DNA of 63,778 nt. It comes from a virus. Made by a program: the position numbers and the translations under genes. This document shows positions 1-63,778 of the stretch, one piece after another; position 1 is the stretch's first letter; each line of letters starts with the position of its first letter. The stretch lies in IMG/VR virus record IMGVR_UViG_3300036766_000471, positions 1 to 63,778 of that record. One strand, 5' to 3'. A model generated the notes under the pieces. That model saw only the letters and a list, made by a program, of their open reading frames with translations, searched no databases and was not told where the DNA came from.

Positions 1-153
1 GGCTGCGCCACTGCTGAACTGGAACGCCATCTCATAGCATTACCCCGACTCCAAGACACAGTTACCGCTGGCCAAACAGCGGTGAAGCGCCCGCGCTTCT
101 ACGTCACTTCCCCGACAGCGGCAAGCTACATTAGTATGCTACGCACAAAATGA
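1..153 (+). CDS. 3' end of an unidentified CDS, cut by the window edge
   Basis: One plus-strand frame is open from base 1 to a TGA at 151-153, giving about 50 codons. That TGA overlaps the ATG of the HNH gene (150-152) as ATGA, the coupling used throughout this genome. The visible residues have no motif that I recognise. Codon third positions are less GC-rich than in neighbouring genes, so this could also be an untranslated leader carried in with the HNH gene. Sequence upstream of the window is needed to decide. Confidence 0.3.
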   Translation, partial: GCATAELERHLIALPRLQDTVTAGQTAVKRPRFYVTSPTAASYISMLRTK

Positions 154-611
154 AAACGCTCGAACAGCGCTTTTGGTTGAAGGTGAAGAAGTCCGCAACG
201 TGCTGGTGCTGGACGGGTTCAACGAACGGGGTTGGGTACGGTGAGATCCGTGAGGGGGGCAAAAACGGTGGAAGAAAACTGTACGCGCACCGTGTGTCCT
301 ACGAACTTCACCGGGGGCCCATTGGAGAGGGACTCGACATCGACCACCTCTGCAAGAACAGCTGGTGCGTGAACCCAGCGCATCTCGAAGCAGTCTCGCA
401 TCGAGAAAACGTGTTGCGAGGAAATGGCTGGGCTGGAAGGAACGCCCGGAAAACGCACTGCCCAAAGGGACACCCATATTCTGGAAAAAATCTCTACGTG
501 ACCCCCAGTGGGTACACGACTAGCGGGGGGTTCGTGACGAAGGTTGGCTTTCGTCAGTGCTTGGCGTGTAACCGAGAGAGAGCTGCCCAGCGTTGGGCAT
601 CGAGGGCGTGA
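150..611 (+). CDS. HNH endonuclease, probable free-standing homing endonuclease
   Basis: The 153-residue protein has the layout of small phage HNH nucleases. An N-terminal Cys/Trp segment (CWCWTG near residues 18-23) is followed by the catalytic HNH core (IDHLC at 64-68, NPAHLE at 75-80, HREN at 84-87). A C-terminal treble-clef-like Cys pattern follows (CPKGH near 105, CLACNRERA near 140). Such proteins cut DNA at specific sites and spread their own genes. The gene runs opposite to the minus-strand operon, and its last 92 bases overlap the helicase 3' end tail to tail. A 5' neighbour may be coupled through ATGA. The family is clear; the target site is unknown. Confidence 0.9.
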   Translation: MKTLEQRFWLKVKKSATCWCWTGSTNGVGYGEIREGGKNGGRKLYAHRVSYELHRGPIGEGLDIDHLCKNSWCVNPAHLEAVSHRENVLRGNGWAGRNARKTHCPKGHPYSGKNLYVTPSGYTTSGGFVTKVGFRQCLACNRERAAQRWASRA

Positions 612-2031
612 GGGTGATCTCCGTCACGGCAAATTTTTCTCGTTGGTAGGCTCGTTTCCGTAGCTTGGCGTGACGCTCCAACCAAGGGTTCCCACTGTCC
701 GCAACATCGTAGACCTCGAAGGTGTCCTTGCCCGCGGAGAGGCGCATGCCGCGCCCGATGCGCTGGAGGGCCGCGATGACGCTCTTGCCCCCGCTGGCCA
801 CCACCACGCTGCGCAGCTCAGGGATGTCCACCCCCTCTTGGAAGATGACCGAACTGACCAGCACCTCCGTGTCCCCCCGCACGAGGCGCCGCACAGCCGC
901 CTGCCGGGTGTGGAGGTTCGCCGAGCCCCAGACGAACTCCGCCTTGAAGCCGCGGGCGAGCAGGGCCTTGGTGAAGCCCTTCCCGTGGGCAATCTCCTTC
1001 ACGAAGACGAGGCAGGGCTTCTCCGCCTTCTGCACCGCCGACAGCAGCGCCCGGTTGCGGACCTTCGACTTGATGACCCCCTCGTCGTAGACCTTCTTCC
1101 AGTTCCACCTGCAAATCAGCCCGTACTTGTCGCGCTCATCGAACTCCTGCTCCACGTGCACCAGCCGGATGATGGGGCGCGCGAGGTGCCCCGAGGTGAT
1201 GAGGGCGTCCGCCGAGTGCTTGAAGATGACCGGGCCGAGCGTGCCCACCGCGTAGATGCTGCGCTGGTCTTCCCGGTCCAGCGGGGTCGCGCTGATGCCC
1301 AGCCGCCAGTAGGCGTTCACGAGCGCGTTGGCCACCCGATTGTAGCTCTCCGCTGGAAGCGTGTGGGCTTCGTCCACGATGAGCCCTTGCACCCCGTTGA
1401 AGAGCCCCTTGTGCTTCCCCTTCTTCAGCGCCGCCGCCAAGCTCTGGAACGTGGCGCAAGTGAAGTGTGCCTCTTCGTCCCACTTCCCTTCCCCGATGCG
1501 CCCCGCCGTCTTGCGGGTGAGGGCGTCGTAGCGATCAGCAGCCTGCGCCATCAGGGAGGCCCGGTGCACGAGGAACAGCCAGCGCACGTGGGGGAAGCAC
1601 TGCACGATGGCCACCGCCACGTTGGTCTTCCCGCCCCCGGTGGCGATTTGGATTATGCCCCGCGTCTCTTTGAGCGCCGCGTCCACCGCCGCCTGCTGGT
1701 AGTCGCGCAGCTCGTAGTGCTCCCCACGTAGCCGCTGCGCAGCTTCGGAGACAGGCAACGGGATGACCGCCTGCGCGGGGGGTGTGCGGCTGTCGATGAC
1801 CTGCACCTGAATCTTCGCCTCTGCCGCGCGCTTCACCACGCCCGGAAGAAAGCCAGCCGGGAAGACGGACTCGGTGAGGTCGAAGAAATACTTCAGCGCC
1901 ACCTTGCCGGTGGTGAAGAGCGGCTTCCGGTCGGTGAACGTCAGCCCGGACTCCTTCGAGCGCAGCCACTCGATTTCGTCCTCGGTAGCCCGAGTCACCT
2001 TCACGTTCAGGTTTCCCTGCGTCAGCCACAT
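520..2031 (-). CDS. Superfamily 2 DEAD/DEAH-box helicase, UvsW-like
   Basis: The 503-residue SF2 helicase shows a Q/adenine-binding segment (LRDYQ near 108), Walker A (IATGGGKT, 129-136), DEAH (220-223), SATP (247-250) and motif VI (QRIGRGMR, 423-430). This resembles the T4 UvsW/RadD-type phage helicases, which remodel branched DNA during recombination-dependent replication and repair. About 100 N-terminal residues precede the motor and may bind DNA. The ATG at 2031 has GAGGT upstream and overlaps the preceding zinc-knuckle gene by 10 bases. The last 30 or so residues, after the fold should be complete, are encoded antisense to the HNH gene, so the original C-terminus may have been replaced by that insertion. 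Family assignment is secure; the exact role is inferred. Confidence 0.92.
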   Translation of the reverse strand: MWLTQGNLNVKVTRATEDEIEWLRSKESGLTFTDRKPLFTTGKVALKYFFDLTESVFPAGFLPGVVKRAAEAKIQVQVIDSRTPPAQAVIPLPVSEAAQRLRGEHYELRDYQQAAVDAALKETRGIIQIATGGGKTNVAVAIVQCFPHVRWLFLVHRASLMAQAADRYDALTRKTAGRIGEGKWDEEAHFTCATFQSLAAALKKGKHKGLFNGVQGLIVDEAHTLPAESYNRVANALVNAYWRLGISATPLDREDQRSIYAVGTLGPVIFKHSADALITSGHLARPIIRLVHVEQEFDERDKYGLICRWNWKKVYDEGVIKSKVRNRALLSAVQKAEKPCLVFVKEIAHGKGFTKALLARGFKAEFVWGSANLHTRQAAVRRLVRGDTEVLVSSVIFQEGVDIPELRSVVVASGGKSVIAALQRIGRGMRLSAGKDTFEVYDVADSGNPWLERHAKLRKRAYQREKFAVTEITLTPSMPNAGQLSLGYTPSTDESQPSSRTPR

Positions 2032-2306
2032 GCGCTACCTCGCAAACCCTTCCGTTCGAGGTCTGAGTGTCGCGACCAGCCGGTGTGCTCGCAGTCTCGG
2101 CACCGATACTGCCGCGCCATCATGCTCTGCCTGCTGTTCTTCGTGTTAAACGGCCCGCGCGTCTTTCCGGTGAGCACGACACGATCGCTGCTCCCAAGTC
2201 CGTGCGTCGAAAGCTGCCCGAAGTATTCGTTGGTGCCATGCGCGCGGCGACACTTCGAGCAGCGGAAGTGAAGCGGGCAACCTGTCCCCGCGTTCGTGCC
2301 CGGCAT
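2022..2306 (-). CDS. Small zinc-knuckle protein of unknown function
   Basis: This 94-residue protein has two Cys-x-x-Cys pairs (CSKC near 16-19 and CRDC near 73-76), a spacing typical of a zinc ribbon. Many basic residues lie between and after them, compatible with nucleic-acid binding. It is translationally coupled to the HTH gene upstream (TGATG overlap) and to the helicase downstream (10-base overlap). It may assist the helicase or transcription, but that is inference from position only. No specific family was recognised. Confidence 0.75.
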   Translation of the reverse strand: MPGTNAGTGCPLHFRCSKCRRAHGTNEYFGQLSTHGLGSSDRVVLTGKTRGPFNTKNSRQSMMARQYRCRDCEHTGWSRHSDLERKGLRGSACG

Positions 2307-2542
2307 CAGGTGAGCCCCACCAGCTTCGCCGCTTCAGGGCTGCTGGTCTTGAAGTACTCGACCACCGACTTCCACTCCACCCAACGCCCGGCACCCAGCC
2401 GCACGCCGTGAATCTTGGGGGGCTTGGAGTCCATCCAGTCGTAGACAGACTGTGCGGTGAAGCCGATCTTCTCCGCCGCCTCCACCGCGGGGACGAACCC
2501 CTTCGCACGCAGTGCCGCCTTTGCTCCTGTTTCTTTCTTCAA
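2306..2542 (-). CDS. Small helix-turn-helix DNA-binding protein (MerR/excisionase-like)
   Basis: This 78-residue protein contains a helix-turn-helix: a short basic N-terminus, then AAEKIGFTAQSVYDWM (about residues 21-36), then a wing-like GRWVEW stretch. This is the pattern of phage DNA-binding proteins of the AlpA/excisionase or winged-helix MerR type. The start is an unusual TTG at 2542. It is supported by AAGGAGGT seven bases upstream, inside the last codons of the ParB-domain gene, and by the TTGA overlap with that gene's stop. It may repress or activate phage promoters, or act in DNA packaging; the sequence does not decide between these. Confidence 0.75.
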   Translation of the reverse strand: MKKETGAKAALRAKGFVPAVEAAEKIGFTAQSVYDWMDSKPPKIHGVRLGAGRWVEWKSVVEYFKTSSPEAAKLVGLT

Positions 2543-3186
2543 GCGACCTCCTTCACGTCTTCTCCGAGCAGTCGGAACAGCCCGACCGCCAAGTCCTTGC
2601 TGTCCCCTGCGGCGTGCTTCAGCCCCCTCTTGGCTCGCTTGAGCTGCTCCGCCGTCTCGAAGGTGATTTCCAGCACCAGCGGCTTCACCGCGCCCGCGGT
2701 GTCCCGCTCCGGCTCGTAGTCGGAAGCGGGCACGTTCATCTCCACCGTCACGTCCACGTTCTGGCTGACCGCCCCGATGAGGTCCTTCATCTCGCTCTCG
2801 GTGAAGCCGCTCAGCAGCAGCTCCGACATGTCGATGCCCGTCTCGCTCAGCTCTTTGAAGATGCGCCCCGCTGCGGTCAGGTCCAGCTCGCCGCGCAGCT
2901 TGTTCATCGCCAGCCGGAGGATGACTTCATCGGCGTCGCTGCATTCGTAGACGACGCAGGCCACAGCATCCATGCCCGCCACCTTCGCGGCCCGCAGCCG
3001 GTGGTGCCCGTCGATGACCCGGTAGGCGCCAGCCCCAAGCGTGCGCACGAGGATGGGCTGAATCATCCCCTTGGCCTGAATCGCCTTGCAGAGCGTCTCG
3101 AACTCCGACGCAGGCATCACGTTCGGGTTGTCCTCAGCAATCTGGAGCAGGTCCATGCTGAGGTTCTGAATCATCACGTCGTTCAT
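2539..3186 (-). CDS. ParB/sulfiredoxin-domain protein
   Basis: The 215-residue protein begins with a ParB-type N-terminal domain. A predicted strand-helix unit (about residues 10-50) leads to the signature VIDGHHRLRAAK (57-68), the GxxRxxA-type nucleotide-binding box. In chromosomal ParB this domain binds CTP; in phages it is often a stand-alone domain fused to other parts and linked to DNA binding or nuclease activity. The C-terminal half is helical and unrecognised. I chose the start at 3186 because it overlaps the sigma-like gene's stop as ATGA; a start six codons upstream is possible. No ParA partner is visible, so a partition role is not supported. Confidence 0.85.
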   Translation of the reverse strand: MNDVMIQNLSMDLLQIAEDNPNVMPASEFETLCKAIQAKGMIQPILVRTLGAGAYRVIDGHHRLRAAKVAGMDAVACVVYECSDADEVILRLAMNKLRGELDLTAAGRIFKELSETGIDMSELLLSGFTESEMKDLIGAVSQNVDVTVEMNVPASDYEPERDTAGAVKPLVLEITFETAEQLKRAKRGLKHAAGDSKDLAVGLFRLLGEDVKEVA

Positions 3187-3713
3187 GGCCGGAGTTCCTC
3201 CCACAGCGCACGCAGCGGTAGAGCGTGTTCAGCCCGGCGTACCATCTGCGCCCGCGCGTAGTAGATGTCCTTCACCGGCACTCGCTTCCGCTTCGCCAGC
3301 TCCTGCGGTGTGCCTTCTCCGAGGGCGTTGGCCACTCCCACCTTCTTCGAGCTGTAGTCCAGTCGGTTGAGCACCGACCGCACCCGAGCAGCGACTTGGC
3401 GATTGTGAAGCAGGAGTGCAGGACCGGGCCCCGGTTCTATTCCTCGGGAAAGATCCATCATCTCGCGTGTCATCTTCGACGGACGCCCACGCTCCTTCGA
3501 GAGGTAGCGGCGCACTGCCTTCTGTGCCGCCGCCGATGCGTAGGCGCACCACTCACCGCGAGCCGGGTCGAAGGTACGGCACGCAGTGATGAGCGCGACG
3601 ATCGCCTCCTGCTGCATGTCCGCCGAGTGCCCAGTCGCCCGAGGTACCCGCTGGAGGAAGAAGCGAACCTCACGAGCAGCGATTCGTTGGATGTCGTCGT
3701 AGTCGGGTGCCAT
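3183..3713 (-). CDS. Sigma-70-family-like RNA polymerase sigma factor
   Basis: This 176-residue protein resembles a minimal sigma factor. Residues about 30-75 fit sigma region 2: helices with DMQQEA, then CRTFDPARGEW and a basic helix ending near RYLSKERGR. Near the C-terminus, TPQELAKRKRVPVKDI and the following helix (about 135-165) look like the region 4 helix-turn-helix. Sigma-like proteins in phages redirect host RNA polymerase to phage promoters. An SD (AAGGAG) lies about 12 bases before the ATG and overlaps the stop of the gene upstream. The ParB-domain gene is coupled downstream (ATGA). Assignment rests on pattern only, since key promoter-contact residues cannot be checked by eye. Confidence 0.65.
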   Translation of the reverse strand: MAPDYDDIQRIAAREVRFFLQRVPRATGHSADMQQEAIVALITACRTFDPARGEWCAYASAAAQKAVRRYLSKERGRPSKMTREMMDLSRGIEPGPGPALLLHNRQVAARVRSVLNRLDYSSKKVGVANALGEGTPQELAKRKRVPVKDIYYARAQMVRRAEHALPLRALWEELRP

Positions 3714-3723
3714 TGGTGTTTCT

Positions 3724-3957
3724 TTACTCCTTTGGGTTTCTTGTGTCTACTTCATCGTGGAGTGCCTTCCACAACTTGGTGTCGGGGAACACTTCGGTCC
3801 AGAAGTCACAGCCTTTGCGCGGGCAGCTCACGATGTCCCCAACCGGCACCCCCAGCATGTTGGTCGCCACCCCGGTCTGCATGAGCCCCACTCCATGGGT
3901 GGGGCAGGCTCCGCGGTTCAAGCGACGGCGCCGGGTGAGGTCGTCCTGCCGCTTCAT
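3724..3957 (-). CDS. Small Cys/His-containing protein, unknown
   Basis: The 77-residue protein has a CPTH motif near residue 18 and a CPRKGC motif near 48, compatible with one zinc site. The start at 3957 forms an ATGA overlap with the preceding gene, so it is preferred over an upstream in-frame start at 4014. The gene ends in AAGGAGTAA, which also supplies the SD for the sigma-like gene. No family was recognised. Confidence 0.7.
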   Translation of the reverse strand: MKRQDDLTRRRRLNRGACPTHGVGLMQTGVATNMLGVPVGDIVSCPRKGCDFWTEVFPDTKLWKALHDEVDTRNPKE

Positions 3958-4184
3958 GCCCCGTGCGCCTTTGCGATGACTGCGCGAGCGCGCTCGAAGA
4001 GACGAACATGCCATTCAGGGGCCCCCGCCGAGTGCCCACAACCGACGAACTCTTCGCACACCGCGAGCAGCTCCTGCGCAGACTTGTGCACGTCGCAGTA
4101 GTCGATGTCGATGTACTGCCCCAGCTTGCTGACGGTGCACCCGCACTTCAACGCACCGAAGGGGCCCGGCGTAGGGGTGCTCAT
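3954..4184 (-). CDS. Small protein of unknown function
   Basis: This 76-residue protein has a CGC motif near 14 and a YCDVH motif near 29-33, followed by a helix (SAQELLAVCEEF). Short phage proteins with a similar Cys-x-x-His plus 'leucine-rich helix' arrangement are common and uncharacterised. It is coupled at both ends by ATGA to its neighbours in the accessory operon. Confidence 0.7.
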   Translation of the reverse strand: MSTPTPGPFGALKCGCTVSKLGQYIDIDYCDVHKSAQELLAVCEEFVGCGHSAGAPEWHVRLFERARAVIAKAHGA

Positions 4185-4723
4185 GGACCAGCACCCAGCC
4201 GGTGCGCGGCGAGCAGGGCCTTGCGCGCGGTGACGCTCTTCCGCAGCTCCTTCACCTTGCCGATGTTGTAGACCCCGCCCAGCTCGCGTTGGTTGTGCTT
4301 GGCACCAACGATCGCCCAGTTGGGCGCGTAAGGCACAGCGGAAGCCGTGCGCTGTGGGGGGTCAACGAGACGGACCCCAGCCTTCGCGATGGCGAGCGCC
4401 AAGTGCGTCTCAGGGACCGGGGCGTAGTCACGCCGCTCCATCTTGCTCTTGAAGACAGCCATGACCTGCGCGGGGGTCCGCTGCACTTTCTTCCGCTCCC
4501 ATGGGGCCGGAGTGTTGAGCAGCCTCTCCAGCTTCGGGTTTACCTTCGCGATGGGTGGGAAGTGCTGGTCCATCAGGTTGCGCAGTCGCCGCAGCTGAGT
4601 GAGTGCTCCCTCCCGTGCGTTCTTCCGGGCGAGCCGCCCCTGCTCCGGCTTGAGCCGCCGCAGCTCCTTGGCCAGCCATCGAAGTGAGCTGGTCAGCTCC
4701 GCAGGTGGTGGGGTGAACTTCAT
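4181..4723 (-). CDS. Basic protein of unknown function
   Basis: The 180-residue protein is strongly basic, with helical Lys/Arg-rich stretches at residues 15-55 and 145-175. No catalytic motif or transmembrane segment is visible. The start is supported by GGAGGCTGA directly before the ATG, an extended SD shared with several other genes here. It lies between the VWA-domain gene upstream (stop overlaps this start) and the small Cys gene downstream. Nucleic-acid binding is plausible but not shown. Confidence 0.75.
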   Translation of the reverse strand: MKFTPPPAELTSSLRWLAKELRRLKPEQGRLARKNAREGALTQLRRLRNLMDQHFPPIAKVNPKLERLLNTPAPWERKKVQRTPAQVMAVFKSKMERRDYAPVPETHLALAIAKAGVRLVDPPQRTASAVPYAPNWAIVGAKHNQRELGGVYNIGKVKELRKSVTARKALLAAHRLGAGP

Positions 4724-6075
4724 TCAGCCTCCTTTGCAACGGGGTTCGACTCCAGTTCGACCACCTCGCCCCAAGGGAACTTGATGTTCCGGTGAGGACC
4801 GCACACCAGCCAGATGACCTTGGTCCCGCGCGGCTTGGGCCCGACATCACCAACCTGTCCATCAGTCACGCAGATCACTAGCTCAGCTCGTTTCGGCATC
4901 CGGGCCAGCATGGCGAAGGCTGGCTTCATGTCCGTTCCGCCTCCGCCCTTCAGTGCCTTGCAGGCTTCCTGCACCGAGCGAATCTTCACCGCGCTGTGCA
5001 CGTCGGCGTCGCAGGCGAAGAAGTCGATGTTCGCTCCGACCGCGGCGAGGATGCCCTTCGTCTCTTCCATCGCTACCCGCAGCTCATCGCTGCCCATCGA
5101 GCCCGAGGTGTCGGCGATGACTGCCACGTGGGGGACCGGCATGCGCAGCGCCGGGAAGACCGGGGAGCCCGTGCCGTACCCGTAGGCACCCTGTCGGCGC
5201 GAAGGTCGATCGTAGCGGTAGTCCCCAGCACCGGGGCGGTACGCCACCGCCGCCTTGCACACCTGCGCCAGCTTTTGCTGCCACGGGATTCGCGGCGTGC
5301 CCAGCGTCTCTTCTGCCCAGCGCACCAGCCCACCGGGCACCGTCCCGCGCCCCTTGCTGGCCTCCTGTCGAACCGCTTCCGCCACCTCGCGTTGGATTCG
5401 CCGCACCTCTGGGAGGGACTTGCCCAGCCCAGCCGGGAGAGCCGCTTCCTCTGGGCTCATCTCGCCACCCGACCCGGAGCCGCACCCCTTCTTGCCGAGC
5501 AGCGGGCCCAGCGTCCCACCGCTTCCCTTCCCTTTGCCTTTCCCCTGACCCTGCCCCTGCCCCTGCCCCTGACCCTGACCCTGACCCTTCTTCCCGTGGC
5601 CCTGCTTCCGCAGCGCCGCGTAGTATTCCTCTGCGAGCTTGCCGTCCTCGCACCCGAAGTCTTTGGGGAGCACGCCCGAGGGCTTGCCAACCTTCTCCGC
5701 CTCCACACCGTCTTCCTCGGTGAACAGCGGGAACTTCGCGCCCGCCGCCAACAAGTCGTCATTGCTCTCAGCGTCACCCGCGAGGTTCCACGTGCGCGGT
5801 TCCGCAGCGCACGCTGTACACCGACCGTGGTGGTCGCGCAGCGGGTGGAGCACCTCGTGGAGCAGCACCCACGCGAGGTTTTCCACCGTCCACTTCTTGT
5901 ACAGCTCGGGGTCCCACATGAGGACCATGCGTGGGGTCACCGCGAGGGTTCCGAACCCCGGCACCGGGTAGGGCACGAGGCCCATCACTCCCGAGCTGAA
6001 GTAGGGCAGCAACCGGCAGGCCATGATGCGCGCGGCGGCGAACCAAGAAGCTGGGTCTTTAAGTTCTGGTGTCAT
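4720..6075 (-). CDS. VWA-like protein with N-terminal putative metallopeptidase domain (DUF2201-like)
   Basis: The 451-residue protein has two recognisable parts. The N-terminal 85 residues carry HEVLH (73-77), the HExxH zinc-peptidase signature, in the context typical of the DUF2201 putative metallopeptidase family. The C-terminal part is a von Willebrand A-like fold with the MIDAS metal site (DTSGS 322-326, GGGTD about 378-382, TDG 404-406). A flexible linker holds alternating Gly-Gln and Gly-Lys. VWA proteins of this type normally pair with MoxR-type AAA ATPases as chaperones that remodel or load metal into partner proteins; such an ATPase is encoded just upstream at 6316-7470. A promoter-like element precedes the gene. 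The target in this phage is unknown. Confidence 0.88.
   Translation of the reverse strand: MTPELKDPASWFAAARIMACRLLPYFSSGVMGLVPYPVPGFGTLAVTPRMVLMWDPELYKKWTVENLAWVLLHEVLHPLRDHHGRCTACAAEPRTWNLAGDAESNDDLLAAGAKFPLFTEEDGVEAEKVGKPSGVLPKDFGCEDGKLAEEYYAALRKQGHGKKGQGQGQGQGQGQGQGKGKGKGSGGTLGPLLGKKGCGSGSGGEMSPEEAALPAGLGKSLPEVRRIQREVAEAVRQEASKGRGTVPGGLVRWAEETLGTPRIPWQQKLAQVCKAAVAYRPGAGDYRYDRPSRRQGAYGYGTGSPVFPALRMPVPHVAVIADTSGSMGSDELRVAMEETKGILAAVGANIDFFACDADVHSAVKIRSVQEACKALKGGGGTDMKPAFAMLARMPKRAELVICVTDGQVGDVGPKPRGTKVIWLVCGPHRNIKFPWGEVVELESNPVAKEAE
5542..5588 (-). repeat. Hexanucleotide tandem repeat coding for the Gly-Gln linker
   Basis: About seven and a half copies of a 6-base unit (CCCTGM on the plus strand) lie inside the VWA-protein gene and encode alternating Gly-Gln. 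A unit of six keeps the frame, so slippage would change linker length without breaking the protein. Confidence 0.85.
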
Positions 6076-6095
6076 TCGCTTCCTTCCATGGTCAC

Positions 6096-6124
6096 AAGGT
6101 ACACAAGAAACACAAGAGAGTCAA
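6096..6124 (-). promoter_or_regulatory. Promoter-like element upstream of the VWA-protein gene
   Basis: On the minus strand a -35 TTGACT (6124-6119) is followed after 17 bases by TACCTT (6101-6096), a weak -10. The 26 bases from 6100 to 6125 recur exactly at 7744-7769. The -35 overlaps the stop codon of the gene at 6121. The ATG of the VWA-protein gene is at 6075, with GGAAGGA before it. The exact repeat makes a regulatory role likely even though this -10 is poor. Confidence 0.55.
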
Positions 6125-6312
6125 GGACTCGTTTTCAGCAGGAAGAGCAGGTCTTCCCGCGCATCCAACACTGCCTGCCCGAGCGTCCAGCGGCAGTCCC
6201 CTGCGTTGTGCTCGTGCATCAAGGGCCCATGCGCCGGGTCGGCGCACTTGCGGCAACCCGGTACCTCAGCTGTCAGCAACGCCACCAAGTAGCTCAGCGT
6301 GGTCTTCGCCAT
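6121..6312 (-). CDS. Small Cys/His protein, unknown
   Basis: The 63-residue protein has CRKC near 20-23, HGPLMHEH near 28-35 and a further Cys at about 40, a possible zinc site. It starts three bases after the MoxR-type ATPase gene ends and precedes the promoter-like element of the VWA-protein gene. Position between the two suggests it belongs to the same module, but no function can be assigned. Confidence 0.65.
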   Translation of the reverse strand: MAKTTLSYLVALLTAEVPGCRKCADPAHGPLMHEHNAGDCRWTLGQAVLDAREDLLFLLKTSP

Positions 6313-6315
6313 GGG

Positions 6316-7470
6316 TCAGCTCTTCGGGGCGACAAAGCCCGCCACTTTGAGGATGGGGTGGAGCTTTGTGAGTCCTGCGTGCGCGTCCTTCGAGGTGATG
6401 AAGCCCCGCTTCGCGAGCACCATCCCTGCCTGCACCGTCACGTCGGCAGCGTCCTTGGAGATTTCCGCGATGTACCGCCAGAGGACATCGGAGCGGGTCT
6501 TCGCTTTGGACGTTTTGTCCGGGGCGATGATTGCTGCGCATGCCCCGAGGACCGCGGTCGTGCGATCGAGCCGCTTGGGGTCGTGCTTGAAGACCACCTT
6601 CTCGTCGAGCACCTCAACAGGGTCGGGGAGGTCTGAAGCGGTCTGGAACTGAATCAGCTCCGAAGCAGCTCCGATTCCCACGAAGGCCGCGACCAGCTCT
6701 TCAGCGTCGCTCGGTTCCAGCCCGTGGACTTCCGAACCCGCCAGCGCTCGGGTCGCCAGCTCCCACGTGCGGGGGGAGGGCCACGCGCGCCCAGCTTCGG
6801 GAGACTCCGCGATGGGCATCTTGAAGAGCAGGCTGGGGTTGGCTTTGAGGAACCCCGCCACGAGGCCCCGAGCCTTCGCCCATGCTTCCGGCCACTTCTT
6901 CAGCACCTCAGCTTCGAGGTCCGCCGCGTTCAGTGGAGCGCTGTCTTCCGACTCGCCGCCGAGCAGCCAGTTGGCCCATTCCGCCACCGAGGGAGGGTCC
7001 CAAGGCATGTGGCCGAAGCGGTTCGCGAGCGGTGGGCTCAGAGGCCAGCCACCCGCGGCTTCCTCCACCCGGTTCATCATCGCCACGATGCGCACCGTGG
7101 GAGGCATTTGGTACTCACCGACCGCGCCGTCTGTGGCGAGCCGCAAGAGCGCCGCCTGCATCGCTGGGACGTTGGTGTTCAGCTCATCGAGCACCACCAC
7201 CCCGTACTTCTTGTCGCCCAAGTTCTTCGCCCACGCTGCGGGCACGAGGCGGAAGCGATCGTCTTCGAGGCGCGCGAGGCCACCTACGTCCGTGGGCTCT
7301 CGGATGCTGCCGATGATGACCTCAGCGGCGAGGCCGAAGTGCGCGGCTTCGTTCTCCACCCGCTGCGTTTTTCCGTTGCCGGGGGGACCGATGAAAATCA
7401 TGGGGAGCCCCCAGCGCTTCTTCGGGCCCGGCGTGAACCACACAGTCTTCAGGATTCCTCGGACGTTCAT
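6316..7470 (-). CDS. MoxR-type AAA+ ATPase
   Basis: The 384-residue AAA+ ATPase has Walker A GPPGNGKT (28-35), Walker B VVVLDE (91-96), a sensor-1 Asn in AMMN (130-133) and an arginine-finger segment ANRF (149-152), the arrangement of the MoxR/dynein-related group. The C-terminal 180 residues are helical and carry the lid. MoxR ATPases form hexamers that work with VWA-domain partners to mature or remodel other proteins; the partner is encoded at 4720-6075. The start at 7470 gives an ATGA overlap with the upstream gene; an in-frame start 11 codons earlier is less likely. Confidence 0.92.
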   Translation of the reverse strand: MNVRGILKTVWFTPGPKKRWGLPMIFIGPPGNGKTQRVENEAAHFGLAAEVIIGSIREPTDVGGLARLEDDRFRLVPAAWAKNLGDKKYGVVVLDELNTNVPAMQAALLRLATDGAVGEYQMPPTVRIVAMMNRVEEAAGGWPLSPPLANRFGHMPWDPPSVAEWANWLLGGESEDSAPLNAADLEAEVLKKWPEAWAKARGLVAGFLKANPSLLFKMPIAESPEAGRAWPSPRTWELATRALAGSEVHGLEPSDAEELVAAFVGIGAASELIQFQTASDLPDPVEVLDEKVVFKHDPKRLDRTTAVLGACAAIIAPDKTSKAKTRSDVLWRYIAEISKDAADVTVQAGMVLAKRGFITSKDAHAGLTKLHPILKVAGFVAPKS

Positions 7471-7706
7471 CGGGCGCTCCCGGTTGCCACTGCGTTTGCC
7501 CACGCACGCTGCCCAAGCGGGGTTTTTGGGGTGAGGTCTTCGAGGCCCACCACGATGATGAAGCCCTCGGCGCTCTCATTCACGCACACGCGGACCTCGC
7601 CCTCGGCTTCGAGCCCTTCCTGTCGCTCCATCACATCCACGTTGAACGTGAGCGCTCTCCCGCTCTTCGTGGTCACCGTCAGCAACATCTGGTCTTGAAG
7701 TTCCAT
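7467..7706 (-). CDS. Small acidic protein of unknown function
   Basis: The 79-residue protein alternates short predicted strands and has no catalytic motif. It is the first gene of the MoxR/VWA unit: a promoter-like element lies 34 bases upstream and GGAGGCTGAAA precedes the ATG. Its stop overlaps the MoxR start as ATGA. The leader (SD plus about 25 upstream bases) closely resembles that of the gene at 7819-9036. Confidence 0.75.
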   Translation of the reverse strand: MELQDQMLLTVTTKSGRALTFNVDVMERQEGLEAEGEVRVCVNESAEGFIIVVGLEDLTPKTPLGQRAWANAVATGSAR

Positions 7707-7739
7707 TTTCAGCCTCCGTTCGGGTTGCTTACGAAAACG

Positions 7740-7768
7740 ACTCTACACAAGAAACACAAGAGAGTCAA
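7740..7768 (-). promoter_or_regulatory. Promoter-like element upstream of the MoxR unit
   Basis: On the minus strand TTGACT (7768-7763) and TAGAGT (7745-7740) are separated by 17 bases, a reasonable sigma70-type promoter. The stretch 7744-7769 is identical over 26 bases to 6100-6125. The first gene start is at 7706, leaving a leader of about 25-30 bases with GGAGG as SD. Confidence 0.65.
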
Positions 7769-7794
7769 GAAATCAAATTTCGAGGAACTTCGGT

Positions 7795-7814
7795 GGGGGC
7801 CCCGAAGGGCCCCC
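7795..7814 (-). terminator. Hairpin with UUCG tetraloop after the 7819-9036 gene
   Basis: A perfect 8-bp stem (GGGGGCCC/GGGCCCCC) closes a four-base loop that reads TTCG on the minus strand, an especially stable tetraloop. It lies 5 bases after the gene's stop. The following bases are T-rich but interrupted, so termination may be partial. Confidence 0.6.
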
Positions 7815-7818
7815 TGTT

Positions 7819-9036
7819 TCACTCTTCGGCGGTCACGTCGCTGTACTCGGGGAGGCGATCCAGTGCCGCGTCCACCCCGTGGAGCAGGACCCGTCCCGCG
7901 AGGCGCTCCAGCGGGTAGCTCTGTCCGCGTCGCTGGAGCTGGACCATCGCTTGCCCGAGGTAGGTGATGACCTCGTTCGAGGTGAACTCCGCGCCGTTCG
8001 CCGGGGTGAGCAGCGCCGCTCCCGCGAGCAGCTGGTCCGTGGTGTCCTCACCCGCGCCCAACTTCCGAATCGCGCTGGCCAGCCGGTTGATGACGAACTC
8101 CGTGCCCTTCGTGCTCTGTGCGCTCCCGAGTTCTCCGGCTGAGCTGGTCAGTTCCGCCAGCAGGGCTTTCGCGTCGATGAGCGCCGCTTCGACTCGCTCC
8201 CCGACCTTCTTCCCCGAGTGGATTCCGCGGGCGCTGTGGGCTTCCATCGAGAGGGTTGCTCCCTCGAAGCCGAGCCGCTGCGCCGCCTCTTTGGTCACCT
8301 CGTCCAGTTCTTTGATGAGGCCAGCCGACACGCTCCAGCTCGCCGCGCCGACCTCCGAGTTCCGAATCACGAGGTACCCGCTCCAGAACTCACCGGGCGC
8401 CATCTCGACTCGCACCGCAGGAACCACCGCGCGCAGCTCCGAGACTTCGACTCCGCGGAAGAACTTGGCGCGCACCGTGCTCAGCTCGTGGGAGGTGAAT
8501 CCCTCGCGCATCTTGGCGATGAACACCGGGTCATCCGAGGACACCCCGGAGTGAGTCTTCGTCACCGCGCCGACCACCGTGGGGACCCGCGTCTGGCCGC
8601 TCGGGAGGTGGCGGAAGCGGAGCACCACCGTCTCTTCCGCGTTCGACTTGGCCCCCTGCGCCAAGTAGTCGTTGTAGGCCGCGCTCCGGGGGGAGTAGGC
8701 AGCCTCAGCGTCGGGTGACCCCTGCGAGGTATTCAGCCGCACGAGGCACCGGGCGACATTGCGCGGGGGGTAGCAGTAGGAGCGGAGCAGCTCCCCGAAC
8801 ACCCGGTAGGTCATGCGCGCTCCGCCGTTCCCGCGCGAGAGCTTGCCGCTCGCCTTCAGGTTCAGAGCTTTGAACTTGGTGGGCGCGTCGGTGGGATTCT
8901 CAGCTTTGATTTGCCGCTCCCATGCGTTCAGCGCTTCGCCCATCGGGGGCAGCTCCGCGACCTTTCCGATGCTCGCCTCGCGGGCACCGTCCTCCGGCAT
9001 CAGGACCGCTTCTTCGACCTTCGTCTCTTCAGCCAT
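7819..9036 (-). CDS. Phage protein of unknown function, possibly DUF932-like
   Basis: The 405-residue soluble protein has no signal peptide or membrane segment. The middle (about residues 75-260) has the alternating strand/helix pattern and the 'IHSGKKVGERVEAAL' type helix that recall the DUF932 phage/plasmid proteins, but I cannot confirm this by eye. It is a single-gene unit: its own promoter (9071-9098), a leader with GGAGGCTGAAA before the ATG, and a stable hairpin after the stop. That isolation suggests separately controlled, perhaps high-level early expression. Confidence 0.7.
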   Translation of the reverse strand: MAEETKVEEAVLMPEDGAREASIGKVAELPPMGEALNAWERQIKAENPTDAPTKFKALNLKASGKLSRGNGGARMTYRVFGELLRSYCYPPRNVARCLVRLNTSQGSPDAEAAYSPRSAAYNDYLAQGAKSNAEETVVLRFRHLPSGQTRVPTVVGAVTKTHSGVSSDDPVFIAKMREGFTSHELSTVRAKFFRGVEVSELRAVVPAVRVEMAPGEFWSGYLVIRNSEVGAASWSVSAGLIKELDEVTKEAAQRLGFEGATLSMEAHSARGIHSGKKVGERVEAALIDAKALLAELTSSAGELGSAQSTKGTEFVINRLASAIRKLGAGEDTTDQLLAGAALLTPANGAEFTSNEVITYLGQAMVQLQRRGQSYPLERLAGRVLLHGVDAALDRLPEYSDVTAEE

Positions 9037-9070
9037 TTTCAGCCTCCGGTTCGGGTTAGCTACGAGAGTG

Positions 9071-9098
9071 AGTATACACTACGTGGATACCGTGTCAA
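9071..9098 (-). promoter_or_regulatory. Sigma70-like promoter with embedded inverted repeat (copy 3)
   Basis: Minus-strand TTGACA (9098-9093) and TATACT (9076-9071) are separated by 16 bases. ACAC and GTGT flank a 12-base centre, overlapping both promoter boxes. It drives the gene starting at 9036. It closely resembles the elements at 9424 and 9476, and the shared symmetric ends suggest a common repressor or activator site. Confidence 0.8.
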
Positions 9099-9102
9099 AT
9101 CC

Positions 9103-9381
9103 TCAGTTGCAGGGGCCCGCGTAGTAGCCGGGCGCGGTCACGAGGTAGAACTTGGTGCCGTACATCGAGGGCGAGGTGTAGAGCAGCTTCGAGGTGGCCG
9201 GGGTGCCGGTGAAGTAGCCCACCGAGTAGACGACCTCTTCGATGGTCAACCCAGCCTCTTCCAGCTGCGTGCTGGTGACCTCGGCTTTGACCGCCAGCTT
9301 CCAGTGCTCCTTGTTGACGACCAAGTTGAACGCCTTCTGCATCCGGGCCTGCATCACTTCGTAGGATTCGCCGCTCTTCAT
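9103..9381 (-). CDS. Small protein of unknown function
   Basis: The 92-residue protein has a helical N-terminal half and an aromatic C-terminus rich in Tyr and Gly. The start at 9381 is set by GGAGGTCGC directly upstream; an in-frame start at 9432 would lie within the promoter region. It has its own promoter at 9424-9451 and lies just upstream of promoter copy 3. No family was recognised. Confidence 0.7.
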   Translation of the reverse strand: MKSGESYEVMQARMQKAFNLVVNKEHWKLAVKAEVTSTQLEEAGLTIEEVVYSVGYFTGTPATSKLLYTSPSMYGTKFYLVTAPGYYAGPCN

Positions 9382-9423
9382 TGCGACCTCCGTGGGGGGT
9401 TGATTCCTCTCAGCTACATAAGG

Positions 9424-9451
9424 AGTATACACCCTGTATCCACGGTGTCAA
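9424..9451 (-). promoter_or_regulatory. Sigma70-like promoter with embedded inverted repeat (copy 2)
   Basis: Minus-strand TTGACA (9451-9446) and TATACT (9429-9424) are separated by 16 bases. The spacer region reads ACACC-N10-GGTGT, an inverted repeat overlapping both boxes. It drives the gene starting at 9381 and is divergent from copy 1, whose -35 lies 25 bases away. Confidence 0.85.
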
Positions 9452-9475
9452 TGTGGCCTGTTCTTTTTTTGGTGC

Positions 9476-9503
9476 TTGACACCGTGCACACGTGGTGTAT
9501 ACT
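9476..9503 (+). promoter_or_regulatory. Sigma70-like promoter with embedded inverted repeat (copy 1)
   Basis: Plus-strand TTGACA (9476-9481) and TATACT (9498-9503) are separated by 16 bases, with ACACC-N10-GGTGT between and across the boxes. It drives the short plus-strand operon beginning at 9543. Both boxes match the sigma70 consensus closely, so host polymerase should recognise it. Confidence 0.88.
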
Positions 9504-9542
9504 GCATCTGTGGCTGAAAGAACCAATCCAGAGAGGCCCCCC

Positions 9543-9836
9543 ATGCTTCCCACGCTCCGCGCGTTGGTGGCGCAGGCCAAGGCGCTGGAGGTCGAGATCG
9601 AGATCGAGTGTCCCCGCGCCCACTTCGACAAATGGGGCAACTGGCTGGACTACCTGCTGACCGCCGAAGCTCCGGGCAAGTTGGTGTTCTGCTCCACCGG
9701 GCTGCACAGACTTGTGGTGTCGGGCCACGGGTTCGACCCCAAGGCAAACAAGGCCAGTGCGCTGGCCTGCGCGCTCCGCGACCTGCAAGACGGGCTGGAA
9801 GAGTGCAGCAACGAAGAGTGCGAAGACTGCACGTGA
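9543..9836 (+). CDS. Small protein of unknown function, first gene of a plus-strand operon
   Basis: The 97-residue protein has an acidic helical N-terminus and a C-terminal Cys-rich tail (CSNEECEDC). The ATG at 9543 has GAGAGG upstream; an earlier in-frame start at 9492 would begin inside the promoter. Promoter copy 1 lies about 40 bases upstream. It is followed by a GTG-started small gene and a nuclease gene on the same strand. Confidence 0.7.
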   Translation: MLPTLRALVAQAKALEVEIEIECPRAHFDKWGNWLDYLLTAEAPGKLVFCSTGLHRLVVSGHGFDPKANKASALACALRDLQDGLEECSNEECEDCT

Positions 9837-9854
9837 AGTGGTAGTGGCGGCGGC

Positions 9855-10031
9855 GTGTACCCCAAGAACACCAGCAACCCTGAGTTTGACCACCAGTGGG
9901 TGACCTACTCAGGCACCACCGAATTTGGGCGCGCCACATGGCAGATCTGCGCCAAGTGCGGGCGCGTGCGCCGAAGTGACGGGAAGGTGGAGCGCTGCGA
10001 GCCCGAGGAAAAAAGACAACCCGCGGGGTAA
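9855..10031 (+). CDS. Short Cys-pair protein (58 residues), unknown
   Basis: A GTG at 9855 opens a 58-codon frame ending at TAA 10029-10031, between two plus-strand genes. The product has His-x-x-Trp near residue 13, a WQICAKCGRVRR segment (about 31-42) and a further Cys near 49, a pattern common in very short phage zinc-finger-like proteins. An in-frame stop at 9834 leaves GTG as the only sensible start, and the SD is poor. The intact frame and composition support a real gene. Confidence 0.6.
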   Translation: MYPKNTSNPEFDHQWVTYSGTTEFGRATWQICAKCGRVRRSDGKVERCEPEEKRQPAG

Positions 10032-10039
10032 TAGGGGGC

Positions 10040-10507
10040 ATGGCCAAGACCAAGAAGAAGAGCCGCAGCCGCATCGGGAAGCTCTCGCGCACCAAGGGCA
10101 AAGTCTTTGAAAGGCTGGTGGCCTCGGACCTCCGAGCCATCTACGGGGAGAAGGTGAAGCGCGGCTGGCAGGCGCGGGAGGGCACCGATGCTCCAGACGT
10201 GGAGAACGTGCCGTTCTGGGTGGAGTGTAAGCACCACCAGCGGGTCAACGTCCGCGCTGCGGTGAAGCAGGCACGCGCCGACGTGAAGAAGTCCGGGCGG
10301 GAGCTGCCCATCTTGGTGGTGGCGAAGGACAACGGGGAGTCACCGCTGGCAGTGGTGGATTGGCCCCTCTTCGTGAGCATGCTCAAGCAAATCGAAGACG
10401 CGAAGAACTTCCTCGCCTTGAAGGCTGACCAAGCCACCAAGGTCGAGGTGCCGGTGTTCAAGATGGCCCAGCCGCACCCGCTTGACCCGGTGCAGCCCGC
10501 CGAGTAA
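10040..10507 (+). CDS. PD-(D/E)xK-fold endonuclease, Holliday-junction-resolvase-like
   Basis: The 155-residue protein begins with a Lys/Arg-rich tail, then KGKVFERLVASDLR (a helix with a conserved Glu), GTDAPDVE and FWVECK. Together these fit the PD-(D/E)xK nuclease core: Glu in helix 1, Asp before the central strand, and ExK. Small phage nucleases of this kind resolve branched DNA or process ends. An SD (GGGGG) precedes the ATG at 10040. It is the last gene of the plus-strand operon controlled by promoter copy 1. Substrate is not determined. Confidence 0.75.
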   Translation: MAKTKKKSRSRIGKLSRTKGKVFERLVASDLRAIYGEKVKRGWQAREGTDAPDVENVPFWVECKHHQRVNVRAAVKQARADVKKSGRELPILVVAKDNGESPLAVVDWPLFVSMLKQIEDAKNFLALKADQATKVEVPVFKMAQPHPLDPVQPAE

Positions 10508-10523
10508 GTGCCGCCCCACCGGA

Positions 10524-10545
10524 GAGGGAGCGGGCCCGCCCCCTC
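10524..10545. terminator. GC-rich inverted repeat in the convergent gap 10508-10655
   Basis: Two 11-base arms (GAGGGAGCGGG and CCCGCCCCCTC) pair at 10 of 11 positions with almost no loop. It lies just after the nuclease stop, in the 148-base gap where plus-strand and minus-strand units converge. There is no T run, so it could be a weak bidirectional terminator. I see no gene in the rest of the gap. Confidence 0.4.
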
Positions 10546-10655
10546 GAACTGTCAAGGCCGACGAGGCACCCGAGGCAAGTCTTTGCTCTCGATCTCAACG
10601 GTGCTCACAAGGCGAAGCTCACCCATTCAGGTTGGGACAGCAGCAGCGGGCCACT

Positions 10656-10997
10656 TTATTTCTGCACGCCACCGTAGGGCGGAATGACGGGCGCTGCTGC
10701 CAGCTTGCGCAGTCGCTCGCGCACCAGCGCAGGGGAATTGCAGGCGTGGTTGTCCGCCTCCAGCGCCAGAATATCCACCCGCTTCGCAGCCATCGCGGCG
10801 TCGTACTGCGCGATGATTTCCAGCTGCGCCGCCTCAGCTATTTCCACCGCCTTTGAGGCTGCGGTGATGGTGCTCTTCGTGGCCTCGTGGGCAGCACGCT
10901 CAGCGGCAAGAACCCCCAGCACACCCTTCCAGAGTGCCGCGAAGACCCCGGAGAGGCCCCCTCCGAGTACCAACGCGATGAGGAAAGCGGCGGTCAC
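10656..10997 (-). CDS. Membrane-anchored coiled-coil protein, candidate inner-membrane spanin
   Basis: The 113-residue protein has one N-terminal transmembrane segment (about residues 3-28) followed by a long Ala/Glu helix. This is the N-in, C-out layout of Rz-type spanins, which help disrupt the outer membrane during lysis. It is the last gene of the lysis cassette and overlaps its neighbour by ATGA. No nested Rz1 lipoprotein was found in its other frames; the secreted protein at 11179 could be the partner. Topology is visible; the spanin role is inferred from position. Confidence 0.55.
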   Translation of the reverse strand: MTAAFLIALVLGGGLSGVFAALWKGVLGVLAAERAAHEATKSTITAASKAVEIAEAAQLEIIAQYDAAMAAKRVDILALEADNHACNSPALVRERLRKLAAAPVIPPYGGVQK

Positions 10998-11179
10998 GGC
11001 TTCGTGATGACTTCCATCGAGTCGAGCTTCGCTTCCTTGGCCGCGATGCTCGCGTCGAGCTGGTCGAGGTACTCCTGCTTCTTCGCATCGTCGAGCTGGC
11101 TTGCCTCGATGGCTTTCCGTACCGCCGAGTAGATCGCCTTCGCCCCGGAGATGAGGCCCTCGATGACCATCGCTTCCAT
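10994..11179 (-). CDS. Short helical protein of the lysis region, unknown
   Basis: This 61-residue helical protein with Lys/Glu-rich heptads has no membrane segment. The start at 11179 overlaps the stop of the secreted-protein gene as TGATG. It lies in the lysis cassette between the secreted protein and the spanin-like gene. Confidence 0.65.
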   Translation of the reverse strand: MEAMVIEGLISGAKAIYSAVRKAIEASQLDDAKKQEYLDQLDASIAAKEAKLDSMEVITKP

Positions 11180-11568
11180 CACGGTGCTCCCTTCGGCAGC
11201 AGGTTGGCTTCCTTCAACGAGTTGTAGAACTTCGCCAGCTCGAAGCCGATGGTGATGGCGGCGTCCTGCCACTTCTTCTCTTCGACCGCGTTGCCAACCT
11301 TCCGCGCCGCGCGCCAGCTCGAAGCCGCCTCGTGGTACAGCGGGCGCGCCTTCACCGCGAACTCGATCCACTTGTCGTAGGTTTCCTTGGTGACCTTGCC
11401 TTCGGTGTAGCCCTTGTTCATCGCCTCCCACGTGATGATGAACTGGTCACCCACCGTGTCGATGGCCTCACCGCTGACGATGAGCCTGTCGGTGTGCGTA
11501 CAGCCCTGTGCGGCCAGCGCGTAGGGGGCAAGGAGGGCGAAAGCAATCAGGGTGTAGATGGTCTTCAT
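11179..11568 (-). CDS. Secreted protein or lipoprotein of the lysis cassette
   Basis: The 129-residue protein starts with a signal sequence: Lys at position 3, a hydrophobic core (residues 4-19), then AAQGC with Cys at 23. The AAQGC segment is an imperfect lipobox, so it may be a lipoprotein or simply secreted. The rest is helical. Small lipoproteins next to endolysin, holin and spanin genes are common, and it might act as the outer-membrane partner of the 10656 gene product. The start at 11568 overlaps the holin-like gene as ATGA. Confidence 0.6.
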   Translation of the reverse strand: MKTIYTLIAFALLAPYALAAQGCTHTDRLIVSGEAIDTVGDQFIITWEAMNKGYTEGKVTKETYDKWIEFAVKARPLYHEAASSWRAARKVGNAVEEKKWQDAAITIGFELAKFYNSLKEANLLPKGAP

Positions 11569-12221
11569 GGTTTCACCGTGGGGGCAGGGGGAGGGGGAGT
11601 GGCAGCAGCCGCGGCGCCTTTGGCTTGCGTCCACTCGAAGAGGTCTTTGCCCAGCTCCCAGAGTGCGGAGCCGGTCACTGCCACCATCACGACGGGCTTC
11701 ACCAGCGCCCACGTCACTGGGACGCCTGCGAGCAAAGATGTACCCACACCACCCGAGATGGCGGTCAGCAGGTTGAGCACCCAGCCGCCCGGCTTGGTGT
11801 CGAAGATGAACCAAAGAGGCTTGTCCCACAGCTCGTTGTCGGGGAGCTTCTCGTGGAGCTTCTTCCCGTAGGTGCGGAGCAGGCTCACGACCACCACGAG
11901 GAATGCCGAAGCAGCCGCCCACCAGTTGCCCTCTTCGACACTCTTGAAGATGACCTGCACGAAGGGCGCCGGGTTGTCGAGCACTGGGGCGGGGGGTGTG
12001 ACCGGGGCTGCGCTGATGGTCGGCCCCATGCCTGCATCTGGGGAAGCCGCCACAGGGGCTGGGGCAGGCTTGGCGCCCGCGTCGAGGATGACGAAGGGGG
12101 TGATGCCCCCTGTGGCCTTTGTGAGGGCTGCTGGGGGCCCTGCGTCCACGTCTTGGGCAGCACTTGGCAGCGCGAGAAAGGCCGACAGCAGGGCGAGGCG
12201 AAGGGGGGCAGCGAGCTTCAT
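11565..12221 (-). CDS. Probable holin or lysis membrane protein with N-terminal signal
   Basis: The 218-residue protein has an N-terminal signal-like segment (about 3-22), a long Ala/Pro linker, then hydrophobic segments near residues 98-115 and, after a loop, about 145-195 (probably two). It follows the endolysin gene by 11 bases, where holins are expected. Holins open the inner membrane so endolysin can reach the wall. It is larger than most holins and has a periplasmic-looking linker, so another envelope role is possible. The start at 12221 was chosen because the sequence upstream overlaps the endolysin. Confidence 0.55.
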   Translation of the reverse strand: MKLAAPLRLALLSAFLALPSAAQDVDAGPPAALTKATGGITPFVILDAGAKPAPAPVAASPDAGMGPTISAAPVTPPAPVLDNPAPFVQVIFKSVEEGNWWAAASAFLVVVVSLLRTYGKKLHEKLPDNELWDKPLWFIFDTKPGGWVLNLLTAISGGVGTSLLAGVPVTWALVKPVVMVAVTGSALWELGKDLFEWTQAKGAAAAATPPPPAPTVKP

Positions 12222-12232
12222 GGGTGCGGACC

Positions 12233-12985
12233 CTACCCAGCGCCGTACACACCGTCCAGCACCGCAGGGAGGTAGTTGTCCAGCCAAAGGGGGCCGGGGT
12301 CTTCCTTCCGGGTGGGGTCGAAATGAACGTGCCCGTAGCCGCTCACGTCACGGCTCCACTTGAACTTGAGCGCCAGCGCCTGAAGCAGCCGTTTGGCTGC
12401 CTCCCGCTGCGCCGTGGGGTAGTCATCGAACCACTTGCCCCCGACAGCCACCGCGCGCTCTGCCTCGATTTCGTACCGGGGGTCAGGACCTGCGTCGGGG
12501 GTGTCCGGGTGAAGCCAGAACGGCCAGCAGTAGAACTTGGTGCCCACCCGCTCCAGCCGCCCCGCGTTGACCAGCTCGATGCCGATGGTCACCGTGTTGA
12601 TGTTCGCCACCAGCTTCGCGCTGGGGTCCCACGCCGAAGCGTCCCACGTCCCCTCGGGGGTCTTCTCCGGCTTGGCTCCGATGCGACCGGGGCGCCCCAC
12701 ATGCCAGCTCCCGAGAAGGAAGGGCACCGACTGGATGATGGTGCCGTCCTTCGCGATGAGCGCGTGCCAGCTCGCGGGCCGGTCAGTGCCCCGGTTGAAG
12801 GTACGAATCTCGTCGGCGAGGGCCTTGGCGTAGATGGTGTTGCGGGAGTGCCCGCCCGTCCAGTGCCAGACGATGCCCTGCGGCACCGCGGTGGCCAAAA
12901 CTGCGGTGCGCACTGAGGGCACACGCACGATGGGCGCGAACCCTTCCTCTTGGACTTCCAGCCAGCCGGTCTTGTCCACCTGCAT
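12233..12985 (-). CDS. Endolysin: N-acetylmuramoyl-L-alanine amidase (Amidase_2 type)
   Basis: The 250-residue protein carries the zinc amidase pattern of the T7 lysozyme/PGRP fold. IVWHWTGG (38-45) holds the first His ligand, WHALIAKDG (about 73-81) the core strand, and TIGIELVN (about 133-140) the conserved Glu. GHVHFDP followed by RKEDPGP near the C-terminus holds the third ligand and catalytic Lys, as in T7 lysozyme. It cleaves the amide bond between N-acetylmuramic acid and the peptide. No signal peptide is present, so release should depend on the holin-like protein encoded next. Confidence 0.92.
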   Translation of the reverse strand: MQVDKTGWLEVQEEGFAPIVRVPSVRTAVLATAVPQGIVWHWTGGHSRNTIYAKALADEIRTFNRGTDRPASWHALIAKDGTIIQSVPFLLGSWHVGRPGRIGAKPEKTPEGTWDASAWDPSAKLVANINTVTIGIELVNAGRLERVGTKFYCWPFWLHPDTPDAGPDPRYEIEAERAVAVGGKWFDDYPTAQREAAKRLLQALALKFKWSRDVSGYGHVHFDPTRKEDPGPLWLDNYLPAVLDGVYGAG

Positions 12986-12994
12986 GCGAGGCTC

Positions 12995-13405
12995 CTACGG
13001 AGGCAGCGTGACAGCTGGCTCGATGATGAGGGGAGAGGTTGGAATCAGTGCACTGCGCTTGCCGTCCGCGTCGGTGAGCCACACGTCGTAGGCGAACTGC
13101 CCAGAGGCGAGCTGCTTCGTGTCGTTGGGCACCACTGAGAACGTACCCAACCCATCGAGGCGCGAGACGAGGGTGGCTTCCTTGAAGAAGGCTGCGTCGA
13201 TGTCGTTGAACCGCTTTTTGGCGGTGAGTCGGAGAGACGCGGGCGCGGGCAGCGGAATCGGGGAGCCGTCTGCGCCTATCACGCGAATGCGCAGCAGCAC
13301 ATCCGACCCAAGAGGGAAGCCGATGGTCTTGCGCGGATTCTGTGGCACGCCAGCTGAGGGCACGCTGCCGTCTTCGAGAACACCTACGAGGTCGATGACC
13401 AGCAT
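12995..13405 (-). CDS. Phage structural-type beta protein, unknown
   Basis: The 136-residue protein is dominated by predicted strands (LRLTAKKR, GTFSVVPND, YDVWLTDADGKR). The last part resembles the beta-sandwich of small baseplate or fibre-associated proteins that carry an N-terminal domain describing 'quantity plus polynomial' values, but I cannot place it firmly. It sits between the papain-like protein and the endolysin. Confidence 0.7.
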   Translation of the reverse strand: MLVIDLVGVLEDGSVPSAGVPQNPRKTIGFPLGSDVLLRIRVIGADGSPIPLPAPASLRLTAKKRFNDIDAAFFKEATLVSRLDGLGTFSVVPNDTKQLASGQFAYDVWLTDADGKRSALIPTSPLIIEPAVTLPP

Positions 13406-13409
13406 GGGG

Positions 13410-13895
13410 CTACTCCCTCTCCAAAAAGTTGAGCAGCATCTCAGGCGAGGTGGTGCTGGGGGTCAATGCCTCGATGCCCGGCATCTTCGACAGCCCTAGC
13501 GCGGTGACCGCAATCTCCGAGCAGAACATCGCGTGGGAGTTCTGGAAGGGGTTGCGCGCCCGCTTCTTGAAGATGCGCGCCAGCAGCACCCAAGCCATGC
13601 CGATCAACCCGCTGAAGTCGTAGGCGGTGCCGAGCCACGTCGCAGCCCACTTGAGGCCGAGGTCGAGATTGATTGGCGGGGTGACAACAGCCACGACGCG
13701 GTTCTTCTTCTTGAACCGCTCGTAGGGCAGGAGGCGGAAGCCCAGCTCGTGCGCCTCCATCACCATGTCCATGTCGAAGTCCTTGTCGAAGTATAAAAAA
13801 GCGACGTGCGAGGCTCGGCTCTTAGTGAGCTTCCGAACGAGCCACGACACCGGGTTGAAGTGGCTTGGTGTCGAAAAAATTAGATGCGTTTGCAT
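13410..13895 (-). CDS. Papain-like cysteine hydrolase (NlpC/P60 or YiiX-type permuted)
   Basis: The 161-residue protein has SRASHVAFL (about 28-36) with a candidate catalytic His, an acidic residue-rich strand, and AMFCSEIAV (about 129-137) with a candidate catalytic Cys. His before Cys is the order of circularly permuted papain-like hydrolases (YiiX/C92 type), often found in phage tails and lysis regions, acting on cell-wall peptides or amides. The start at 13895 has GAGG seven bases upstream. Its first 20 codons duplicate, with many synonymous changes, the fragment at 14432-14488, separated by an HNH gene. Confidence 0.75.
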   Translation of the reverse strand: MQTHLIFSTPSHFNPVSWLVRKLTKSRASHVAFLYFDKDFDMDMVMEAHELGFRLLPYERFKKKNRVVAVVTPPINLDLGLKWAATWLGTAYDFSGLIGMAWVLLARIFKKRARNPFQNSHAMFCSEIAVTALGLSKMPGIEALTPSTTSPEMLLNFLERE

Positions 13896-14418
13896 GCGCA
13901 CGCCTCAAGTAGTGCGCCGCTCGTAGCAGCGTTTGAACATCGTCTTTCAGCAAACCAATGCCGCGGTTGCAGGGTCCGCACAGCAGTCCACGGACTGCTT
14001 TGGAACTGTGGTCGTGATCGACGTGCAGTTTGACAGCGTTGAAGCAGATTGCGCACTTGCTCTCCTGTGATGCCTCTAACGCCCGGAACTGTTGAATGGT
14101 GATACCGAACTCGCGTTGAAGCCTTTGCTCCAGCAGCTTGTCCGCATTCTTGACGCGCCATCTGTCTCGCTGCGCTTTGTACTTGTCCGGGTTGGCCTTG
14201 CGCCACTTCGCCGTCGCCTTCGCGCAGTAGGCGGCGTTTTTCTGATGCCACTTCCGCGCAGCGGCTCGTGTCGAATCCTCGTGCTGGCTTCGGTACTTCT
14301 GCCTGTACTTGCGAAGACAAGCGGTACACCACCCGCGCACGTAAATTTGGCCAGCCTCCCTTCTCAACTGAAACTCTGACGCCGCCTTGGTTTTCTTGCA
14401 CCGCGAACACGTTTTCAT
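13822..14418 (-). CDS. HNH endonuclease, recombination endonuclease VII-like
   Basis: The 198-residue protein has N-terminal Cys pairs (CSRC 4-7, CTAC 31-34), a long basic helix region and the endonuclease VII core: CAIC (122-125), VDHDH (133-137) and GLLCGPCNRGIGLL (144-157). It is a probable homing endonuclease. The frame continues 74 bases into the papain-like gene, so its last 20 or so residues are read from that gene in another frame. It interrupts the junction between the membrane-protein gene at 14485 and the papain-like gene, and is more A+T-rich than its neighbours. Confidence 0.9.
   Translation of the reverse strand: MKTCSRCKKTKAASEFQLRREAGQIYVRGWCTACLRKYRQKYRSQHEDSTRAAARKWHQKNAAYCAKATAKWRKANPDKYKAQRDRWRVKNADKLLEQRLQREFGITIQQFRALEASQESKCAICFNAVKLHVDHDHSSKAVRGLLCGPCNRGIGLLKDDVQTLLRAAHYLRRAHANASNFFDTKPLQPGVVARSEAH
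13842..13862. repeat. 21-bp direct repeat flanking the HNH gene (other copy 14438-14458)
   Basis: These 21 bases are identical to 14438-14458 and lie in the same frame of the papain-like coding sequence on both sides of the HNH insertion. They mark the conserved end of the duplicated 5' segment. Confidence 0.9.
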
Positions 14419-14431
14419 TCGCGGGAGTGTA

Positions 14432-14488
14432 CACCAACCACGACACCGGGTTGAAGTGTGTCGGCGTGGAGAACCCAAGGTGCGTCAC
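14432..14488 (-). pseudogene. Orphaned 5' fragment of the papain-like hydrolase gene
   Basis: From a GTG at 14488, coupled as GTGA to the membrane-protein stop, 19 codons encode THLGFSTPTHFNPVSWLV after the start. The intact gene at 13410-13895 encodes THLIFSTPSHFNPVSWLV. The frame then runs into unrelated HNH upstream sequence. This looks like the original start of the gene, cut off by the HNH insertion. Confidence 0.85.
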
Positions 14489-14796
14489 TTGCGTCTCCCA
14501 CCCCAGCGGTCGAGCGCAAGGTACATGCCGCAAACCCCAACCACGCACGTCAGCGGGTCGGAAATCCAAGCGTTCCACCAGCTCTCGGGGTTGAGCCACG
14601 TCTGCGGCCACAAGCGCTCCGCGAACCGCTCGAAAATCTCCCACGACACTGCGAGCGAGAGGCCCACCAGCAGCGTGAATCCATGCTTCACCTTGAGCGC
14701 CCAGCCGGTCGAACCCCACACCGTCCAGAAGCCGAGGTGTGGCACGGTCCACACGTCCACCAGCGAACGCCCCGTCTCTCCAACGAGCCAGCTCAT
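14485..14796 (-). CDS. Small membrane protein, unknown
   Basis: The 103-residue protein has two likely membrane segments (about 35-52 and 80-97) and Trp-rich connecting loops (DVWTVPHLGFW, NPESWWNAW). The motif order (proline-Trp N-terminus, helix with WEIFE, Asp-Pro before the last helix) recalls small integral membrane proteins found in phages and bacteria without known function. It lies in the fibre-lysis junction. Its stop overlaps the orphan papain-like start. Confidence 0.7.
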   Translation of the reverse strand: MSWLVGETGRSLVDVWTVPHLGFWTVWGSTGWALKVKHGFTLLVGLSLAVSWEIFERFAERLWPQTWLNPESWWNAWISDPLTCVVGVCGMYLALDRWGGRRK

Positions 14797-14797
14797 G

Positions 14798-15676
14798 TCA
14801 CGGTGCCTCGCTCAGGCAGTAGAAAGTCGCGGTCGCGTACCACCCGCCGAAGGGCACGTCATGCTGAAGGCGCAGGCGAATCTCCATGCCGTAGTCGGCG
14901 CGGAGCAGCGTGCTCGAAACGTAGTCCCAATCGAGCACGATGATGGGGCGTGGGCTGCCTCGCCAGCCGTTGCCCCCGAGCGCCGGGTACGTCGGGTACG
15001 ACTTCACCGCGTCGTTCTGGAAGTCCGACATCGCCTTGTAGACGACCGGGTTGCCGAGCGGGATTTTGGTGCCGGGCGGCAGTGGGCCGCCATTCGCTTG
15101 CAAGAGCTGCGGGGCGAACACGTCCACGAAGCCGTAGGGCTGAAACACCACCGAGTCCAGCAGCTCCACGTCGTCGGAGAAGTTGCACTCCGCGAACTCG
15201 ATTTTGAGCGCTTTCCCCGCGTCAGGCTTGAGCGTGAAGACGCTGGTGGTGGCGTAGTGGTACGTCACCTTCACCACGTCGTCGGGCTGGAGCGCTGAGA
15301 GGAACCCCACCTTGCCGGTGGGGTAGTTGACAGTGAAGTCGCCGCCGCTCGCAGGGTGCGGGTCTTGCTCCACCTTCGCCACGTCGTTGACCTTCACCGT
15401 GACGCGGTAGCTGTTGCCCCCAGCATCGAGCAGGAAGTCCTCCTGCGACACCTTGCCGTGGTACGTGTCGATGACGTTCCCGTGCGCCAACGAGTAGTCG
15501 GTATGCGCGCCATCGTCACTCGCCACTTCATCCACCACGCGCACAGACGCCTCTGCCCACGTCGTAGGGTCGGTCCAGTCATGCGACACGACCGTCTTCT
15601 TCGCCACGTCGCTCTTTTCCTGCGCGACGCGCTGCCGCCCATCGGAGGTGACGACTTCAAGGTGGCCGACGCTCAC
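14798..15676 (-). CDS. Virion-associated structural protein, unknown
   Basis: The 292-residue protein starts at GTG 15676, overlapping the stop of the upstream gene as GTGA. It is strand-rich with many Val/Tyr/Asp residues (GDFTVNYPTGKVGF and similar), typical of beta-structured tail appendages. The same frame is open through the 5' part of the upstream gene, which matters for the frameshift seen there. No enzyme motif is visible. Confidence 0.7.
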   Translation of the reverse strand: MSVGHLEVVTSDGRQRVAQEKSDVAKKTVVSHDWTDPTTWAEASVRVVDEVASDDGAHTDYSLAHGNVIDTYHGKVSQEDFLLDAGGNSYRVTVKVNDVAKVEQDPHPASGGDFTVNYPTGKVGFLSALQPDDVVKVTYHYATTSVFTLKPDAGKALKIEFAECNFSDDVELLDSVVFQPYGFVDVFAPQLLQANGGPLPPGTKIPLGNPVVYKAMSDFQNDAVKSYPTYPALGGNGWRGSPRPIIVLDWDYVSSTLLRADYGMEIRLRLQHDVPFGGWYATATFYCLSEAP

Positions 15677-17005
15677 AGCTTGACTCCTTGGAAGTGCGCC
15701 TCTGCGAAGTCGAGGGTAGAGAGGTTGTCGCGCACCGTGAGCCGCAAGTAGTCGGGGTTGGTGAACGTCCCGGCACGGAAGAGGCGCAACGACTGCGGCA
15801 GGTGCAGACGGGCGCGGAAGAAGTTGGTTGCTCCGGTGACGATGCTGAAGTCCTGACAGACTTCGATGATGTCGCGCGTGCGCTTCGACCACACCACCGC
15901 CGCCGCCCGTCGAGCCGTAGAGGGTGATGGCTGCCGCATTCGCGCCAAGCGAGCCAACGGTGACGACCTCCATCTTTTCGATGAACTGAATGTTCGTGGC
16001 GACGGTGTTGACCGCGCTGGTGCCGTTGAGCGTGACCGTTTCGGTGAGCGGCCCAGCCCCGGCGCCGTCGTAGTAGGTGATTTTGACGGTGCGCCCTCCG
16101 GTGCCTGCCGCTGCATCGTTGGCGCTCGCGGAGGCAAGAGAGCGCTGCGCAGCCGAGGTGGGCTCCGTGTACGTGGTTGCACGCATCACTTGAAGCGTGT
16201 TGGCAGTGCTGCCGCCCAGCACCACACCACCGCTCGAAATTCCGGTGCGCCCAAGCGCTTGGGTGAACGTCACCGGGATTGGGGCTTGGTCCGACGCCAC
16301 CGCCACCGGCACCGAGTTGACCATCGCCTTCTGGCCCACGGTAGGCGCGGTGCTGCCGAGCCACGCTCCCACGTTCTCGTCAAGGCGCCCGCCAACAAGA
16401 GCCGCAGGAAGCTGCGCCTTCTCGGCGCGAGTGCTGAGCGCCACGTCGATGTTGTCCGTCTTCGCCTTGACCAGCGCGAGCGTGGCCTCGGTCGCCGCCC
16501 CGGTGGGCAGAGGCAACGAAGCCGCTGACACCGGCACCGCGGTCGCCCGTAGCTGCGCATCCGTCAACGGTCCCGTGACAGGGACAGCGCTCGCCCGGAG
16601 CTGGGTGTCGGTGAGCGGCCCGGAAACAGGCACCGTGCCCGAGATACCAACGGTGCCGTCCACCGTGAGGCTGCCGCCGTTGTCGGTGACGGGCCACGGG
16701 CCGGTCCCGGCGTTCGCGGTGACGGCGCCATCGACGGTGAGGCTTCCGCCGCCGTCTGCCACCGGAACAGCGGTGGCGCGGAGCTGCGCGTCTGTGAGCG
16801 GCCCCGACACCGGCTGGGTGGTGGTGCCGGTGGGGTCCACCTTCACCGTGCCGTCTGTGTGCGTGCGCAGGAAGCGAGCGGTGCCGCCGGTATCCTGCCC
16901 GGCGAGAATGAGCCCCTGCGTCCCAACAGGCACAGCGACGCCGTTCGCCACCGCCATGGCGACGCCAGCCGGGTCGTACAGGATGACGGCGGGGCTCAAG
17001 CTCAC
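15673..17005 (-). CDS. Repeat-containing virion protein, reading frame broken by a +1 shift
   Basis: From GTG 17005 (GTGA overlap) the frame encodes a protein with tandem GPLTD(A/T)QLRA-x-AVPV repeats (near residues 55-165), known from phage tail and virion proteins. After GSTGGGGGVV, the frame continues as Arg/His-rich nonsense. A sensible frame (VWSKRTRDIIEV onward, about 75 residues) picks up one base away and ends at 15673, just where the next gene restarts. Total length 1333 is 3n+1, so skipping one base joins both parts into about 444 codons. The join lies in the GGC/GGT run at 15889-15908. It may be a sequencing error, a slippage mutation or programmed. Confidence 0.65.
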
Positions 17006-17472
17006 GCGATGGCCCTCGTGCGCCCCGTCTCGAACACCCCGCTGTAGCTGATGGTGTCGGTGACGGTGGCGAGCACCGTGGTGCCGTCCGTGTCGTAGAC
17101 CTTCCACTGCACCGTGGTCGGCTTCGGCCCGGTCCAAGTGATGTTCTGCTCCACCAGCTTGGTGCTGTCGGCGCGACGCCAGAGCACCTGCGTCGGGAAC
17201 ACCGTGCCGGTGATCGCCTTCGTTGCCCCGGTGGTGAAGCCCTCGGCAGGCCCCTCGTCGATGAAGTGGATGAGCTGGAGCAGCGTTCGGTGCTCTGCCG
17301 CGGTCAACCCCGAGCCCGAGCGCAAATTGAAGACGCCCGAGCCGTCCTTTGCCTTGAAGTCGGTGCCGTTGCGAAGAATCTCCCCTACGACGGTAGGGTC
17401 CACCCCTACGTCTTCAAGGATGATGCCCTCGTCGTCGGAGATGCCGGGCTTTCGGTCAGGCGTTAGTGGCAC
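17002..17472 (-). CDS. Virion-associated protein, unknown
   Basis: The protein has 156 residues from GTG 17472, chosen because GGAGGA lies 5 bases upstream; an ATG at 17487 would sit before its own SD. The product is strand-rich, with TGPKPTTVQWKVYDTDGTT near the C-terminus resembling phage 'value and derivative' beta proteins. It overlaps the upstream coiled-coil gene by 17 bases and couples to the repeat protein downstream as GTGA. Confidence 0.7.
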   Translation of the reverse strand: MPLTPDRKPGISDDEGIILEDVGVDPTVVGEILRNGTDFKAKDGSGVFNLRSGSGLTAAEHRTLLQLIHFIDEGPAEGFTTGATKAITGTVFPTQVLWRRADSTKLVEQNITWTGPKPTTVQWKVYDTDGTTVLATVTDTISYSGVFETGRTRAIA

Positions 17473-17980
17473 GAGGCTTCCTCCCACCCTTCTTCTTCGG
17501 GGTTGGAGCCTCCTCTGCGAGCCGCTGGGCCTTGATGCTGACCGGAGCCGCCCCGACAGGGCGTTCCCTCGGCGTCGCGGCTGGGGGGGCCGCAGCGGCA
17601 GTCACGAGAGCTTCAGCTTTCACCTTCTCAGCGTCGATCATCCCCTTGAGCAAGGTGACGGTCTGCTCAAGCCCCTGCACCTTCCCGGTTTGGGCGATGC
17701 GGAAGTTGGACGCCTGCGCGGCGAGGTTGTTGAGCGCGTGGCTGGTCCTCACGAGGAACCGCTTGACGTGCTCCGCCGTGGGCAGATCCATCTTCTCTTC
17801 GTCGATGTCCTTGTCCACATAGCCGAGCAGCATCTCTGCCGTCTTGGCTCCCTCAAGGAACGCCGCTTGACGCCCCTCAAGCACCGCCTGCTCGCGCTTC
17901 GCGGCTTCAAGCTGGTCGTCCACCCGCACACCAATCTCGTGCGTGACCAACTGCTTCAGCTCAGACTTGAGCGCGCGCAT
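17456..17980 (-). CDS. Helical/coiled-coil protein, unknown
   Basis: The 174-residue protein is mostly helical (residues 5-130, Lys/Glu/Leu-rich), ending in a basic Pro/Lys tail (PKKKGGRKPR). No enzymatic motif was recognised. It lies among fibre genes, and the basic tail could bind DNA or a partner protein; function is unknown. Confidence 0.7.
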   Translation of the reverse strand: MRALKSELKQLVTHEIGVRVDDQLEAAKREQAVLEGRQAAFLEGAKTAEMLLGYVDKDIDEEKMDLPTAEHVKRFLVRTSHALNNLAAQASNFRIAQTGKVQGLEQTVTLLKGMIDAEKVKAEALVTAAAAPPAATPRERPVGAAPVSIKAQRLAEEAPTPKKKGGRKPRATNA

Positions 17981-18006
17981 GGCCCCCCTTCTACCTCAAA
18001 CCGGGG

Positions 18007-19551
18007 CTATGCGTAGGGGATGACACAGAGCACGTCGTTGATCTTGACGGTGAACTCGAACCGGAGCTTCGCGGGGGCCGTGATGGACGAGCCGGGGTAG
18101 TAGTCGTTGTTCGCCGCCAAGGTCGCACCGGGGCGCAGCAGGTTCCCGTTGAGGAACACGTCGTAGTCAGAGAGGAAGTCTCCGAGCGACAGGTCTGGCA
18201 GCGCGGTGTCGAGGTTGCCGTCTGCGAGGCTGACATCGTTGTCCGCGACCGTGGTGACGGTGACGTTCGAGTAGACCTTCGGGTTGCGCTCATCGCCCTG
18301 CACGATTGCGTTGAGCAGCGACACCTCACCGTACTTCGCCTTGTAGGCCGACCACTCAGCCGAGCTGTCCGCCAGCGGCACGCCGTCCGTCGCGGTCCAC
18401 GTCGAGCCCGCTTGGTAGCTGTCGTCGAGGTGCAGCTCTGCCGCGCCATACAGGCGCAGGTCATTGGCCCCGGTGGACTCGATGACACCCGCGTTCACAC
18501 CCACGTCGATGCGCTGCCCACCCGTGTCCGCCCGAAGTCCGGTGCGGAAGTCGTTGACCACCGCGTCGTTGTTGAAAACATCAACGTCGGTGCCGAACTG
18601 AATCTCGCTGGTGCCACCCGCGCTTCCCTCCAAGATACGAAAGAGGTTCGCTTCAAGGTCGTCTCGAATGACCCACGCGATGCCGGGAGCTTCGAGGTCG
18701 AGGGTCGCGTTGGTGAGCAGGTTGACCGGGGCAGTGCCCTGATTGTCGTAAGCCACCTGCCGGGTGACGGTGCTGCTGGAAGGCACGTCCACAATCGCGC
18801 CGCGCAGGAAGTCCTGCTCGTTCAGGTCGTCGAGCGCCTTCTGCTCCACGTTGGCGTAGTTGATGATCTTGCTTTCGATGTCAGCGACCGGCACCGCTTC
18901 AAGGTCGTCGCCAGCCGCGTTGATGCGGACGAAGGAGATCTGCACCCGGTTCGGGGTGGTGCCCGTGATGGTGAAGCCGTCCGTCGCGCTCTCGCTCTGG
19001 AGCAAGCCCCACACTACGCGCCCGCTGGAGAGAATCGGGTCGCGGGTCGCGCCGTCCACGATCTCACAGATGTTCTTCGGGCTGATGGGCGTGGTGCCTG
19101 AGACTTCCACCAGCGAGAAGGCGGCGAAGGAGCCCGCGATGCTGGCGACCACAGAGCCGCGAGTGGCTACCGCTCCGACTGCGGCGGTGGTGTTCGAGGG
19201 GATCTGCGCCAGCGACAGCACGACGAAGTTCTGGGTCGCTGGGACCGTCACGTCGTTGAGGTTGGTGACGGCGACCAGCACCCGCTTGCGCTCCAGCTCG
19301 TGGAGGTCGGTGTTGAGGTTGTTGATGCCGCGCTTGCTGCCCGCGTCGAGGGTGACGGGGGTGTTGATGTCCGCGTACCAGTCGCCAGCGTTGTCCGCGA
19401 CGAGGTGCCGCTTGGTCTGCGACCGCAGAGCGTTGAGGTCACCCTCAATCTGGGTCTGCCCGGTTTCGAGGGTGACGCCGACCGCCAGCGTGTCGTCGTA
19501 GAGGTCGGAGCTTCGGAGCTGGGTGTCTTGACGAAGGAAAGTGCGAGGCAT
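18007..19551 (-). CDS. Large virion structural protein, probable appendage
   Basis: The 514-residue protein begins MPRTFLRQDTQLRSSDLYDD and is strand-rich with many Asn/Thr/Val, typical of fibre or baseplate-appendage proteins. The helical N-terminus could attach to the baseplate. SD AAAGGAG precedes the ATG. The 70-base gap after the next gene upstream (19552-19621) contains an AAGTGCC/GGCACTT hairpin and nothing else that I recognise. Confidence 0.7.
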   Translation of the reverse strand: MPRTFLRQDTQLRSSDLYDDTLAVGVTLETGQTQIEGDLNALRSQTKRHLVADNAGDWYADINTPVTLDAGSKRGINNLNTDLHELERKRVLVAVTNLNDVTVPATQNFVVLSLAQIPSNTTAAVGAVATRGSVVASIAGSFAAFSLVEVSGTTPISPKNICEIVDGATRDPILSSGRVVWGLLQSESATDGFTITGTTPNRVQISFVRINAAGDDLEAVPVADIESKIINYANVEQKALDDLNEQDFLRGAIVDVPSSSTVTRQVAYDNQGTAPVNLLTNATLDLEAPGIAWVIRDDLEANLFRILEGSAGGTSEIQFGTDVDVFNNDAVVNDFRTGLRADTGGQRIDVGVNAGVIESTGANDLRLYGAAELHLDDSYQAGSTWTATDGVPLADSSAEWSAYKAKYGEVSLLNAIVQGDERNPKVYSNVTVTTVADNDVSLADGNLDTALPDLSLGDFLSDYDVFLNGNLLRPGATLAANNDYYPGSSITAPAKLRFEFTVKINDVLCVIPYA

Positions 19552-19621
19552 GGTTCAACTCCTTTGGAAAGTGCCTACAAGTCTAGGGCACTTGCCCCCC
19601 AGCCGATAGTTTGGGGATGTG

Positions 19622-19921
19622 TCAAGGACTCTTGATGTACGACACCAGCAGCTTGTCGAGCGTCTTGGGGGCGAGAACCATGGTGAAGCCGCTCACCCCC
19701 TCGGTGTAGTCGTTGCCGCCACTCTCTTGCAGATCGCCGTTCAGGTACACCTGAAGGGTGCCTGCGATGAACGGGAAAGCCGTTGTGAAGGCGGTGTTCA
19801 CCCCGTTGATGGGCCCTCCGGGCACCTCGTTCTGCACCGTGACCGCGGCCACGTCTGCCCCGGTGACTGTGCCGGTGCCCGAAGTTGAGCCGCCCTCGAA
19901 CATGGAGTTGTAGCCGGGCAC
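19622..19921 (-). CDS. Small virion-type protein, unknown
   Basis: This 99-residue protein has a Gly/Thr-rich start and a C-terminal pattern TLQVYLNGDLQESGGNDYTEG. That 'VYLNGxxxxxGxDY' pattern is common in phage beta-structured tail or fibre proteins. It is probably a small appendage or attachment protein. Confidence 0.7.
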   Translation of the reverse strand: MPGYNSMFEGGSTSGTGTVTGADVAAVTVQNEVPGGPINGVNTAFTTAFPFIAGTLQVYLNGDLQESGGNDYTEGVSGFTMVLAPKTLDKLLVSYIKSP

Positions 19922-19922
19922 G

Positions 19923-20138
19923 TCACGCCTCTCGGGAGATGGCCCAGACGTACACCGCTGCGACGATCGCAGCGCTCAAAGCTCCGGCAGCCATCGGCAC
20001 CACCTGCTCGTGCTGTGCACCCCACACAGCGGTCCCGGTGGCGGTCAACAGAGCCCACGTGCTCACCCAGAAACGAGTCGTCACCCACCCAGACCTGAGC
20101 TTCTCCATCGAGGGCTTGGCGTAGAAGTGAATGGGCAT
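19923..20138 (-). CDS. Small two-helix membrane protein
   Basis: The 71-residue protein has two predicted membrane segments (about 23-40 and 47-66) separated by a short loop. The size and topology would fit a small holin, but it lies among fibre genes, 7 kb from the endolysin. A second in-frame Met (residue 11) with better charge balance is possible. Confidence 0.6.
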   Translation of the reverse strand: MPIHFYAKPSMEKLRSGWVTTRFWVSTWALLTATGTAVWGAQHEQVVPMAAGALSAAIVAAVYVWAISREA

Positions 20139-20141
20139 GGG

Positions 20142-20429
20142 CTAGACCGTCGTCGCGAGAATCTGCACGAACTTCGAGCCACCACCTGCGCCTTGCCGCC
20201 GAATCCAGAGCTTCTCGCGCACGTGCTCGCTCCAGTGAATGACCGAGCTGGGCCCTGTGGGGTTCAACCGTGCGTGCACATTCACACCGTCGAAACTGAC
20301 CTCCAGCACCGCGTTGGACTCGTTGAAAACGAGCTGCTCGCGCGACACGAACTGAAACGCCACAAGGGAGTTCGGGTCAGTGAAGTCTGTCACCGCGGCA
20401 ACGTCGCGGCGGTCGAAGAAGTCTGCCAC
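20142..20429 (-). CDS. Small beta protein, paralogue of the next gene
   Basis: The 95-residue protein starts at GTG 20429. VSFDGVNVHARLNP (about 44-57) and KLWIRRQG (near 73) match the neighbour's ISFDGVNVHLILD and KMWVRQNG. This marks a tandem duplication, probably of a single beta-sandwich appendage protein. Function unknown. Confidence 0.7.
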   Translation of the reverse strand: MADFFDRRDVAAVTDFTDPNSLVAFQFVSREQLVFNESNAVLEVSFDGVNVHARLNPTGPSSVIHWSEHVREKLWIRRQGAGGGSKFVQILATTV

Positions 20430-20439
20430 CGCGCACCCC

Positions 20440-20700
20440 TTACGCCAGCGTCAGAGCGCTCCAACGGAGGGTGGCTGCGCCGCCGTTCTGCCGCACCCAC
20501 ATCTTCTTGCGCTTGGTGGGCAGTGGGAAGGTCGTCTCCGCGCTGTCCAAGATGAGATGGACGTTCACCCCGTCGAAGGAGATGTCGGCAGTTCCAACGG
20601 TCACCTTGAGCACCAACGTGTCGGGCTCGAAATCGAGCGACACGTCTGGGGCGGTGGTGAAGGAGGCGGGAGCGGCAACCACACCAGATGCAGCGGACAT
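20440..20700 (-). CDS. Small beta protein, paralogue of 20142-20429
   Basis: The 86-residue protein has an Ala-rich start, then strands with FDGVNVHLILDSAETTF and KMWVRQNGGAATL. The pairing with the next gene over the central and C-terminal strands is clear by eye. It lies between the fibre and the coiled-coil protein genes. Confidence 0.7.
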   Translation of the reverse strand: MSAASGVVAAPASFTTAPDVSLDFEPDTLVLKVTVGTADISFDGVNVHLILDSAETTFPLPTKRKKMWVRQNGGAATLRWSALTLA

Positions 20701-20703
20701 GGA

Positions 20704-20997
20704 CTACCCCTCCTTGATGGCGCGCACGGGGGAGCGCTTGATGGACCCATCCTCGCCGATTTCATCAGCTGGGGCGAGTTGGTACTCCTGCTTGAGCCGC
20801 TCGAAAAGAACCTTGTTCTCCGCCTCGATGGTGGCACTCGCGGACTGTGCGGCGCGCATGGCCGTCTGGAGCATAGTGAGGTCCGACGTGATGCGCCCCG
20901 CGCGCTCTTTGGCGAGCTGGAGCTTCAGCTTGTCCATCTCTCCGAGATGGGTGGGGAGCTGAGCTGCCATCGGGGTCGCGGTGTTCGGGTCGGTCAT
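20704..20997 (-). CDS. Small coiled-coil protein of the fibre region
   Basis: The 97-residue protein has a helix from about 22 to 72 with heptad-like spacing, then a short tail (YQLAPADEIGEDGSI). The design, long helix then 'Y-x-L-x-x-x-D-x-I/V-x-x-x-G', is shared with 27405-27767. Such small coiled-coil proteins are frequent beside tail fibre genes and are uncharacterised. Confidence 0.65.
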   Translation of the reverse strand: MTDPNTATPMAAQLPTHLGEMDKLKLQLAKERAGRITSDLTMLQTAMRAAQSASATIEAENKVLFERLKQEYQLAPADEIGEDGSIKRSPVRAIKEG

Positions 20998-21036
20998 GGC
21001 GGGCCTTCTACCAGAGGCCCACCGCCCCGCGCCACG

Positions 21037-23358
21037 TCAGATGTCCGCGTTAGCCGTCCAGTGCCCAATGAGCGCGTCACCAGTGGCTGGTGCTCCAGCC
21101 ACCATCACAACCTCGAAGCCGCCCTCCCCCAAGTCGTTGGTGGACGTAGCTCGCTCGGTGCCGTTGTGCAGCCAGTTACCAGATGGTGAACCGTCTGGCG
21201 GGTAAAGCGTGATGGTCGGCGTAATCCATTTGCGAGTCTTGAAATGCACGTCACCCCATGTTTGCGCTGCGCCCGCGCCAGCGTAGTGCTGCCGCTCGTT
21301 TCCAGTGGCACCGTTGGTGCCGGGGTCCACGGCAAGGTTGTACGACTTCTCGTAGTGGCGCAGGCAGTATTCCAAGTCGCTGCTCCACGAGCCGCCCGCG
21401 TAGATGAAGTTCTCCGCAGGCAACATCACCGGGTCGATGAGCATGACCCCAGCGATGGAAATCGAGTCGTCTGCTCCCGCCGTGCCAGAGGGGGTGAAAC
21501 CGAAAGAGATGCCAAGCACGTTCGCCTGCCCCGGCAGCGAAGCAGGAACTGCTGTGTTGATGCTGTAGCGAACGTAGGAAGCCGGGGGCGCAATGAGCGA
21601 CGGACCAAGCAAGTCGGTCTGGGTGGAGTACCCGGCGACAAGGTTCTCCGTCAGCGCGCCGCCCGCTCCTGCGGCCATGTAGACTGACACGTCAGCGCCC
21701 GAGTAGTTGGCGCCCTTCTTCAACCAAAAAACAAGCTGTACGGAGCGCCCAGCAAGCGCTGGAACCATGCCTCGCGCAATCTCGTGGTACCCCGTGCGCT
21801 CACCCGTTGTTATGACTCCGAGCGGGCGCTGAATCTTGAATCCCGCGGTGAGGCCAACCGGAGGACTGCTGGTGTTCTTTGAGCCAGTCGTGCTGTCGCC
21901 CGCACCATAGAAGTACCAGCGGTCTGCGATGTACGAGCGCGCGGAACTGGTCAGCGTCGTACCGCGTTGCCAGAAGTCGAACGCGCCGTTCGTGACGTAG
22001 TTGGTCGGCGTGGCGAAGATGACGTTCTGCGTGTCCACGTAGTTCTTCGTGGCTGCGTCCTGAGCACTCACGGGGTCGAGCACGCTCTGAATGGCGCGTG
22101 GCCCCCCAATGGACGCGAGCACACCAGCCGCAGTGACCTGCCAGCGGGCGATGTTGTTCGTCCAGAGTTCCAGCGGAAAGTTGGTGGTGACCTTGAGCTG
22201 CCCAGCACCTGCACCAGACACCAACTTCACGACTGCGGCGGCAGCCTGAAGAGTGAGGTCACCCGCATTGGTCACTAACGCGAGGACCGTGCCCGCGCTG
22301 CTCAGCCACTGCTGGAGGTCCAGCCCGGCGAGAAAGCCCTGCACCTGAAACGGTACCGTCGCGGCGTCCCCAGCCTTGACCCTGAACGAAGTGGTGAGCC
22401 CAGTGGCGTTGGTGCCGTCAACACGTCTGCCGTTCGGTAGAGGGCCGAGCGCCCCGTGGACGACGTAGTTCCGGTCAATCGGCGTCAGGTCCAAGTCCGC
22501 GCCGCCCACGCCGTCGAACCACACGTCCACGGTGGAGCCCGTGCCCATGGAGCTGCCCACACGTCGCCGGACGGTGCCCTGTGTCGAAGACAGCGCACCG
22601 GAGTCGTTGACGAAGATGATGTCACCGGGAACAACCGCAGGGCCCGCGATGACCTGCGCGGCGATGCGCCCGATGTAGCGCACCTTCATCAGGCGTTGTT
22701 CCGGGGTACCCACACCGGGGACGCCAGTGGCACCACCGGGTGTGCCTACTACGACGCACAGCATTTCATCGACTTCAGCAAGGGTGGCCGCGGTCGCCAA
22801 CGTGAAGCCGGGAACCACCTCAACTCCCGGCAAGGTGGCCTTGAGCGTCGCCGTGGAAATGGCACGGACGATCTGCCCTTGGGTGAGTGTGCCGCCCGAG
22901 CCGTTGACCCCCACGAGGATGCCGGGGTCGGAGAGCAACGTGTCCACCCTCCGCAGCAGGCTGTTCATCGACAGCGCCCAGCCTTCGCTGGTGTCACTCT
23001 CGGTCGTCTCCCCTGCCGCGGGGATGCGTTCCAGCGTCTTCAGCTGTTCGATCGCAAGCACCACACGATCTTCCTGCTCAGTTGGCAGTCCCTGATTGAC
23101 GATGAGCCGCAGGAGGTACGTGCCTTCTTTCTTCGGCGTAAAGGAAGGGTTCTGCACCGACACCGATGAGAGCGCGTCTGCTGCCCCCCCCGGTGGCTGG
23201 TCAAGAATCGCCCACGTGTACGACAGCTCGCCGCCCACGTTGATGTTGTCGCAGTTGACCAGCGCGTTTATTTTAGCGTTGAGCTGCGACCCAGCGGTGG
23301 GGCCGAACGCAGCACCAGTCGCCAGCGTACCTGCGAGGGTGATTTTCGCTTGCGGCAT
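21037..23358 (-). CDS. Tail fibre / receptor-binding protein
   Basis: The 773-residue protein is modular. The N-terminal 100 residues resemble an Ig/PKD-like sandwich (ELSYTWAILDQPPGGA, FTPKKEGTYLLRL). A linker follows, then a mid region with the 'DPVSAQDAATKNYVDTQ' shaft-type segment (about 455), then a C-terminal domain with 'NGAFDFWQRGT' and 'YIADRWYFYG', the carbohydrate-binding-like head seen in many phage fibres. It should contact the host surface. The ATG at 23358 is followed by a secretion-free N-terminus. Confidence 0.82.
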   Translation of the reverse strand: MPQAKITLAGTLATGAAFGPTAGSQLNAKINALVNCDNINVGGELSYTWAILDQPPGGAADALSSVSVQNPSFTPKKEGTYLLRLIVNQGLPTEQEDRVVLAIEQLKTLERIPAAGETTESDTSEGWALSMNSLLRRVDTLLSDPGILVGVNGSGGTLTQGQIVRAISTATLKATLPGVEVVPGFTLATAATLAEVDEMLCVVVGTPGGATGVPGVGTPEQRLMKVRYIGRIAAQVIAGPAVVPGDIIFVNDSGALSSTQGTVRRRVGSSMGTGSTVDVWFDGVGGADLDLTPIDRNYVVHGALGPLPNGRRVDGTNATGLTTSFRVKAGDAATVPFQVQGFLAGLDLQQWLSSAGTVLALVTNAGDLTLQAAAAVVKLVSGAGAGQLKVTTNFPLELWTNNIARWQVTAAGVLASIGGPRAIQSVLDPVSAQDAATKNYVDTQNVIFATPTNYVTNGAFDFWQRGTTLTSSARSYIADRWYFYGAGDSTTGSKNTSSPPVGLTAGFKIQRPLGVITTGERTGYHEIARGMVPALAGRSVQLVFWLKKGANYSGADVSVYMAAGAGGALTENLVAGYSTQTDLLGPSLIAPPASYVRYSINTAVPASLPGQANVLGISFGFTPSGTAGADDSISIAGVMLIDPVMLPAENFIYAGGSWSSDLEYCLRHYEKSYNLAVDPGTNGATGNERQHYAGAGAAQTWGDVHFKTRKWITPTITLYPPDGSPSGNWLHNGTERATSTNDLGEGGFEVVMVAGAPATGDALIGHWTANADI

Positions 23359-23367
23359 TGGGCACCT

Positions 23368-24519
23368 TTAACGACGCAGAAACCCTTGGAACTGAATGTT
23401 GAAGGAAGCGGGCATCGTGCTGTTCGTCGTACCGTTGAGCTGGTGCACGATGAAGAAAGCAGCGACAGCAGCTGCTTGGAACTGAGAGAACAACAACGCC
23501 GGGCCACTGATGGTGGGATCGTTCAAAGCCGCCACGTCAGAAGCGTCCAGCTGAGAAGCGACCGAGCTTGCCGTGGCGATAGGGTAGAAGTCGGGGCCGA
23601 GCGCACCGGAAGCGGTCTGCGCCTGACAGGTGAATTTGCTGTTCGCGTCCAAGTCCCCGCCGATGACGTAGAAGCCGAGGTAGTCCTGTGCAGGTGGTGC
23701 CGCTTTTCGGCACACGACTTCGACACCGGGGGGCGCCACCAACTCCAGCAGGGAGGGTCCAAACGCGCCGGAAGGCACGTTGAACTGTGCAGAGACGTGC
23801 ATCAAGTTGTACGGGGCGAGCAAGCGCCGCGTGTCTCGAATCTCACCTCTGGTGAGGCTGGTGGTCGCCGGAGAGAGGCGCACCTCGGCGATTTTCATGT
23901 AGCCCGCTGTCACAGCCGGAGCGACAGGCGATGCTGCTTCTGCTCCGCGCTTGTACCCGACCGCGCCCGTGCTGAGCGCTGGGGTGAGCACGTTGCTCTG
24001 GCTCCCGTCGAGCGTGAACGCGAGGGACTTGTTCACGCTGTTGGAGACGAAAAGGCCCGAGATGGTGTCAAGCACGTCGCGGCTGAGGGGGTTCCCCACC
24101 ACCCGGTTCATGCGCACCTCGATGATGTCGATGCGCGGGTTGGTGACCGGCGCTGAGATGCCGGAGATGGTCATCTCGCTCAACAGCACGAGGGGCTTGT
24201 ACTCGGAGAGGTCATCCAGCCCACCGACACCGCCAATGGCGAAGTCGGTGTCAGCCGGAGGAAGGTCGAGGAAACCGATGCCGGGACGCAAACGCACCGA
24301 CATGCCGGGCACTGCCGAGGGAATGACCTGAAGCCCCGCCCCAACAACACCCGAAGCCACCAGCGCGCCGGGGTCAGTGTCAGAGACGCGCCCCGAGAAG
24401 AAGGTCATCAGCATGTCGCGCAAGGTGCGGTCAAGCTGCGCCTGCGCTTGGTTGATGTCGGACGACATCGGCCTTTCGCGAGCCGCAATGATGGTTCTGT
24501 CGAATGCTTTGTTTGCCAC
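23368..24519 (-). CDS. Baseplate/fibre-associated structural protein
   Basis: The 383-residue protein starts with a helical attachment-type N-terminus (KAFDRTIIAARERPMSSDINQAQAQL), followed by Gly/Ala/Pro-rich strands. The layout is that of phage appendage proteins that link the baseplate to fibres. The start is GTG at 24519 with a weak SD. The plus-strand HNH gene begins 38 bases beyond the start and may have separated it from its original promoter or upstream partner. Confidence 0.68.
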   Translation of the reverse strand: MANKAFDRTIIAARERPMSSDINQAQAQLDRTLRDMLMTFFSGRVSDTDPGALVASGVVGAGLQVIPSAVPGMSVRLRPGIGFLDLPPADTDFAIGGVGGLDDLSEYKPLVLLSEMTISGISAPVTNPRIDIIEVRMNRVVGNPLSRDVLDTISGLFVSNSVNKSLAFTLDGSQSNVLTPALSTGAVGYKRGAEAASPVAPAVTAGYMKIAEVRLSPATTSLTRGEIRDTRRLLAPYNLMHVSAQFNVPSGAFGPSLLELVAPPGVEVVCRKAAPPAQDYLGFYVIGGDLDANSKFTCQAQTASGALGPDFYPIATASSVASQLDASDVAALNDPTISGPALLFSQFQAAAVAAFFIVHQLNGTTNSTMPASFNIQFQGFLRR

Positions 24520-24557
24520 GGTTAGAACCTGCCTTTATCTGTGATATCAACCAATGG

Positions 24558-25133
24558 ATGAACCGAGAGGAAAGACGAGTCGCAGGGCTGTGCGGGCGTT
24601 GTGGGGGCCAACCTGTACCGGGGCGCACGCAGTGCGTTCGTTGCTTAGCCTACGCTGTAACGGCAACGCAAAAGCACCAAGAAAAAAGTCGCATGGCCGG
24701 GAAGTGCGGCTGCGGCAACCAACGAGATACCGACAGCAAACTCTGTCGAACCTGTCGTGGCACCCGCGAGCGCTCGTGGCAAAAAACCAAAAAATTCCGC
24801 TTGCAGCAAAAGCTGTGTGTTGGGTGTGGTGAGCACCCATCCCGCGCAGGAAAACGAACCTGCGCGGAATGCTCTCTGCGGCGAGTGCAGCACGGGCACA
24901 AAAAGTTGGGTGTTTCCCCAGAGGACTTTCAACGCCGCTTCGCTGAACAGCAAGGACTGTGCGCCATCTGCGAACTTCCGATGAAAGCCCCGTGTCAGGA
25001 CCACAACCACGAGACAAAGCAGATACGAGATCTACTCTGTCACCGCTGCAACCGCGTGCTTGGCCTCGGTAAGGAATCACCATTCCTGTTCCGTGCACTG
25101 GCAGCTTATGTGGAGCGCTGGTCTTCACGATGA
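24558..25133 (+). CDS. HNH endonuclease, endonuclease VII-like, Cys-rich N-terminus
   Basis: The 191-residue protein has five Cys-x-x-Cys-type knuckles in the first 105 residues (GLCGRC, CVRC, CGCG, CRTC, CVGC, CAEC), then the endonuclease VII core: CAIC (135-138), QDHNHET (147-153) and LLCHRCNRVLGL (159-170). It is a probable homing endonuclease, inserted head-on into the minus-strand fibre operon and ending 3 bases before the baseplate-J gene's stop. I chose the Met at 24558; an in-frame start at 24504 would overlap the neighbour. Its A+T content is visibly higher. Confidence 0.88.
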   Translation: MNREERRVAGLCGRCGGQPVPGRTQCVRCLAYAVTATQKHQEKSRMAGKCGCGNQRDTDSKLCRTCRGTRERSWQKTKKFRLQQKLCVGCGEHPSRAGKRTCAECSLRRVQHGHKKLGVSPEDFQRRFAEQQGLCAICELPMKAPCQDHNHETKQIRDLLCHRCNRVLGLGKESPFLFRALAAYVERWSSR

Positions 25134-25136
25134 CTT

Positions 25137-26525
25137 TCACTGACCCTCAAGCTCCACAACCGCAGCGGTGCCAGCAGCTTTGATGTTCTGGAGCGTGTCA
25201 TACAGCGTTTTCATCACCGTGGCGCGAGCCACGTCGTACCCGTCCCAACAGCCGAGCAGGTACCCGAAGCTCTCGGTCGTGAAGTTTTGCGACCACGTGG
25301 GGACAATGGAAGTGAGCCGCCACACCGTTCCGTCATCCAACTGCACCGCGTACTTCCCGATGTCCGCGGTGATCACGGAAGCAGTCGTGCGTGCCAGCGC
25401 GTTCGCGTAAGGCCCCAGCTCATACACCAGCTCCGCGTCCCACGCTCCCACTGCTCGGCTTCCGTAGGGGTTGGAGAGCTGCGTGGCGTTGACCGCGGTG
25501 TCGTCGTAGGCCACCCCGTAGTCGGTCAACGGGCCAAACGCGGGCACCACGACGATGAACGCCCCACGCATCTCGCTCTCGTCGAGCCAGCGTGCGCGGA
25601 AAGGGGAGGGGCTCCGCGGGTCGTCGTAGCAGAGCAAGTCCGGGTCGTAGGGGCTGCCCGGAATCGAATCCGCAGGCCCGTCCCAGCAGGTGACGTAGCC
25701 CAGCTCAAACGTCTCGATGAAGTCGTAGGAGAGGTTGTACGGCAACAGGAGCTGCTGAAGCGCACGGTCCACTGCATTCGGGCTGATGTTGTCCGGCAGC
25801 GCCCGCACCCGCCCGCGGTAGGTGTCGTCCGTCTCGCTGACGCCGCGAAAAATCAGGCGGTCGATGCCGTGCTGGTCAAGCGCCGGGTCCACGCCGCCCG
25901 TGGTCGCGATGGGGTGCCGCACCCGGAAGGTCACGTCGCCCACCGGAGGGTCCTCTACCAGCGTGACGATGGTGTCGATTTCCCCTTCGAGGCTCGTGCC
26001 GTCTGCGGTCACCACGATGCCCGGCTCGTTGTAGTTGTACCCCTGAAGCAGTGCTTCAACTGGCACCGTGAAGGGACCTAAATCGCTCGGGGCAAAAACA
26101 GCGTTCGCCGTGGTGACGTAGCGCCGTCCACCCTTGCTCGATTTCACCACCGTGCCCGCGAGGATGGTGACCGGGATGCCTTCCGCGTTCGGTGTCGGGC
26201 GGTAGAACTCGATCGAGCCTGTGGCCTTGGCTCCCCCGGTGGAAGAGAGGATGAACGCGCCGCAGGCGTACCGCGCCACCGCTTGCGACAGGCGCGCACC
26301 CATCGCCGCGGCGGCCTGAAGCACCTCGTAGCCGGGCCCTGTTTCCTTCAGCGGAGCAAGGTAGTGCTGCGGCAGGAGGCGCTCGAACAAATCGAGCAGG
26401 TCCTGCTGGGTGAACGCTTCGATAGAGCAAGGAAGGAACGGTGCCGCTGTGCTCGTGCTCTCAGGCTGTGCACCGCCGCGCGCAGGCAGCGGGGAAATCA
26501 GAGTCCATGCGAGCGGGAGAGGCAT
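25137..26525 (-). CDS. Baseplate J-like wedge protein (copy 1)
   Basis: The 462-residue protein has the fold pattern of the P2 gpJ/T4 gp6-like baseplate family: SIEFYRPTPNAEGIPVTILAGTVV (split: a strand pair before an 'IP-x-G-T' turn near 105-125), ITxxG positions and the 'DRLIFRGVSETDDTYRGRV' segment (near 215). Wedge proteins form the ring that holds the baseplate and triggers contraction. It is more divergent than the copy at 31431 and has an extended C-terminus that may be specific to this phage. Confidence 0.78.
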   Translation of the reverse strand: MPLPLAWTLISPLPARGGAQPESTSTAAPFLPCSIEAFTQQDLLDLFERLLPQHYLAPLKETGPGYEVLQAAAAMGARLSQAVARYACGAFILSSTGGAKATGSIEFYRPTPNAEGIPVTILAGTVVKSSKGGRRYVTTANAVFAPSDLGPFTVPVEALLQGYNYNEPGIVVTADGTSLEGEIDTIVTLVEDPPVGDVTFRVRHPIATTGGVDPALDQHGIDRLIFRGVSETDDTYRGRVRALPDNISPNAVDRALQQLLLPYNLSYDFIETFELGYVTCWDGPADSIPGSPYDPDLLCYDDPRSPSPFRARWLDESEMRGAFIVVVPAFGPLTDYGVAYDDTAVNATQLSNPYGSRAVGAWDAELVYELGPYANALARTTASVITADIGKYAVQLDDGTVWRLTSIVPTWSQNFTTESFGYLLGCWDGYDVARATVMKTLYDTLQNIKAAGTAAVVELEGQ

Positions 26526-26528
26526 CGG

Positions 26529-27401
26529 TCATTCCACCAAGGTCCAACCGTAGATGACCCCGGTGATGAGATTCACCCCACCACCCACGTCGAAGGCCAT
26601 CGGGATGACACGGGGGCTGGAGGGCCACCCCTCGTCTCGGAGCAAGGTGTAGCGGAAGCCGTTGGTGATGGGAACCCGCGAGCAGAAAGTGTTGGCGTAC
26701 CGAGGCCCGCGCGAATCCCCGTCGTGCGCCATCTCGTAGATGTTCAGGTTGGGGTAGCTCACCAACACGAGTACACGCTCCAGATTTGCAAGCGCGTCCG
26801 TCACGTCGAAGCTGATGGTGTCTGTTTTTCTGACCGCGGCGGCCAAAGCAGGTGAGAAATTTCCAACAGCTGGGTCCCCCGCGGGGGAGCTTCCGATGCC
26901 CGCTTCCATCGCCCCAGTGTAATCCGAGGGAAGCGAATCGCCCGGCGCGACGATGCGCGCAGCGGTCCCCGCTGCGATGTCACCTACCGTGGCCGTTGCC
27001 TTCCACAACGCGCGAGGCGTCGGCGACAGCGGAAGCACCTGCGAGAACGAAGGTGGAGTACGGGGCCCACCCGAGTCTGAATAGAGCCCGAAGCTGGGGG
27101 TCCCCGCGCCGCTGTAGAGGCTGCCGTCCATGTTGAGCAACAGGACCACCAGCAAGCCGTTGGTGGCTGCGGTGCGCACTTGGTGGCGCGGGTACGCGGT
27201 AGCCCCGCCATTCACGAGCAGAATCGCGCCAGCGGCCACGTCCACATCTGGCACCATCACCCCGTAGGCCCCACCACCGATTTCCACCACTGGCAATGGA
27301 GCGACTACTGCTCCCCCCACCACATACGTCAACCCCGGCGTCAGTCCCGTGAGGGGGACGTTCGAGGCGTCGTAAAAATGGAAGGAGCGGAAGACGGACA
27401 C
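26529..27401 (-). CDS. Virion protein with C-terminal domain shared with 31099-31419
   Basis: The 290-residue protein has a strand-rich N-terminal two thirds and a C-terminal module 'ITNGFRYTLLRDEGWPSSPR' (about 247-266) that matches 'ITNGFHYSVLRVGGWPASPR' in the separate 106-residue protein at 31099. It lies next to the first baseplate-J gene, as the 31099 protein lies next to the second. The shared module may be an adaptor between baseplate wedge and fibre. Confidence 0.7.
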   Translation of the reverse strand: MSVFRSFHFYDASNVPLTGLTPGLTYVVGGAVVAPLPVVEIGGGAYGVMVPDVDVAAGAILLVNGGATAYPRHQVRTAATNGLLVVLLLNMDGSLYSGAGTPSFGLYSDSGGPRTPPSFSQVLPLSPTPRALWKATATVGDIAAGTAARIVAPGDSLPSDYTGAMEAGIGSSPAGDPAVGNFSPALAAAVRKTDTISFDVTDALANLERVLVLVSYPNLNIYEMAHDGDSRGPRYANTFCSRVPITNGFRYTLLRDEGWPSSPRVIPMAFDVGGGVNLITGVIYGWTLVE

Positions 27402-27404
27402 AGG

Positions 27405-27767
27405 TCACTTCTTCTTGGCTTCGTCGGACTTGGCCGGGTCCTCGGCCTTCGGGACGCGGGTGATGATGCAGGTTTCGAGGTTCACCCCGTCCTTGTCGTC
27501 CAGCCCGTACTTCGCCTTCACCTGCTGGGTGAACTGCGCCCGCTTCTTCGCGGACTCCTGCAACGCCCGCTGAAGCTCGTTGATGCGGAGTGAGTTCAGC
27601 TCAATCTGCGCCTCCATCCGAGCGCACTGCTCCGCGAAGAAGTGCATCTCGCGCGCTTCCTCTTTGGTGATTTTCTCCTGTGGCCCGGCGTCGCCCTTGT
27701 CCTTGATGACACTCTCGGGCTTCTTCCGCTCCATCTTCATCACCTTCGCCATCGCTTCCTTCGCCAT
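27405..27767 (-). CDS. Coiled-coil protein, similar in design to 20704-20997
   Basis: The 120-residue protein is basic at the N-terminus, then a helix (about 34-85) with heptads, then 'KYGLDDKDGVNLETC'. The extended SD (AGGAGGCTGAA) precedes the ATG. The layout matches the 97-residue coiled-coil gene in the same region. Role unknown, possibly assembly of adjacent fibres. Confidence 0.65.
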   Translation of the reverse strand: MAKEAMAKVMKMERKKPESVIKDKGDAGPQEKITKEEAREMHFFAEQCARMEAQIELNSLRINELQRALQESAKKRAQFTQQVKAKYGLDDKDGVNLETCIITRVPKAEDPAKSDEAKKK

Positions 27768-27797
27768 GTTCAGCCTCCTGTTGTGCTGCTGATTGAA

Positions 27798-28013
27798 TTA
27801 CGGGCGCCCACCACCTTGTCCCTGACCACCATCTTGCCCTTGTACCCGACCCGAGTGCTCGTTGGCAGCCGCCGCAGCCGCGAGAGCCTTGGTGTTCTCA
27901 CTCTCGCGGTGGGCCTTTCGGGCAGCCGGGTTGATAGGGCGCGTAGCAGGCGCGTCATTGACGAAGTTTCTCTCGTTGTGCTTGCCAGTGTCTCGATCGC
28001 TGCCCCTGCTCAT
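27798..28013 (-). CDS. Short hydrophilic protein, low complexity
   Basis: The 71-residue Arg/Asn/Ala-rich protein ends in a Gly/Gln tail. No fold or motif was recognised. It lies between the coiled-coil gene and the large fibre gene and may be a small unstructured linker. Low-complexity composition keeps confidence moderate. Confidence 0.5.
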   Translation of the reverse strand: MSRGSDRDTGKHNERNFVNDAPATRPINPAARKAHRESENTKALAAAAAANEHSGRVQGQDGGQGQGGGRP

Positions 28014-28021
28014 ACGTCACC

Positions 28022-31000
28022 TCACCTTGAGTACCACTGCGTTGAGGTCTGCCCGTCAAACTCTTTGCTCGTGCCCGCGCCAAGCGCGAAGGCGTTGTTT
28101 GTGCCCAGTGCGTCGATGGCACCGCCCGTCACCGGGTACACGTTGCAGGAGTTTGCGCCCCGGTTGTGAACCACGATGCGCTTGCCCAGCACGGCGGTCG
28201 GCAGCTTCACCGAGTCCGCTGCCGTCGCAACGGTGATGACGAAGTTCACCTCGGCGGTGAGCGCCGTGGCGCTTGCCTGCCCACCGCCAGCGAATGCGGT
28301 GAGGCTCGTGACCGCGTTGTAGACCACCACACCGTCGCCGCCGACGTACCACTGCTTCGTCCCACCCTTGTCGTAGGCGAACGGGTAGTTGTTGGTCGCC
28401 CCGGTCATCGGGTCGGCATAGAACCCGTACTGGTCGGTGAGCGTCCCGCCTTGATTGAAGAAGTTGTAGGCGTAAAAGTGGGTAGCGTCTCCGATGGTTC
28501 CAGTCCGCCCAACCTCAGTCTCCATGTATGAGACGTAGCCCCATGCGTGGGTGATGTTGCCTGAGCCTTTGATGGCGATATCACCTTCAAAAGAGTTCAC
28601 CCTGTTCACTGCACTCGATGAGTCGAAGCTCGTCTCCGCGTAGTAGACCCCGGCGAAGTTGTTGGAGACGACACTTCCGTCGATGGCAAAGCGCCCCGAG
28701 TAAACGTTCGGTGTGGTGGAAGAGTTGTGAAGGTAGCCGATGTACTGCGCGTCAAGCGCGTAGGCCCAGACACCGCCACCATCGTAAGCCCCTGCGACGG
28801 TGAAGCCATCTTTGTCCACGCTGAACTGGCCTGTGTCGTAGTAGATGGCAAAGTTTTTCGTGGTCCCCTTGTCCACCCGAGCGAGCTTGATGCCGTATTG
28901 GTTGACGATAGTGGGCACCGCGTTCCACTCGTACTGCGTCTTGAAGGCAATGACGTTCGTGTACGTAGGTGCGGCAGTGTCCGAGTAAAAGTCGGCAGTG
29001 ATCGAGACAGCCTCGGCAACCGTGCCGCCCGTCTTGGCATTGTAGATCGAACCAAAAATGGCGCTCGCACCAGATGTGAGGCTCAACGAACCAAACAGCT
29101 CTACGTCAAAGTACACGTCACTCACGTGGTTGATGCCGGTTAGGGTGTCGTGAGCAGTACCCGCGTAGATTGCTTCTCCCAAGTAATCGGGAATGTCCGG
29201 GCGGAACTGGTCTTGTACCCAGCTTGTCTGTTTCGCCTTGCCACTCACCTGCCAGCTTGAAGTGCTGCCGTCGCTGGGACCGCTCGCCCAGATGGAGTAG
29301 TTCTGTCCCGTCGCCAGCACAACCGGGTTGATGTAGACGCCGAACTGGTTGGTGATGACCGACGTGCCCGAAGGTCGAGCCCACGCGAGGTTCAACCCAA
29401 AAACGTTTCCGACAGGTCCGTTCGAGGTGAAGCTGGTGCTGATGTTCAGTGCAGCGACCGTTGCGACAGTTCCAGCGGTGTGCGCCACGGAGAGATCAGC
29501 GTTGTAGCCGTAGAGGCCGCCTGAGAGTCCCAGCGTGCCAGTAACGCTGGCTGCTGTGTACGTTCCGAAGGCATGCGTGACGGAAGCATTCGCGCCCGTG
29601 GAAACGTTTGACTCGAACGCGGTGACCATCGTGCCGCCACCGAAGTCAGCGGTGAGCCCGTCCGTATTGGTAACGCGCGTGCGCCCGACACCGTAGACCT
29701 TGAAAGTCGAGCTGGCCCCTGCGTAGTAGAAGGGGAAGTTGGTCGTCCCTGAATTGAAGGGGGCCGCGTAGAACCCCGCGTTGAGCGTTCCTCCGCTCTG
29801 AGCTTGTGAGTAGAAGCTGGCGTTGGTGGTGATGCCAGCACCCGCAGTGTGCGAGGTGGCGTAATAGCTCGCTGCCGTTCCAATAGCCCCTGCGCCGAAG
29901 CTGCCGATCGTGCTGGTGTAGTACCCAGCCACGAGGGTCGCGCCACCTGCACCTGAAGTTCTGGGAGCAGAGGCAAAACCAAAGACGTTCGTTGCTGAGC
30001 TGCCACCAGAATGAATGACATTGAGATCGAACCCGCGACGGTTACCCGCCAGAGTCGAGGTGTGGCTGAAAGTCGCCCCAGTGGCGAGGTTGTTGAAGAC
30101 CACGAACGAGCCGGTCGTCGCTGTGACTTGGAATAGTGCAGCGGGGGCCGCGCCAATTCCAACCTGCCCGGTGTCGTCCACGATAATCGGGCCACCTGAC
30201 GCTCCGAGGACGTGAAGAGGCCCGCTCGGAGAGATGGTCCCAATGCCGACTTGGTTGGTCGAGGTGAGAACAAAGGGGCGCGTACCGGGGCTGCTCGTGT
30301 AGAAGCCGTTGCTCCCGGTCGGTGAAGTGCCCTCGCTGAAAATCTGGTACGTGGTGGTTGCACTGCCGTTGTTGTTCTGGAGGTAGAGCCCATACCCACG
30401 TGTGATGGTTCCGCCGCCCTTGTAAACCCCACGACTGTGCAGCGCTGCCGCGTTGCTAACGGTCATGCCGGTGTCGGTGCGAACAAAGCTCTCCACACCT
30501 GACAACCCGAAGACGGTGGTTGACCCGTAGGCTTCACCCCAGCCCAGCAGCGCAAACAAGTGGCCAGTTGTCGAAACCGACGATTCGTAGGTGAGCGTTG
30601 CTCCGATGGTGTTCAGCTCAGCATTCGACGTGTCGAAGGAGCCGTCGTACTTCAACCACACGTCGAGCCCCTCAGCGTTCGTGGTGGCGGGCTGATTGTG
30701 CGCGTTGATTGCAACAAAAGTGCTGACATCGAGGGCGTCGATCGTCGCGCCTACCTGCAACGTCGAGACGGCAGGGGTGGTGGCGAAACCAACCGCCATC
30801 TTGTCGATGAACGCCTTAGAGCCCGCGATAGGCTGCGCGAGCGTCGTGAGCACTCCACCAAAAGAAGCGTTCGCCGGTTGCAGATTGAGCAGTTGCCCGA
30901 CCAGCGTTGCACCACTCGCGTTGGGCACTGCGCCGATGGCGGCGAGCGTGAGGTCACCCGTGTTCGTGCCGCTGAGGTTGAAGGCAAAGATGGAACCGGG

Positions 31001-31099
31001 GAAGGTCTTGTCTCCCGCACCCATCACCTGATTGACGAGGCTCACCGCTCCGCGCTGCGTTGCGGAAACGTCCTGAATCGGCGGAGGGTTGAGCTGCAT
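28022..31099 (-). CDS. Large tail fibre protein
   Basis: The 1025-residue protein begins MQLNPPPIQDVS, a typical phage fibre start, followed by 'LSGTNTGDLTLAAIGAVPNA' and 'LNLQPANASFGGVLTT' (about 40-90), repeats common to phage fibre shafts. The long Gly/Ser/Thr-rich beta shaft has repeated 'FGLSGVES', 'YGLYLQNN' and 'YGFYADP' units, and a C-terminal 'GANSCNVYPVTGGAIDALGT' domain is seen at the ends of many fibres. It probably contacts the host. The start at 31099 overlaps the upstream stop as TGATG. Confidence 0.82.
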   Translation of the reverse strand: MQLNPPPIQDVSATQRGAVSLVNQVMGAGDKTFPGSIFAFNLSGTNTGDLTLAAIGAVPNASGATLVGQLLNLQPANASFGGVLTTLAQPIAGSKAFIDKMAVGFATTPAVSTLQVGATIDALDVSTFVAINAHNQPATTNAEGLDVWLKYDGSFDTSNAELNTIGATLTYESSVSTTGHLFALLGWGEAYGSTTVFGLSGVESFVRTDTGMTVSNAAALHSRGVYKGGGTITRGYGLYLQNNNGSATTTYQIFSEGTSPTGSNGFYTSSPGTRPFVLTSTNQVGIGTISPSGPLHVLGASGGPIIVDDTGQVGIGAAPAALFQVTATTGSFVVFNNLATGATFSHTSTLAGNRRGFDLNVIHSGGSSATNVFGFASAPRTSGAGGATLVAGYYTSTIGSFGAGAIGTAASYYATSHTAGAGITTNASFYSQAQSGGTLNAGFYAAPFNSGTTNFPFYYAGASSTFKVYGVGRTRVTNTDGLTADFGGGTMVTAFESNVSTGANASVTHAFGTYTAASVTGTLGLSGGLYGYNADLSVAHTAGTVATVAALNISTSFTSNGPVGNVFGLNLAWARPSGTSVITNQFGVYINPVVLATGQNYSIWASGPSDGSTSSWQVSGKAKQTSWVQDQFRPDIPDYLGEAIYAGTAHDTLTGINHVSDVYFDVELFGSLSLTSGASAIFGSIYNAKTGGTVAEAVSITADFYSDTAAPTYTNVIAFKTQYEWNAVPTIVNQYGIKLARVDKGTTKNFAIYYDTGQFSVDKDGFTVAGAYDGGGVWAYALDAQYIGYLHNSSTTPNVYSGRFAIDGSVVSNNFAGVYYAETSFDSSSAVNRVNSFEGDIAIKGSGNITHAWGYVSYMETEVGRTGTIGDATHFYAYNFFNQGGTLTDQYGFYADPMTGATNNYPFAYDKGGTKQWYVGGDGVVVYNAVTSLTAFAGGGQASATALTAEVNFVITVATAADSVKLPTAVLGKRIVVHNRGANSCNVYPVTGGAIDALGTNNAFALGAGTSKEFDGQTSTQWYSR

Positions 31100-31419
31100 C
31101 AGACGTTCTCCTGACCTGTTACGTCGATCGCATAGGGGATGATGCGCGGGCTGGCAGGCCAACCCCCGACACGCAGCACACTGTAGTGGAACCCGTTGGT
31201 GATTACCGTCCGAGCATTCCCGAAGCCGCTGTAATTCTGGCTGAAGCTCGTGCCGTCGTGAATCACTTCGCGAATGCCCAAGAAGGCGAAGTCCGCGATG
31301 AGCATGATGAGCCGAAAGGCGTCGCCGTCCGGGTCGGTCACATCAAGCTGAAGCACCTGCGTCGCAGCGATAGCCGTGCCCGGAGCTGGCGACACGTTGC
31401 TGACGACCGGCGCGGCCAT
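31099..31419 (-). CDS. Small domain protein shared with the C-terminus of 26529-27401
   Basis: The 106-residue protein starts with an Ig-like 'SPAPGTAIAATQVLQLDVTDPDGD' (strand, turn, strand), then the module 'ITNGFHYSVLRVGGWPASPR' and 'IPYAIDV'. It is a stand-alone version of the domain at the end of the 290-residue protein. It is coupled to the large fibre gene, suggesting a role in its attachment or assembly. Confidence 0.7.
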   Translation of the reverse strand: MAAPVVSNVSPAPGTAIAATQVLQLDVTDPDGDAFRLIMLIADFAFLGIREVIHDGTSFSQNYSGFGNARTVITNGFHYSVLRVGGWPASPRIIPYAIDVTGQENV

Positions 31420-31430
31420 GGGTCAGTCCC

Positions 31431-32648
31431 TCAGTTTGAAGCAAGGGTGAATGCGTCGGGATTGTTCCCGGTGGTGATGATGGGCTGGTCCGTCTGCGCG
31501 GAGACGGCGGTCACAAGCGCGAGGCTGGTGCGCAGTGCCTGAAGCGGCTTCGCGGTGACGTTGCCAGCGGGGCTCACGATGCTGTTCCCGGTCGGCGCGA
31601 GGCCGCTCACGTTGCCCAGAATGGTGAGGGCGTCCTTGATGACGATGGGCGCGCCCGCCACCAGCGAGTTGACGTAGGTCACCATCGACGCCCGCGCTGC
31701 AAGGGCTGCGGTGTTCACGTCCGTGCCCGCGATGAAGGAGAGCCCAAGTTGGAAGCTCTGAAGCACCACGTTGGCCACGATGACCTGCACGAAGGTACCC
31801 GCAGGACGGACCTCGGCGAGGGCGTTGAACACGGTGGTGGCCAGCAGCTGGCTCTGCACCTCGTACCGGGCTGGAATGGTGTCGTAGTTGACGAACTGCT
31901 CGGTGAAGGCGTCGGTCACCACTAGCTGCACGAGACGCGCGGGCCTGCCCAGTGAGTCAATGACCTCGAACGCCTTGGCGGTGGTGACACCTTCGACACC
32001 CAGAGCTGCCTCTTCCAGCGCCCCCAACGTGCCCCTGCGCACCGTGGTGAAGAAGCGGCGGGCCCGGTCCCTCAAGGAAGCATCGTTCTCTGCGTCACCT
32101 GCGCCAGCCGTGGCGAAGGGGTTGGAGACGGTCAGGTCTGTCGGCTGGCTGGTGATGGAGGTGGTGATGCTGGTGATGGCCAGCGCCTTCACGTTCTGGC
32201 TGGACCCCGCCAGCGAGCTGCGCACACCGCATGCCAAGGGGCCCATCGAGCCCGCGAGGAAGACCACCGAGTCGGAGGTGATGAACTCCACGCCGTCCGG
32301 GGTGCTCAGTCGCACACCGATGGGGATGGTGAAGGTGGTGGGAGCCCCCACGAGGGTGCGGAACTGTACCGTGCCCTGACTGGAGGCGGCAGGCTTCCTC
32401 ACGAGGCCGTAGCGGTCGAACACGAGACGATCGAGCGCTGCCCCTACCGCCGAGTCGATGAACGTCCCCGCTTCAACCTGAGCCAGCTGGCCGGTCACTT
32501 GGTCGGCCACCGCGGCGATGCTGGCCACGAGGATGTTGGCGTCCATGCCCTCCCGTTCCACCGCTTCCCGGCTCACCTTCGCGTTGCGCAGCAACGTCTC
32601 GTCGCGGGCGGTGCGGAAGAAGTCATTGAATGTAGGGAAATCAGCCAT
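31431..32648 (-). CDS. Baseplate J-like wedge protein (copy 2)
   Basis: The 405-residue protein is a clear baseplate J/gp47 family member. The N-terminal helix region (NDFFRTARDETL) leads to LDRLVFDRYGLVRK (about 72-85), 'FTIPIGVRLSTPDGVEF' (near 105), then SLRDRARRFFTTVRRGTLGALEEAALGVEGV (split: residues near 190-220) and a C-terminal 'VLQSFQLGLSF' strand region. These proteins form baseplate wedges around the tail tube. It is coupled with the gp25-like gene upstream and the 106-residue adaptor downstream. Confidence 0.88.
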   Translation of the reverse strand: MADFPTFNDFFRTARDETLLRNAKVSREAVEREGMDANILVASIAAVADQVTGQLAQVEAGTFIDSAVGAALDRLVFDRYGLVRKPAASSQGTVQFRTLVGAPTTFTIPIGVRLSTPDGVEFITSDSVVFLAGSMGPLACGVRSSLAGSSQNVKALAITSITTSITSQPTDLTVSNPFATAGAGDAENDASLRDRARRFFTTVRRGTLGALEEAALGVEGVTTAKAFEVIDSLGRPARLVQLVVTDAFTEQFVNYDTIPARYEVQSQLLATTVFNALAEVRPAGTFVQVIVANVVLQSFQLGLSFIAGTDVNTAALAARASMVTYVNSLVAGAPIVIKDALTILGNVSGLAPTGNSIVSPAGNVTAKPLQALRTSLALVTAVSAQTDQPIITTGNNPDAFTLASN

Positions 32649-32657
32649 TTGCGCACC

Positions 32658-33779
32658 TCATAGCACGAGGCCCCCGTCCTTCGCTTTGAACCCGATTTCG
32701 AGCGTCTCGCCGGTCGGGCGCATCTTGGCGCGCACGGTGACGGTGAGCACCCCATTGGAGGCCAAAGTGACTGCGGCGCTCACCTGCGCCACCTCCCGCT
32801 CCTGAAGGCACTGCTGCTCAATCTGCGTCTTCAGCGAAGCCAGCTTCGAGGGGGGCACCGGCTCCTTCACCCTGATGCCGATGCCGTAGCTGGGCAGGTG
32901 GAAGAAGTCGCCGGGGAAGGAAAAGAGGCGACGGAGGATGAGCTTGCGCAACAGTTGCGCGCCCGTCTCCAGCTTGTAGTCGCCTGCGGCATCGAGCTGG
33001 AGCGTTCCCGCGGCCCAGTTGACCTGCGGCAACTGCGGGTTGGCGATGTCCTGCACGGAGTTGCTAGCGGGGATGGGGTGCTTCGTGGCCTCGTCGAGCA
33101 GGCCAAGGAAGTCGGCGGAGCGCGGGGAAACAATGGGGGCACCCGCTACGTCCTTGAGCGTTGTGCTGCTCACCCGATGCGTCACACGAACCGGGCCGAA
33201 CTCTTCCAGCGTCAGCAGCCGGTAGGTGTACGTGCTCACCTGCTGCACAGCGACCACGTGCAAGTACACCGCTGAGTCGAGCCGTTGCAGCAGCCACGTC
33301 GCCGGGTTCAGTGCATCGCCTGCGAGGAAGGGGCTGTTGTCCTGCACGAGGTTCGAGACGGTGACATCCACCTCGCGCGTAGAGACAGCCGCCGCCTTCC
33401 GCAGGAAGACCCCGAGGCCGCTGGCCGCGTCGCCGTAGGGGAGGATGCCCTCGTCGTCGAGGCCCCACCCGAGCGGACGATTCTGCACGGAGCACCGCGC
33501 GGTGGCCGCAGCGATGATGCCGTCCTGCACTGTGACCGTGCGTGGGCCCAAGCTCCCCATCTTCACGTTGAAGATTTTGGTGCCGCTCGGCAGCAAGCCA
33601 GTGACAGGGAACAGCGGAACGATGGTGATTTCTGGGTCGCTGGAGGTGAACCAGATGGTCCCCGCGTAGCCCGCGTCGATGGTTCCGCCTGCGTTGCGCG
33701 CCGTCACCCGGAAGCGGTGCTGGAGCCCAAGCAGCGGGTTCTTCGGGAACTGCTCGATGTCGAAGTAGGTGGCTGCCAT
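32658..33779 (-). CDS. Baseplate wedge protein with N-terminal Ig-like and C-terminal gp25/GPW-like domains
   Basis: Residues about 20-100 of this 373-residue protein resemble an Ig-like/filamin repeat ('GYAGTIWFTSSDPEIT', 'VTVQDG'). The C-terminal 110 residues (LRKLILRRLFSFPGDFF to MRPTGETLEIGF) match the gp25-like baseplate domain, which connects the wedge to the sheath. This fusion is longer than the usual 100-150-residue gp25-like proteins. It lies directly upstream of the second baseplate-J gene, the standard order. Confidence 0.75.
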   Translation of the reverse strand: MAATYFDIEQFPKNPLLGLQHRFRVTARNAGGTIDAGYAGTIWFTSSDPEITIVPLFPVTGLLPSGTKIFNVKMGSLGPRTVTVQDGIIAAATARCSVQNRPLGWGLDDEGILPYGDAASGLGVFLRKAAAVSTREVDVTVSNLVQDNSPFLAGDALNPATWLLQRLDSAVYLHVVAVQQVSTYTYRLLTLEEFGPVRVTHRVSSTTLKDVAGAPIVSPRSADFLGLLDEATKHPIPASNSVQDIANPQLPQVNWAAGTLQLDAAGDYKLETGAQLLRKLILRRLFSFPGDFFHLPSYGIGIRVKEPVPPSKLASLKTQIEQQCLQEREVAQVSAAVTLASNGVLTVTVRAKMRPTGETLEIGFKAKDGGLVL

Positions 33780-33784
33780 GGGGT

Positions 33785-34171
33785 CTACGAAATCACGTTG
33801 CGGTCTGTGACGCGCCTCCAGTTGGTGCCGTCAGAGAACGCGGGTACTGCGCCACCCACGTCGTTGGTGACGTAGATGAGGTTCCCGGTGTTGGCAGCTG
33901 CACTGGGGAGTGCGGTCTTGACGTACTGCGCGAGCTGCGTGGGGAACTTCGTGGGGCCGTTCTGAAGAATGCGCACGAACGCCAGCACGAGCGCCTTCAC
34001 GTAGTTGTTCTGCACCCCAAAGGAGTCATACGCGGCAGCGTCCGCGAAGAGCGAGTCAGTGACGACCGCGAGCGAAGGCCGCGCCGACCCGTTGATGTAG
34101 ATGCTCTTCGCGTCCGTGGCAAAGGCGGTCGCACGATCTGCATCTGCGTCGGTGACAATCACAGCGCTCAT
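33785..34171 (-). CDS. Small virion protein with fibre-type C-terminus
   Basis: The 128-residue protein has a helical first half with a Ser/Ala-rich loop and a C-terminal 'VPAFSDGTNWRRVTD' sequence. That ending is very common at the ends of phage tail-fibre and tail proteins that describe surface-facing domains. The start is set by ATGA overlap with the spike gene. It probably sits at the baseplate. Confidence 0.65.
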   Translation of the reverse strand: MSAVIVTDADADRATAFATDAKSIYINGSARPSLAVVTDSLFADAAAYDSFGVQNNYVKALVLAFVRILQNGPTKFPTQLAQYVKTALPSAAANTGNLIYVTNDVGGAVPAFSDGTNWRRVTDRNVIS

Positions 34172-34944
34172 TTGGTTTTTGAAACCTTCGAGAGGAAGTC
34201 CTGATTCGAGCTGGCGTCGGACTCGAACTGCTGCACCGCTGCCTTCAACGCCTGTGCGGCCTGCTGCCCGGAAGTGCAGAACGCTGCGATAGCCGCTTTC
34301 AAGGTGAGGGCTGCCGCAGGAATGAGAATGCCCGCGCACGTCGCTGAGCTTTGGAAAGTGCTGAACGCCGTCGCCAAGTTGTCGAACTGCGTCTCCAACG
34401 AGTTGTCCATCGTCTTCTGCTTGTCGCGGTAGGTGTCGCCGATGACGAGGTGCTCGCTGGCGTCTTCCTTCCCGAGGATGATGGTGTCGTCCTTGCCGTC
34501 TGAATCGAAAATCTGCTTCCCGTCTTCGGTGGTGACTACGCGACGATTCAGCTTCGGCTTCACCACCACTGCCAAGTCTTCGGGGTGGTCCTGCACCGTC
34601 TTCGGTGGGGCGTACTTTTCGCTCCACACCCGCGCGACGACGATTGGCCCCAGCGCCGGGTCACCCTCTGGGAGAAGAACGTACACCTCGTCGCCCTCGT
34701 AGATGAGCCCGGTGTGGTCCCCGAACTCCTTGCCCGCGTAGTCCATCGCCACCCGGCAGGTCATCTCCAAGCCCGAAGGCAGCAGCTGCACATCCACGTA
34801 GTGCCCGTGCTCTTTGTCGATGGAGCTGTCCTTGAGCGCCTCAGCCCGCGAACCGTTGATGCGAGGGTCGATGCCGGGGCGCGACACGCCCGCCGAAAGG
34901 CGGGTGAGGTCAGGGATGGTGCCAACACGAGAGCGGCGGAGCAT
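34168..34944 (-). CDS. Baseplate spike / OB-fold assembly protein (gpV-like)
   Basis: Residues about 45-115 of this 258-residue protein form an OB-fold-type barrel with 'YVDVQLLPSGLEMTCRVAM', 'GDEVYVLLPEGDP' and 'PIVVARVWS', as in the gp5/gpV spike family that closes the tail tube. The C-terminal half is helical and Ala-rich with a Ser tail. No lysozyme domain is present. It sits between hub and wedge genes and is coupled on both sides. The family is inferred by pattern. Confidence 0.72.
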   Translation of the reverse strand: MLRRSRVGTIPDLTRLSAGVSRPGIDPRINGSRAEALKDSSIDKEHGHYVDVQLLPSGLEMTCRVAMDYAGKEFGDHTGLIYEGDEVYVLLPEGDPALGPIVVARVWSEKYAPPKTVQDHPEDLAVVVKPKLNRRVVTTEDGKQIFDSDGKDDTIILGKEDASEHLVIGDTYRDKQKTMDNSLETQFDNLATAFSTFQSSATCAGILIPAAALTLKAAIAAFCTSGQQAAQALKAAVQQFESDASSNQDFLSKVSKTK

Positions 34945-36797
34945 TAGGTGATGACTGTCCCAGTCAGCGGGTTGGTGGCTCCAGTGGCGGACCCGAAGGC
35001 ACTCGCTTTCTGCGTTCCCTTAAGCTCCGTTGAGATCTGCTCATCTTTGTCGAAATCGAAGCGCGCGGTGATGTAGTTCTGGAAGTCGAAGTCCACCGCG
35101 ATGCCGGTGGCAATCGCCCATGTGTATTTCACGTTAGCCACCCGAAAAACGGTCTGGAGTGCCTGATACTGGCCCCGCGCTGTGCCCACGAGCACCTCAG
35201 CGAGCTTCTTGTCGAGGCCCAGCCGGTCTTGGAGGTCCTGCACAGCCTCGCCGGGGGCGCGAGCGGCAGCATTGGCGATTTCGTTCACGACAGGGGGGTA
35301 GGCGTTCAAGCCACTGGCGTCCACTGCGAACTCGATGGCGTCGCCGGGGCGCAGCCGGATGATGTCGGCGTCCGCGTTGTCCCCGCCCAGCGAAGCCAAG
35401 TCCTTCGTGCTGGCGCTGCCTCCAAGCTCCCCGCGACCAATCTCGTTGTAGATGTTCCGGGCGATGTCAGTCAGCCGATCTGAGTCCACGATGCCGTTCA
35501 CCGGGATGCGAAGAGCTTCTCCACGTGATTGCTTGCCCGAAGGGTCCACCGCACTGGCAGCCTGCTCCTGCTTCGAGATGGGAGGCCAGTCACCGAAGAC
35601 GAGACGCTTTTTCGGCTCCTTCGACATGTCGAGGGCCACGGTGCGCACCCACGGCACTGTGACCCCTCCGAACTTTCGTTCCAACTTCCAGTTCAGCAGG
35701 TTGCGCCCGTAAATCATTTTGCGAAAGGAGGCGTCGATCGTCTTCCCGTCAGCAAACTTGATGGTGCGCGGCGCGCCATCTCCGTTCGGGCCCTTGAACG
35801 GTGTCTTGGTGCCCTCAGTGATTCCTTGATTGTTCTTCTGGTCAAAGAGGCTCTTCACCGGGCGAATCCAAAGCTCATCAGCGATGAAGTACGGCATCGC
35901 ACCAACCACGTTGCAGTACGTGGTGATGACATCCCAATAGGCGACCGAGTTCGGGTCCGCCTTCATTGGGTTGAAGCTCTGCTTCTTGCCATCCTGCCCC
36001 TTGGTATCGCGAGCTAGGAGATCTGGCGATGCGGGTGCAGGGATTTTTTTGTTGGGCCACTCGTTCGCGTTGATGCGCACCGGGATTTTTTTGCCTTGTG
36101 GCCACTGCCCAAGAATCTGCTTCACCACCTCGTCGATGGGCTTGTTCACATCGATCTTCTTCAATGTCTCCGCGCTGACTTTCGAGTCCAGCAGGAAGCC
36201 AGCGATGCCCCGCCCGTCGAGGGTCACCGTGCTGCCTTTGTCGTTGTGCTCGTTCGTGATGTTGTCCACGAGCCCAACCAGCATCAGGTTCTCCGCCTTC
36301 AGCGCCAGCTGGCTCGCCAACCGCCGCCCGTCGCCGGTTCCAAAGAACGCCTGCCCACTCATGCCCGCGGTGAAGTCCGTGCCGGGGATGACCCCGATGT
36401 AGATGCGCGCCGCCATCGAGCGAATCGCCCGCGGGTCCACGGGGAAGTCCTTCCACGCGAAGGTCATGCTGAACTTCGGCGTCTGCCGGTACGAGGGCAG
36501 CTCCACATTCGCAGCGGTCGGAACAATGACGAGTGACTTCGTAAGGGCATCACTCCCATCGTCATCGAACAGCGCACCTTGTTGCTCTGCACCCCCAGCT
36601 ACTGGCGCGGCAGACGACGCAGCCATACTCGCCGCCGACTGTGGCACCGCAGTCCTAGAAGTTTTGACAGCGGAAGCTCCCGCGGCCCCAGCTGCTGCAC
36701 CCGCAGCTTCAGGTGACAGCGGCTCTTGTTCCTTGAGCAACGCCTCATCGAAGCGCACCACCAACTTGACCGCGATGGAGGGGAAGTAGAGCGGCAT
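34944..36797 (-). CDS. Baseplate hub protein (gpD/gp27-like)
   Basis: The 617-residue protein has an Ala/Ser-rich insert (about 28-70) after a short N-terminal strand, then the beta-rich hub-type body ('SMTFAWKDFPVDPRAIR', 'GTGDGRRLASQLALKAENLM', near 110-190) and a helical C-terminus. This is the layout of the phage late control gpD/gp27-like hub, which holds the spike. Order hub-spike-wedge fits a myovirus baseplate. The long Ala-rich linker is unusual. Confidence 0.7.
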   Translation of the reverse strand: MPLYFPSIAVKLVVRFDEALLKEQEPLSPEAAGAAAGAAGASAVKTSRTAVPQSAASMAASSAAPVAGGAEQQGALFDDDGSDALTKSLVIVPTAANVELPSYRQTPKFSMTFAWKDFPVDPRAIRSMAARIYIGVIPGTDFTAGMSGQAFFGTGDGRRLASQLALKAENLMLVGLVDNITNEHNDKGSTVTLDGRGIAGFLLDSKVSAETLKKIDVNKPIDEVVKQILGQWPQGKKIPVRINANEWPNKKIPAPASPDLLARDTKGQDGKKQSFNPMKADPNSVAYWDVITTYCNVVGAMPYFIADELWIRPVKSLFDQKNNQGITEGTKTPFKGPNGDGAPRTIKFADGKTIDASFRKMIYGRNLLNWKLERKFGGVTVPWVRTVALDMSKEPKKRLVFGDWPPISKQEQAASAVDPSGKQSRGEALRIPVNGIVDSDRLTDIARNIYNEIGRGELGGSASTKDLASLGGDNADADIIRLRPGDAIEFAVDASGLNAYPPVVNEIANAAARAPGEAVQDLQDRLGLDKKLAEVLVGTARGQYQALQTVFRVANVKYTWAIATGIAVDFDFQNYITARFDFDKDEQISTELKGTQKASAFGSATGATNPLTGTVIT

Positions 36798-37934
36798 CTA
36801 CGTCCTCGCGTCTGCACTCACGAGCTTGGGCACCAGCACCATGACCCCAGCCTCGATCGCTGAAGAAGCGAACTGGTTGTACGAGAGCAGCCTGCGCCAT
36901 TGGTCCGGCGTGCTGTAGTAGCGCTGCGACACGTCCCGCAGGTCCATCGGGCCCCGCGCGATGAAGACCGCGAGCAGCGCGTCGATGTCCAAGCTCGCCC
37001 GCAGGTCGTCACCCTGCGCGGAGGCGATAGCTTGCAGGGACCGCGCAGAGGCTTTGATTTCCCGCGAGAAGGTGTCGGCCTGAAGTGCATCTCCCAAGTC
37101 GAGAGCTTCCGGGGTCGATGTCTTGACCAGCTCCAGCGGCGGGAAGGCTTCCACCGTCGTGACGATGGCGCTCGCCTGCTCCTTGATACTCTCCGCTGCC
37201 GCGAGGGCTCTGGACCCGGCGTCCTGTGGGGCGGAGATGAGCTGCGTGGCATTCGAGACTGCGCTGGTCATCTCCTGCGACGCACTGTCGATGATGCTCA
37301 CCGCGTCGTTCACCTGCGACATGAAGTCTTCGACGACTTGGAACTGAAGCGTGGCGGTGTCGATTGCGGCGGAGAGTCGGGCAAACGCAGTGGCCATCGT
37401 CTTTGCGAAGGAGTCTGCCTCCGGGGGCACTGACGAAGTGACCGGGGACTGCTTCTCGCCGCGAGAAATCCACTGGAATTCCATCTCCCAGTCTAGGTCC
37501 TCGAAGCGAATCCAGTTCTGCTTGAAGCGCGTGAGGATGCCGATGCGGACCTTGGTGCCCCACGTGACCTTGACCAACCTACCCGCCAACCGCATGCGCT
37601 CCACTGCGGTGACCAACGAGTCCACGTCGGCGACCGCTTGGTCATTGAGGCGCGCCACCGCAGTGGGCTCCACGCTCACGTTGTCGTCAGTGGTGGACCG
37701 AAGGAACTTGTCCTTCCACATGCCCTTGATGGTGGTGGGCTTCTCTTCCGCACCCAGCATCTGCACCGTGGCTACCGCGTTGCCGGGGTACCACGTCGTC
37801 TCCATGCGCATCGAGCCTTCCAGCTCGAACCCTTGGTAGGGCAAAGCGCGCCCGATGAGCGTGAGGGTGTCGCCACTCGTTGTCTCACCATCTGCGGCGA
37901 GTTGCGCAATGACGAATGCCGACTGGTCCGCCAT
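36798..37934 (-). CDS. Tail/baseplate adaptor with C-terminal LysM-like domain
   Basis: The first 160 residues of this 378-residue protein are strand-rich and end in 'FRFEDLDWEMEFQW'-type segments; the middle is a long helix (about 180-320). The C-terminal 'DLRDVSQRYYSTPDQWRRLL' (about 330-349) is LysM-like, as in phage XkdP/gp53 adaptor proteins that join the tape measure or tail tube to the baseplate. It lies between the tape measure and hub genes, the usual position. Confidence 0.8.
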   Translation of the reverse strand: MADQSAFVIAQLAADGETTSGDTLTLIGRALPYQGFELEGSMRMETTWYPGNAVATVQMLGAEEKPTTIKGMWKDKFLRSTTDDNVSVEPTAVARLNDQAVADVDSLVTAVERMRLAGRLVKVTWGTKVRIGILTRFKQNWIRFEDLDWEMEFQWISRGEKQSPVTSSVPPEADSFAKTMATAFARLSAAIDTATLQFQVVEDFMSQVNDAVSIIDSASQEMTSAVSNATQLISAPQDAGSRALAAAESIKEQASAIVTTVEAFPPLELVKTSTPEALDLGDALQADTFSREIKASARSLQAIASAQGDDLRASLDIDALLAVFIARGPMDLRDVSQRYYSTPDQWRRLLSYNQFASSAIEAGVMVLVPKLVSADART

Positions 37935-39817
37935 CAGCGAACTCCGTTGAGAGCGTTCGTGTACGTGGAGCTGGAGCGCATCTCACCCAGCGACGAAATG
38001 TCGTTCGCGAAGGCCACTGCGATGCGGTCTGGGTCGAAGCCCTCTGCGAAGTTCTGGGTGATGTCGAAGCGCGCGTTGGGGAAGTTCATCTCCTGCTTCG
38101 AGGGCTTGGTGTCTTCCTTGTTTTTCTCTTTCTTCGCATCGGCCTCCCGCTGCGCCTTGTTGCGCGCGGTGCCCGCGTTCACGTCCTTCTGGTACTTAGC
38201 AGTCGCGCGTTCTAGGCCGCTGCCGAGAGCATCTGCCGCCGTACTGATGGCGAGAAATGCTGGGTTGTGCACCTGCATCGCAGCGTCGTAAGCCTTTTTT
38301 GCCTGCAACGCCGCTTCTATGTAGTTGCCCTTCATCAACTCCACGATTACGCCGCCAATCGCCGTGAGCATTTTAAGAAAGGGGTCGTACACGTTTTGCT
38401 TGAGCGCGAGCGGGAACTGCTTGAAGAACTCGTCAGCCATGCTGCCAAGTTCACCAATGGCATAGCCCATCAGCACCCACCCACTGACTGCCGTGTCCAC
38501 GATCTCAAAGATGGCCAGCACGAGACTGGTGGCCATGTTCGTCAGCGTGTCGAGTGTGCCCGTCCCAGCGTCGGCTGCACCAAAGAGCCTGCCCACCGCT
38601 TCAGTGATGATGTCAATTTTCGCTTTGAACTTGTCCCACAGCTCCATCAGCGCGTCACGAGCGCCGCCGATGTTCTCGGAGAAGCCGCGGAAGGCGAGGG
38701 CTGCGATGGCGACAGCGGCGCCAATGGCAAGGAGCATCGGGCCAGCAGCGGCGAGCACCTTGAGCTGCCCGCCGATGTCCCCCTCGGCTGCCTTTCCTGC
38801 CGCTTTTTTCCCCATTGCGCCAAACGGACCTCCGGCTGCCATTTTCCCGAGCATGCCAGCGGGGCTGGTGAGGCTCGCCACCATGTCGAGCATCTTCTTG
38901 CCGGTCATCACCAGCACGAAGGCTTTGGCGGCGATGACGATCGAGTCCATATGGGCCGCTACCCAGCTCATCGCGTCTTCGAGCTTCGGGAGAAACCCTT
39001 CCAGACGGTCAGCGAAGCGCTCCGCCATGTCCGCGACGATGGGGTAGAGCTTCGAGATGACCGTGACCTTGATACGGTTCCACGTGTCGCTGATGCGGTT
39101 CTGCGCGGACTCGATGCGCTTGAAGGCATCCATCTCGGTGTCGCCGATGAGGCCCTTGCCCCCAGCCTTTGCCGCACGGAGCTTCTTGGGGTCGAGCTTC
39201 CGAAGAAACTCTTCCATGTTGTTGGCCTCGCGCTGGGGAATCTTGAACTGCCCCATCAGCTCGCCAGCACCAATCTTTCCTTTCTTCACCGCATCGGACA
39301 TCGCGATGAGGGACTCAACAGGCCCCTTCTTCAGGTTCACCCCGAGGGCCTCGAACTTCTTGGCGAGCCCCGGAACTTTCCCAGCCGCAGCAGCCTGTGT
39401 CGTGGCCAGCATTGCTCCACGTCGCGAGAGCTGAAACATCGTCTGAGACATCGCGTCGTAAGCGACACCCGACCTACGTGCAGAGCTGAAAAGTAAGTCC
39501 GTTTGGCTAACCGCGGCACCGGTAAGGTTAGACACCTCCTTCAGGTTGTTCATGTACTTCTCGGTGGACTCGATCGCTGCGTGGAGCGAGAGCCCCGCGC
39601 CTACCACCGCGCTGATGCCCGCCATGCCTTGGAGAATGCCGAAGAGGTGCCCGAAAGCCCCACCTCCAGCCTCGCCGCCGTGTGCTGCGGCTTTCCCAGC
39701 GTGGTCGAGCCCTGCCGCGGTCTTCTCCGCCTGCGCTGCAATCTTGGCCAGCGGCCCGGTGGCAGCGTCGATGACCTTGAGGTGCGTCTCGATGATTTGT
39801 TCAAGCGTCTGCGCCAT
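37934..39817 (-). CDS. Tape measure protein
   Basis: The 627-residue protein is helical with an N-terminal coiled-coil (residues 1-45), a Gly/Ala-rich hydrophobic segment (about 50-80), a long mid-region and two or three further hydrophobic helices near the middle (e.g. about 335-345 and 355-375) and after residue 430. Tape measures fix tail length at roughly 1.5 A per residue, so about 90-95 nm here. SD AAGGAGGTCG lies before the ATG. The gene follows the frameshifted chaperone, the standard order. Confidence 0.85.
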   Translation of the reverse strand: MAQTLEQIIETHLKVIDAATGPLAKIAAQAEKTAAGLDHAGKAAAHGGEAGGGAFGHLFGILQGMAGISAVVGAGLSLHAAIESTEKYMNNLKEVSNLTGAAVSQTDLLFSSARRSGVAYDAMSQTMFQLSRRGAMLATTQAAAAGKVPGLAKKFEALGVNLKKGPVESLIAMSDAVKKGKIGAGELMGQFKIPQREANNMEEFLRKLDPKKLRAAKAGGKGLIGDTEMDAFKRIESAQNRISDTWNRIKVTVISKLYPIVADMAERFADRLEGFLPKLEDAMSWVAAHMDSIVIAAKAFVLVMTGKKMLDMVASLTSPAGMLGKMAAGGPFGAMGKKAAGKAAEGDIGGQLKVLAAAGPMLLAIGAAVAIAALAFRGFSENIGGARDALMELWDKFKAKIDIITEAVGRLFGAADAGTGTLDTLTNMATSLVLAIFEIVDTAVSGWVLMGYAIGELGSMADEFFKQFPLALKQNVYDPFLKMLTAIGGVIVELMKGNYIEAALQAKKAYDAAMQVHNPAFLAISTAADALGSGLERATAKYQKDVNAGTARNKAQREADAKKEKNKEDTKPSKQEMNFPNARFDITQNFAEGFDPDRIAVAFANDISSLGEMRSSSTYTNALNGVR

Positions 39818-39836
39818 CGAGACGACCTCCTTGGTC

Positions 39837-40396
39837 CTACGGTTGCTTCTCTTCTTCCAGCAACTTCGCGGTCGCGGCTACGAGCCCGTGAAGGTCATCC
39901 ATCGGCAACTCCAGACTGACGTTCGCCGGTTGATGCGCGTACCTCCCAAGAAACGCCACCTTCCTCCAGACGCGCACCGAGAGATCCCCGCGGCGCTCTT
40001 CCATCGCGTCGAGCGCGAGGGCGAGGCCAGAGAGGGTTACGCCACCCGCGTCCTCCGGCTCGCCAGAAAATCCTTCTGGTCATCCTCCTTCGCCGAGTGC
40101 AGGTCGGCGTAGGCGGTCAGAATCAGCTGCCGCAACCGCGGCTCCGCGTCCTTCCAGAAGGTGTCCACCGACCCGTCGTGCGACTGGAGCGGTTTGCCGT
40201 CCGCCTCCACCAGCGCCGCCTTCGACAGCTCCATCGCGAGCTTGGCGTTGTCGCCCTTCGCGCGCTTGAAGCAGAGCAGTTCCTCTTCGGTGGTGAGCTG
40301 CACCAGCCCCACCTCCTTCACGCCGCTGGCGGCGGCGACTTCGGGAGGAACGTCGAACAGATTCACGGCGCGCGGCTTCTTCTGTGGCATCTCCAT
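39837..40396 (-). CDS. Tail assembly chaperone, -1 frameshift product (GT-type)
   Basis: If ribosomes slip -1 on the A-TTTT-C site at 40071-40066, the first 110 residues of the 40037-40396 protein continue for 76 more residues, to a TAG at 39837-39839. The total length 560 is 3n-1, as a -1 shift requires (186 residues). The extension (GEPEDAGGVTLSG to AKLLEEEKQP) reads like a normal helical protein and ends 19 bases before the tape measure. This is the layout of lambda-type G/GT tail chaperones. No separate good start exists in the extension. Confidence 0.72.
40037..40396 (-). CDS. Tail assembly chaperone, short form (G-type)
   Basis: The 119-residue product in the normal frame is a helical protein with ATGs preceded by AGAGGCTGAAACC. 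It ends with Leu-Ala-Ser-Arg-Arg-Thr-Arg-Val-Ala after the slip codon. Tail chaperones of this type bind the tape measure while the tube polymerises and are not in the final particle. Confidence 0.78.
   Translation of the reverse strand: MEMPQKKPRAVNLFDVPPEVAAASGVKEVGLVQLTTEEELLCFKRAKGDNAKLAMELSKAALVEADGKPLQSHDGSVDTFWKDAEPRLRQLILTAYADLHSAKEDDQKDFLASRRTRVA
40066..40071 (-). promoter_or_regulatory. Candidate -1 ribosomal slip site
   Basis: On the mRNA the frame reads GAT TTT CTG. A Phe tRNA on TTT can move back one base onto the overlapping TTT in ATTTTC, restarting at TCT. It is not a canonical seven-base slip sequence, so frequency is uncertain. The open -1 frame starts only a few codons before, leaving a window of about 25 codons for the shift. 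Confidence 0.55.
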
Positions 40397-40421
40397 GGTT
40401 TCAGCCTCTGGGTGCTACGGG

Positions 40422-40853
40422 TTAGAGCACCTTGAACTCGGTGCCCTTGAAGGTGAGGGTCGTCTCCGCGTAGGCGTCGCGGCTGCCGAACGAGATGCCC
40501 ATCTCGTCGAAGAAGGCGTCGTTGAGGTTGATGCGCGGACGGTCGGTGCCGTTCGGGAAGTTCAGCGTGGCCTTGATGTTGATGACCACCCCCGGAGTCC
40601 GACGCTGCGCGCGGTCCTTGACGATCTGCATGAACTTGAACAGCTCACCGTTGCTGTTGTGCATCTTCAGGTTGCCGGTGTAGCCCTTGTAGAACTCGTC
40701 GTAGCGGTTCGCCTTCTCGCCGAGATACCCCTCTTCGGTCGTCTCGGTGACGCTCATCATCTCGAACGACTGGATGTCGGTGAACACGGTGGTCACACCG
40801 TCGTGGAGCACCGAGACTTCCACTTCTTGGCCTTTAATCCTTTGGTTTGCCAC
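40422..40853 (-). CDS. Tail tube protein
   Basis: The 143-residue protein starts at GTG 40853 with AAAAAGG upstream. Strands with 'VEVSVLHDGVTTVFTD', 'GYTGNLKMHN' and 'RPRINLNDAFFDEMG' fit the myovirus tube fold (XkdM type), which assembles into the inner tube within the sheath. It is placed before the chaperone and after the sheath region, and an HNH gene has been inserted directly upstream. The identification rests on position and fold pattern. Confidence 0.75.
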   Translation of the reverse strand: MANQRIKGQEVEVSVLHDGVTTVFTDIQSFEMMSVTETTEEGYLGEKANRYDEFYKGYTGNLKMHNSNGELFKFMQIVKDRAQRRTPGVVINIKATLNFPNGTDRPRINLNDAFFDEMGISFGSRDAYAETTLTFKGTEFKVL

Positions 40854-40880
40854 TTGACCTTTTTCCTTCCTGTTTATACA
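40854..40880 (+). promoter_or_regulatory. Candidate promoter for the inserted HNH gene
   Basis: Plus-strand TTGACC (40854-40859) and TATACA (40875-40880) are separated by 15 bases, short for a sigma70 promoter, just before the HNH ATG at 40892. The stretch is unusually A+T-rich. The minus strand of the same region holds TATAAA (40878-40873), which might serve the tail tube gene. Confidence 0.35.
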
Positions 40881-40891
40881 TTCAGCGCACC

Positions 40892-41551
40892 ATGCGCCTC
40901 ATCGATTTAACCGGAAAAACCTTCGCACGGCTCACTGTTGTCGGACTTGCTCCCGAGCGACAAAACGGACAAGCAGTCTGGGAGTGTCTGTGCGAATGCG
41001 GAAAACGCACCTTCGTTCTGAGCGATCTCCTGCGCAAGGGGCGCACAAAATCCTGTGGCTGTTGGAGAGTTGAGCACGGGCGGCGGCATGGCAGCACTGT
41101 TCAACTGAGACATGGGCATGCACGCGGGAGCGGCTCTCCGCTCTACCAAACGTGGGCGAACATGCTCTCTCGATGTCGAGACTCTAACAATGACAATTTT
41201 CGCAACTACGGTGCGAGAGGTATCACCGTCTGCGAGCGCTGGCTGACCTTCGAGAACTTCCTTGCTGATGTTGGTGAAAGACCGAGCCGCAAGCATTCCA
41301 TCGATCGCGTCAACGTCGAGGGGAACTACGAACCGGCGAACGTGCGCTGGGCTACTCGCAAAGAGCAAGCACGCAACATGCGCAGCAACCGTAACCTGAC
41401 GCTTCGTGGTGAGACAAAAACGCTGGCTGAATGGCTTGAGCTGTCTGGCACCAACCGCATGACCTTCTACCAGAGGAAACGAAAGGACTGGTCCGATGAG
41501 AAGGCAATCTTCACCCCACCTCTTCTCAAAAACGGCCTCCCTCGTCCCTGA
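40892..41551 (+). CDS. HNH/AP2-type phage endonuclease
   Basis: The first 60 residues of this 219-residue protein hold Cys knuckles (CLCECG 32-37, SCGCW 54-58). Then the well-known phage module follows: 'WANMLSRCRDSNNDNFRNYG' (88-107), 'ITVCERW' (111-117), 'KHSIDRVNVEGNYEPANVRW' (134-153) and 'ATRKEQARN'. The C-terminal part has an AP2-like or helix-turn-helix region. These are probable homing endonucleases. It is inserted between the tail tube gene and the 41703 gene, opposite to both. Confidence 0.88.
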   Translation: MRLIDLTGKTFARLTVVGLAPERQNGQAVWECLCECGKRTFVLSDLLRKGRTKSCGCWRVEHGRRHGSTVQLRHGHARGSGSPLYQTWANMLSRCRDSNNDNFRNYGARGITVCERWLTFENFLADVGERPSRKHSIDRVNVEGNYEPANVRWATRKEQARNMRSNRNLTLRGETKTLAEWLELSGTNRMTFYQRKRKDWSDEKAIFTPPLLKNGLPRP

Positions 41552-41568
41552 CATCGCGGTGTTCCTCC

Positions 41569-41620
41569 AAAAAAAACAAAAGGCACGGTTCTTCTCCGGG
41601 GGAGGGAGAAGGACCGTGCC
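41569..41620 (-). terminator. Strong rho-independent terminator
   Basis: A 16-bp stem (GGCACGGTTCTTCTCC at 41582-41597 pairing with its complement at 41604-41620, with small mismatches) closes a 6-base loop. On the minus strand it is followed by TTTTGTTTTTTTT (41581-41569). It should end minus-strand transcripts of the sheath region. Confidence 0.9.
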
Positions 41621-41625
41621 CTATT

Positions 41626-41646
41626 CCCCCTGCCTCAGGCAGGGGG
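41626..41646. other. Perfect 10-bp inverted repeat beside the terminator
   Basis: CCCCCTGCCT and AGGCAGGGGG flank a single base. With a realistic loop it still pairs 8-9 bp. There is no T run, so it may be an mRNA-stabilising hairpin or a protein site next to the terminator. Confidence 0.6.
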
Positions 41647-41702
41647 CGAAGCCGGTGAAACGCACCCCTGATGTTGCACGTCCCCAAGGGGGCGGTCAAG
41701 GC

Positions 41703-42740
41703 TCAGGGCGCCTGCACCACGTTCTTCATCAGCGTGTAGGCCACCGCACCGTTCGGCACCGTGGTCGGCGTGAAGGCCATGTTGGTGGCGTCAGCGGTCA
41801 TCGCCTCAGAGACGCCGCCAGCGAACAGCAGAGAGCCAGTCGGGTCGAAACCTGCGCCCAGCTTGTCGCCAGTGCCGATGCTCGCAGTGTTGAGGGTCAG
41901 CCCAGCCGACGCTTTGGACGCCGAATGTGTCGTCGCAAAGACTTTGGCCCCCACACGAACGACCCCAGAGCCGGTGGCGAAGACCTCGCTCTGCGCGGCT
42001 CCAGACTGGTCCGTGCCAACCACCGTCACGTCGCCGCCGTCCCAACCAGCGGCCATCGTGACGCGCAGGTTTCGGGATGAAGCAGGACTGACGACGGTGA
42101 AGGCGTTCCCTGTGTCACTTCCGCCTGCCAGAGCGGTGGCGATGAACTCGTCGCCGGGGACACTCAGAACCGTGGCCCCCGTACCCGCGGTGAGAATGTC
42201 GAAGAGGTCGTCAGCGCCAGCCAAGGCGGCGATGGCTGCCTCCACGTCGGCGACCGTCGAAACCCCATCCTCGAAGTGAATGGTGAACGCCGTGCCCGCC
42301 CTGCTGATGGTAACGCCTCCGGCTGGGGCAGAGTCCCCCACCGCGCGCACGGTGATGCTGTTGCCAGCCGCGCCCGCCGTGTGCGCCTGCACCACGGTGT
42401 CGAGCGCACTGCCGCCGATGGCGAGGCTTTTGGTCGCCTTGCCGCTGTTGGCTGCGAGGGCGGCTGCGACCACGGTGGCACTCTTGGCCGCGATGGCGGG
42501 GAACGAGTACAGCTTCGCGCCCGCAGGTGGGGCGTAGGAGCCGTTCACCGGAGAGATGACGAGATCGTGGTCAGAAACTTCGGTGAGTTCAAACACCTTG
42601 TCCGCGTTGAGCCCCATTCGCGCGAGAACCACGGCGGGGGTGCCCTCCAGAACCACGCTGCCCCCGCCCGGCAACGCGCCGCTGTACGGGTAGGGCAGCG
42701 TGATGGGCGTCGCGCTGCGATTGCGAATGAGAGTGGCCAC
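41703..42740 (-). CDS. Virion structural protein, tail-associated
   Basis: The 345-residue protein starts at GTG 42740 with AGGAG upstream. Gly/Ala-rich strands and the segment 'AGAAGNSITVRAVGDSA' with 'FTIHFEDGVSTVADVEAAI' (about 120-170) match a pattern known from phage structural proteins that carry a D2-like or decoration domain. It lies between the sheath gene and the terminator, so it may be a sheath- or tube-associated protein. Confidence 0.68.
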   Translation of the reverse strand: MATLIRNRSATPITLPYPYSGALPGGGSVVLEGTPAVVLARMGLNADKVFELTEVSDHDLVISPVNGSYAPPAGAKLYSFPAIAAKSATVVAAALAANSGKATKSLAIGGSALDTVVQAHTAGAAGNSITVRAVGDSAPAGGVTISRAGTAFTIHFEDGVSTVADVEAAIAALAGADDLFDILTAGTGATVLSVPGDEFIATALAGGSDTGNAFTVVSPASSRNLRVTMAAGWDGGDVTVVGTDQSGAAQSEVFATGSGVVRVGAKVFATTHSASKASAGLTLNTASIGTGDKLGAGFDPTGSLLFAGGVSEAMTADATNMAFTPTTVPNGAVAYTLMKNVVQAP

Positions 42741-42766
42741 GGTGGACTCCTATGGAGCGGGGTGAA

Positions 42767-44791
42767 TCAGGCGGTGGTGATGACCACGCCCTCGCCGATT
42801 TCGGTCTGGAAGACGATGAAGTCCGCCGAGGCCAGCGTGCGCACACGCCCGATGACCACGAAGATGCCCTTCGCTTCCAGCTCCGGCGTGTTCCCGCTCT
42901 TGTCGTCGATGACGTAGCCCACGATGCGCTGCGCAGGGGGGTTGCTGGGGGACTGGAGGATGGTGAGGAAGGCGTCGATCTCCCCCACGATGTCGTCCTT
43001 GAGCTTCGTGGTGAGCGGCTGCTTCGCGAAGTGGATGATCGACTTCGACACCGAGTCCTGAATGAAGTCCGCCATGCGGCGCCGCGCGATGTTCTTCTGC
43101 CCGCTCACCAGCGAGGTGGTGATGCCGGACTGGAAGATGGGGCCGACCGTCTTGTCCATGCGCAAGCCGCAGATGCCCGCCGCGCGCATGTTGATGTAGT
43201 CGCCCATCTTGAGCGCGGAGAGGCCGCGCTGGAGCCCGAGAATCGGAGCCAGCACCGCATCCACCGGGGGCCCACTCTGGCCGGGGTTGCGCTCCGGTGG
43301 CAGGTTGGAGAGCACAGCGGCCAGCCAGCCGTCCGCGCGGGTGTCGAGGATGCCGTCCGTCGTGTTGAGCCCGTCCGCCGTACCCAGCGTGATGTCCACC
43401 GCTTCAGGCACGAAGGTCTGCGCGCCGGGCCAGTCGTAGATGACCCGCTCGTGCCGTTGCGCACCAACGCCGGGAGAGGAATCACCTGTTGCGATTGATG
43501 CTGAGACGGTCCTGAGGTCAGGCGCAGTGCACGCCGTGCGCCCAAGGCCCACCGCGCTCGCGTTGAGCACGTGCGTCTTGAGCTGCGCTCGAATCAAACC
43601 TTGCGGAGAAGCGTCGCTGGGACTGGTGCGTGCTGAGAAAACGATGTTGATGTCACGCGCCGGAGCCACATCCTGAAGCATCGAGTCGATGGCGGTGATG
43701 TAGGCCGCATCGATCGCTGCATTGACTCCCGCCGTGTAGGGGGTGTTCGGCTGTTGAAGGTTCGCCGTGTAGGCGAATCCCGCGGTCACGTGCGATCTCA
43801 GCGTGAGGCCCGAGAGCACGTCCCACGAACTGGCGGTGACAGCTGGGGGAACGGTTGTCGGCGACAGGCTGGTCGCCGCCGCGATGAGCGCCACGGTGGG
43901 GCGGCAAGGCAGCGTGTACCCCGCGGGGTCCGTCAGCTTGGAGGGGGTGGCGAAGCCCGAGTCGGCGTCAGACCCTTGGTGGAGGCGGTACGGGAGCGCC
44001 GTGCCGGTCGTCCAGTCGAAGCTGGCCGCGTCCATCTTCTCCACCACGAGCGCTGTGGCGCTCACGGCGGTGGTGGTCACGCGGTAGGTGAAGGCATTGG
44101 CGCCCAGTGCGCCCGCGCCGCCGACCTGCCCGAGCACGAGGATGTGCCCCTTGGGAACAGGCCCGCCATTGAACGCGGTGAGGAAGTTGCCCGTGGCGCT
44201 GTTGAACGTCTGAAAGAGCGCTGGGGCACCCGAGGTCACCGCACCGTCGATCGCATTCTTGTAGTGCCCGAGCGCGGTGAAATTGATGCGCTTGCCGAGC
44301 CGCACCTTGTTCACGCCGCTGATGAACTCGCGACCGGCTTCCACACGCCCGCCCTGCAACGTCACGGAGGGAGTCGCCACCGTCGCGCTCTGGTTGGTGG
44401 GCAGGTCACGCCACGCACGTCCCGCCGCAGCTGAGGCGAGGTTCACCGGGGCGAGGATGAGGCGGGTGAACGTCTTGTTCCGCACCGCCTCGAAACCGCT
44501 GCCTCCCGTGTTTCCGAAGTCTCCCAGCGTCGCGTCCCAGCCGCCCACCTTGTCGAGCATGTCTTGCCCGGAGGTGACTTCGACGGGGCGCACGTTCGTG
44601 GTGACCAAGCCCGCCGAGTCCACCGCGGTGGCGTAGGTCATGTCGGGGAACTCACCCGCCAGACCGACCGTGCCCGACGACACGCCGTTGATTGCCCCCG
44701 GAGGCGGGAGGTCCACGATGATGACGCCCTCGATGAGGGTAATCGTCTCGACACCGGGGCTGTAGCCGTACCGCCGAATGAAGCCTGCCAT
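42767..44791 (-). CDS. Tail sheath protein
   Basis: The 674-residue protein begins 'YGYSPGVETITLIEGVIIVDLPPPG', the typical start of contractile tail sheaths. It has a large middle region with insertions and a C-terminal domain with 'RMADFIQDSVSKSIIHFAKQPLT' (about 565-587) and 'NPPAQRIVGYVID', as in the handshake domain that links subunits. The size is larger than many phage sheaths, suggesting extra surface domains. It lies upstream of a tail terminator gene. Confidence 0.88.
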   Translation of the reverse strand: MAGFIRRYGYSPGVETITLIEGVIIVDLPPPGAINGVSSGTVGLAGEFPDMTYATAVDSAGLVTTNVRPVEVTSGQDMLDKVGGWDATLGDFGNTGGSGFEAVRNKTFTRLILAPVNLASAAAGRAWRDLPTNQSATVATPSVTLQGGRVEAGREFISGVNKVRLGKRINFTALGHYKNAIDGAVTSGAPALFQTFNSATGNFLTAFNGGPVPKGHILVLGQVGGAGALGANAFTYRVTTTAVSATALVVEKMDAASFDWTTGTALPYRLHQGSDADSGFATPSKLTDPAGYTLPCRPTVALIAAATSLSPTTVPPAVTASSWDVLSGLTLRSHVTAGFAYTANLQQPNTPYTAGVNAAIDAAYITAIDSMLQDVAPARDINIVFSARTSPSDASPQGLIRAQLKTHVLNASAVGLGRTACTAPDLRTVSASIATGDSSPGVGAQRHERVIYDWPGAQTFVPEAVDITLGTADGLNTTDGILDTRADGWLAAVLSNLPPERNPGQSGPPVDAVLAPILGLQRGLSALKMGDYINMRAAGICGLRMDKTVGPIFQSGITTSLVSGQKNIARRRMADFIQDSVSKSIIHFAKQPLTTKLKDDIVGEIDAFLTILQSPSNPPAQRIVGYVIDDKSGNTPELEAKGIFVVIGRVRTLASADFIVFQTEIGEGVVITTA

Positions 44792-44802
44792 GTGGACTCT
44801 CC

Positions 44803-45513
44803 TTACAAAACTTCGAGGTTTACTAGCACGTCAGCCCCGTCCCCAACAGCTTGGAGATCGAACGAGGGACGTGCGTCGGGGAACGAAAACAGCGTGACGA
44901 AGGGCACGCGCACCTTCAACGTGATGGTGGCAACGCGGAATCGTCGGTGCACAGACTCCGCATCATCATCAACAGCCAGCTCAGTCATCGAGTAGGTGGC
45001 GCGGCAGTTGAAGTAGTAGGGCAACTGGATGTCGAAACCGAACTTGTTGAAGTTGGGCGTGAAGGCGCGCTCCAACGCGATGATGGCGGCGGAGCGCTCT
45101 TCCGGGTCCGTGGTCCAGACTTCCACCCCGAGGTCACTGGCAAAATCACAGGGCACGATGAGGTAGCGCCCGTCCGGCTGCGGCACACGCTCGCTGGGGT
45201 CGATGGAGGGGCTCAACGACCGCGCCTCGTACACACCGGGCCCACGTAGCCCGATTTTCACAGCGGGGTAGTTGGCGCTCTCTTCCGGCTCGGCGTATTC
45301 CTCGTGCACCTGCTTGAACGCCACCTTGCGCCCACCTTCGGCGTTGATGGAGACACCCGCGAGGTACTCCGCGAGGCCGCGGCAGACCGCCAACCGGGCA
45401 TCGCACTCCTGCACTGCGTTGTGCACGATGGGCGGAGTCCGTGAGGTGACGAGGAAGGCCCGCCCCACGGGAGGCGTCGAGGTGCCCGCGGGCGGGACCA
45501 GAGGGATGGTCAT
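44803..45513 (-). CDS. Tail terminator / completion-type protein
   Basis: The 236-residue protein starts at 45513 (ATGA overlap with the neck protein gene). Its middle contains 'PDGRYLIVPCDFASDLGVEVWT', a strand region followed by the helix 'ERSAAIIALERAF' and 'PYYFNCRATYSMTELAVDDD', typical of phage tail completion proteins that act at the tail end. Position between neck and sheath genes fits tail terminator. Confidence 0.65.
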   Translation of the reverse strand: MTIPLVPPAGTSTPPVGRAFLVTSRTPPIVHNAVQECDARLAVCRGLAEYLAGVSINAEGGRKVAFKQVHEEYAEPEESANYPAVKIGLRGPGVYEARSLSPSIDPSERVPQPDGRYLIVPCDFASDLGVEVWTTDPEERSAAIIALERAFTPNFNKFGFDIQLPYYFNCRATYSMTELAVDDDAESVHRRFRVATITLKVRVPFVTLFSFPDARPSFDLQAVGDGADVLVNLEVL

Positions 45514-46031
45514 ACGGTCGGCCCCCTCGCCAGCTCCCGCTCCAGCTCCTTGCGCACCTCTTCCAAGAAGTCCCGCTCGATTTGCGGCTGCACGTTGGTC
45601 ATCACCTTGCGCCCCTGAAGCCCGCGGCGCGCGATGGCCCGAGCGATGGGGTAGGCCGCTGCCTTGGCCTCCTTCGGGGTGAGGCCCATCCGGCGCTGCG
45701 CCCACCGCTCAATCTGCTTGAGCGGCGGGAAGGTACCGGGGCGCCGTCCGTGCTCTATGACCGCAGCGTAGGGGGCTTGGTTGTACACCCGTGCACCATC
45801 AGGGAGCTGCTCCGCTTTCCATGCGCGCTTGTAGTGCCCGGTGTTCACCGCGCCGCCCTCACCCTTCATGCCGGGGTTCGCCGGGGAAGCCTGCCCAGTG
45901 GCCCGCTGGAGCGTCGAAACGGCGCGAAGGGCCCCGCGCAGGGCCCCCCGCTTCGCCGCTGTGACCAACCGCGGCCCGAGACGCTGGAAGACCGGGGCGA
46001 ACTCGGAGAGCTGGAGCCGGATGGTGGTCAT
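45510..46031 (-). CDS. Neck protein (HK97 gp10-like)
   Basis: The 173-residue protein contains 'NTGHYKRAWKAEQLPDGARV' and 'APYAAVIEHGRRPG' (about 60-95), the characteristic pattern of HK97 gp10-type neck proteins which link head and tail. The start at 46031 is set by ATGA overlap. The C-terminus is a basic helix. Confidence 0.78.
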   Translation of the reverse strand: MTTIRLQLSEFAPVFQRLGPRLVTAAKRGALRGALRAVSTLQRATGQASPANPGMKGEGGAVNTGHYKRAWKAEQLPDGARVYNQAPYAAVIEHGRRPGTFPPLKQIERWAQRRMGLTPKEAKAAAYPIARAIARRGLQGRKVMTNVQPQIERDFLEEVRKELERELARGPTV

Positions 46032-46555
46032 TCCGGGTCCCCATTCCGCGCACGATCCTCGTTCGCCTTCTCCAGCCGGATGCTCCACTGGAGCCGACCG
46101 GGGAAGTAGGTGGGCGCACTGCGCGGGTAGAACCGGCGCTTCTGAGAGGGCCCTTCGTGCGGGAAGAACTCCACCTCGTAGAAGAACTCTTGGTTCTGCG
46201 GGATGGAGTCACCCTCGTTGGAGGTACCCCGGAGCTGCTCTTCGGTGAAGGTGCCACTGATTTGCGACAGCTCCACAGAGCCCAGCTCTTCCAAACCGAC
46301 CGGCTGAACCAACTCGGTGAGAGCATCGAAGGAGGAAATCTTCGGGGTGGGCAGGATGGTCCGCTCTTCGATGATGCCCGGAGTGCCCCGCCCGCGCTTC
46401 CCACCGCTCCACTCCACGCGAATGATGGTCACCTTGTACGCGCGCAGACCGAACTTGGTCAGCAGGTCCCGCAGAGAGTCCGCCAACGGCACAAAGCGAC
46501 GCGCCAGCGTCTTCTTCGCCTGTGACGAGGTGACCTCTGTGAACCGCTTCGGCAT
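46028..46555 (-). CDS. Head-tail connector-type protein
   Basis: The first 40 residues of this 175-residue protein are helical; the rest is strand-rich ('YKVTIIRVEWSGGKRG', 'FFYEVEFFPHEGP'). It lies between the adaptor-like gene at 46555 and the gp10-like gene, where stopper or completion proteins are usually found. No catalytic motif. The assignment is from position. Confidence 0.6.
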   Translation of the reverse strand: MPKRFTEVTSSQAKKTLARRFVPLADSLRDLLTKFGLRAYKVTIIRVEWSGGKRGRGTPGIIEERTILPTPKISSFDALTELVQPVGLEELGSVELSQISGTFTEEQLRGTSNEGDSIPQNQEFFYEVEFFPHEGPSQKRRFYPRSAPTYFPGRLQWSIRLEKANEDRARNGDPE

Positions 46556-46971
46556 CAGCTTCTCACGATGGGAACGCTGGTGACTGCGTTCGCGCCCCCG
46601 CTGTAGCGCCGCGAGTACGGGTAGATCGGTGCACCGATGATGTCCGAGAGCCGGAAGCCCCAGCGGCGGTACTCCCCTTCGAGGGAATCCGTCTCGTTCT
46701 CACGCAGGTAGAGGTCCTCCAGCCGGGTGGCCGCGAGCCTGTCCTGCGCGTCGATGAGCTTCAACTCAATGCCGTCCATGACCGAACTGATGGAGCGCAC
46801 CTGTTCAAGGGCACTGTCCATCAGCTTGTCGAGCACGTTGTAGACGAGGAAGTTCGTCTGCGAGAGCGCAGGCACACCGAACTGCACCGAGGCCGCAGTG
46901 GTCACCGCTGGGTACCCGAGATGGTACGCCAGCCGCTGCTTCTCGGCGTCGGTCAGCGGTGCGGAAGGCAC
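46555..46971 (-). CDS. Head-tail adaptor-type protein
   Basis: The 138-residue protein is mostly helical (residues 5-95), with an acidic segment (RENETDSLEGEYRRW) and a basic C-terminus. This fits the small helical gp6-like adaptors that bind the portal ring. The start is GTG 46971. It is coupled downstream (TGATG) and follows the head genes. Confidence 0.6.
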   Translation of the reverse strand: MPSAPLTDAEKQRLAYHLGYPAVTTAASVQFGVPALSQTNFLVYNVLDKLMDSALEQVRSISSVMDGIELKLIDAQDRLAATRLEDLYLRENETDSLEGEYRRWGFRLSDIIGAPIYPYSRRYSGGANAVTSVPIVRS

Positions 46972-46979
46972 GTGTTACC

Positions 46980-47291
46980 TCAGAGGGTGACGAGGGGAAC
47001 GCCAGATTCGAGGATGCGCTTCATCTGGTCGGGGCCGTAGCTGCTCTCCGACACGATGTCGCCCTCGTTGAGGCGCACGATGTTGCCTTGCAGTGAGATG
47101 GTGGTGGTGCGCGCGACCCGGTACTTCTTCAGGGCGCTCGCCACAGGCGCCACAGGTGGCGCAGTCGGGTCCGGCTTGAACTCCAGCACTGGTGGCTTGG
47201 GCGCGGGGGGAACCGGGGGTGGCTTCACCGCAATCTTCGCGGCCTCCAACGGGTCCGTGGCCTGCACCTTCTTCTTACTGTCCGTCGCCAT
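46980..47291 (-). CDS. Small head-region protein with Pro-rich linker
   Basis: The 103-residue protein has a Lys-rich N-terminus, a Pro-rich segment (about 22-50), then strands 'YRVARTTTISLQGNIVRLNEGD' and a short helix. No family recognised. SD AAAGGAG precedes the ATG. It lies just after the capsid gene and its terminator, in the head-tail join region. Confidence 0.6.
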   Translation of the reverse strand: MATDSKKKVQATDPLEAAKIAVKPPPVPPAPKPPVLEFKPDPTAPPVAPVASALKKYRVARTTTISLQGNIVRLNEGDIVSESSYGPDQMKRILESGVPLVTL

Positions 47292-47312
47292 GTGCGGTGC
47301 TCCTTTGAGGTT

Positions 47313-47358
47313 GCAAAAACAAGAACGGCGAGGCCGGGCTGTGTTGCCCAGCCCCGCC
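47313..47358 (-). terminator. Terminator after the major capsid gene
   Basis: A 13-bp stem (47327-47339 with 47346-47358, two mismatches or wobble pairs) closes a 6-base loop. On the minus strand it is followed by GTTCTTGTTTTTGC. It is 31 bases after the capsid stop. Confidence 0.82.
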
Positions 47359-47389
47359 GCTCAGGGGTTCTGCGCGGGGCAGCGGCGGA

Positions 47390-48790
47390 TTACTCGCCGT
47401 GCTCCACAATCACAGCGCGCTTGAAGTACGCCGCGTCGCCAGTCGCACCGTCAGTGCGCACAGGCCAGTCGCCGATGAACTTCCACGAGCTGGACACCAT
47501 GTCCTGCAAGCGGTTCAGCGGGGCTCGGATGATGAGCTGGATGCGCTCGGTGAACACGTCGATGCCGTTGTTGGTGATGCGCGGCTCGGCGAGCTTGCCG
47601 GTGATGCCTGCCTCGGTGACGAGGTTGGCGAGGTCGAGGTGGTACTCCATGATTTGCCCCTGACCCGTGAACATCGGACGGTGCACGCGAACACCCGTGG
47701 TCACGCCCGTGTTGAACAGTTCACCCGCGAAGTTGTCGTCCTGCGAGTACGTCGCAGTCAGACCGCCCGTCACCGTCTCCGGCAGGGGGCTCTCGGTGTT
47801 CCGAATGAAGATGGTCCCGAGCAGCACACCGATGCCGAACTGCTTGTACATGTAGTAGTCCGGCATGGACGTGAGCAGGCGCTGGAACTCGGCGTCCGCG
47901 AAGATCTGGCTCTCCGAGGTCGGGTCCATGTGGCAGTGGAAGTACCCGTCCTGATGCTCGGGCACGTTCATGCTGCGCATGCGGGCGCACGCCGCCCGGA
48001 TGTCGGCGAGCCGGAACAGGTCCGAGCTGCCCACGTCGTCCACCTTGAAGCCGCCACCCACGCGCACCAGCGAGGTGCGGGTGTCCGCAATCACGTAGTC
48101 GCGATCGACCACGCTGATGGCAGCACCGTCGAGGGTGATGGTGCCGGGACCGACCTCATCCCCCGCCACGTCCGCGGCGAAGCCGATGACGTTCCGGCTC
48201 AGCTGCGAGCCCGCGAAAATCTTGATGGGGAGCGGGTTGCTGGGGGACACAGCGAGGTACTGCACCGCCGAACCCGCCACGAGGTCCGGGCGCCGGGCCT
48301 TGGTGAAGCCGTTGAGGCGCTTCACGCGAATGGTGTTGGTCGGGCCCTGAGCACCGTCCGCCACGGTCCACCCCGACAGACCGGCGTTGTACAGCCGGTT
48401 GCGGGTGATGCCGTTCAGCGACTGCCCCGCCTGCAAGCCCAGCTGCTGGGCGTTGCGGTAGAACAGGTTCGCGATGGCGACGATCGCGGTCGGCATGTGG
48501 GTGTCGATCGAGCTGGCGTACTGCTGCGCGACCGCTTCCCACTGCTCCGCGCTGAAGCTCTGCGGAACGGGGTCGTTGCCGGGGACCAGCGGCTTCTGCT
48601 GCTTCGGCAGCAGCCCGGTGCCGGTGAAAATCTGCCGGTCGCCGATGTTGGCGGGCCAGAGCACCGGGGTTGCTTCACCGCGGTACAGCAGCCGGGGGAA
48701 CAGCGAGTCGTGGAACGCTCGTTCGAGAATTCCGTCCTGCACCAACGCCCGAATCTCGGGCGACTGGGCGATTACTGAGAAGTCAGGCAT
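47390..48790 (-). CDS. Major capsid protein
   Basis: The 466-residue protein has an N-terminal helix, then the HK97-like body: 'FHCHMDPTSESQIFADAEFQRLLT' (split around 280-305), 'GIGVLLGTIFIRNTESP' (about 318-334) and a C-terminal 'LQDMVSSSWKFIGDWPVRTDG' strand. These recall the N4 gp56/P22-coat-type capsid groups. It follows the scaffold gene, as expected. SD AAGGAAG precedes the ATG. Capsid identity is strong by context; the exact subfamily is not decided. Confidence 0.87.
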   Translation of the reverse strand: MPDFSVIAQSPEIRALVQDGILERAFHDSLFPRLLYRGEATPVLWPANIGDRQIFTGTGLLPKQQKPLVPGNDPVPQSFSAEQWEAVAQQYASSIDTHMPTAIVAIANLFYRNAQQLGLQAGQSLNGITRNRLYNAGLSGWTVADGAQGPTNTIRVKRLNGFTKARRPDLVAGSAVQYLAVSPSNPLPIKIFAGSQLSRNVIGFAADVAGDEVGPGTITLDGAAISVVDRDYVIADTRTSLVRVGGGFKVDDVGSSDLFRLADIRAACARMRSMNVPEHQDGYFHCHMDPTSESQIFADAEFQRLLTSMPDYYMYKQFGIGVLLGTIFIRNTESPLPETVTGGLTATYSQDDNFAGELFNTGVTTGVRVHRPMFTGQGQIMEYHLDLANLVTEAGITGKLAEPRITNNGIDVFTERIQLIIRAPLNRLQDMVSSSWKFIGDWPVRTDGATGDAAYFKRAVIVEHGE

Positions 48791-48872
48791 TGGGTCGCTT
48801 CCTTGTGGGTACTGCGGTGGGGTGCGTACATCTTCAGCGCCGAAAGGTACGTCAAGACCTCACCTCAAGGAA

Positions 48873-48897
48873 GCGCGCAGGTGACGTGCCTGCGCGC
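48873..48897 (-). terminator. Hairpin between scaffold and capsid genes
   Basis: A perfect 9-bp stem (GCGCGCAGG with CCTGCGCGC) closes a 7-base loop, followed on the minus strand by TTCCTT. It may reduce read-through between scaffold and capsid. A poor TTGACG box lies further downstream before the capsid ATG, so a separate capsid promoter is possible but unproven. Confidence 0.55.
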
Positions 48898-48908
48898 CCC
48901 CCGGTCAC

Positions 48909-49790
48909 CTACACGTGACCGTTGATTCCGCGTGCTCGAAGGAGATCCGCGTACTGCTTCGGGTCCATCTTGCGCGCATCGACTCTCCCGCCCTGCGACT
49001 GCTGGGAGGTCACCTGACCCGGCTGGGGAGGCTTCGGCGCACCCCCTTGACCGATTCCGGTGTTCGCGGGCTGCACCGTTTCTCCGAACAGCAGAGGCTT
49101 CGTCTTCCGAAGTCCATCGAAGAACGCCCGCTCGTCGAACTGCGCAGCCTGCTCGGGGGTCAACTTCTCCACCTCGCGGGTGAGCAGCATGATGCTGTAG
49201 TCCACGTCTTGGACGCCGACTCCAGCCGCGATGGTACGGAGGTGCATCTCCGCCCGAATCGCGTCCACTTCCTGCCGCGCTGAGTCCAGTTCCTTCCGGT
49301 ACTCGGAAGCGGACTGGGCATAGCGGTTGCGCTCGTTGAGGGCCTTCTCCAGATTGCGCTGGAGCGCCATCTCTGCGCGCTGCTGCCCGCGGGTCGCGAC
49401 CTGCCCCGCCTGATTCGCCGCCAAGTCCTCTGGCGTTTCCTCGGGAGGAACCGGCTGCGGCGCTGCCTGTCGTGGGGCGACAGGTGCAGGCGGCTTCTGT
49501 CTCAACTGAGACAGAGCAGAGACGAGATCTGCGTGGTTTTCATACCCCGCGTCCTTCGCCAGCTGGTCCAACCCCGCCTGCCTTCCCTTCGCGAAGGCTT
49601 CATCCTTTTCCCGCTTCATCGCGGAATGGGGAATCATCATCACCTTCGGTTCCTGCGGAGCCTGCTGCTGCTGCACAGGGGCCGGGGGCGGCGCCACTTG
49701 CTGCGTGGGATCACTGCCACCGGGCTGCTGCACTTCTTGCGGCATCACGTCTTCAGGCATGTCTTTTTTCCTCGGTACTGTCTCCGACAT
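48909..49790 (-). CDS. Capsid scaffold protein
   Basis: The 293-residue protein has a Pro/Gln-rich N-terminus (residues 20-50), a coiled-coil middle (about 140-190), then 'VQDVDYSIMLLTREVEKL' and 'FDGLRKTKPLLFG' (about 195-235) and a flexible Gln/Gly-rich C-terminus. This is the usual layout of internal scaffolds, including the end that binds coat protein. It lies directly before the capsid gene. No protease domain is visible. Confidence 0.82.
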   Translation of the reverse strand: MSETVPRKKDMPEDVMPQEVQQPGGSDPTQQVAPPPAPVQQQQAPQEPKVMMIPHSAMKREKDEAFAKGRQAGLDQLAKDAGYENHADLVSALSQLRQKPPAPVAPRQAAPQPVPPEETPEDLAANQAGQVATRGQQRAEMALQRNLEKALNERNRYAQSASEYRKELDSARQEVDAIRAEMHLRTIAAGVGVQDVDYSIMLLTREVEKLTPEQAAQFDERAFFDGLRKTKPLLFGETVQPANTGIGQGGAPKPPQPGQVTSQQSQGGRVDARKMDPKQYADLLRARGINGHV

Positions 49791-49868
49791 TCACCGCCGT
49801 CGTCGCGTGGTGAGGTGCCAAAGCCAGCCTGTGTGATTCCCCGCGGTGCGCAGCGGGTACGGTGAAGC

Positions 49869-49888
49869 GGGGCGGAATCCGCCGCCCC
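49869..49888. terminator. GC hairpin in the 174-base gap before the scaffold gene
   Basis: A 7-bp stem (GGGGCGG with CCGCCCC) closes a 6-base loop; a further CCCGC/GCGGG hairpin follows nearby. There is no T run on either strand. I see no gene in 49791-49964. Confidence 0.4.
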
Positions 49889-49964
49889 TCGGGAAACCCT
49901 CTTCTTCAGCATCGTGAGCCAAGGCCCTGCTCTTCGCGTTGGCCAGCTCCCCCAGCTTCAGGAA

Positions 49965-50417
49965 TCAGGCGATGTCGAACTTGGCGGTCATGTCCGCGGT
50001 GGGCCCCGCGATGTAGCGGAACACGACGCGAGTGACGGTGTTGGGGAAGGTCACCGTGGTGATTTTCCCCGCGCCGGTCAGCCCAGCGCCGGGAGCCGCG
50101 ATGCCCTGCGCCGAAGCGAGGCCGATGGCGGTGTTCGCGCCACCGGGCGGCAGCAGCGGGGTGGTGGCGCTGTTGCCCACCATGTAGTGCCCGACCGAGG
50201 CCGCGGTGCCTGAGGTGATGACGTGGGCCGAGAGAACGGCGAGCGCGCCCTCGGGCAGCGGCACGGCAGCGACGCCCGTGATGGTGCCGGTGTCATGCTC
50301 CTTCATCTGGAGCAGGTTGCCGAGGTCCACCTTGCGGAGCGCGTCGGCGAGCCGGTTCGGGTCCGCCTCGGTGAGGACCTTCTTGAGAGTCTCGGTTGCA
50401 GTGGTGGTGCTGGGCAT
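49965..50417 (-). CDS. Head-associated beta protein, possible decoration protein
   Basis: The first 50 residues of this 150-residue protein are helical ('LKKVLTEADPNRLADALRKV'), the rest strand-rich with Gly/Ala/Thr and a final 'TRVVFRYIAGPTADMT'. Small beta proteins before the scaffold often decorate the capsid. No enzymatic motif. The assignment is by position. Confidence 0.6.
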   Translation of the reverse strand: MPSTTTATETLKKVLTEADPNRLADALRKVDLGNLLQMKEHDTGTITGVAAVPLPEGALAVLSAHVITSGTAASVGHYMVGNSATTPLLPPGGANTAIGLASAQGIAAPGAGLTGAGKITTVTFPNTVTRVVFRYIAGPTADMTAKFDIA

Positions 50418-50457
50418 GTGCGTTCTCCGTGCTGCGGGGAAAGTTGCGGGGGCCTTA

Positions 50458-50838
50458 CTACGATTTCTCGCCGAGGAAAACTCGGACGGTGGTCAACGTG
50501 CTCGCAACGCGCGTCAAGTCGATAGCGGTGAAGGGCACGGTGTCGGACATCAGGATGAGGTACGTGTCGAACGGAATGGCCTGCGCTGTGCCATCGGCAC
50601 TGGTGAAGCGGGCTTTCACCTTGCCCCCAGTCGCCTTGAGCAAAATGACGTTGGCGTTCACCACACCACCGAAGGGGACAGCAACCGCGGAGTCCACCGA
50701 CAGCGTGAGGTCCGCCAGCTCCTTCACCTTCAGCGTCTTCCCCTCGGAGATTTGCGCGATGACGTTGGGCGCAAATGACAGAGGCTGCCCCAACGGGGCA
50801 GTCTCGTAGCTCCCGAGCAACTTGAAGGAGTCAGCCAT
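50458..50838 (-). CDS. Head-associated beta protein, unknown
   Basis: The 126-residue protein is strand-rich with alternating Val/Leu/Ala ('LADLTLSVDSAVAVPFG', 'VVNANVILLKATG'). It resembles in style the 150-residue neighbour. It probably belongs to the capsid surface or its assembly. Confidence 0.6.
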   Translation of the reverse strand: MADSFKLLGSYETAPLGQPLSFAPNVIAQISEGKTLKVKELADLTLSVDSAVAVPFGGVVNANVILLKATGGKVKARFTSADGTAQAIPFDTYLILMSDTVPFTAIDLTRVASTLTTVRVFLGEKS

Positions 50839-50856
50839 GGGCGTACTGAGCAGCCC

Positions 50857-51054
50857 TTACTTCGAGCCGAGCGGGCCGACCGTGAAGGGGCTCGGGTCCA
50901 CCGAGCCGGGGAGCGACCCGTAGGCGGTCTTGCTCTCCACGTCTTTTTCGTCCGCGGCCTTGTCGGCGTAGGTGCCGGTGGCCTTCTCGATCTTCTCGAA
51001 AACGTTTCCGTCGCCTTCGGTGGCGCTCTTCAACAGGTCGTTCAGGTTGTCCAT
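50857..51054 (-). CDS. Small acidic protein with C-terminal SPFTV motif
   Basis: The 65-residue acidic helical protein ends DPSPFTVGPLGSK. The same ending, with small changes, closes the next two genes and, more loosely, a third. No fold recognised; the shared C-terminus suggests a common binding partner, perhaps a capsid or chaperone site. Confidence 0.65.
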   Translation of the reverse strand: MDNLNDLLKSATEGDGNVFEKIEKATGTYADKAADEKDVESKTAYGSLPGSVDPSPFTVGPLGSK

Positions 51055-51091
51055 GTTCGGTTCTCCGGTGAAGCGGTGTTGGGGCGGGGGC

Positions 51092-51289
51092 TCAGCTGCC
51101 CTTGATGGTGAACGGCGACGGGTCGAGCGCGGTGGGCATCGCCGCGTCCGGCGCGGGGATGCTCATCGGCTGGTACTTGCCGTGCTCCGCGTCGTAGATC
51201 TCGTTCGAGAGCTTGCCGTCGCCCTTCGAGATGGGACCGCCGTACTTCGAGGTGTTCGGGGTGTCTTTGCCACTCGTCTCGTCGGACAT
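51092..51289 (-). CDS. Small protein with C-terminal SPFTIKG motif
   Basis: The 65-residue Lys/Gly/Ser-rich protein ends ALDPSPFTIKGS. It lies between two genes with the same C-terminal motif. No other feature recognised. Confidence 0.65.
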   Translation of the reverse strand: MSDETSGKDTPNTSKYGGPISKGDGKLSNEIYDAEHGKYQPMSIPAPDAAMPTALDPSPFTIKGS

Positions 51290-51294
51290 GGAAA

Positions 51295-51540
51295 TCAGGC
51301 TCCCTTGATGGTGAACGGCGCGGGGATGTCGAGGGGCTTCGCCTCGCCGGGCTGCTTCAGCTCCAGCGGCTTGTAGTCCTGCGTGGGCTGTTCCTTGGTG
51401 ATGGGGTGCCCGTGCCGGATGTCGTAGGCCGGACCCTCATCGAAGTTCGCCGGGTCGTTCTTCTCCATCGCGGTCTGCCGCGGGGTGCGGTGAGAGAGCT
51501 GCTCACTCGCAAGGCTGCCCTTTTTGGTGTCGTCCGCCAT
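51295..51540 (-). CDS. Small protein with C-terminal APFTIKG motif
   Basis: The 81-residue protein starts MADDTKKG (set from the ATG at 51540) and ends IPAPFTIKGA. The middle is Lys/Glu/Gln-rich and probably unfolded, with a proline-rich stretch. Third member of the motif set. Confidence 0.65.
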   Translation of the reverse strand: MADDTKKGSLASEQLSHRTPRQTAMEKNDPANFDEGPAYDIRHGHPITKEQPTQDYKPLELKQPGEAKPLDIPAPFTIKGA

Positions 51541-51553
51541 GGGTCGTCGCTCC

Positions 51554-51925
51554 TTACTTCGTGGTCTTGAAGGGGGAAGAGTCGGACGATTCCAGCTCGC
51601 CGTCCGCGTCGTTGCGCTGCCACCGCGAGGCGAAGCCTTTGACCTGCGACTGCGAATTGCCGTCGAAGTCGAGCGGGTCGAAGAACTCCGGGTCACTCTT
51701 GCCGCCGACCGTGCCCATCGGGAGACACCCCATGCCGTAGTCGTTCTGCGGCATCGCGCCCTTGTCGCGCGAGTCCACCATCGGCTCCGGCTGCTTCGGG
51801 GACCGCGGCCAGTCGCCGAGGTCAACGCCGGGGTTCTTCATCCGTTCCTGCACACGGAGGTTGTACGTCTCCATCTCTTCGTGGAAACGCTTCTGGTCCT
51901 CGATGTCGATCAGTCGGATGGTCAC
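51554..51925 (-). CDS. Small head-region protein with a looser SSPFKT ending
   Basis: The 123-residue protein starts at GTG 51925; a TTG at 51961 is an alternative, and neither has a clear SD. The N-terminus is helical ('RLIDIEDQKRFHEEME'), then Pro/Asp-rich, ending SSDSSPFKTTK. The ending matches the motif set only in Ser-Pro-Phe. Confidence 0.6.
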   Translation of the reverse strand: MTIRLIDIEDQKRFHEEMETYNLRVQERMKNPGVDLGDWPRSPKQPEPMVDSRDKGAMPQNDYGMGCLPMGTVGGKSDPEFFDPLDFDGNSQSQVKGFASRWQRNDADGELESSDSSPFKTTK

Positions 51926-52029
51926 GTAGTGCAGTGTATGGTCACGGCTTCGGAGGCGCAAGAATCCGAGGCTTTAGTTTTTCTGCGCCGCTTCGTAGCT
52001 GAGGGTGACCGCGCTGCGCAAGCTCCGCG

Positions 52030-52467
52030 CTACGGGGTGCCGCCGTCCGGCTTCTTCTCGAACGCGGGCTGCGGCTGCTTGGTGACGAGGAACTGGTAGA
52101 TGCCGTCGAGCTTGGCGCTCTGCTCGCGATGATTCTGGTCCTGTCGCTCTTCGAGCTTGTCCATGCGCTTGGTGAGGTCCGCGATGGAGGCGTCCACGCT
52201 TTCCTTGTCGGTCTTCTGCTGGGCGCGCACCGGAGCGACAACCACTTCGGCCTTCTCCGCGGCTTCGGCCTTGATGAACGCAACCACTCCAACAGTGGCG
52301 ATGACCGTCGAAATGATGAGGCCACCGATGGTCTTCAAGACGGCGGAGTTCAGCTCCTTGTGGAGCTGCGCCTTCACCACTGGCGTCTCACCTGTGTCGT
52401 GTTGCACGTCGGACTCACTTCCAAGGGGAACTGGGGGCGGGCTCAGTTGCGGGGTCGGGGTGCTCAT
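52030..52467 (-). CDS. Single-pass membrane protein with C-terminal coiled coil
   Basis: The 145-residue protein has a Pro-rich N-terminus, one membrane segment (about 46-66) and a coiled coil (about 88-118), ending in a flexible tail. This layout resembles small phage membrane proteins such as spanin-like or XhlA-like proteins, but it lies in the head region and no lysis partner is near. Function unknown. Confidence 0.6.
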   Translation of the reverse strand: MSTPTPQLSPPPVPLGSESDVQHDTGETPVVKAQLHKELNSAVLKTIGGLIISTVIATVGVVAFIKAEAAEKAEVVVAPVRAQQKTDKESVDASIADLTKRMDKLEERQDQNHREQSAKLDGIYQFLVTKQPQPAFEKKPDGGTP

Positions 52468-52524
52468 GGTCGAGGCGCTCCTGTGCTCACAACGGGAGAG
52501 AACAGTCTAGACCGGCCCCACGTC

Positions 52525-52842
52525 CTACTTCACGTAGACCTTGGCACCCGACGCGCTCACGTAGTACGAGCCGCCGCGTTCGCCGGTTTGCAGATTCTTT
52601 TCTGCCCCAGCTTTTGCTGCGGATTCCATCTCCTTGAGCTTGCCCTTCTGCGCGGAAAGTACCGCCGAGGATGCCTTGGCCAAGCGATCGACCGCCTTCC
52701 ACCGTGGGTCTGAGTTCGGGAACCGTTTGTTCCCGAGCTGTTCCCGCTTCCGGTGAATCGCTCCCCACGTCTCGTCGAGCTTCTTCCTGTCGAAGCTCTT
52801 GAAGCGCTCCGCCAGCTGCTTCAGCGTTGGACCCTTCGCCAT
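52525..52842 (-). CDS. Small basic protein with GGSYYV...KVYVK C-terminus
   Basis: The 105-residue helical protein with many Lys/Arg residues ends 'RGGSYYVSASGAKVYVK'. The 'RGGxYYxxxxGxKxYVK' motif is known at the C-termini of various phage head and other large-virus proteins, probably as a small beta structure. Role unknown. Confidence 0.65.
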   Translation of the reverse strand: MAKGPTLKQLAERFKSFDRKKLDETWGAIHRKREQLGNKRFPNSDPRWKAVDRLAKASSAVLSAQKGKLKEMESAAKAGAEKNLQTGERGGSYYVSASGAKVYVK

Positions 52843-52852
52843 GGCCTACTCC

Positions 52853-53716
52853 TTATTGCGGCGGTCGAGCGGCGGCGCGTGCCTGCAACGCAGAGGCAGC
52901 GGCGCCCTTCTTGGTCATGTCCGTCTCGCCCGCTGACTTCGGCGCAGCACCTTCCGCGCCGGGCTGCCCATCAGCCGCGATGGGCCCACCAATCATCTTG
53001 TAGAGGTAGGCGGTGACCACGTAGGGCTCTTCGTACTTTTCCTGCACGCCCTCGATGCCGAGCCCAACCGCTTCCGCAGCTTCCTTCCACTTCTCCGGGT
53101 CGAGTGCCCACTTCGGAACGTCCTCGGGACCCTTGGAGTCGGAGCCCGCGATGGTGTCCTCCAGCTCTTGGTCCAGCGCACCCTCCGCCGCCTGAGCCGC
53201 GTCTTCGACCAGCTCGTAAATCTGCATCTCGTGGTCCTCACCGGGATGCGGCGCTTCGGCGTGCTGTTCCGCATGACCGGGCGGCATCGGTGGCTTCATC
53301 GGCATCACCTTCGGGGGCGGCGCCATGCCTCCCGGCTTCGGAGGTGCCGCGTGCGGGGGCGGAGCAGCGTGCTGCGGCGCGGGCGGCGCACCGGAGTGCG
53401 GCGGGGGCATGCTCGCCTTGGGTTTCGGCGGCGGGAGCCCAGCCTGTGGACCAGCGTGCGCACCGGGATGAGGAAGAACAGGTGCGTGCGCCGGGGGCGG
53501 CGGAGCAGCTGCGGCACCGGGCATTGGCGCCGGGGGCGGCGGCAACGGAATCGGTTGCCCGTTCGCATCGAGCAACGGCTGCCCGTCCGGGCCGAGCTGG
53601 TACTGCGGGGGCTTCGCTGCCTGCGCGCGCTTCGCCGCGAGGGCGCCAGCTGCGAGAGGGGTTGCGGCTTTTCTCTTGGAGAAGGCCAGAAGTTTTTGCT
53701 TGTCGAGAACCGGCAT
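52853..53716 (-). CDS. Long Pro/Ala-rich head-region protein
   Basis: The 287-residue protein has a basic N-terminus, a Pro/Ala/Gly-rich middle (about 38-150), then a helical acidic region (about 160-250). The composition suggests a flexible connector, such as a head-internal or scaffold-related protein. No motif recognised; the low-complexity middle limits inference. Confidence 0.6.
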   Translation of the reverse strand: MPVLDKQKLLAFSKRKAATPLAAGALAAKRAQAAKPPQYQLGPDGQPLLDANGQPIPLPPPPAPMPGAAAAPPPPAHAPVLPHPGAHAGPQAGLPPPKPKASMPPPHSGAPPAPQHAAPPPHAAPPKPGGMAPPPKVMPMKPPMPPGHAEQHAEAPHPGEDHEMQIYELVEDAAQAAEGALDQELEDTIAGSDSKGPEDVPKWALDPEKWKEAAEAVGLGIEGVQEKYEEPYVVTAYLYKMIGGPIAADGQPGAEGAAPKSAGETDMTKKGAAASALQARAAARPPQ

Positions 53717-53757
53717 CGTGTCGTGCCTCCGAGAAAACGCGCGTGTACCACACTACT

Positions 53758-54105
53758 TCAGCGCTTGCCCCCATCGTAGGGCTTTGCGTGTCCGGCTTTC
53801 ACCATCTCGTCATTCACGTCCGAACCGCCACCGTTCGTGATGCGGCACAGGTAGCGCCCGTACTTCTCCTGCTCATCTTTCTTGGTGACGACTGTGAGCG
53901 GCGTGGGGGTGAGCAGGCTGGTGAGGTAGTTCATCGCCGCCTTGCCGCGCTCCTTTTCCGCGAGGTCCTTTGAGTGCAGCTCGGGCGCGTTGATTCCCAG
54001 CAAGCGGAAGCGCTGCTCGGTGAAGACGTTGAAGCCGAGATCGATGCGGAAATCCACGGTGTCGCCGTCGAGGACTTTCAGAAGCGTCGCTTGGTAGGTG
54101 AACAT
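53758..54105 (-). CDS. Thermonuclease-fold (SNase-like) protein
   Basis: The 115-residue protein begins 'YQATLLKVLDGDTVDFRIDLG' (about 3-23) and has 'RFRLLGINAPEL' (near 31-42), 'EKERGKAAMNYL' and 'DEQEKYGRYLCRI', the SNase fold with the DGDT Asp, the Arg and the Glu around the active site. It may cut nucleic acid or be a structural variant; catalytic Arg/Glu are present by pattern (R31 region and E36-R76 equivalents not confirmed). It lies in the head operon. Confidence 0.8.
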   Translation of the reverse strand: MFTYQATLLKVLDGDTVDFRIDLGFNVFTEQRFRLLGINAPELHSKDLAEKERGKAAMNYLTSLLTPTPLTVVTKKDEQEKYGRYLCRITNGGGSDVNDEMVKAGHAKPYDGGKR

Positions 54106-54115
54106 GAGCCGAGTT

Positions 54116-55069
54116 CTACACCGGAACGCGGTCGCCGCCCACGTACCGCCAACCCGGAACACCCCAGTCCTTCATCCACGGTGAAAGTACAGCACGATCA
54201 TTCGGACGATTTGGCGGGAAGGCCCAGCTCAACCCCACGAGCGCCTCGGGCACATCGTAGTTACCCTTCTTGTCTGGGAACGGTGCGGTGTCCGGCATGG
54301 TGAACTCGTCGCCGGGCTGCACCACCTGCCCGTGCATCGCGATGGAGTCCACCGCCACCCGATCATCGAGCGGCGCACCAGAGTCGTCGCAGTGCTCTTC
54401 CCACCGCATCATCAGCTCGGGTATTTCCTCCGAAGCCTCCATGATGCCGTCGCGGTGGGTTCCGTTGTAGGCGTAGGCCATCTCGGTGCGCACGATGCGC
54501 TCCCCCTGCCACCACTCACCGTCAATCGCCTCTGCGATGGTGTCGATGACCTCGCTTGGGGCCTCGCCCTTGAGCATCGAGAGAGCCATCTCGCTCTCCA
54601 CGTTCTCCACGATGCGAACACCGTACCGAGCCATGGAGGTTTGATTCGCCCGCAGCATCGTGGAGGCCCGGTTCTGGAGAACGCCCGCGAAGACCGCGGC
54701 CTCTTCGATGGGCAGCGTGATTTCCGCTCCGGTGAAGTGCTTGTGCAACCGCTTCACGTCGGTCACCAACCCGGTGAGCGCCTTCTCCTGCGCCACCTTG
54801 GTGAGCGGCGTCATGTCCCCAGCGAGTCGCTTGGTGATGAGCGCCTGCCCCTCACGCAGCTGCGCTTGCACGATGCGCATCTGGTACGCGGTAAAGGTGT
54901 CGCTCCGCCCGGTCCTGATTGTCTTGGCGATTTTCGCCACGAGCTGATTCTGCGCCTCGTCATAGAGGCGCTTCATCTTCGAGGCAGCATGCCCCGCCAG
55001 CGTCTTCTCCAGCCGGTTACGATGCGTCTGCACCGCTTGGTGAAACACCTTGGGGACGCGCTTGGTCAT
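54116..55069 (-). CDS. Minor head protein, MuF (SPP1 gp7)-like
   Basis: The 317-residue protein has a helical N-terminal half with Lys/Arg residues and a C-terminal domain 'QGERIVRTEMAYAYNGTHRDG' (about 192-212), which matches the MuF-type domain found in phage minor head proteins associated with the portal. It lies after the portal genes, typical of this family. No added toxin or enzyme domain is visible. Confidence 0.78.
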   Translation of the reverse strand: MTKRVPKVFHQAVQTHRNRLEKTLAGHAASKMKRLYDEAQNQLVAKIAKTIRTGRSDTFTAYQMRIVQAQLREGQALITKRLAGDMTPLTKVAQEKALTGLVTDVKRLHKHFTGAEITLPIEEAAVFAGVLQNRASTMLRANQTSMARYGVRIVENVESEMALSMLKGEAPSEVIDTIAEAIDGEWWQGERIVRTEMAYAYNGTHRDGIMEASEEIPELMMRWEEHCDDSGAPLDDRVAVDSIAMHGQVVQPGDEFTMPDTAPFPDKKGNYDVPEALVGLSWAFPPNRPNDRAVLSPWMKDWGVPGWRYVGGDRVPV

Positions 55070-55323
55070 TCCGGTGCCTCTGCGTACTCCAACGTGAGCT
55101 GCTTCATCTGCTCCAGCAGACCGACCAAGGTGAACACCTTGAAGCCTGTCTCGAACGAATAGCCCGAGGCAACGCTGCCGTCACTCTGTAGAGCCACCAG
55201 CGCAAGAGATTGCAGCTCTCCCTTCTCCGCCAGCGCCAGCACGTCCTTCAGAAGTACCACCAGCTCCGGGTTCGGGGATTTCGACTTCAACAGGCCGTCG
55301 CCGTGAATCAACTTCAAGGTCAT
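55066..55323 (-). CDS. Small protein of unknown function, head region
   Basis: The 85-residue protein mixes helix and strand ('ELVVLLKDVLALAEKGELQSLALVAL', about 20-45). The start at 55323 was chosen as the first Met with a clean frame; the coding sequence upstream overlaps the gene at 55181 in another frame. No family recognised. Its stop overlaps the MuF-like gene start. Confidence 0.6.
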   Translation of the reverse strand: MTLKLIHGDGLLKSKSPNPELVVLLKDVLALAEKGELQSLALVALQSDGSVASGYSFETGFKVFTLVGLLEQMKQLTLEYAEAPE

Positions 55324-55465
55324 GTTCGATTTGCTCCCGGTGCCGTTGCACGGTGTCACACCGCTGTGGGTCCGCGCATTTCCCAGAGGGCCCAATGTCC
55401 CTTGCGATGAGGCCGCACACCGCGCACGCTGGTGGCCTCTCGTAGCCCTTCCACCCAATGGTCAC
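55181..55465 (-). CDS. Short Cys-knuckle protein overlapping its neighbour
   Basis: The 94-residue protein starts at GTG 55465, overlapping the stop of the HNH remnant as GTGA. 'CAVCGLIARDIGPSGKCADPQRC' (split: CAVC near 14-17, then C near 30 and 36) resembles small zinc proteins in phages. The last 40 residues overlap the 55066 gene in another frame and look like shadow sequence, so the true end may have been altered. Confidence 0.5.
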   Translation of the reverse strand: MTIGWKGYERPPACAVCGLIARDIGPSGKCADPQRCDTVQRHREQIEHDLEVDSRRRPVEVEIPEPGAGGTSEGRAGAGGEGRAAISCAGGSTE

Positions 55466-55671
55466 GCTTCCCTCGCGCGTGCTCGCTGAACAGCTGCTCG
55501 CTCAAGAGCGCACGTTCGGCAATGGCGAGAACCATTGTCGTATTGGTAGGTGTTCTTCGAGCCTGAGCACGCCTGTCCGTACCCCTTCGGATTGCACTTG
55601 AGCAGCCACAACCAACAACCAGTGTTGGGCTCTGGAGTGCAACGCTCCCAGATGTACGAGACGCTGCTCAC
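55462..55671 (-). pseudogene. In-frame remnant of an HNH endonuclease gene
   Basis: The 69-residue frame starts at GTG 55671, coupled as GTGA to its neighbour. 'ERCTPEPNTGCWLWL...GYGQA' matches the N-terminal segment of the HNH protein at 150-611 ('VKKSATCWCWTG...GYGE'), and 'SRHCRTCALERAAVQRARA' matches its C-terminal 'FRQCLACNRERAAQRWASRA'. The central HNH core between them is missing. The frame remains open and coupled, so the product may still be made. Confidence 0.75.
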
Positions 55672-56054
55672 TTCGGCACCGCCACCTGAGTCTTGTAGGA
55701 CTCTGAATTTCCCATCTCGTCGAACTCCACGTGCATCCAGTCCTGTTCACGGGAGGCGACAAAACGCCGCATGCCGTCTTTGCACTGGTCGCAGGCGTAG
55801 ATGATTTCGACGATGACCATCTTCCCCCACTTCGTCTCGAAGCTCGGGTCCCCACCGAACTGATTGATGAGCACCATGTACGAATCGGGGTGGCGCCGGA
55901 GGAACTCGGCGTCGTCGGCGAGCAGCTTGGCGCACATCGCCGCGGGCTGCCCGCAGGTGGTGCACTGCCGGTTCCCGTACACCAGCTCGCGGTGATACTC
56001 GGCGGGAGTGCGGCGCCCCCCGTCGAACTTCTTCATGTGAATCGGACTCGTCAT
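55668..56054 (-). CDS. Zinc-knuckle protein of unknown function
   Basis: The 128-residue protein has two Cys pairs: CTTC near 31-34 and CDQC near 88-91. The middle is mixed ('RRHPDSYMVLINQFGGDPSFETKWGKMVIVEIIYAC', near 55-90 in parts). Its stop overlaps the HNH-remnant GTG. Function unknown; a nucleic-acid or protein-binding role is plausible. Confidence 0.7.
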   Translation of the reverse strand: MTSPIHMKKFDGGRRTPAEYHRELVYGNRQCTTCGQPAAMCAKLLADDAEFLRRHPDSYMVLINQFGGDPSFETKWGKMVIVEIIYACDQCKDGMRRFVASREQDWMHVEFDEMGNSESYKTQVAVPK

Positions 56055-56335
56055 GGCTTCTCCTTGTAGAAGTTCACCCAGCGCAGGGCGTCGCTTTTAC
56101 GCTCCAGACCTCGTTGGGTGAAGCCCTGCTGCACGCGCTCCAACCTCTTCCAGCGCTGATACTCGGTGTTGTAGGCGGTCTGGCAGTCCGCCCGGATGCA
56201 CACGTACCGCTGCCGGGTCTTCGAGGGACGAGTGACGCGCCCACAGAAGACGCAGAAGCCCTCCGGTGTCTCTTCTTGCAGCGCCCGGATGACGGGGCAG
56301 CTGCTCCATGTCCGCCATTCATTCTTGGGACTCAC
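56051..56335 (-). CDS. Short zinc-knuckle protein
   Basis: The 94-residue protein starts at GTG 56335, overlapping the lipoprotein gene's end by 17 bases. 'CVFCGRVTRPSKTRQRYVC' (near 28-46) and a further Cys (RADC) form a plausible four-Cys zinc site. The C-terminus is a basic helix. No family recognised. Confidence 0.65.
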   Translation of the reverse strand: MSPKNEWRTWSSCPVIRALQEETPEGFCVFCGRVTRPSKTRQRYVCIRADCQTAYNTEYQRWKRLERVQQGFTQRGLERKSDALRWVNFYKEKP

Positions 56336-56549
56336 GAAGCCCCAGCTGTCGTCGAAACTCTCGGAGCACGGAAATGTGGAAAGCGAGTCGTTCTTCAAGG
56401 ACAACAACCCTTGCGCGGAGCAGGTCAATTTCTTCTCGGGCCGGACAACAATCTGGAGGCGGGCCAAGTGACACCTCATGTGTCAAGGAATGCGCGGCGC
56501 AGCCGAGCACGAACGAGAGCGGGACTACCGCCCAGAAGAGCAGCTTCAT
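56319..56549 (-). CDS. Small lipoprotein-like protein
   Basis: The first 17 residues of this 76-residue protein form a signal sequence ending in VLGC, a good lipobox with Cys at 17. The rest is helical with two Cys (PPPDCCP) and a coiled-coil-like end. It might anchor in the outer membrane, as Rz1-type spanins or superinfection proteins do, but the lysis genes are far away. Confidence 0.62.
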   Translation of the reverse strand: MKLLFWAVVPLSFVLGCAAHSLTHEVSLGPPPDCCPAREEIDLLRARVVVLEERLAFHISVLREFRRQLGLRESQE

Positions 56550-56558
56550 CGGGGCCTC

Positions 56559-58433
56559 TTAGACGGTGGGAGGCTGCGGCGCGGCGGGCGGCACCGGGAG
56601 AGCTTCCCCCGGTTGAGGCGGCGGCTGCTCCCCACCACCCAGCATCTGGGAGAACATGTCGGCTTGACCCCCTGCCGCGGCCTCGCGCACCTTGTCGAGC
56701 AAGTCACTCTTGTCTTCGACCTTGAAGTAGGGCGCGACGAACCCGACTGCCGTCTCGTCGTCGATGACGCCCCCCGTGAGCGCTGCCACGGCAGCTGTCG
56801 CGGCCTTGTTCACGTCGTCGAGAGAGGGCTGGAAGTAACCGGGCCACTTCAACGTGATGGTGCCACCAGCGCCGGGGATGCGCTCCTTGGGCACCATGGC
56901 CCCGGTGACATCCTTCTCGTACCGGGGCGGGACCAGCACGGTGCCACGGACGATGGTCGGCTGCTGCGCGCCACCCACGATGCCATCCGTCACCTCACCA
57001 GCACCACCCACGGAGCTGCCGGTGTTGCTCTCAGGCGTCTCCAGCTGCGGCGTCGAGCCCTCCAGCGGGTTGACCTCGGGGCCGGGAGGGAGCTGCGGCG
57101 GCACGAGTTGGGGGGCTTCCTGTGGCGAGATTGACCGAGGCTGGCCCACGATCGTCGCCGCGCGGTACATCATCTCCAGCAGCGGAATGACGCCACGCTG
57201 CCCGTACTGTTCGCGGTACACGTCGGCCTTGGAGAGCATCGCTTGGTACATGCGCTCCACCTCAGTCGCCGTCTTGCCCGCGGTATCCGGGTGCTCAAGC
57301 ACGCACGCCGTCATCTCCAGCACGTTCTTGCGGAACTGCTCTGCCTGCTCCATCGCTGCCTTCGGGCCGCTGGCTTGGAGTTCGAGGTAGCTGGCGCTGC
57401 CATCGGGCACACGGAGGGCGTTGTCGCTGCCCACGCGCACCTCGTTCAACTCCGCCTTGCTGGTGATGACCAGCGTCGGGTCACAGTTCGCGATGATGCC
57501 GCGGTGCGCCTGCGCGATGAGGGCGTCGATTGCTTCCGCCGTCTGGAACGCCGCGGGGGGCAGGTCCGGGTCCCCATCCTCTGAGTCCTGCACCGGGGCG
57601 TTCTGCACCCACACCACCGGGCAGAAGCCGAAGTTGTGCACCGCCTCGCGTGCCACAACCCACTCCGGCTCTTCGCCCTGCTCTACCGCAGCAGGCTCGA
57701 AGAGGGTGTCCTTCTCCTTGTCGATGACGCGCCGGTACCAGAACTCCTTGGTCGCCCACTTGAGCGTCTGCGGGTCGAGAATCTCCTTCGGGTAGCGGTA
57801 GCGCTTCTCCAGCGCCACCAGCTCCATCGAACCGTGCTCCACGAACTCGGGGAAGAGCCACCGCGGGTCGTGAACCTCCACCACCGGCTTGCCGTTCACG
57901 AACTGGAAGCCGATGGCGACGCTGCCCATCGCCCCGCCATAGGTGCGCGCGAGGAACAGCTGCTGCCAGAGACGGGACACCTGCACGACTGCGCGAAGCC
58001 AGTCCTCGGTGTTCGGGTCGCCCTCCACCTTGACCTCGGGGTGCTGCTGCTCGCTGAAGAGCAGGCCCGAGAAGCGGTCCACGATTGTCTTCGGCAGTGA
58101 GTAAGGCGCGGTGGGGCGGCGGAACTTGAGCGGGAACCCAGCGTTTGACTGCTGAGCACCATTGACGAAACCGGGCGGGAGGTAGCCAGCATGCGCCACC
58201 ACCTCCGACGACATGCGATCGAGGTGCTCTCGCCCGTTCCAGTCGAGCTTGCGGCTCTCGTACTGCTGGCAACGGTAGATCGCCCACAGGTGGTTCAGCT
58301 CCTGCTGACGTTCAGTGAGGCCCAGCCGCCCGATGCGCCCCATGGCGTTCTGCGCCATATCCTTCGAGCCGAGTTTGCCCGTGAGGACGTTCACCATGCG
58401 ACCGAGCAAACCGGGAGTTGCGGGCAGACCCAT
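56559..58433 (-). CDS. Portal protein
   Basis: The 624-residue protein has a basic N-terminus, then the portal-type body with 'WAIYRCQQYESRKLDWNG' (near 49-66), 'APYSLPKTIVDRFSGLLF' (about 108-125), 'RLWQQLFLARTYGGAMGSVAIGF' (about 153-175) and a helical C-terminal region rich in Gln/Pro (about 440-624). Portals form the ring through which DNA enters the head. It lies upstream of MuF and head genes in the expected order. Confidence 0.88.
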   Translation of the reverse strand: MGLPATPGLLGRMVNVLTGKLGSKDMAQNAMGRIGRLGLTERQQELNHLWAIYRCQQYESRKLDWNGREHLDRMSSEVVAHAGYLPPGFVNGAQQSNAGFPLKFRRPTAPYSLPKTIVDRFSGLLFSEQQHPEVKVEGDPNTEDWLRAVVQVSRLWQQLFLARTYGGAMGSVAIGFQFVNGKPVVEVHDPRWLFPEFVEHGSMELVALEKRYRYPKEILDPQTLKWATKEFWYRRVIDKEKDTLFEPAAVEQGEEPEWVVAREAVHNFGFCPVVWVQNAPVQDSEDGDPDLPPAAFQTAEAIDALIAQAHRGIIANCDPTLVITSKAELNEVRVGSDNALRVPDGSASYLELQASGPKAAMEQAEQFRKNVLEMTACVLEHPDTAGKTATEVERMYQAMLSKADVYREQYGQRGVIPLLEMMYRAATIVGQPRSISPQEAPQLVPPQLPPGPEVNPLEGSTPQLETPESNTGSSVGGAGEVTDGIVGGAQQPTIVRGTVLVPPRYEKDVTGAMVPKERIPGAGGTITLKWPGYFQPSLDDVNKAATAAVAALTGGVIDDETAVGFVAPYFKVEDKSDLLDKVREAAAGGQADMFSQMLGGGEQPPPQPGEALPVPPAAPQPPTV

Positions 58434-58442
58434 GGACTTCTC

Positions 58443-58997
58443 CTAGCTCGGCAGCTGCGTGAAGTCTTTGGGCTCCGGGCGCTCGGAAACGTACTTCATC
58501 CCCTTCGCCTTGGCCTTCGTGAACTTGGTGGCTGCCCGGTTCCGCTTCAACAACGAGAGGTAGTCCACGAAGACGATGCCGTCGAGGTGGTCAATCTCGT
58601 GTTGCAGCGCGTGCGCGAGCTTGCCGTCCCCCGCGATTTCAATCTTGGCCCCGTGCTCATCCTGCGCTTCGACCCGCACCCACATCGAGCGCTCCACCAT
58701 CTCGAAGTGCCCCGGCAGCGAAAGGCACCCCTCACGCAAGTGCACCTTGCCCTTGCGCTCCTTGATGACCGGGTTGCAGAGCTTCAACACCTGCCGTGTG
58801 TCCTCAGCGTCCACCAACAGCGTGATGCAGCGCAGAGGGAAGCCCAGCTGCACCGCCGCGAGCCCAGCCCCGCGGGCGTTGAGCATCGACTGCTCCATGT
58901 CGTTGAGCAGCGTTTGAAGCTCAGGGCCGAAGTCGGTGATGCCCTCGCTCTTCCGCTTCAAGCACGAGTCCGGCCAGATGATGATTTCACGAATCAC
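58443..58997 (-). CDS. def: Peptide deformylase
   Basis: The 184-residue protein has all three deformylase motifs: GAGLAAVQ (43-50, motif 1), EGCLS (89-93, motif 2 with the Cys metal ligand) and QHEIDHLDG (132-140, motif 3 with two His and the catalytic Glu). It removes the formyl group from new proteins. Phage and marine virus deformylases are known. Start is GTG 58997. It lies between the portal gene and a membrane-anchored HExxH protein gene, 1-10 bases apart. Confidence 0.95.
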   Translation of the reverse strand: MIREIIIWPDSCLKRKSEGITDFGPELQTLLNDMEQSMLNARGAGLAAVQLGFPLRCITLLVDAEDTRQVLKLCNPVIKERKGKVHLREGCLSLPGHFEMVERSMWVRVEAQDEHGAKIEIAGDGKLAHALQHEIDHLDGIVFVDYLSLLKRNRAATKFTKAKAKGMKYVSERPEPKDFTQLPS

Positions 58998-58998
58998 G

Positions 58999-59562
58999 CT
59001 ACAGCTCCTTGTACCTGCATGCCGCCATCATTCGCAAAACCATCGGGCGGGAAAGAAACACGAAGCCGGAGGTACCACGATCTCCCAGCCCCTGCTTGGT
59101 GAGCCACTCGTCGTAGTCCTCCAGCGCCTGCTCCACCCCGTTCACCTTCCACGAGCCGTGCGTCGTGTCCGACGAATTGTCGAGTACCTGCTCACAGAGG
59201 TGAGCCATCTCGTGGCAAAGCCCCGCGAGGCTGGGGCCGACCACGAGGGTGTACTCCTGTCCCCGCCGCCCCCACAGCACACCCCAACGCTCGGAGTCCT
59301 TCACGTGCACCCGCACATAGTGGCCCACCAGCGCGAGGTTCGCGGCGGTCCACGGAGTACGTGCGATGAGGCTGCTCTCCGCCGCCTGCAACGCCTTGGC
59401 GATGAGGAAGGGGTTGGAGTCCACCCGAGAGCACCACTTCGAGCCGGGGTAGTAGCCGTAGATCGGCAACCAGATGGGGAAGGTGTCCCGCAGCCACAGG
59501 AACAGCACCAACAACGCGGCCAACGCGAGGGCTACGACCACCCCAACCGTCGTGCTGTCCAC
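58999..59562 (-). CDS. Membrane-anchored HExxH protein
   Basis: The 187-residue protein starts at GTG 59562. One N-terminal membrane segment (about 6-23) is followed by a soluble domain with 'GLCHEMAHLCEQVLD' (near 114-128), which contains the zinc-peptidase HExxH sequence. No third ligand is identifiable by eye, so activity is uncertain. The gene ends 1 base before the deformylase start, suggesting co-expression. Confidence 0.7.
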   Translation of the reverse strand: MDSTTVGVVVALALAALLVLFLWLRDTFPIWLPIYGYYPGSKWCSRVDSNPFLIAKALQAAESSLIARTPWTAANLALVGHYVRVHVKDSERWGVLWGRRGQEYTLVVGPSLAGLCHEMAHLCEQVLDNSSDTTHGSWKVNGVEQALEDYDEWLTKQGLGDRGTSGFVFLSRPMVLRMMAACRYKEL

Positions 59563-59565
59563 AGC

Positions 59566-60066
59566 TCACCCCGTCTTGTTCGCCTTCGCCGCTTCTTCTG
59601 CCGCGATGGACTTCCGCTCCGCTTCGCGCCGCAGCTTGTCGCGGTGAATGTACTTCGGCAACTCTCGGAGGATGGCGTCGGCGTACTCACACGCCATCTG
59701 CGCAAGCTGGTCCGAACGCATGCGGTTACCCGCCGCCCCTTCGCCGAGCACGCCAGCGGCAATCATCGCCGTGAGGGTGACGCGATGCCCTTCGAGCTTG
59801 TCCTCTTCGTCCCACTTCTCCCGCAGCTTGCGCTCTTCCTCCCAGCGCAGCTCCATCGCGAGGGAAGCCTTCTCCACGTGCTGGCGAATCTGCTCCACCA
59901 CCTCGCCACCGGGCGCCTGCCCGCGCGGACGTGCAAGCGCAACGACTTCGCCTTCCGCCTTGCGCGGGATGTTGGCTTCCGCGCAGCTCTCGCAAATGTC
60001 GTCACCCGCGAACATCACCCCACCGCACTTCGGGCACACCTCGGTGGTGACGTACTCGCCGCTCAT
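59566..60066 (-). CDS. Zinc-ribbon protein with helical tail
   Basis: The 166-residue protein has 'CPKCGGVMFAGDDICESC' (about 11-28), a zinc ribbon, followed by a long charged helix (about 50-160) with Glu/Arg/Lys heptads. It could bind nucleic acid or a partner. Start at 60066 is set by ATGA overlap. Unknown function. Confidence 0.72.
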   Translation of the reverse strand: MSGEYVTTEVCPKCGGVMFAGDDICESCAEANIPRKAEGEVVALARPRGQAPGGEVVEQIRQHVEKASLAMELRWEEERKLREKWDEEDKLEGHRVTLTAMIAAGVLGEGAAGNRMRSDQLAQMACEYADAILRELPKYIHRDKLRREAERKSIAAEEAAKANKTG

Positions 60067-60353
60067 CGTTGGGCCTTGTCCAGTTCTGCGAGAAGAAGGT
60101 CCGCGCACCGTACCGCCATCGAGGCCATGCGCGAGAGGTTGGCTTCGCTGGCGTTCGCCCCGTTGTGCATCAGCAGCGCCTGCATCATCGCCGAGCTGAA
60201 CGTGGCGCGCCGTGTCTCGTGGAGTTGCTCCTTCTGCGTCGGAAGCGCCATCGCCTTGGTGAGCGGGATGATGGGCTGGGGACGCTCACCAACGATGTCC
60301 TTGAGGGGATCGTTCGGTGTCCACGCCGGTCGAGGTTGGTCGAAGTCAGCCAC
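60063..60353 (-). CDS. Small helical protein, unknown
   Basis: The 96-residue protein starts at GTG 60353. Pro-rich N-terminus, then a helix 'ATFSSAMMQALLMHNGANAS' with 'MASMAVRCADLLLAEL'. Its stop overlaps the zinc-ribbon gene start. A similar short helical layout is seen in neighbours. No family recognised. Confidence 0.65.
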   Translation of the reverse strand: MADFDQPRPAWTPNDPLKDIVGERPQPIIPLTKAMALPTQKEQLHETRRATFSSAMMQALLMHNGANASEANLSRMASMAVRCADLLLAELDKAQR

Positions 60354-60942
60354 GGTTGGCTGCCTCTACCATCTGTCGGGCGATGTCCTCCAGTGCGTAG
60401 GCCAGCGCCTTCTGCTTGTTGCGCGATTCCGCCACAGCCCGGAAGCCAAACCCTTCGATGCGGCATAGCCACATGTCACCCTCCTGCACGTAGAGCACCG
60501 TGCGCATGCCGTCAGGCAAGTCCTTGATGGGCGGCTTGGGCTCAGGCACCGGCTTGGCGATGAGGTCCGCCATGCCCGCGTCCTTAAGCAAGCCGTCGCC
60601 CAGCACCTTCACCACCTCGGGGCTCGGCGGCGGGAACTTGGGCCCCGCCTTCGGGTCGCCCCACTTCATCTCCCGGTCCTTCGCGTCGTCCTTCAGCGCC
60701 TGCTCCAGCGCTGCACCCTTCAGCTCTCCACCCATCGGTTCAGCCTCCTGTTTCTTGACACATACTCCATCGAGCGCGGCGCGCACAGCCTCCCGCTGCT
60801 GGTACTCGGCGAACCGCTTGGGGAGGAACAAGCTGCCGCAGAGATTGCAGACCCAGTGGCCCCAGATCGAACCGGGGTGCGTCTCGCTGGGGAAGGTCCG
60901 GTACTCCACCCGCAAGCACGCGCAGCTCGCGTCGTCGCTCAT
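60346..60942 (-). CDS. Cys-knuckle protein, possibly a fusion of two small genes
   Basis: The 198-residue protein has Cys residues near the N-terminus (CAC) and CNLC near 32-35, a possible zinc site, then 'KKQEAEPMGGELKG' near residue 64-76. Directly before that Met the DNA reads AGGAGGCTGAACCG, the extended SD of this phage, so translation may restart inside the gene. The C-terminal part holds 'MRTVLYVQEGDMWLCRIEGFGF' (about 145-166). Function unknown. Confidence 0.7.
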   Translation of the reverse strand: MSDDASCACLRVEYRTFPSETHPGSIWGHWVCNLCGSLFLPKRFAEYQQREAVRAALDGVCVKKQEAEPMGGELKGAALEQALKDDAKDREMKWGDPKAGPKFPPPSPEVVKVLGDGLLKDAGMADLIAKPVPEPKPPIKDLPDGMRTVLYVQEGDMWLCRIEGFGFRAVAESRNKQKALAYALEDIARQMVEAANRG

Positions 60943-61328
60943 GGTTTTCTCGGATGTTCTGCACGATAGCGGGCAAGCGCATCAAGAACGTCTTTCGACA
61001 GCTCGCCCGATTCATGTGGCACCTCGCACCCAACGCAGTGGTCGGCGCCGTGGTCTTCCAGTGCCTTCGCCAACGCCTCGGCATGCGCAAGAGCCCGGTC
61101 AGCCCGACGCCCCTCCAGCACCAGTGCGTGCTGCGCACCGGACAGCGCGTCGCGCTCCTTCAACGTCTTCGCGTGCGCCTCCTGCTCAGCGAACCACGCT
61201 TCCTTGAAGTCATCGGCTGCTGCGACGGTGGCGATGCAGCGCTCCACGAGTGTCGAAGAGAAGCCTCCGAGGTGCAGGCTCCGAGCGTCTTCCTTCGTTA
61301 GTGGTTGCGCCTTCCCCTCAGCGTTCAT
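60939..61328 (-). CDS. Helical protein, paralogue of 61325-61678
   Basis: The 129-residue protein contains 'EQEAHAKTLKERDAL' (about 48-62), matching 'EQEAHAKTLAQVKEL' in the next gene, in the same position. Cys residues near 98 and 101 and a helical core suggest a zinc-supported helix bundle. Its start overlaps the neighbour's stop as ATGA. Confidence 0.68.
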   Translation of the reverse strand: MNAEGKAQPLTKEDARSLHLGGFSSTLVERCIATVAAADDFKEAWFAEQEAHAKTLKERDALSGAQHALVLEGRRADRALAHAEALAKALEDHGADHCVGCEVPHESGELSKDVLDALARYRAEHPRKP

Positions 61329-61678
61329 CGGTAGATTCCTTGTGGGTCAGCGCGCAGCCACCGCCGCTGGCAGCATTGGCACGCCGAGTCCTCGAAGTTC
61401 GGCTGCCCACACGGCATCGTGAGGGCCGTGCCGAGCCGCACCGCCTTCTCGTGGAGAGCATCGCGCACCGCCTCCAGCTCCTTCACCTGAGCGAGCGTCT
61501 TGGCGTGCGCTTCCTGCTCATCGTGCCACGCCACCGTCAGGTCTTCTGACTTCCGACGCGCGGCAAGCAGCTCGTGCTCCAACTCCTTCTTCGTCGAAGG
61601 CTTGTGATTGTTCGTCCAGCACTCCGCCGAGTGCCGAATCATCCCGTCGCTGAAGTCGCCCTTGCAACAGTCGCTCAT
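61325..61678 (-). CDS. Helical Cys-containing protein, paralogue of 60939-61328
   Basis: The 117-residue protein has 'CC' at 4-5, a His/Cys pair near 16-20, and 'EQEAHAKTLAQVKELEAVRDAL' (about 54-75). The C-terminus has CQCCQRR, a further Cys cluster. Start at 61678 is set by ATGA overlap. Tandem duplication with the preceding gene is likely. Confidence 0.66.
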   Translation of the reverse strand: MSDCCKGDFSDGMIRHSAECWTNNHKPSTKKELEHELLAARRKSEDLTVAWHDEQEAHAKTLAQVKELEAVRDALHEKAVRLGTALTMPCGQPNFEDSACQCCQRRWLRADPQGIYR

Positions 61679-61839
61679 GGCTTCAGCACCTTGTCGATGT
61701 CCGCAATCGTCTCTTGCATCAGCTTCGAGAAACGCGCGTCCCTCTCGCTGCAATCTTCGTCCGGGGTGTTGCGCTCCATGTACTCAAGCACCGCGCGTGC
61801 CTGTAACAGCACCTGCCTCAACTTCTCTCTGTCGCTCAT
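61675..61839 (-). CDS. Very small helical protein (54 residues)
   Basis: Starts MSDREKLRQVL at 61839, set by the ATGA overlap with the upstream gene. Two short helices with Arg/Glu residues. No family recognised. It is short but coupled at both ends. Confidence 0.6.
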   Translation of the reverse strand: MSDREKLRQVLLQARAVLEYMERNTPDEDCSERDARFSKLMQETIADIDKVLKP

Positions 61840-62135
61840 GTCCCCGCCTTCACGATCGCCCCACACTCGCCGCAGACGCCCGCGTGCTCCGGGTCAGTTC
61901 CACTGCCACCACAGCGGTGGCAAACATCAGCACCCATCAGCCGCGAGGCAGCCTCCTTCGCGGCGTTCTTGTAGGGCTGCCAGTCTTCCAGCTTCCCCAC
62001 CACCAACTCGAACCCCATCGCCTCGGCAATCTGGGCTGCACGGTGGGTGCACCGCCCGCACATCGCCGTCGTTTGACCGGGCCAGTACACCACCCGGTCG
62101 GCATCTCGCGCGCAATCGACAGAGCCACAGTTCAC
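61836..62135 (-). CDS. Zinc-knuckle protein (99 residues)
   Basis: Starts at GTG 62135, overlapping the neighbour's stop as GTGA. It has CGRC near 27-30, CHRC near 73-76 and CGEC near 89-92, a likely two-site zinc fold, plus a further Cys pair at the N-terminus. The middle 'AEAMGFELVVGKLEDWQPYKNAAKEAA' is helical. Confidence 0.66.
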   Translation of the reverse strand: MNCGSVDCARDADRVVYWPGQTTAMCGRCTHRAAQIAEAMGFELVVGKLEDWQPYKNAAKEAASRLMGADVCHRCGGSGTDPEHAGVCGECGAIVKAGT

Positions 62136-62464
62136 CCGCCCAACCTCCAGATCGTCTCTTCGTTGTCGTACCGGGCGCGAATCGCGCGCAGTGCGTCGGC
62201 AACCGAACCGTAGAGCTTGGTCTGCTCCGCTCTGAGCGTGTTCGTTTTCACACCAAACCAGCGGACCACGTACACCGGGACCAGCCCCCGCTTCTGCGAC
62301 AGCAGCGCGTAGCACTCGTGCACGTGCTCGAACACCGCTGCCCCGGTGTTCCACAGGCGCATCTGCACCCCCTCATCGAGGGAACCGACCACGTGCCCAG
62401 TGGATGCGCTCCCACCCATGCCCAAGGTGTTCGCGAGGTCCTCAGCCTCCTTGAACCAGCCCAT
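62132..62464 (-). CDS. Small protein of unknown function
   Basis: The 110-residue protein starts MGWFKEAEDLANTL at 62464 (TGATG overlap). Mixed strand and helix ('GLVPVYVVRWFGVKTNTLRA', about 63-82). No motif recognised. Confidence 0.63.
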   Translation of the reverse strand: MGWFKEAEDLANTLGMGGSASTGHVVGSLDEGVQMRLWNTGAAVFEHVHECYALLSQKRGLVPVYVVRWFGVKTNTLRAEQTKLYGSVADALRAIRARYDNEETIWRLGG

Positions 62465-62718
62465 CAGTCTGCGCCGAGCATTCGAGCCGCGTCCTGTGCC
62501 ACCTGCGCCTCGCTGAGCAGGTTGTCCACGCGCTCCCACGATTCGGTGCCGTCGTCGAATCGCACCCGTGCGTCATTGCCAGCGGCAACGAGTACGACAC
62601 CGCGTTGTTGAGGCTCGAAGAACTCCACCCGCTCTACCTCTCCGGTGGTCTGGTGCACGCGAAGGCTGCCAGCCCGGTCTGGGCGGTACACCACCATGCC
62701 TTCTGCCACCCACTTCAT
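62464..62718 (-). CDS. Small beta protein, unknown
   Basis: The 84-residue protein starts MKWVAEGMVVYRPDRAGSL, strand-rich ('VEFFEPQQRGVVLVAAGNDARVRFDDGTESW', around 30-60 in parts). The Asp-Gly-Thr-Glu-Trp end suggests an SH3-like or KOW-like small barrel, as in regulators that bind RNA. Only pattern-based. Confidence 0.62.
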   Translation of the reverse strand: MKWVAEGMVVYRPDRAGSLRVHQTTGEVERVEFFEPQQRGVVLVAAGNDARVRFDDGTESWERVDNLLSEAQVAQDAARMLGAD

Positions 62719-62960
62719 TCTCCGCTCATCACCGCGTCGTAGACCTCCGAGCGCTCTTCGTCGGCGAGGTCCTTCCACTGGTACTTCTTCAGCGTCACGC
62801 CTTCCCAGCAGGCGAAGAGGTGTTGCAGCTCGCCAATGCGGAAGCCGGTGGGGTTGACGCGCGCCTGCGCGAGCATCGAGCGGTAGCGATTCAGGTGGAT
62901 GTCGGCGAGCCGCTTCAGCTCTTCAGGTGACACCAGCTCAGCGGGAAGTTCGAGGCTCAC
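62715..62960 (-). CDS. Small helical protein, unknown
   Basis: The 81-residue protein starts at GTG 62960, overlapping the neighbour as GTGA. Helical with 'SPEELKRLADIHLNRYRSM' and 'WKDLADEERSEVYDAVM'. No motif recognised. Confidence 0.6.
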   Translation of the reverse strand: MSLELPAELVSPEELKRLADIHLNRYRSMLAQARVNPTGFRIGELQHLFACWEGVTLKKYQWKDLADEERSEVYDAVMSGE

Positions 62961-63193
62961 GTGGCACTCCGCGGAACCACGGTGCAGGTCTTCGCCTCGG
63001 TGTCGATTTCCACCGTCAGGTACTCCCCAAACTCGAACCACTGCTTGCACAGCTCGGAGAGCTTCCCGCACCGGATTTCAGCCACAGCAGCGGCTTCGTC
63101 TTTGTCCTCAATGACCCTCACGTCCAGCTCCACCGCCTCACGAATCGCTTCGCCGAGTGTGTCCGGGTCCTTCATCGTCACTTTGAACTTCAT
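62957..63193 (-). CDS. Small protein of unknown function
   Basis: The 78-residue protein starts MKFKVTMKDPDTLGEAI at 63193, with AGAGG upstream, so the internal Met of a longer frame is preferred. It has a Cys pair near 44 and 51. No family recognised. Confidence 0.62.
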   Translation of the reverse strand: MKFKVTMKDPDTLGEAIREAVELDVRVIEDKDEAAAVAEIRCGKLSELCKQWFEFGEYLTVEIDTEAKTCTVVPRSAT

Positions 63194-63227
63194 GCCTACC
63201 TCTTGCCCCAAGCCCTGCGTTTTTTCC

Positions 63228-63554
63228 TCAAGGGCTGAGCGGAGAGCCCCCGAGGCGCACCGCTGCCTCGAACACCAGCAGCCTGCGCTTGGCCTTCCGC
63301 ACCGCCTTCTTGAAGGTGGTCGCCGTCTGGCATCGCTCTGTCTCGAAGGCCATCACCGAGATGTAGAAGCCGGTCTTCTTCTCCGGGTGCTTCCACATGT
63401 CCTTCTGCTTCGAGAGCGGCACGATGCGCTCACCGACGTAGAGCGTCGCGCCTTCCACACCGCGCAGGTGCACACGCCGGAGCCAGCGCTTCACCCGCAG
63501 CCCACCACCAGTGGGCACGATGGTGAACTGCCTCTCTTGCTTCAGCTTGCTCAC
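63228..63554 (-). CDS. Basic protein of unknown function
   Basis: The 108-residue protein starts at GTG 63554, overlapping the neighbour's stop as GTGA. It has 'FTIVPTGGGLRVKRWLRRVHLRG' (about 10-32) and basic helices after. Possibly nucleic-acid binding. No family recognised. Confidence 0.6.
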   Translation of the reverse strand: MSKLKQERQFTIVPTGGGLRVKRWLRRVHLRGVEGATLYVGERIVPLSKQKDMWKHPEKKTGFYISVMAFETERCQTATTFKKAVRKAKRRLLVFEAAVRLGGSPLSP

Positions 63555-63766
63555 CTCTTGGCCCGCTTCTCCGCGAGGTCCGCGTCTTTGAGCACACTCA
63601 TCAGCTCCCGCTCCAAGTTGGACGCCTTCGCACGTAGGCACTTGGCTGCATGCGCCCGCGCCTCCGCCTCAGTGGGGAACACCTCGTTGAAAGGGGCGAC
63701 CGCTTTGTAGGAAGACGCCTCGCAGCGATCCACCATCTCCAACCCGTCCTTGCGCACGGTCTTCAC
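63551..63766 (-). CDS. Small basic helical protein near the window edge
   Basis: The 71-residue protein starts at GTG 63766. A further gene probably ends at TGA 63765-63763 (coupled as GTGA), but its body is beyond the window. The product is a Lys/Arg/Ala helix with 'AEARAHAAKCLRAKASNLEREL'-type heptads (in parts). Confidence 0.55.
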   Translation of the reverse strand: MKTVRKDGLEMVDRCEASSYKAVAPFNEVFPTEAEARAHAAKCLRAKASNLERELMSVLKDADLAEKRAKR

Positions 63767-63778
63767 CGTGCCCCAAAC

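Follow-up and report, generated by a model that had tools for sequence, protein, structure and literature searches.

In the virus analysed here, a free-standing Endonuclease VII-type homing endonuclease gene has probably entered the 5' part of a papain-like hydrolase gene by way of one-sided repair, bringing with it a diverged homologue of the 5' end that it interrupted. The whole stretch of DNA examined (63,778 nucleotides, IMG/VR record IMGVR_UViG_3300036766_000471) is referred to as the window, and the locus is known from this single metagenomic contig. The hydrolase gene was found to have two 5' ends, at 14488 and 13895, the positions given by the original prediction, which was made from the sequence alone. 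On the minus strand the gene order is the upstream gene (15676-14798), a membrane-protein gene (14796-14485), an orphan GTG start (14488), the HNH gene (14418-13822) and the hydrolase gene (13895-13410). The features of the locus are as follows:

14798..15676, minus strand: structural-type gene upstream, a marker of the locus in relatives (L117-L119 were found through it, with the hydrolase directly following it)
14485..14796, minus strand: small membrane-protein gene, its stop overlapping the orphan GTG (GTGA); it directly precedes the hydrolase in L121 and L132
14432..14488, minus strand: orphan hydrolase 5' end, resident-like, 19 codons (VTHLGFSTPTHFNPVSWLV), with GFS as in 11/11 relatives and TTG GTG as in L122
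14438..14458, minus strand: 21-bp identical block, orphan copy (exact repeat)
13880..14488, minus strand: reading frame that continues from the orphan start, 203 codons with the stop counted, unbroken across the HNH gene (0 stops against 6.1 expected in the HNH part)
13836..14431, minus strand: insert of 596 bp, consisting of a 13-bp leader, the HNH gene and the diverged 5'-end copy; joined flanks as in L122, GC 56.5%
13822..14418, minus strand: Endonuclease VII-type HNH gene, 198 aa (PF02945, E 5e-20), with catalytic and zinc residues
13836..13895, minus strand: functional 5' end of 20 codons, diverged and low in GC3
13842..13862, minus strand: 21-bp identical block, functional copy (exact repeat)
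13410..13895, minus strand: intact papain-like (YiiX-type) hydrolase gene, 161 aa (phrog_1128, E 6e-15; family profile matching 3kw0 and YiiX 2if6)

The orphan GTG is coupled to the membrane-protein gene, the overlap with its stop being visible in the GTGA, and its frame enters the HNH insert after 19 codons. The intact gene restarts at ATG 13895, encoding MQTHLIFSTPSHFNPVSWLV, with nearly the same residues as the orphan. All of this had been predicted and was borne out, as was the claim that the two ends differ mainly at synonymous positions: among the 18 aligned codons (14/54 nucleotides different), eight are identical, eight differ synonymously and two non-synonymously. The 21 identical bases that had been described are an exact repeat; they do not mark the end of the homology, which continues for two codons beyond the block (orphan TTG GTG, functional copy CTC GTT). 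A self-search of the record with the hydrolase matched only the two 5'-end sites (E 2e-6 for the orphan). Two occurrences of the degenerate pattern FSTPxxFNPVSW were found in the window (0.00 expected), and just 5 of 2.9 million viral contigs carry it, once each. By chance, ~5e-5 exact 21-mer pairs would be expected at such closeness. Identity between the two ends is concentrated in this block, the remaining synonymous difference being saturated (permutation p 0.013). Both ends share THL and xHFNPVSWLV, which occur in no relative, and are therefore each other's closest kin.

Relatives with no HNH gene at the site and a single uninterrupted hydrolase start, which the prediction had called for, were identified at eleven loci (L117, L118, L119, L121, L122, L124, L125, L126, L129, L132 and L133); in 11/11, no HNH gene lies inside the hydrolase or immediately upstream of it. 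L117-L119 were recovered via the upstream gene and the other eight via hydrolase profile and pattern searches. The hydrolase alone as query gave no matches in the viral and genome collections, and a search with the peptide pattern of the 21-bp block returned only the unrelated contig L040. A second 5' copy, which in HNH-less relatives would have spoken against the proposed arrival of the nuclease gene with a copy of its target's 5' end, was sought in the eleven relatives and none carries one. The membrane-protein gene is joined to the hydrolase by an ATGA overlap in L121 and likewise overlaps it in L132, the same layout as the orphan GTGA at 14488. None of the HNH-less relatives is near-identical to the window phage, the best being 66% identical in protein.

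The space between the membrane-protein gene and the hydrolase is variable, holding a gene of 160 aa in L122, a receiver-domain gene in L129 and nothing in L121 and L132; in L117-L119 the upstream gene and the hydrolase had no visible membrane gene between them. The 57.7-kb record of L126 (G061) encodes six Endonuclease VII-type genes, one of which directly overlaps the 3' end of the hydrolase. Viral contigs contain 76 relatives of the window's major capsid protein (47390-48790, minus strand), at 56-92% identity. The hydrolase was not detectable in 50 records of capsid-sharing phages that were searched, and these phages are consequently unusable as empty sites. Judged by sequence, the window genome is mosaic.

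Comparison with L122 places the borders of the insert. Joining its flanks regenerates TGGTTGGTGCGGAAG, an exact match to the intact L122 gene, and the orphan flank ...TGGTTGGTG followed by CGGAAG... is identical to L122 over 15 bp across the junction, at the same place. The insert therefore comprises 14431-13836 (596 bp) and follows codon 19. The stop codon of the HNH gene (13822-13824) lies beyond it, in resident hydrolase DNA, and the C-terminal ~24 residues of the HNH protein are read out of frame through the 5' copy. A target-site duplication with both borders inside the 21-bp block was ruled out, as the TTG GTG that follows the block in the orphan is exactly that of L122. A group I intron or intein found no support: the window has no Rfam match above the gathering score, the HNH frame differs from that of both hydrolase ends, and the host 5' end is duplicated.

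The orphan looks like the resident end of the gene, and the 5' end in use looks diverged and foreign. The glycine before Phe-Ser (Gly6; GFS) is present in 11/11 relatives and in the orphan, and is isoleucine (IFS) in the functional copy. Over the 21 nt upstream of the block the orphan matches L122 at 16/21 positions and the functional copy at 9/21; over the 6 nt after it the values are 6/6 and 3/6. With L132 as the reference, orphan and copy score equally upstream of the block. The foreign appearance of the functional end follows from base composition: the G+C content of the insert is 56.5%, where the window averages 63.8%, and is lower than in 98% of 596-bp window stretches, and GC3 of the functional copy is 0.3 in the first ten codons against ~0.9 in the remainder of the gene. 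No donor with an IFS-type 5' end was found among the phage loci recovered. These comparisons indicate that the break in the resident gene lies after codon 19 and that the HNH gene came with a diverged homologous 5' end, and the original interpretation is thus supported in part.

The HNH protein belongs to the Recombination endonuclease VII family, the PF02945 match covering residues 97-172 of 198, so that the catalytic domain is C-terminal. Its motif is complete (C122/C125, D134 H135 D136 H137, R143, C147/C150, N151). Homing endonucleases with the Endonuclease VII motif (DHHRN) are known in phages, F-CphI being an example (PMC6083498). The window protein resembles F-CphI in the identical spacing of D, H, R and N (offsets 0, 1, 9, 17) and in two CX2C pairs, and F-CphI of cyanophage S-PM2 is likewise a free-standing phage Endonuclease VII-type nuclease with a C-terminal catalytic domain (PMC6083498). 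In contrast, the catalytic domain of T4 Endonuclease VII is N-terminal. A second Endonuclease VII-type HNH gene (24903-25115, plus strand) lies in the window between minus-strand genes 23368-24519 and 25137-26525; no duplicated gene end was found flanking it.

The target is tentatively assigned to the papain-like hydrolases from its phrog_1128 match and from its family profile, which matches cysteine peptidase 3kw0 (E 1e-5) and YiiX (2if6, E 0.008). S29-H30 and C125-S126-E127 are invariant; a permuted papain-like hydrolase of YiiX type would be expected to have a histidine in the N-terminal half and a cysteine in the C-terminal half. Foldseek analysis of the AlphaFold model (built from ten relatives; mean pLDDT 83) gave no significant PDB match, and the assignment is thus sequence-based. 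The model predicts a first strand at residues 4-10 and a first helix at residues 15-24, so that the 19 orphan codons would encode part of the structural core; it is unlikely, on this model, that the gene would have stayed functional with no replacement 5' end. At about codons 40-50 the window hydrolase is identical to L122 at 30/30 nt, the two preceding 10-codon blocks matching at 16-17/30, and a recent exchange is possible there.

The same architecture was identified at an unrelated ATPase gene (L136/L152) in G054, a 168-kb record that also holds L132. It was found by scanning the flanks of other Endonuclease VII genes (L152:447-2516; G054:C1:76500-80500):

L152:447-530: orphan 5' end of the ATPase gene, encoding MSNVGQEKTVQGENYWDRCVMPRITPYE
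L152:567-1205, strand opposite to the ATPase: Endonuclease VII-type HNH gene
L152, start at 1233: intact ATPase gene (phrog_1297), beginning MSNTAQNSVATTESYWDKYGIPRVTLHE

The HNH proteins of G054 and the window are 28% identical. The ATPase of a further record, G052, is 80% identical overall to that of G054, and the G054 orphan matches it at 56/84 nt and the G054 functional 5' end at 48/84, making the latter the least conserved stretch of the ATPase (other blocks, 51-67). The copy in G054 differs at all codon positions. In G052 (L138:1429-1910) an HNH gene of the same family lies ~28 bp upstream of the intact ATPase, with no orphan 5' end visible at that gene, a layout that would be expected of a donor. 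In the first survey the repeat score was 90 for the window and at most 48 for other Endonuclease VII loci; high scores in L142, L147 and L172 came from low-complexity, out-of-frame matches and were removed by a complexity filter or by eye. No further case of orphan, HNH gene and copy was found in ~40 viral-contig and 19 GenBank phage Endonuclease VII loci (~60). On these sequences, the layout is rare but recurrent (two cases). The window's own ATPase (6316-7503) was considered as close kin of the G054 protein and is not closely related to it. An exact 26-bp repeat (6100-6125 and 7744-7769) lies on both sides of that window gene; on the minus strand it begins CTTGACTCTCTTGTGTTTCTTGTG and is promoter-like.

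The following sequence of events is proposed. A donor phage would have carried the HNH gene directly upstream of its own hydrolase copy, and the enzyme would have cut an HNH-less hydrolase gene after codon 19. Homology with the donor gene would have allowed repair of the downstream break end, with synthesis running back across the donor 5' end and then the HNH gene. The upstream break end would have been joined without homology (illegitimately), and the stranded resident 5' end would now show where the cut was made. The product would read resident 5' end, insert with the HNH gene, donor 5' end and gene body. We infer the cutting, the one-sided repair, the donor layout and the copy's escape from cutting from the arrangement of these sequences. 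The model does not predict the 21-bp identical block and offers no explanation of it; the block may be a small patch of conversion between the two ends after insertion, or may be due to chance.

Other histories were weighed against this one. The 5' end could have been duplicated within the phage, for example by break-induced amplification, with the HNH gene landing between the copies later and the functional copy then diverging. Such an order would suit the THL and xHFNPVSWLV residues that both ends share to the exclusion of relatives, as well as the identical block, and segmental duplication caused by a homing endonuclease is known from T6 (PMC13096335). It is nevertheless unlikely, since its expectation is reversed: the unused end keeps the glycine and native GC3, and nearly all changes, together with a foreign composition, are in the copy that is in use. 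Furthermore, a tandem 5' duplication lacking the HNH gene occurs in none of the relatives, and in G054 the association recurs at a different gene, where the divergence is far larger. The copy had also been described as recoded. In one such history, the 5' end began as a duplicate of the resident one and synonymous changes were selected that destroyed the recognition site. Eight of the ten differing codons are indeed synonymous, and the two codons where the cut is inferred read CTC GTT instead of TTG GTG, a pattern that drift between homologues also explains. The 21 bp beside the inferred cut are unchanged, however, and the two amino-acid changes, including loss of the invariant glycine, and the low GC3 point to a foreign origin. 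In G054 the copy differs broadly and not at synonymous sites alone. Escape from cleavage by recoding is therefore quite improbable, and the recoded copy of the original prediction is better understood as a foreign homologue.

A non-homing role for the HNH protein, as a resolvase or nickase that travelled along in ordinary mosaic recombination with one illegitimate junction, is also improbable. Relatives of Endonuclease VII do include resolvases (PMC6083498), phage genomes are mosaic, and other unrelated genes occupy the region between membrane gene and hydrolase in L122 and L129. Against this, the C-terminal catalytic domain and the D-H-R-N spacing are those of the homing enzyme F-CphI, and both known instances of the layout include an Endonuclease VII gene. 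The length of the 21-bp repeat is that of a k-mer, as an assembly chimera of two strains joined at the repeat might show; yet a false join at either block would still require a strain with the HNH gene followed by a second 5' end, and the independent G054 contig has the same layout, which leaves a chimera highly improbable.

The orphan frame runs open across the HNH gene to a stop at 13882-13880, whose first base lies 13 nt beyond the A of the new ATG (13895). Synonymous shuffles of the HNH gene gave 6.1 stops on average in this frame, against none observed (p 0.0001). In the same frame of 39 other window genes, 190 stops were counted against 251 expected; as window genes generally run below expectation, a conservative p is ~0.01. 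This is suggestive of an overprinted leader coupling translation of the hydrolase to the membrane-protein gene. In G054, where the HNH gene is reversed, the frame continuing from the orphan ends 38 codons beyond the homology. A broader and rather doubtful reading is that Endonuclease VII-type homing cassettes of this phage group form a class that moves as nuclease plus spare target 5' end, the stranded end recording the exact cut site, and that in the window the orphan frame might be kept open as an overprinted leader, with ribosomes from the membrane gene terminating and re-initiating at the new start.

Mobile ORFs of fungal mitochondria make gene hybrids, as described for Allomyces atp6 and for Glomus atp6, atp9, cox2 and nad3, and the duplicated ends have low nucleotide and high protein identity, for which a foreign donor has been proposed (PMC3630166). 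The same source describes an endonuclease ORF with a diverged substitute end, a stranded resident end and largely synonymous differences, as in the window; in the cases described there, however, the 3' (C-terminal) end of mitochondrial genes is replaced and the enzymes are LAGLIDADG or GIY-YIG, whereas here it is the 5' end, in phages, with an Endonuclease VII-type HNH enzyme. By analogy, the window element would work like these ORFs, without being a member of them. F-CphI differs in being described as acting on psbA, and a transplanted target 5' end is not recorded in the available part of that source (PMC6083498). Free-standing HNH genes also interrupt phage genes that can still be expressed in the T4-type systems mobE/nrdA (Aeh1) and mobA/gene 60, where two polypeptides or ribosomal bypass result, unlike the single full-length gene rebuilt here with a replacement end (PMC2988022, PMC5009743). 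SegB of T6 is likewise a homing endonuclease associated with duplicated phage DNA, although it is tandem amplification of whole segments that occurs there and a diverged partial gene end that is seen in the window (PMC13096335). A search of the openly accessible literature gave no description of a phage endonuclease replacing the 5' end of a gene, a result that does not prove its absence.

The two phage cases would thus extend the end-replacement strategy of fungal mitochondria to phages and to 5' ends. A selfish nuclease that lands within a coding gene would be expected to disappear when its host dies, a loss that a replacement gene end avoids without splicing, and such an end permits insertion of the element in conserved coding sequence. 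The last codon of the orphan would also predict the position of the nuclease cut, allowing candidate cleavage sites to be listed from sequence.

Follow-up and report, generated by a model that had tools for sequence, protein, structure and literature searches.

A shared C-terminal Pro-Phe tag on small head-module proteins of uncultivated phages, a candidate head-docking peptide

Our study reports on a short C-terminal tag that is common to a conserved cassette of small genes (A to D) lying between the MuF gene and the jelly-roll, scaffold and capsid genes in dozens of uncultivated phages. The window, by which we mean the whole stretch of DNA analysed, is the metagenomic IMG/VR virus record IMGVR_UViG_3300036766_000471, of 63,778 bases. 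The common C-terminus is real and broader than first described, and the main new evidence is that the tags carried by one genome vary together. We propose that the tag acts as a docking peptide for one common phage partner and recruits the products of A, B and C/D to the forming head; judged from sequence, we give this proposal an even chance of being correct.

In the direction of transcription the cassette follows the portal gene, the MuF-like gene, the thermonuclease-like gene, two small genes and a gene that weakly resembles Rz, and downstream of D come E, F, the scaffold-like gene and the genes for the major capsid protein, a neck protein and the tail sheath (Table 1). Re-reading the sequence confirmed that the neighbouring genes D, C and B end alike, as the initial annotation had stated. 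It had treated the end of gene A as a weaker match; gene A is instead a full member, its counterparts in relatives ending in PGxPFxLKK and similar sequences. Searches of Pfam and PHROG gave no match for genes A to D. The gene starts are our own calls on contigs that are metagenomic and partly incomplete: the start of gene A is a TTG in the ORF listing and is uncertain, while gene B was taken to start at the ATG at 51540 and is shorter than the listed ORF.

Table 1. Genes of the tagged cassette and of the surrounding head module in the window.
Feature	Coordinates	Strand	Description
Portal protein	56559..58433	(-)	28% identity to annotated phiKX1/phiKX2 portal
MuF-like minor head protein	54116..55069	(-)	phrog_4728 E 9.5e-6; Pfam PF04233 E 0.0014, below curated cut-off
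Thermonuclease-like gene	53758..54162	(-)	phrog_452 E 6e-36; between MuF and cassette
Gene A	51554..51961	(-)	135 aa; tag SSPFKTTK; body type common to L001 and L004 only
Gene B	51295..51540	(-)	81 aa; R-T-P-R...GxY elements in body; tag IPAPFTIKGA
Gene C	51092..51289	(-)	65 aa; YDxxHGxY body; tag DPSPFTIKGS
Gene D	50857..51054	(-)	65 aa; paralogue of C; tag DPSPFTVGPLGSK
Gene E	50458..50838	(-)	126 aa; predicted jelly-roll-like beta protein, candidate cement/decoration; conserved directly after cassette
Gene F	49965..50417	(-)	150 aa; conserved head-module protein
Scaffold-like protein	48909..49790	(-)	phrog_2303 head scaffolding E 6e-4
Major capsid protein (MCP), HK97-like fold	47390..48790	(-)	phrog_1357 E 1.9e-8; structure model

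The capsid protein, used as a query, found 76 loci in IMG/VR, with identities that in most cases lie at 57-92%, and a scan with the capsid alignment added more. Where a locus extends far enough upstream, it nearly always has a run of two to four small ORFs that end in P-F-x-x.. and lie some 1.8-3 kb ahead of the capsid gene. The head-module location given in the initial annotation, between MuF and scaffold/capsid, holds on every contig retrieved by the tag peptide or by gene B, searches in which the capsid gene was not a query and which led throughout to the same head genes. The peptide PKAPDPSPF, sought as a DNA pattern in 2.9 million viral contigs, was found in 11 stretches, all of them this cassette with the same head genes. 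The carriers are a large group of uncultivated contractile-tailed phages that has no isolate in the collection searched. Among isolated phages there are only distant capsid relatives, Streptomyces phage Kromp at 33% and the Komagataeibacter phages phiKX1/2 at 27%, and a tblastn search of the isolated phages with B, D and E gave no match. Kromp and phiKX1 are without the cassette, and this capsid fold therefore does not need it. The only match in bacterial or archaeal genome contigs, an Armatimonadetes MAG contig (L077) with the capsid gene and the cassette, is a weak hint at the host.

Nearly all cassette proteins carry the tag in the form P-[F, sometimes Y/W/I/L/M]-x-hydrophobic-basic/Gly, with the consensus [D/T]-P-[S/A]-P-F-x-[L/I/V]-[K/G] and a variant P-F-x-N-[L/M]-[K/R], and its position is C-terminal in every member. 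The dereplicated set of cassette proteins from relatives has 158 members; within the final 18 residues, 125 of them have PF, 140 P[FYW] and 154 P[FYWILM]. The same stretch contains PF in 13 of 803 other long ORFs from these loci, and shuffling each of the 158 proteins gave a mean PF count of 9.5 and a maximum of 20 over 1000 rounds. The PF-type ends of the cassette proteins are not a product of chance. So that proteins were not picked by their tag, profiles were also built from the bodies alone, with the tag left out. These recovered 199 unique homologues, 177 of which have P[FYW] near the C-terminus, the exceptions being mostly changes of F to I, L or M, or of P to A or S (the gene B family has 65 unique body-HMM matches). 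Homologues without the motif, which the initial annotation had named as evidence against a tag, are essentially absent: 194 of the 199 retain Pro followed by one of the residues FYWILM. Outside the cassette only loose look-alikes were seen, such as the C-terminus of the tape-measure protein, and a limited literature search found no description of the motif in phages. Between 0 and 16 residues follow the tag Phe. A C-terminal degron was ruled out by reasoning on this distance, and the suggestion of a maturation-protease site was dropped on the same variability and on a scan of the genes around the cassette that found no prohead-protease family.

With the tag removed, the bodies of A, B and C/D have no homology to each other that profile comparison or BLAST could detect. 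Those of C and D are homologous, with hhalign probabilities of 89-96% against values near 0 for shuffled-column controls, and with 147 C-D pairs in body-only BLAST, where A-B, A-C, B-C and B-D gave one marginal pair each. The description of the bodies as unrelated-looking thus stands for A versus B versus C/D and falls for C and D, and simple gene duplication, raised at the same time as a possible refutation, applies to C/D and was rejected for the set as a whole. The position of gene A is filled by at least four unrelated bodies (the main type; that of the window, L001 and L004; that of L003 and L071; that of L032 and L035). Since all of these keep the tag or a variant of it, the tag is the constant element. 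The gene A slot looks exchangeable across genomes. That the common ends are a remnant of tandem gene duplication is, in our estimate, very improbable and largely refuted; the homology of C and D is what such an origin predicts, but it is at odds with the separate bodies of A, B and C/D, with the several bodies of gene A and with the fact that tags still co-vary in far-diverged genomes. The content of order-promoting residues is 0.18-0.22 in A to D and 0.19 in the scaffold, compared with 0.27-0.33 in MuF, F, portal, capsid and E; from this scaffold-like composition, A to D are probably disordered.

If the tags serve one shared partner, those of a genome should change together. We measured this on the five residues from the aromatic onward, relative to permuted genomes, in a test devised after sight of two examples (L064 and L048) and treating dereplicated genomes as independent. 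Tags of different gene families are more similar within a genome than after permutation for A-D (45 genomes), B-C and B-D (59 genomes), each with p of about 5e-5, and more weakly for A-B (p 0.012), C-D (p 0.008) and A-C (p 0.09). With one genome per cluster of 72% capsid identity (30 genomes) all six pairs gave p values of 0.0001-0.011, and after dereplication at 66% (16 genomes) A-B, A-D and B-D gave 0.0001-0.006. The effect was weaker and still present when similar residue classes were merged (p 0.0017-0.17), and the 20 residues before the tag had no such effect, except for B-C in the dereplicated genomes. In L064 the tags read PYEIK/PYEVK/PYEIK, L048 has PY three times, and in L160 they read FKLGG/FKLGG/FKLNG/FKLGK. 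Vertical inheritance could lie behind part of these correlations. Gene conversion of the tag was considered and rejected: identical tag residues use the same codon in 122 of 187 cases, when 132 would be expected from codon usage. There is no excess of codon sharing, and synonymous variation is seen at the Pro and Phe codons. This makes both a DNA-level signal and recent gene conversion unlikely, and selection acts on the protein. Co-variation of the tags without matching change in most of the sequence before them and without gene conversion suggests the signature of one shared partner, and so lends support to the shared binding partner put forward in the initial annotation, as a candidate.

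A constraint at the nucleotide level, such as a Shine-Dalgarno (SD) sequence for the next gene or an RNA element, would also keep gene ends alike. Lys-Gly codons of the type AAG-GGN can serve as SD, and among 173 genes 62 have a word resembling SD within the tag codons; against this, 76 of the 173 have such a word after the stop, the core CCN-TTY is pyrimidine-rich and varies synonymously in its codons, and the Phe of D is in many genomes some ten codons away from the stop. For the Pro-Phe core this explanation is largely refuted, and we regard it as extremely improbable. Co-variation would look identical if the tag were a short linear motif that binds a host protein (a chaperone, protease, polymerase or defence factor) and followed the host, and manipulation of the host is a role that fits small disordered proteins with a motif at the tail. 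Genes placed in the head module are usually virion or assembly components, however, and in all contigs examined A to D lie there, with MuF on one side and scaffold/capsid on the other; we consider a host target quite unlikely.

The tag divergence was then regressed on protein divergence in a Mantel-type analysis. Across 45 genomes the capsid protein (0.23, p 0.0015) had an independent term, as did MuF (0.15, p 0.0085), and the scaffold and E had none. Tag divergence followed the capsid protein (beta 0.22, p 0.001), not the body of gene B. The regression is unstable: in the 24 genomes for which the portal could be compared, portal was the best predictor (rho 0.43, beta 0.33, p 0.0035), with E marginal (p 0.036) and the capsid term not significant. 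This fits the capsid protein and portal weakly better than the scaffold, the jelly-roll gene or the gene bodies. The outcome favours a head-shell or portal partner without choosing between them, and leaves some room for a host protein. The tag may dock to a component of the portal vertex, portal or MuF, in place of the shell, in which case A to D would be portal-associated or ejected. The portal correlation and the independent MuF term speak for this alternative; the sample with portal is small, however, and in the larger set without it the capsid protein predicts best, and we hold a portal-vertex target to be unlikely on balance. Residues common only to the two genomes in which all tags have Tyr were also considered as a guide to the partner and set aside as too weak a signal, with three MCP positions (33, 212, 278) against a 95th percentile of 2 for control pairs; scans with the L064 and L048 capsids yielded no new all-Tyr genome with upstream DNA.

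In the docking model that we prefer, the short C-terminal peptide would attach to a single phage partner common to all the tagged proteins. The likeliest site is one exposed during assembly on the portal or on the shell of the head. Through this contact A, B and the C/D paralogues, all small and probably disordered, would be brought to the head as it forms. We infer the capsid protein or portal to be that partner, and A to D would enter or coat the head, where they may be internal proteins, assembly aids or cement. Capsid loading, as first guessed, is plausible on this reading. In a more general form, the C-terminus would be an address label that co-evolves with one pocket of the capsid or portal, and small proteins could be swapped for one another and still be loaded inside the head or on its surface, with gene A as the exchangeable slot; such a plug-in system for cargo in a tailed phage, parallel to cargo loading in encapsulins, is possible but doubtful. 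If the docking model is true, these phages offer a natural and very short head-docking peptide, with about 65 natural variant sets for mapping its specificity, and a counterpart in tailed phages to the cargo loading of encapsulins. It would also single out the small genes with the tag, and gene A most of all, as candidates for head-packaged or injected proteins.

The tag may be compared with the capsid-targeting sequence (CTS) of T4, with encapsulin cargo peptides and with herpesvirus scaffold tails, each of which differs from it in a defining feature; the likeness is one of analogy, and homology is established with none of them. The T4 CTS is N-terminal and is removed by the prohead protease. 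The T4 internal proteins have diverse bodies with this one conserved sequence (PMC3012670). One short peptide on diverse small proteins is also what is seen here, across A, B, C/D and the unrelated gene A bodies, with targeting as its putative role, but the tag is C-terminal in all members, no prohead-protease family was found among the genes scanned near the cassette, and the bodies look disordered by composition where those of T4 are folded. Encapsulin cargo is loaded into an HK97-fold shell by a short, usually terminal peptide, which in M. xanthus is LTVGSLRR (PMC11190991). By eye, and over few residues, this peptide resembles FTVGPLGSK in gene D of the window. The herpesvirus major capsid protein has the HK97 fold. 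It is bound by the C-terminus of the scaffold (PMC12474303). There, one tail is carried by one protease-cleaved scaffold, whereas here several small proteins are tagged and the scaffold-like phrog_2303 gene is separate, with its own conserved C-terminus (DARKM...LRxRG) unlike the tag. Decoration and cement proteins are likewise small and encoded in the head module, and in BPP-1 the HK97-like shell is paired with a cement protein of jelly-roll type (PMC3863775), with which gene E may be compared; A to D, in contrast, look disordered and have only a tail in common.

The capsid model has a mean pLDDT of 71 and gave no significant match in Foldseek. When realigned, its best matches were phage HK97-fold capsids, led by KHP40 (Z 12.8, 4.6 A over 205 residues) and including KHP30, Pam1, GP4 and P22. 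The one encapsulin listed scored Z 6.3 over 147 residues, and the ranking gives no sign of encapsulins as special relatives of this capsid. The MCP and D alignments, used to search PDB sequences, returned nothing useful. For gene E the AlphaFold model, a beta protein predicted with confidence (pLDDT 90), has matches that include jelly rolls as well as other beta sandwiches, none of which stands out as a clear relative. Compared with viral models it comes closest to uncharacterised phage proteins, for example those of phiRSL1, Motura and BcepSaruman, and gene E may represent an unannotated cement family. The tape-measure-like protein (37934-39817, minus strand) has a C-terminus, DRIAVAFxxDLxxLGERRxQSGFxPLFxVR, that is conserved across relatives, many of which have a nearby Pro-hydrophobic pair and Arg; the window copy is without the Pro. 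A second common tail, approximately GxxYYVSAxGxKVYVK, occurs on several different small proteins of the module (52525-52842, minus strand, in the window; L003:6163-6459; L015:6973-7224).
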